Shown here: positions 1-12,690 of the stretch, in pieces
Layout: the number at the start of each line of letters is the position of its first letter
How positions within the stretch are numbered: the first letter of the stretch is position 1
DNA from: Clostridia bacterium
Lineage (GTDB): Bacteria; Bacillota_A; Clostridia; Christensenellales; Aristaeellaceae
Assembly: GCA_017525805.1 (NCBI GenBank)
Contig: JAFXSH010000129.1
Coordinates: 1 to 12,690, forward strand
Direction of reading: 5' to 3'
DNA length: 12,690 bases
Position numbers and translations under genes: made by a program
The notes under the pieces: generated by a model
The model's database searches: none
Seen by the model: only the letters and a program-made list of their open reading frames with translations
Told to the model about the DNA's origin: nothing

Positions 1-1766
1 ACGGTTACGAACATCTGCGCTTCGTTGTTGGAGCAAATGGCTTCGTTGGTTTTTTGCAGGATGCCTGCCGGGGACATGCCCATCATGGCCACGCTTTGCA
101 GGATGATCTTGCTTGCCATCATGAACAGCGCCGCCGGAACGCCCTTGCCGGATACGTCCGCAATGACCATGCCCAGGTGGTCGTCGTCGATGAGGAAGTA
201 GTCGTAGAAGTCGCCGCCCACCTCCTTGGCCGGGGCCATGCTGGCATAAATCTCAAACTCAGGCCGATCCGGGAAGGCCGGGAAAATGTGGGGCAGCATA
301 GACGCCTGGATGTTCGTCGCCAGCGACAGCTCCGTGCCGATTCGTTCCTTTTCCGCCGTGATCTGCACCACCTTGGACATGTATTCCACGGTTTTGTGAG
401 AAATCGCCGCGAAGGACTGGGCCAGCTCCTCAACCTCATCGCCGGTCTTGTAGGCGTCCTCCATCTTGAATTCCAGGTTTCCTTCATTGAGCTCCGAAAT
501 GCGCCTGGTCATGGTGTTCAAGGGCTTTACGATCCGCCCGCTGAGTATCAGCGCGCCTGCGAGGGTCAGCAGCATGACGATCAGCAGCAGCACGGTGCCC
601 ATGGTACGGGAATAGCCTGTCTTTTCCTGATAGACAGCCGTGGCTTCGGATTGGATTTGCTCCATGCTGTTTTGAAGCAAGGCGGCGGGCTGCTTTGTGA
701 TCTCCTGGTTATACGCCGATACCAGCGCCCAGCCCGTGGACGGGATAGGGGAGGCCGTCAGGTAGTACCTGCCGCCCGACAGCTCTCCTTCCGTTACGGC
801 GGCGCTGTATCCCGCAAGGGCCTGAGAAACAGCTTCCTTCAGCAGCGTCTCCCCGCTCTCGGCCACGATGCCGGACTTGCTTTCCTGATCCATGGGAAAA
901 GCCTCTGTCTGGGGCCCCGGCACGATCCATCCGTTCTGGTCAATCAGCAGGTAGTATTCTCCTTCCACGGCCAGGCTCTGAAGCGCTTCCTGCATGTTGT
1001 CCAGAAACAGATCGGTTCCCACCACCGCCTGCAGGCTGCCATCCGGGCCATAGACCGGCACGGCGCATTCAACGCAGTACGCGCCTGTGTCGATATCCTG
1101 CTCATTGTCGTAAAAGCTGAGCTTGCCTTCCGCCGCCGCGTTCCTGTACCAGCCGCGCTCACGGGGATCATAGCGGATGGTTCCGTTCCCTTCAAGCCAG
1201 CCGGAGGAGGTGTTTCCCACCGTCAAATGCATGCCTTCCGGCATGCCAATGTACAGCGAAGCGGCTTCGTAGGAAGAACAAAGAGAAACCATGATCTCCG
1301 ATAAATTGGCGACCAGGCCGAGCTTTTCCTTGACTGCCGGATCCTCCGGATCCACGCCCGGCGCGTATATCACCTTTGCCGCCCATGTGCCGTCATCCTC
1401 GGCGCGGGGCCCGTGGTAGGGCTTGGGCGCATATTCCTCCGGATGCGCGAACAGCTTGGCCGCATAATCCGCCAGAAACATCACCCGCCGCGCTTCATCC
1501 GCAAAAAGGGCGTCCACAATGGCCGCGTCCGTGCGGTTGGCGCGCTCCAGGTTCTGGTCAACCACCGCGTCCATCACCCGCCCGGTAATATCCCCGATGG
1601 ATTCCTGCTGCCGCTGGGCGGATTCCGCCGCCAGCTGCGTCAGCGTATTATTTTGATAAATGGATAACGCCATAAAAGCGGCTGTCAGCAACAGTATTGT
1701 GTACAGAATCAGGTTGAACACTTTACTCTGGATACCGCCAATTGTGAAGTTCTTGAATCTCCTCAT
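1..1766 (-). CDS. Membrane SpoIIE-family PP2C phosphatase (dCache-HAMP-PP2C), 3' end cut by window
   Basis: The visible 588 residues start at ATG 1766, with an AGGAGAG ribosome binding site 8 bases upstream. Residues 15-37 form a first TM helix. Residues 38-385 look like an extracellular dCache sensor, with the family motif YDPRERGWYRNA (200-211) and VVGTDLFLDNM later on. Residues 389-409 are a second TM helix and 410-462 a HAMP linker (IVKPLNTM). The start of a SpoIIE-type PP2C domain follows, with ELSLATNIQASMLP (479-492), GGDFYDY (517-523) and IADVSGKGVPAALFM (535-549). The metal-ligand Asp residues D519 and D537 are present. Known proteins of this architecture dephosphorylate Ser/Thr-phosphorylated STAS anti-sigma antagonists in response to an outside signal. 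The C-terminal part of the phosphatase lies beyond position 1. It is the last visible gene of the amino-acid transporter operon, 82 bp after the sensor remnant. The family call is firm; the ligand and the partner are unknown. Confidence 0.93.
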   Translation of the reverse strand, partial: MRRFKNFTIGGIQSKVFNLILYTILLLTAAFMALSIYQNNTLTQLAAESAQRQQESIGDITGRVMDAVVDQNLERANRTDAAIVDALFADEARRVMFLADYAAKLFAHPEEYAPKPYHGPRAEDDGTWAAKVIYAPGVDPEDPAVKEKLGLVANLSEIMVSLCSSYEAASLYIGMPEGMHLTVGNTSSGWLEGNGTIRYDPRERGWYRNAAAEGKLSFYDNEQDIDTGAYCVECAVPVYGPDGSLQAVVGTDLFLDNMQEALQSLAVEGEYYLLIDQNGWIVPGPQTEAFPMDQESKSGIVAESGETLLKEAVSQALAGYSAAVTEGELSGGRYYLTASPIPSTGWALVSAYNQEITKQPAALLQNSMEQIQSEATAVYQEKTGYSRTMGTVLLLIVMLLTLAGALILSGRIVKPLNTMTRRISELNEGNLEFKMEDAYKTGDEVEELAQSFAAISHKTVEYMSKVVQITAEKERIGTELSLATNIQASMLPHIFPAFPDRPEFEIYASMAPAKEVGGDFYDYFLIDDDHLGMVIADVSGKGVPAALFMMASKIILQSVAMMGMSPAGILQKTNEAICSNNEAQMFVT

Positions 1767-1848
1767 GATCTCTTCTCTCCTCGTCTTGCTCAAAGAATTA
1801 CGTATACTTTCAAATTTCGGTTCGTCACACGGTCAAGGCCGTCATAGG

Positions 1849-2226
1849 TCAGGACTGTTTTTCCAGAGGCATGACAAGCGGTATCAGGGCGATGAGCAGC
1901 GGCTTTTTGTTTTTGACCTTGGAGACAGACAGCACCAGCATGGACATCATGTGGGCCATGAAGCCCGCCGCCAGCATTTCCATGAAGGTGACGATATACA
2001 GCGATGCGCGAACCCACGCACCAGCCAGCCCGTCCATGAGTTGTCAGGCCAGGTGGGTGGAGATGTAAAGCAGGAGCAGCAGGAGGAAGATTTGGGAATA
2101 TCGCCGCACTTCCTTCCGCAGATGGACGGAGGACGAGATCTGCAAAAAGCACAGGTCGCAAATCCCGATGCCCGCAGCAATGAACAGCATATTGATGAGG
2201 TTCACGGTGGTGACGCTGAAAACCAT
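1849..2226 (-). pseudogene. Truncated multi-TM sensor-like membrane protein with in-frame TGA
   Basis: The frame opens at ATG 2226 behind GAAGGAAGG. It reads 60 codons to a TGA at 2044-2046, then continues in the same frame for 64 more codons to 1849. The reading on both sides of the stop is strongly hydrophobic: about four TM helices (around NLINMLFIAAGIGICDLC, QIFLLLLLLYIS, LYIVTFMEMLAAGFM and PLLIALIPLVM) with short basic loops. This continuity suggests one gene with a CGA-to-TGA change (HLA-R-QLMDG). It resembles the N-terminal membrane part of Clostridial histidine kinases or similar sensors (weak recognition), but no kinase, GGDEF or phosphatase domain follows; the SpoIIE gene starts 82 bp later. 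It is probably a remnant. Alternatives are two tiny membrane peptides or a sequencing error at the TGA. It lies 64 bp after the ABC ATPase gene in the same direction. Confidence 0.6.
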
Positions 2227-2290
2227 CCTTCTTTTCCTTCCTTCTTGTAGTGACAGTCAAGATTTCGGAGTTCCGAAGTCGGAAAAACTA

Positions 2291-3385
2291 TCACGCCGTC
2301 CGAATGTGCAGCGTCGCCTGATTGGGCCGTTCCGCGTTTTCATCCCAGGCATAGGCCATATCCGCCACAGCGCTTTGCAGAACCCTCAAGGAAAGCTCGT
2401 CGCCCTTTTTCGTCAAGTCAAAGGCCGGGCCGCTGTACCGCACCGTCAGAACCGCGCTTTCCTCGGCTTCCGAATATTCGATCACGGTTTGAATATCCGG
2501 CTGCGCAAGGGTGGGAATCAGCATTTGCTGCACCAGTTCCTCAAAGGCTAAGCGGACGCGGTGGGCAGTTTTGTAGGGGATTTGATTCTTATTGCAATAC
2601 TGCTCGATTTCGCCCGCCATGCCCAAGAAATCGTAATCCTTGTTTTCGATGTTCAGTTCCAGCACCTTGAGCTTGCGGATGAAGCGCCGGGTGTTTTCTC
2701 TTTGGGGATGATCGAAAATCTGCTCGGGGCTTCCGTCCTCGTAAATGCCGCCCTCGTCCATGTAAAAGACCCGGTTGGAAATGGCCCGGGCGAAGTTCAT
2801 TTCATGGGTGACGATCATGAGGGTCTTGCCGGTTTTGGAAAGGTCTCGGATGACCGCCTGCACTTCGCCCACCATGGTGGGGTCCAGGGCGCTGGTGGGT
2901 TCGTCGAACAGAATGATGTCCGGGTCCATGGCCAGGGTGCGGGCAATGGCGATGCGCTGCTCCTGGCCGCCGGAAAGCTCGTCCGGGTAGTTCAGCGCCT
3001 TTTCCGCAAGGCCCACTGTGCGCAGCAGGCGCATCCCTTCGTCATAGGCTTCCTGCTTGCTTTTCCCCAGCAAATCCATGGGGGCCAGCATGATGTTTTC
3101 GATGACAGTCAGGTGTCCGAACAGGTTAAAGGATTGGAATACCATGCCCATCTTCTGCCGCACCCTGCCCAAATCGCACTTGGGATCGGTCACGTCGGTT
3201 CCGTCCACCCAGATATGGCCCTCTGTGGGCTTTTCCAGCAGGTTGATACAGCGCAGCAGGGTGCTTTTTCCCGTGCCGGACGGGCCGATGACGGAGATCA
3301 CGTCTCCATCGTTGATTTCCACAGACACGTCCTTCAGAGGCGTCACGTTGGGATAGACCTTTTTCAGATGCTCAATCTTAATCAT
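2291..3385 (-). CDS. Amino-acid ABC transporter ATPase fused to an RsbW/SpoIIAB-like GHKL domain
   Basis: The first ~240 residues are a HisP/GlnQ-type ATPase powering polar amino-acid uptake. Numbered from ATG 3385: Walker A GPSGTGKST (34-42), Q-loop FQSFNLF, signature LSGGQEQRIAIAR (from 137), Walker B ILFDEP (158-163) and the switch His in VTHEM (194). Residues ~242-364 are an extra domain: GEIEQYCNKNQIPYKT, then AFEELVQQML, then YSGPAFD and a helix LSLRVLQSAVADMAYAW. This order matches the HATPase_c_2 fold of RsbW/SpoIIAB anti-sigma kinases. However, the N-box Asn (EAxTN) is Gln, and the Asp of the DxG ATP-binding motif appears to be Tyr, so kinase activity is doubtful. GlnQ-type proteins normally end near residue 245. 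The ATG at 3391 is possible, but the GGGGGTGA ribosome binding site is spaced better for 3385. The start overlaps the permease stop by 8 bp, implying translational coupling. Confidence 0.93.
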   Translation of the reverse strand: MIKIEHLKKVYPNVTPLKDVSVEINDGDVISVIGPSGTGKSTLLRCINLLEKPTEGHIWVDGTDVTDPKCDLGRVRQKMGMVFQSFNLFGHLTVIENIMLAPMDLLGKSKQEAYDEGMRLLRTVGLAEKALNYPDELSGGQEQRIAIARTLAMDPDIILFDEPTSALDPTMVGEVQAVIRDLSKTGKTLMIVTHEMNFARAISNRVFYMDEGGIYEDGSPEQIFDHPQRENTRRFIRKLKVLELNIENKDYDFLGMAGEIEQYCNKNQIPYKTAHRVRLAFEELVQQMLIPTLAQPDIQTVIEYSEAEESAVLTVRYSGPAFDLTKKGDELSLRVLQSAVADMAYAWDENAERPNQATLHIRTA

Positions 3386-6300
3386 GAACATTCACCCCCT
3401 TTAATATAGATTCGGGCTTGCGCTTTTTAGGATTCATGCGAATCTGTATCTTGCTGACCAGGAAGCCCAGCAGCCCTTCCAGCACGAAGTAGATCACCGT
3501 CACCGCGATGAGGGGGAAGAACGCTTCATACGTGCGGCTGCGAACGATGTCGCCCATCTTGGTCAGGTCCTGCACGGCGATGTAGCCTACGATGGCCGTG
3601 GCCTTGATGAGGCCCACGATTTCGCCCTTATAGGCTGGCAGGATATGGGGAATGGCCTGGGGCAGGATGATGCGGAAGAAGGTGCGCCGGTTGGCGTAGC
3701 CCAGGGCGTAAGCCGCTTCGTACTGGCCCCGGTCGATGGTGCCAACGCCCATTTTCAGCAGCCCGAACACGGAAGCCCCGAAGGTGAGCGTAAACCCGAT
3801 CACCGCCACGAAAATGCCGCTGATGGCCACGGAACCAAAGATGATGTAATACAAAATCATGAGCAGCACCACCATGGGCATGCCCTGCACCAGCCACATG
3901 CTGAATCGGGTGACGCTATTGGCGACGATGTTCCCGTTCCGGCAGAGCATGAACACCAGAAAGCCCAAGGCTGTCCCAAACAGGATGGACAGGACGGTGA
4001 TGAGCAGGGTAGTCAGCACGCCGTTTCCGAACAGCTCCCAGCGGTTCTCCCGCAGGAAAGTTTTGTTGAAGCTGGAAACGATGCCGTCCCAGAAGGATTC
4101 CGCCTGGGAAGAAAAGATTGTGGTTTCCGCTGTCTGCGCAGTAGGCTGAGCTTCGGTCTTTAGCACAACCAGCACCATGCCGCCGGAGAAGTCTGGTTCA
4201 GAGAACAGCACGCTTTCCGCCCGTTCCGGCGTAACGCCGATGCCCGCCGCGGCAAAGTCACACTTCCCAGTCTGTATCGCAGGCAGGATCGCGTCGAAAT
4301 TCATATCTACGATTTCAAGGCCGTAGCCATTCGCTTCACAGAAAAGAGCGGCAAGCTCCATGTCATAGCCCACGACTTGACCGTCGCGGATGTACTCAAA
4401 CGGCGCGTAACCCGATTCTGTCGCCAGTCGCAGCGTTCCATTTTCAGCTTTCAGTGCGGTGATGTCCGGCATGGGCTTCGCGTCCTCGTCCTCGTCAAAC
4501 CATTTGGCCGCCAGCGCGTCCAGCGTCCCATCGGGCAACTGTTCGAGGAAAGCGTTAAACTGATCTTTCAGCGCTTTTCCCGCTTCATTTTTCGCGAATG
4601 CAAAGGCAAACACATAGTCGTCCAGATATTCATGCAGATAAGTTAAGCGTTCGTCTTCATGCATCAGAATCTGAGCCACTGGTTCGTCAACCGCGAAGGC
4701 TTCGACCTTTTTCCCTGTGAGCGCCGCCACCAGGTCGGCCTTCCCAATATAATAATCGATCTGAGCAGACGGGAGATTCTCTTGAACCATAGCATCGAAG
4801 TTGGTTCCGCTTTGCACACCGATGCGTTTTCCGTCTAACTGGGACACGCTGGTATATACGCCTGCTTCGCTGACGGTCGTTTCTCCAAGATCCGATGACC
4901 GCACCACCAGAACGATGCCACCATAGCCGGTAGGATCGGAAAACAGCACCTGTTCCTCCCTCTCCGGCGTTACGTTCATATCCGTGGTGAAGTCATATTT
5001 GCCGGATTGGATCGCCGGAATACGACCATCGAAAGCTACGTCGCCCAGCTCCAGGGCGTAGCCCCTGTCCCGGCAGAAACGAACTACAAGATCAATATCG
5101 TAGCCCACGTTTTTGCCGTCCTTGATGTAAGAAAAGGGCATGTCCGTAGAGGTGGTCACGACCCTGATCGTGCCGTTTTCACCGGTCAGATCGGACATAT
5201 CCACGACCTTTCTTTCTTCATCAATGCCGTACCAGATGTTTTCCAGATCTTCCATGGTGCCGTTTTCCCGGCTTATGGCGAGAAAATCATTGAGTTCAGC
5301 GCACAGGGCGGCGCTCTTAGGATCATTCTTCCGGAATGCAAAGGCATAATTATTTTGGGTAATTCGGTCATGGATATAGTCAATTTCGAGGTTTTCCGCA
5401 TGAACAGCGAACGCTCCCAGTTCGTCCCCCAGGTAAGCATCGATCTTCCCCGAGAGCAGCGCGGCGATGCAGTCTGGGTAGCTGTTGAACAGCAGGTATT
5501 CGCTGTCCGGGAAATATTCTTTGGCGGCGTCCTCCATCAGCGGGCCCACCAGCACGCCCAGGCGTTTTCCGTTGTAGTCCTGCCAGCGGACGGTTCCCTC
5601 GGCCTGCTCCGTGCCTGAATCAGTATCTTTCCGCACCACCATCACTGTGCCGCCGGAATAATAGGGCACGGAGAAATTGACGCTCTCCCGGCGCTCATCG
5701 GTGATGGAGATCCCGGCAGCGGCAAAATCCGTCTTGCCGGTCTGGACAGCGGGCAAGATTCCGTCGAAGTTCATGACCTGCACCTTGAGCCCATAGCCGT
5801 TGGCTTCACAGAATTGAGCAATCAGATCGATCTCCGCCCCGACGATTTCAGTGCCCCGGTAATAGGTCATGGGCACATAATCGCCCTCCGTAGCCAAGGT
5901 CAGCGTACCCTTGGTCGCGGGGAACGAAGCGTAGTCCGGCAGGGTCTTTCCTTCCTCCGGACCATCTGCCCACTTTTCGATCACCCGTTCCAGCGCGCCG
6001 CTTTCTTTCATTGGAATAAGCCAGGCGTTTAACTCTTCCAACAGTGCGTCACCCTTTGCCGTCTTGGGCAGCACAATGCCGAACGAAAAGGTATCCAGGT
6101 ATTCATCCACCACGGTGAGAAGCGGGTTCACGGCGCAGAATTGCTTCGCCGCAGGTTCGTCTACGGCAAACCCGTCGATTTTGCCAGCCTCCAGAGCGGC
6201 AATCAGATCAGCGGAGGAATTGATGTAAACAAGTTTCGCGTCGGGCAGGGCGTTCGATACAATGGCGTCGAACGTGGTGCCGGTCGCAACGCCGATGCGC

Positions 6301-7145
6301 CTGCCGTTCAGGGCGTCCAGGGCGGAAGCTTTTTGCTTTGCGGCATCCGGGGCGGGGGCCGCCTCCCCCCGCACCATCAGGCCGATTTTCACCTCGAACA
6401 GAAGATCCGAATAGGGCATTTCCTCCGCCCGTTCATCCGTATATTCCAGGTTGGCCATGATGCAGTCGATATCTCCCGCGATGGCCGCGGAAAAGATCGC
6501 GCCGTAATCGTACACCTTGAATTCCACATCCGCCCCCAGCCAGGCGGCGAAACGATAGGCCAATTCAATGTCGTAGCCGTTCAGCTCTTTTCCCGCATAG
6601 TAGCTGTAGGGCGGCACGATGCCGGAAGTGCCCACAATAAGATGAACCGAGGGGTTTTCCGCCCGGGGAATGTCCGGCATGGTTTCATCGGCCCGAACGA
6701 CCCAGCGGTCGAACATATCGTCCAGGGTGCCGTCCGCCCGCAGCTCCGCGATAAACCGGTTGATTTTGCCGGTCAGATCGGGGATTTTGGAAACCGGCGA
6801 AATGCCCACGGCAATCTTCATCGTTTCGTTCAGGGTTTCCTCCAGCAGATGAACGCCCTTCTGCCCGTTCTCGATGGACATCTCCATCTGCCGCCGGTCA
6901 TAGGCGAAGGCGTCGATCTTGCCCTGAGCCACGGCTGTATACCCCATGAATTTATCGTTGAATTGGCTGACTGTCGCCAAGGGCAGCTCTTTTTTCAGAA
7001 TCAGTTCGGCAACGTTGCCCTGGCTTACGCCAATGGTGATCCCGGTCGCATTCAACTGCTCCAGGCTGGTGAGGGCGCTTTCCGCGCAGGCAGCGCCTGA
7101 CCACAGCAGCAGGAACAGCAGAACGCACAGAACTCCTTTTTTCAT
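3378..7145 (-). CDS. ABC amino-acid transporter: multi-substrate-binding-domain/permease fusion, 1255 aa
   Basis: One polypeptide carries a signal peptide (MKKGVLCVLLFLLLWSGAACA), an array of SBP_bac_3 modules, and a HisM/GlnP-type permease. Numbered from ATG 7145: 25-162 is the second half of a module; 165-412, 413-655 and 657-902 are three complete modules; 903-997 is only the first half of a module; ~1040-1235 is the permease, with an EAA loop (YEAAYALGYANRRTFFRIILP, 1142 on) for docking the ATPase. Each first half keeps the T-x-E-R type Arg that holds amino-acid carboxylates (R239, R485, R729, R975). Each second half keeps the matching Asp (D83, D329, D574, D820). L. lactis GlnPQ is a known fusion with two such domains; this one has four equivalents. 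A GTG at 7154 is also open, but AGAGGGTG sits 6 bases before ATG 7145. The gene is first in its operon after a possible small ORF. Substrate is polar amino acids by family; the exact ones are unknown. Confidence 0.95.
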   Translation of the reverse strand: MKKGVLCVLLFLLLWSGAACAESALTSLEQLNATGITIGVSQGNVAELILKKELPLATVSQFNDKFMGYTAVAQGKIDAFAYDRRQMEMSIENGQKGVHLLEETLNETMKIAVGISPVSKIPDLTGKINRFIAELRADGTLDDMFDRWVVRADETMPDIPRAENPSVHLIVGTSGIVPPYSYYAGKELNGYDIELAYRFAAWLGADVEFKVYDYGAIFSAAIAGDIDCIMANLEYTDERAEEMPYSDLLFEVKIGLMVRGEAAPAPDAAKQKASALDALNGRRIGVATGTTFDAIVSNALPDAKLVYINSSADLIAALEAGKIDGFAVDEPAAKQFCAVNPLLTVVDEYLDTFSFGIVLPKTAKGDALLEELNAWLIPMKESGALERVIEKWADGPEEGKTLPDYASFPATKGTLTLATEGDYVPMTYYRGTEIVGAEIDLIAQFCEANGYGLKVQVMNFDGILPAVQTGKTDFAAAGISITDERRESVNFSVPYYSGGTVMVVRKDTDSGTEQAEGTVRWQDYNGKRLGVLVGPLMEDAAKEYFPDSEYLLFNSYPDCIAALLSGKIDAYLGDELGAFAVHAENLEIDYIHDRITQNNYAFAFRKNDPKSAALCAELNDFLAISRENGTMEDLENIWYGIDEERKVVDMSDLTGENGTIRVVTTSTDMPFSYIKDGKNVGYDIDLVVRFCRDRGYALELGDVAFDGRIPAIQSGKYDFTTDMNVTPEREEQVLFSDPTGYGGIVLVVRSSDLGETTVSEAGVYTSVSQLDGKRIGVQSGTNFDAMVQENLPSAQIDYYIGKADLVAALTGKKVEAFAVDEPVAQILMHEDERLTYLHEYLDDYVFAFAFAKNEAGKALKDQFNAFLEQLPDGTLDALAAKWFDEDEDAKPMPDITALKAENGTLRLATESGYAPFEYIRDGQVVGYDMELAALFCEANGYGLEIVDMNFDAILPAIQTGKCDFAAAGIGVTPERAESVLFSEPDFSGGMVLVVLKTEAQPTAQTAETTIFSSQAESFWDGIVSSFNKTFLRENRWELFGNGVLTTLLITVLSILFGTALGFLVFMLCRNGNIVANSVTRFSMWLVQGMPMVVLLMILYYIIFGSVAISGIFVAVIGFTLTFGASVFGLLKMGVGTIDRGQYEAAYALGYANRRTFFRIILPQAIPHILPAYKGEIVGLIKATAIVGYIAVQDLTKMGDIVRSRTYEAFFPLIAVTVIYFVLEGLLGFLVSKIQIRMNPKKRKPESILKGVNVHD
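4155..7073 (-). repeat. Tandem SBP_bac_3 modules encoded in phase-shifted order
   Basis: Four equivalents of a ~245-residue Venus-flytrap module are encoded head to tail. The order is second half (6660-7073), full A (5910-6653), full B (5181-5909), full C (4440-5177) and first half (4155-4439). Shared blocks include FCEANGYGL and MNFD-ILPA-QTGK (B and the terminal half) and GKRIGV-SGTNFDA / AFAVDEP (A and C). The repeats have diverged at DNA level and are mainly visible in the protein. Confidence 0.88.
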
Positions 7146-7174
7146 GGAAGACACCCTCTCTGTTTTGTGATTGT

Positions 7175-7285
7175 TTATTCGACATGGTTTCTGAACGCTG
7201 TTTTCGACAAACCATCCTGGTTTTCCTGCCAGCGGGGATCAGGCGGTTTATTCCAGAAACTGATCTCGAAGCGCTTTTTCTTCAT
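7175..7285 (-). CDS. Small ORF of 36 codons ahead of the ABC operon
   Basis: ATG 7285 follows GAGGTGG by 7 bases, a well-placed ribosome binding site. The ORF reads MKKKRFEISFWNKPPDPRWQ and then 16 more residues, ending FRNHVE. It is basic at the N-terminus, has two Trp and two Pro-rich turns, and shows no TM segment or signal peptide. It ends 29 bases before the transporter ATG. I do not recognise it. It could be a real small protein, a translated leader affecting the transporter message, or chance. The good ribosome binding site and position argue for translation; the short length means no family can be assigned. Confidence 0.4.
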   Translation of the reverse strand: MKKKRFEISFWNKPPDPRWQENQDGLSKTAFRNHVE

Positions 7286-7327
7286 AGAAAAGCCACCTCG
7301 GTCATCGTATGCGTGTTCATGCCATGA

Positions 7328-7378
7328 AAGCCGGGGAAATCGCCCGCGAAAGGGACAGGCGGATGATTCCCCCGGCTT
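7328..7378 (-). terminator. Strong imperfect hairpin between the two operons; possible terminator
   Basis: The arms 7328-7339 and 7367-7378 are inverted copies (AAGCCGGGGAAA against TTCCCCCGGCTT) that pair over 12 bp with one G-U in transcript form. Inside, CGCC 7341-7344 can pair with GGCG 7358-7361. The minus-strand transcript has only a short T run (CTTTC) after the stem, so a classical Rho-independent terminator is doubtful. It lies just after the VOC pseudogene, where a terminator would be expected. It could instead be a 5' leader structure of the ABC operon. Confidence 0.4.
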
Positions 7379-7402
7379 CGCAATGGCCTGCTTGGGGCTG
7401 CC

Positions 7403-7778
7403 TTATTTCCTGATATGGTGGATGAGATTGATAGAAAAGCCGGAGGGCGAGATCATCAGGGCGGACTTGGAGGTGGGGGGTTCAACGATGCGCTCGCCCT
7501 TAGTAGTTCCTGAATCCCTTGGAAAGCAACAGTTGATAGGCTGTGTCGAAATCGTCCACGTTCATGCGGATGGCGGCTACATCCCGTTCAAGCGGTACGT
7601 CCGGCTGGGAAACGTCCACATAGAAGCCATTCAAATCCTTCATGCGGATTCCTTCCACTTTCAGTTCGCTGATGCCTTCCTGATCGTGGCGTTTTTCAAA
7701 GCCTAATTCTTCAAACAGCTGAACGATGGGCGCGGCGTCCTTGGTGATGATCTGCGGGTTAAAGGTGGTGATCTTCAT
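7403..7778 (-). pseudogene. VOC (glyoxalase/bleomycin-resistance fold) protein, frameshifted near its C-terminus
   Basis: ATG 7778 follows GGAGGG by 7 bases. The first frame reads MKITTFNPQIITKDAAPIVQ and on to MNVDDFDTAYQLLLSKGFRNY, stopping with TAA at 7500-7502 after 92 residues. Removing one base next to that stop continues into KGERIVEPPTSKSALMISPS, GFSINLIHHIRK and a stop at 7403-7405. That is the expected last strand and helix of a VOC protein and gives a corrected length of 124 residues, normal for the family. VOC proteins are small metal- or ligand-binding enzymes or resistance proteins; the reaction here cannot be told. It lies 71 bp after the C26-HAD gene, with a possible promoter in the gap. 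The lesion is either real or a one-base sequence error; the family call is good. Confidence 0.78.
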
Positions 7779-7820
7779 AATATTTCCCTCCAGAAAAATG
7801 ATGTTTGTTTTGTTTATTTC

Positions 7821-7849
7821 TTTAAAACGTGAAGAAATCCTTTTGTGAA
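7821..7849 (-). promoter_or_regulatory. Possible sigma-A-type promoter for the VOC gene
   Basis: On the minus strand TTCACA (7849-7844) and TTTAAA (7826-7821) are separated by 17 bases, giving 5/6 and 4/6 matches to TTGACA and TATAAT. It lies in an AT-rich 71-bp gap, about 43 bases before the VOC ATG. This is a weak motif match only. Confidence 0.28.
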
Positions 7850-9788
7850 TCACTGAACCGCGGCGCTTGCGTCCTTTTCCACGCCGTCGCCGTAGATGGT
7901 GGCGAAATCGTCCCGCATGGAGATGGTGCCGATGCCCTGCGCGCTGTAGCCCGCGATCTTGGCCTGGGCACTTTCATAATCGCCCCATTCCCGCGCTTCG
8001 TCGTCAGCCAGGACGATGTAGGAAAGGGCGGGATAGGGATTGTTTGTCACCACGTATGCACACATGGCTACGTCCCCGGAGCTGTTGCCGAAGGCCAGCA
8101 CCGGCTGCTGGCCGATCTCCCGCACGATGGCGTCCACCTTGGACATTTTGGCGTTCTCGCCGTAATAGTTTCCGTCGAACACCACCTTGTCCGTGCTTTT
8201 GAAGGTGTAATCCCCGTCGGCGGTATCGCCCTGGCCCGTGGCGGTGTAGCCGTATTCCGTGCCGATGACGTAGGCGGGGGCAATGTCCAGCGTATCCTTC
8301 ACGATGGCGCGGACGATGTTGCGCTCGGTGGCGGTGACGATGTAGACGGTAAAGTCATTGTCCCGCAGGTAGTCCACCAACTCCACCATGGGAAGGTAAA
8401 ACGCTTCACCCCGGGTCATGCCCGTGAAGCCCTCAGCCGGGGAATCCATGAAGCCCTTCACGTAGTCGCCCAATTCGGCGGGGGTCATGCCCGCATAGGC
8501 AAGGGCGGCGGCGGCGGCCTGCCGGGTGCTGATGCCCGAGGGCTTTTCCTGCCATTTGGTATCCACGATCTCCTGCGCCACGGCAAGAACCTCGTCCGTA
8601 GGCGTGTAATCGGGATTGTTCAGGACATAGTCCACAAATACCATGTATTCAAAGCACCGGGGATAGGTTTCGCACATGAGGGTGCCGTCCAGGTCGAACA
8701 CGGCAACGCGGTCCGCAACGGGAATGTAGCTTTCACTGGTTTCATCGGTGATGGCGGCGATATAGTCCATGATGGCGATTTTGGCTGCCGCGTCCTTGCT
8801 CCAGGAAGGCAAAGTCAGCCAGGATTTTTCGACGATATATCGAAACACGGACAATGCCGTTTCATAGTCCATATAGTCACCCTTGTTCGCCGCGCCGTCC
8901 AAGTTCTTCACAACGGCAGCTTCGGGGTGGAACTGGAGGCCCATGGCAAAGGTCTTATCGGTTCTTTCAATGGCTTCGATCATGGGAATGCCGTTGGTTT
9001 CCGTATAACCGGTCACGGTAAGCCGGGTGTTGTCCACATTTTTGATCGCCTGATGATGCCAGGAGGGGCAGCCGGTAAGCGTATCCGTGCCCACGATGTC
9101 AGAAAGCCAGGAGCCTTTCGCCACCTGCACGGTATGGGGCGCGTAATCCCGGTAGCTTTCGGGGGTGGCCTTCTGGTTGCGGTGGGTGTAGTCATACGCG
9201 ACGCCCTGATTTTCAAACCAGGTGGGAATGTCCTGAATGACTTCCCCGCCGGAAATGACGCCGAGCATCTGCGCGCCCCGGCGGAAGCCCATGAGGGGAA
9301 TATCACAGTCTAAGCAGTAGGGCCATGGTCAAATAATCGGATACGTCCCGCTCGGCGTTGTAGTCGATTTCCGCCTCGATGCCGTGCCATTCTTCGGGGG
9401 CATAGTACAGGGTAGGGCTGATGTCCTCGCCGCCGGTAAACAGAACGATGCTCACGTTTCCCACGGCTTCCGCCGCGTTGGAGCCGTGCCAGGTATTGCA
9501 TTTCACATACTTGGCGGCGGTTTCGTCCAGCATGTTGATTTCCGTCTTTCCTTCGGTCAGGCGGCCTTCCGCGTCGTAGCTTAAATCAGCCGAGAACACC
9601 TGATTCAGCATCACCCATTCGCCGCCCGCCGCTTCCACGGCGCGGCACACGTTGGTAAAGAACTCCGAATCCGTATCGGCCCGCCAGGCGATGCCCACCA
9701 CGGTTTTTTGAGAGGCCTCGGCCAGCGAAACGCCGCAGACGCTTGCCAACAGCACGAATTCCAGCAGCAGCGCGACAATCTTTTTCAT
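7850..9788 (-). pseudogene. Secreted peptidase C26-HAD phosphatase fusion, frameshifted and lacking catalytic Cys
   Basis: ATG 9788 follows AGGAGG by 9 bases and encodes a signal peptide (MKKIVALLLEFVLLASVCG to ...SLA). The first frame covers the N-terminal part of a gamma-glutamyl hydrolase-like C26 domain (IVLFTGGEDISPTLYY, ERDVSDYLTMA) and stops at 9303-9305. Dropping one C from the run at 9320-9322 restores YCLDCDIPLMGFRRGAQMLG, GGEVIQDIP and the His/Glu motif GLQFHPEA. The expected GFCRG nucleophile is GFRRG (CGC at 9281-9283), so the Cys is missing. A HAD domain follows, with motif I VFDLDGTL, motif II IVTAT, a motif III Lys in ENAKMSKVD and motif IV FGNSSGDVAM, all intact. Corrected length is about 645 residues. 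Family C26 hydrolyses gamma-glutamyl bonds; HAD enzymes of this type are phosphatases. The downstream frame could be translated only from its own start near 9292, without a signal peptide. Domain calls are firm; activity is probably lost. Confidence 0.85.
8781..8809 (-). repeat. Internal C26-HAD linker segment that recurs in the agp-like leader
   Basis: This stretch, encoding PSWSKDAAAK, matches 11081-11109 (PSWSKAAEAK), with two mismatches over 29 bases. The second copy encodes the region around the end of the signal peptide in the agp-like gene. Confidence 0.7.
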
Positions 9789-9804
9789 TTTCCTGATCCT
9801 CCTG
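9751..9804 (-). repeat. Duplicated ribosome-binding-site/signal-peptide leader, copy 1
   Basis: These 54 bases cover the AGGAGG site, ATG 9788 and the first ~12 codons of the C26-HAD gene. They match 11117-11170 in front of the agp-like gene at about 50 of 54 positions, including 19 identical bases from the ATG back through the ribosome binding site. Confidence 0.85.
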
Positions 9805-9840
9805 TCCATAGTCTTTTCTTCCTAAATACCTATCGTTTTT

Positions 9841-11154
9841 TTACGCCGCGTCGTCCATCGGTTTTTCGGCGGTGTATCGTTCTACCAGCGCGTTATAGGC
9901 GGAAATGGTATCGTCCAGCAGCTTGAACAGGTCGGCTTCGGCGATCCTTCCCTCCGCGTCCATGCCCGCAAAATGCAGCGGGTAAATCACGGGCGGGTTC
10001 TCCAGGGTCAGCTGCTCCATGGAGCGGAGCTGCGCCGTGCTCTGATAAATCAGGCTGATTTTATAATACGCTTCGTTTTCATCATTTACCCAGCGCTCGA
10101 ACACCAGCTTCACGCCGATGGGCGTATGCTGCTCCACGGTTTCCGGCAGCAGGTAATCCCCGTAATTCAACGCGGCCAGCACGCTGGCGACGTTAGCGTC
10201 ATGCCCGCAGAGGAAAGAGAATTTCCGGCCCTCCGCGCTCAGTTCGGCGCGGATTTCTTCCAGCAGCGGGTGCGCCACGTTGACAGAAACAAGGGGCGAG
10301 CAAAATAGCATGTCGCTGTACGTATCCACGATGGAATGGATCAGCCGCCAGTCCTCGTCCGTCAGGTCATGGCCAAAAGCGGCCTTCTGTTTGTCCGGTT
10401 CCTCATAGTATTGCAGGATCATGGCGTCCGCCACGCTGGTGGCGTTTTTGATGGGGCCGGTCATTTTCGGCTCTTTGCCCGTTCCCAGGGTGAGGACGGT
10501 TTCGCCCGCTTTAAGATCGCCGTATTTTCCCGCTTGATAGGCTTCGCTCTGTTCAATGTCAGCCGTGTCCATCAGCAGGGAAATGGCGTCGTTCAGGCTG
10601 GTAAGAATCCCGTCCAGCCCGGCTTCGCCGCCCTTTTCGGCGATTTGGGCGATGGCGTCCTGCATGTATTCCTCCGTAACGAAGTTCAGGGACGGTTCAA
10701 AAACGGGGTCCATGGTATCATAGGTTACGTGGGTTTCGATGTGCGCCGCCGCCACAGGCAAAAGGCCTGCGGAGAAGTACCGCGCGGTCGCGATGGTGCG
10801 CTGCTTGGCGTTGGCGTAGAAGCGGACGACTCCTTCCTCCGGCTGATAATTCTCCGGGAAAAGGCCCTCCTGTTCCAGCCACAGCCGGAAATACTGGCCC
10901 ATCAGGGTTTCCAGCACCGCGCCGCGCAGGGAAAGCTCGCTGGGATTGGACGTCCACTGGAACCATTCGTGGGGCGTAATGTCTCCCAGCAGCGAACCGC
11001 TGCCCGACAGGGGCGAACGGATGTTGTGGCGGCTCAGGATCACCACGCGATCCAAGGTATCATCCGATTGTTCAGCACGCTTGGCTTCCGCGGCCTTGCT
11101 CCAGGAAGGAAACAGCAGAACGAATCCCAGCAGCAGCGCGAAAATCCTTTTCAT
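9841..11154 (-). CDS. agp: Secreted histidine-acid phosphatase, Agp (glucose-1-phosphatase)-like
   Basis: A histidine phosphatase of clade 2, which removes phosphate from small phosphorylated compounds through a phospho-His intermediate. Numbered from ATG 11154 (437 aa): signal peptide 1-~24 (MKRIFALLLGFVLLFPSWSK...), catalytic RHNIRSP (42-48), Agp-type ANAKQRTIATARYF, and the proton-donor motif GHDANVASVLAAL (H318 D319). The C-terminal stretches TPIGVKLVFERW and SLIYQSTAQLRS resemble E. coli Agp more than phytase AppA. It should act outside the membrane and supply sugar and/or phosphate. The ATG is chosen by AGGAGG 9 bases upstream; a longer frame to 11196 has no signal peptide. Its leader is a near copy of that of the next gene. 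It lies 38 bp after the DUF3574-like gene, in the operon of the two-component system. Glucose-1-phosphate is the family guess; other phosphate esters are possible. Confidence 0.9.
   Translation of the reverse strand: MKRIFALLLGFVLLFPSWSKAAEAKRAEQSDDTLDRVVILSRHNIRSPLSGSGSLLGDITPHEWFQWTSNPSELSLRGAVLETLMGQYFRLWLEQEGLFPENYQPEEGVVRFYANAKQRTIATARYFSAGLLPVAAAHIETHVTYDTMDPVFEPSLNFVTEEYMQDAIAQIAEKGGEAGLDGILTSLNDAISLLMDTADIEQSEAYQAGKYGDLKAGETVLTLGTGKEPKMTGPIKNATSVADAMILQYYEEPDKQKAAFGHDLTDEDWRLIHSIVDTYSDMLFCSPLVSVNVAHPLLEEIRAELSAEGRKFSFLCGHDANVASVLAALNYGDYLLPETVEQHTPIGVKLVFERWVNDENEAYYKISLIYQSTAQLRSMEQLTLENPPVIYPLHFAGMDAEGRIAEADLFKLLDDTISAYNALVERYTAEKPMDDAA
11081..11109 (-). repeat. Copy of a C26-HAD linker segment inside the agp-like leader
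   Basis: Near-identical to 8781-8809. It lies almost directly after the duplicated signal-peptide segment at 11117-11170, so this N-terminus is made of two pieces that are ~1 kb apart in the C26-HAD gene. Confidence 0.7.
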
Positions 11155-11170
11155 TTTCCTGATCCTCCTG
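11117..11170 (-). repeat. Duplicated ribosome-binding-site/signal-peptide leader, copy 2
   Basis: Counterpart of 9751-9804, with about four differences in 54 bases. It holds the AGGAGG site, ATG 11154 and the codons for MKRIFALLLGFVL. Confidence 0.85.
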
Positions 11171-11192
11171 TTTTTTGCTGGACCGTTCCTGT

Positions 11193-11639
11193 TCATTTTC
11201 CGCTGTAATAGTCCATGGTGATCTCGCTTTCCTCGATCAGCACCGTGTTTTGGTTCAGGGCCTTGATGATCTCGTCCGCCGCCTGATACACCGTGGCCTT
11301 GTCCGCGCCGTCGAAGTAACAGACCAGCGTATACTCATGGGTGATGGCGCCCGTTTCGTCCGTCCACGCGCCGGTGGCCTCCTGGAGGGTGTAGCCCTCA
11401 AAGTATTTAAGGCACACGGTATCCACGATGTTCCGGGCTTCCTCCTGGGTCATTTCCATCTTATAGGTGTCCTTATCGTTGGTGCCCACGTACAGGACGT
11501 ATTGGACGCTTTTGCCCGTGTCCGCTTTGGGCGCGTTTGCCGCGTTGATATGCGTCAGCAGCAGCCCGGCGCATACCGCCGAGCAGCACAGGCTGACGAT
11601 GGAAATGATGACCGCGATGATTGTTCCGTTTTTCTTCAT
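11193..11639 (-). CDS. DUF3574-like protein with N-terminal signal/anchor
   Basis: 148 residues, starting at ATG 11639 with AGGAGG about 8 bases upstream. An N-terminal hydrophobic segment (TIIAVIISIVSLCCSAVCAG, residues 6-25) is a signal peptide or TM anchor. The rest has the look of DUF3574: YVLYVGTNDKDTYKMEMTQE, an FEGYTLQEATGAWTDETG turn (the 'G-T-x-x-A-x-G-x-W' pattern), YTLVCYFDGADKA, then AADEIIKALNQ. Members are small extracytoplasmic proteins of unknown function, often with a ferredoxin-like alpha/beta pattern. The frame stays open upstream to 12179, but the strong ribosome binding site and the hydrophobic start place the N-terminus here. It sits between the response regulator and the Agp-like phosphatase, so a role near the cell surface is likely (inference). 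Not an enzyme I can name. Confidence 0.8.
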   Translation of the reverse strand: MKKNGTIIAVIISIVSLCCSAVCAGLLLTHINAANAPKADTGKSVQYVLYVGTNDKDTYKMEMTQEEARNIVDTVCLKYFEGYTLQEATGAWTDETGAITHEYTLVCYFDGADKATVYQAADEIIKALNQNTVLIEESEITMDYYSGK

Positions 11640-11652
11640 GGTGATTTCCTCC

Positions 11653-11801
11653 TTATTGATCCAAATACGCCAGCATACGATCCTGCACGTTCTTTTCAAG
11701 ATTCCGATATACAGCATATTTCTGGCAATCTCGTATTGTTTTGGTGTCAGGCGTTCAAGCCGGGAAACCTGAATAGCTCGTAGTAAGTTTGTACGATTCA
11801 T
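11653..11801 (-). pseudogene. Small unknown ORF (~48 codons if repaired), probably frameshifted
   Basis: ATG 11801 overlaps the TGA of the response regulator (ATGA), the usual sign of translational coupling. It reads MNRTNLLRAIQVSRLERLTP and KQYEIARN. A frame change near 11716-11721 then gives AVYRNLEKNVQDRMLAYLDQ and a TAA at 11653-11655, which abuts the GGAGG of the next gene. Both ends thus have operon-like junctions and the repaired peptide is a plausible amphipathic helical protein, but no single frame covers it. In its starting frame it runs straight into the DUF3574-like gene. I recognise no family. It could instead be an N-terminal extension of that gene, which I think less likely. 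Confidence 0.38.
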
Positions 11802-12601
11802 TCCCTCATCCGCATCAGCTTGGCCAGCGTGGATTCTCCAAAAGAATATTGGCTCATGTATTCCCCATGGAAGGACTGCTTTCCCTCCGGGCTGCCCGAC
11901 AAATAATGAAAATAATCGCAGTCCAGCAGGGAAGGATTGACTCCCAGCATTCCCCGGCTTCGCACCAGCGCCTCGCCGAAGCCGCAATCGGTCAGCGTGG
12001 TTTGCAGATCGGCAATCAGCATACGGAGATGGCTCGCGTGGGCAGTATCTCCCGGCGCTTCCGGCCAGAAAAAGCTGATCAGTTGGCCCATGCTGCACAG
12101 CGCACCGTTTCGGTCGATCAGGTAGGCAAAGAGTTCTTTTGTTTTTCTGCGCTGGAAAACGACGGGCTTGTCGCCGCACCAGACTTCAAACTGTCCAAAG
12201 CACTGCGCTTTGAGCCGTTTGGGAAACGCTCTGGCTGATGTGGAAACGGGATAGCGCAGGTGCCGCAGCGCTTCGTCAAGCTGTTCTTCCGAGATAGGCT
12301 TGAGCAGAAAGCCGCTGGCGTACAGCTCCAAAGCGGAGAGGGCATACTCCGCGTGGCCGGTGATAAAGACGATGTTGGTCTGGGGCCGGAAAGTGTTCAG
12401 CCACTGGGCGACCTCCAAGCCATTCAGGCCCGGCATTTCCACATCCAAAAAGATCACGTCTGGCGGAAACTGCGCCACCAGCTCCAGCGCCTCGTCCCCG
12501 GAAGCGGCGATCCGATGGGTTCCGTTGGAATCCAGCCGAAGTAGCCCGTCCCGCACGGATTGAAGGACATTTGGGTTATCGTCAACCGTCAGCGTAATCA
12601 C
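11798..12601 (-). CDS. Response regulator: REC, winged-helix (OmpR/SARP-like) and short BTAD-like region
   Basis: A two-component DNA-binding regulator of 267 aa. REC domain 1-~115: acidic pair D7/D8, phospho-acceptor D53 (FLDVEMPGLNG), switch T81 and K101-P102. Residues ~130-220 form a winged helix (LKAQCFGQFEVWCGDKPVVF, RRKTKELFAYLIDRNG, WPEAPGDTAHASHLRMLIADL). Residues ~228-267 (DYFHYLSGSPEGKQSFHGEYMSQY cut short near LMRMRE) look like the start of a BTAD region, which is often longer in family members. The start is GTG 12601, with AGGAGGG about 7 bases upstream; no ATG fits as well. It overlaps the upstream histidine-kinase frame by 20 bp, so the two form a cognate pair. By position it probably controls the phosphatase genes downstream. 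Confidence 0.92.
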   Translation of the reverse strand: MITLTVDDNPNVLQSVRDGLLRLDSNGTHRIAASGDEALELVAQFPPDVIFLDVEMPGLNGLEVAQWLNTFRPQTNIVFITGHAEYALSALELYASGFLLKPISEEQLDEALRHLRYPVSTSARAFPKRLKAQCFGQFEVWCGDKPVVFQRRKTKELFAYLIDRNGALCSMGQLISFFWPEAPGDTAHASHLRMLIADLQTTLTDCGFGEALVRSRGMLGVNPSLLDCDYFHYLSGSPEGKQSFHGEYMSQYSFGESTLAKLMRMRE

Positions 12602-12690
12602 TTTTTTTCCCTCCTATTGGGATCAGCACTACCGCACGAACACCGTTTTCATCGCTGTTCAAATGAAGAGAGCCGCCCTGGGATTCCAGC
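12582..12690 (-). CDS. Sensor histidine kinase, C-terminal end only
   Basis: The 36 visible codons enter from the right edge. They read LESQGGSLHLNSDENGVRAV and VLIPIGGKK, ending with SDYADG and TGA at 12582-12584. The GG-SLHLNS / GVRAVVLIP pattern is the last strands of a HATPase_c domain, as found at the end of sensor kinases. The frame overlaps the response-regulator GTG by 20 bp, the usual layout for a coupled pair. Sensor region and phosphorylation site are outside the window. Confidence 0.8.
   Translation of the reverse strand, partial: LESQGGSLHLNSDENGVRAVVLIPIGGKKSDYADG

Follow-up and report, generated by a model that had tools for sequence, protein, structure and literature searches.

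Organization of the locus

The window, by which we mean the whole stretch of 12,690 nucleotides analyzed here, carries the following features, all on the minus strand.

12601-11798, minus strand: response regulator
11196-9841, minus strand: histidine-acid-phosphatase-like protein
9809-7850, minus strand: C26 peptidase/HAD pair with a frame break
3378..7154, minus strand: importer protein of 1258 residues, with five SBP_bac_3 (family-3 solute-binding) stretches and one permease domain
2669..3391 (likely start 3385), minus strand: GlnQ-type ABC ATPase domain, residues 1-241, with Walker A, LSGGQ, Walker B and H-loop all present
2291..2668, minus strand: degenerate C-terminal domain of predicted RsbW/SpoIIAB type, residues 242-366 with the stop (125 residues)
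2044..2226, minus strand: remnant piece 1, the N-terminal portion of the gene for a membrane-sensor SpoIIE phosphatase, ending in a stop
1849..2037, minus strand: remnant piece 2 of the same broken membrane-sensor SpoIIE gene
1..1793 (start ATG 1766 or TTG 1793), minus strand: dCache_1-HAMP-SpoIIE phosphatase, SpoIIE positions 1-62 of 192 visible

The fusion ORF spans 2291-3391 (minus strand, 366 aa). The first-pass annotation had given the gene as 2291-3385, and because nearly all aligned full-length relatives begin at the second Met, the start at 3385 (364 aa) is indeed the likelier one. Residues 1-241 constitute a complete ABC ATPase (PF00005, E 4.9e-36), for which the best NCBIfam model is GlnQ, at 281 bits and below its cut-off of 379. 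The importer/permease ORF overlaps the fusion ORF, and the SBP_bac_3 and BPD_transp_1 partners, together with the complete ABC ATPase, place the system in the polar amino-acid ABC importer class (GlnQ/ArtP). The SpoIIE-type phosphatase that had been assigned to the same operon is real and lies on the same strand; its membership in that operon is plausible, its gene beginning about 500 bp downstream of the fusion, past the broken gene, and being itself cut by the window end. No STAS or RsbW-type kinase gene lies within the window, and we infer that the species uses STAS and kinase genes located outside it.

Further upstream, the response regulator (11798-12601) has a receiver domain at residues 4-112, and its C-terminal half has no Pfam match at E<=0.01. 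The C26 peptidase (gamma-glutamyl hydrolase-like) is divided between two ORFs that hold profile parts 50-95 and 110-219, with the frame break near 9292-9303, and the second ORF also has the HAD domain. HAD and histidine-acid-phosphatase-like proteins recur beside importer and switch genes (window 7850-11196, L026, L141, L153, L162, L173 and L175). The tandem arrangement of solute-binding domains reaches nine SBP matches ahead of the permease in L150:2569-9291 (Chloroflexi label; 2240 aa) and L204:2533-9291 (Synergistaceae label; 2252 aa).

Fold and motifs of the C-terminal domain

Since full-length fold searches returned ABC ATPases and were uninformative on the C-terminus, the C-terminal domain was predicted alone. 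The AlphaFold model of the isolated 125-residue domain is a confident fold, and structure comparison places the anti-sigma proteins UsfX, RsbW and SpoIIAB, and also SiaB, as its nearest solved structures; the anti-sigma proteins are matched by the model along its length, as a GHKL anti-sigma fold. The predicted structure thus settles the fold of residues 242-366 as that of the RsbW/SpoIIAB type. The window domain misses the curated cut-off of HATPase_c_2 (PF13581; 14.6 bits versus 27.4, E 0.034), and matches to this profile at E<=1 are found in 8 of 27 family members, the best at E 0.0015. A PDB sequence search with the single domain sequence returned two designed repeat proteins (E about 5e-4) and nothing useful, and one with the domain profile gave one catenin-like match (E 0.98). 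A chance resemblance was rejected on the size of the family and the fold. The earlier proposal of an ABC ATPase fused to an RsbW/SpoIIAB-like domain is therefore borne out by the PF00005 match, the AlphaFold fold and the family matches detailed below, and the structure prediction, which might have placed the region in another fold, did not do so.

Motif counts were taken from an alignment (A4) of 64 rows, comprising the window and 63 of the 70 loci described below. The following positions, all on the minus strand, are the most informative.

2618..2638, minus strand: helix-1 patch D252-M258 (DYDFLGM), with D254 and F255 invariant in 64/64 rows
2537..2542, minus strand: N-box Glu284-Glu285, invariant in 64/64 rows
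2525..2527, minus strand: Gln289, at the Mg-binding Asn position of active kinases; among 64 rows Gln in 20, gap in 35, Asn in 2 and other residues in 7
2429..2437, minus strand: Tyr319-x-Gly321 in place of Asp-x-Gly, with Tyr in 59/64 rows

According to the available portion of a study of SpoIIAB (PMC10345196), Glu46 of that protein is the base, Asn50 lies at the Mg, and Glu16, Arg20, Ser45 and Thr49 are near the SpoIIAA site. In our alignment, Glu285 corresponds to the catalytic Glu46, Glu284 to Ser45 and Gln289 to Asn50, and the DYDFLGM patch overlaps the Glu16-Arg20 region within a few residues. The N-box Asn and the DxG Asp are accordingly replaced, by Gln289 and Tyr319, as first noted from the letters, and a joint alignment shows that the ATP lid and GGLG stretch of intact kinases are missing from the fused domains. 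On these motifs (N-box Asn, DxG Asp and ATP lid) an active kinase was rejected. The residues of the ATP site are gone, and by this alignment positions near the partner site have been retained.

The C-terminal position on an importer ATPase, as in MetN, would also suit a domain that binds a small molecule (an amino acid or nucleotide) and causes trans-inhibition in the manner of NIL/ACT-type domains. Against this, neither the window protein nor 27 domain pieces gave a Pfam NIL or ACT match at E<=1 (an absence from the match list that does not exclude the family), the similarity of the model to anti-sigma proteins runs along its length, and the nucleotide-site residues have been lost. A NIL/ACT-type regulatory domain was judged unlikely on the missing Pfam match and the assignment of the model to another fold, and we regard small-molecule binding as very improbable.

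Size and distribution of the family

The domain is matched by 293 of 315 candidate proteins at E<=0.01; of the 120 proteins listed, 84 entered an alignment (A2). Among 200 relatives of the nearest genome, 30 carry the fusion, and a scan of named genomes yielded 70 loci, every one of which has an ORF matching both the ABC ATPase and the domain. A permease domain is beside the fusion or fused to it in 63 of these: in the same chain in three (L140, L155 and L183), in the preceding gene in 59 and in the following gene in one. Six of the remaining seven start at or near a contig end, and the other, L187, shows no permease. The database labels 64 of the 70 loci as Clostridia-type groups, many of them from ruminant gut, and the others as Treponema (L190, L201), Chloroflexi/Anaerolineaceae (L150, L159), Synergistaceae (L204) and Coriobacteriaceae (L188). 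This suggests that the fusion has been transferred between phyla, binning errors remaining possible. The contig of genome G001 is identical to window 3637-10035 at 100% and ends short of the fusion.

Partner-switch genes near fused ATPases

In 24 genomes, 8 of 30 fused ATPases, versus 0 of 96 other ATPases from the same query, have a STAS or SpoIIE gene no more than 6 kb away (Fisher 4.7e-6, a p-value that, like those below, is optimistic because the genomes are related and often incomplete). Counted separately, STAS is near 6/30 and SpoIIE near 3/30. At 10 kb the counts are 8/30 versus 2/96; of these two ATPases, one owes its count to the STAS gene that belongs to a fused locus. The suggested link of the fusion to STAS and SpoIIE genes thus stands, and their co-occurrence in relatives, absence of which would have told against it, is present. 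Switch genes (STAS, SpoIIE or kinase) come within 6 kb of the fusion at 12 of the 70 loci, STAS at 11, SpoIIE at 4 and kinase at 2; the 11 with STAS compare with 0.87 expected from STAS density. In L185 these genes are on the strand opposite the fusion, and at the 11 other loci they share its strand.

Their order varies. In L163, one strand carries a dCache-SpoIIE gene, an intact kinase, a STAS gene, an SBPx6-permease gene and the fused ATPase, and in L173 the fused ATPase is followed by dCache-SpoIIE and STAS. The STAS gene lies 118 bp (L140) or 109 bp (L153) past the fused ATPase, or ahead of the permease gene (L166, L181 and L182). All 11 neighboring STAS sequences have SSAGLR with its Ser pair, and kinases with the N-box Asn and DxG are found in L163, L185, L250 and others.

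The set of 24 fusion genomes comprises 23 of the 30 fusion-bearing relatives, seven having been excluded (several with short contigs or partial matches), plus G001, which is counted in view of a contig equal to the window at 100% over 6.4 kb, the fusion being missing from its assembly. At least two STAS genes are present in 22 of these 24 genomes (21/23 without G001) versus 8 of 24 fusion-free genomes picked by serial number (p 2.9e-5), and within the genus in 8/9 versus 6/14 (p 0.036); 2 of the 24 fusion genomes have a single STAS gene.

A different account of these neighborhoods is that the domain is a structural or dimerizing regulator of the ATPase, comparable to the C-terminal domains of MetN and MalK, that has lost STAS binding, the switch genes nearby being inherited history. 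Anti-sigma kinases of the RsbW fold are dimers, the single permease type of the importer makes a homodimer probable, and 58 of the 70 loci lack a switch gene in reach. The varied order of the STAS and SpoIIE neighbors and their absence beside the 96 other ATPases are, however, hard to derive from one old linkage, and we consider this account rather unlikely.

The phosphatases of the window and their relatives

The SpoIIE gene of the window is 83% identical (window 1-1782) to a gene of G005. Behind that gene come an intact kinase gene and then, at the contig end, an SBPx3 gene, and upstream of it lies a STAS gene. Given this company of the orthologue (kinase, STAS and a further SBP gene), the view of the window phosphatase as a one-off neighbor was set aside; the G005 locus shows no fused ATPase before the contig end, which counts against strict linkage, as does L138, where no switch gene is seen. 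Among close relatives that were mapped, a kinase is next to the window-type SpoIIE in L231, L234 and L238, and a STAS gene in L233; L235, L236 and L237 have no kinase, STAS or HAT gene in the DNA examined beside SpoIIE. In G021 (L258), which is 86% identical over window 1-1077, the SpoIIE gene adjoins an AMP-binding enzyme with a C-terminal HAT domain. In L026, an RsbW-type kinase gene interrupted by a TAA stop (G001:C31; L026:7122-7562) comes after a STAS gene and a SpoIIE gene 68% identical to that of the window.

The relatives of the broken gene are also of note. An intact membrane-sensor SpoIIE related to the window remnant adjoins a MATE-HAT gene in G004 (L255), and the fused ATPase of G026 (L065) is followed by a fragment from the beginning of a membrane-sensor SpoIIE. 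The remnant, compared with G004 and G026, indicates that two different phosphatase genes have adjoined the fused ATPase.

By eye, the dCache domain of the window has residues resembling R126, W128, Y129, D146 and D173 of PctA, with Phe at Y144; these PctA positions were taken from the available portions of PMC10104139 and PMC9540692. Since the residues fit an amino acid or AI-2 alike in this by-eye comparison, no ligand is claimed.

Parallel fusions and a proposed mechanism

Similar domains are found on other effectors. MATE proteins ending in a HAT-type domain are common, a search with that region being matched by 133 of 388 candidates (E<=0.001). Of 25 MATE-HAT positions, chosen among the matches listed by a frame length of 565-670 aa with weak or partial candidates omitted, 24 were confirmed as MATE, the other being G011:C1, and G107:C104, which is not MATE, was dropped; a STAS or SpoIIE gene is within 6 kb of 12 of the 25 candidates (24 genomes). 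The MATE-fused domains keep the N-box Asn and the DxG Asp in L192 and L087 and lack both in L025, L100 and L081, and G001:C37 brings together STAS, MATE-HAT, SpoIIE and an intact kinase. For the corresponding region of the AMP-binding-HAT protein, 321 of 777 candidates gave a match (E<=0.001), and among the matches listed many have precomputed PF13581 annotation. Several of the MATE and acyl-CoA synthetase-like fusions adjoin a separate intact kinase. In a tree of 73 domains, the ABC-fused domains (18 rows) are split off by a branch with 97/84 support, the kinases (24 rows) by one with 97/90 and the MATE-fused domains (30 rows) by one with 91/63, each of the three groups needing one change; with only 141 columns and midpoint rooting, the tree gives no origin or direction.

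As an individual case, L258:1570-3561 encodes an AMP-binding enzyme that resembles acyl-CoA synthetases and ends in a HATPase_c_2-like domain (E 1.3e-4, below the cut-off), and this gene adjoins the orthologue of the window SpoIIE.

Partner switching is known mainly as a means of freeing sigma factors. We propose, as somewhat the better bet, that the importer is here the output of a partner switch and that its dead domain docks an unphosphorylated STAS protein. Whether a small STAS protein is phosphorylated would be decided by two enzymes: a sensor phosphatase (dCache-SpoIIE in the window), which probably responds to an extracellular small molecule, and an active RsbW-type kinase that is a separate protein. 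On the ATPase, the C-terminal domain, in which the N-box Glu pair and the patch in helix 1 are retained, would be a dead RsbW-type dock. With the phosphatase on, the STAS protein would become unphosphorylated and bind the dock, and the importer would change state: binding or release of STAS would alter the nucleotide-binding domain pair, and hence amino-acid uptake, with whichever sign, independently of transcription. A dock is the simplest reading because the kinase site is lost and an intact kinase is separately present where the module is complete. Against the proposal stand the 58 of 70 loci with neither STAS, SpoIIE nor kinase inside 6 kb, though many of the contigs are short, and L138, whose domain is the most similar (90%) and whose 9.4 kb of downstream sequence show no such gene. 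Further points against it are the small share of fused ATPases with SpoIIE that close (3/30), the two fusion genomes with a single STAS gene, the extra STAS genes in 8 of 24 fusion-free genomes, and the lack of a STAS or kinase gene in the window.

The flow could also run in reverse, as the first-pass annotation had suggested with a transporter that reports its activity into the pathway: the conformation of the transporter would expose or hide the dead domain, which would sequester STAS and thereby change what is visible to the kinase and to a target further down. Domains of the RsbW type are able to titrate STAS proteins, and the fold, the degeneracy and the gene co-occurrence fit this direction equally. 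It is nonetheless unlikely, as the MATE- and AMP-ligase-fused domains, in the same arrangement, would each need to be sensors, and the phosphatase already carries a dCache or membrane sensor. That suggestion is thus not supported, and the output reading fits better because similar domains are found on MATE and acyl-CoA synthetase-like effectors, several near an intact kinase; these favor, without proving, the direction from switch to importer.

If the fused dead domain is indeed a STAS dock, partner switching would control a membrane transporter directly and fast, with no transcriptional step, and would be movable between effectors via gene fusion. The occurrence in L163 of kinase, phosphatase, STAS protein and target side by side would then make the action of STAS proteins on transporters, a theme of SulP and Mla, testable. 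The proposal also suggests a candidate function for hundreds of fused proteins, for whose extra domain we found no described role. More tentatively, at a little less than even chance, we suggest that in ruminant-gut Clostridia partner switching serves as a general control bus at the post-translational level: STAS proteins would be set by sensor SpoIIE phosphatases and by RsbW-type kinases, and would be read by dead or eroding RsbW-type domains on ABC importers, MATE transporters and acyl-CoA synthetase-like enzymes, such that transport and metabolism are switched directly rather than via sigma factors.

Relationship to known systems

The fusion is like the RsbW, SpoIIAB and UsfX systems, with their STAS antagonists and SpoIIE/RsbU phosphatases, in its predicted fold and conserved N-box Glu, and a part of its relatives shares their STAS and SpoIIE gene company; it is unlike them in lacking the ATP-site residues and in being attached to an ABC ATPase. 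The MetNI-type importers likewise have a C-terminal regulatory domain on an amino-acid importer ATPase, but the domain is of another type, and MetN senses methionine itself.

In the available portions of the published accounts, SiaABCD of Pseudomonas aeruginosa is a related switch with an enzyme as its output, where SiaC itself activates the cyclase SiaD; here, in contrast, the effector bears a dead SiaB/RsbW-type domain. The available text on MlaFB describes a theme shared with the proposed switch, in that the STAS protein MlaB acts on the ABC ATPase MlaF, and thus indicates that a STAS protein can act on such an ATPase. MlaB differs in binding MlaF directly, with no anti-sigma-like dock, and in that text the authors report no experimental evidence for phosphorylation of Thr52. 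In the portion of a STAS review available (PMC8256260), the 11 passages that mention "transporter" concern SulP/SLC26 or belong to the references, and "ABC" and "MlaB" are absent. Among the matches listed in the open-licence literature, which leaves most subscription papers outside, no paper dealt with a transporter that bears an anti-sigma-type domain and is controlled by a partner switch. The architectures as such can already be seen in the Pfam annotation of database proteins.

STAS proteins with additional domains

Several STAS proteins are fused to other domains. A STAS domain joined to an APH-type phosphotransferase domain is encoded by L153:870-2105 (PF01636, E 1.1e-19), 109 bp past the fused ATPase, and, by similarity, by L252:6316-7509 and L254:8206-9411; by eye, L151:4659-5831 and L182:2450-3598 also belong here. 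These are possibly STAS-linked kinases of a different fold. L252:5051-6319 encodes a protein of 422 residues that matches an LCM-type methyltransferase (E 7.2e-5) and ends in a STAS domain, and its gene adjoins the STAS-APH and dCache-SpoIIE genes.
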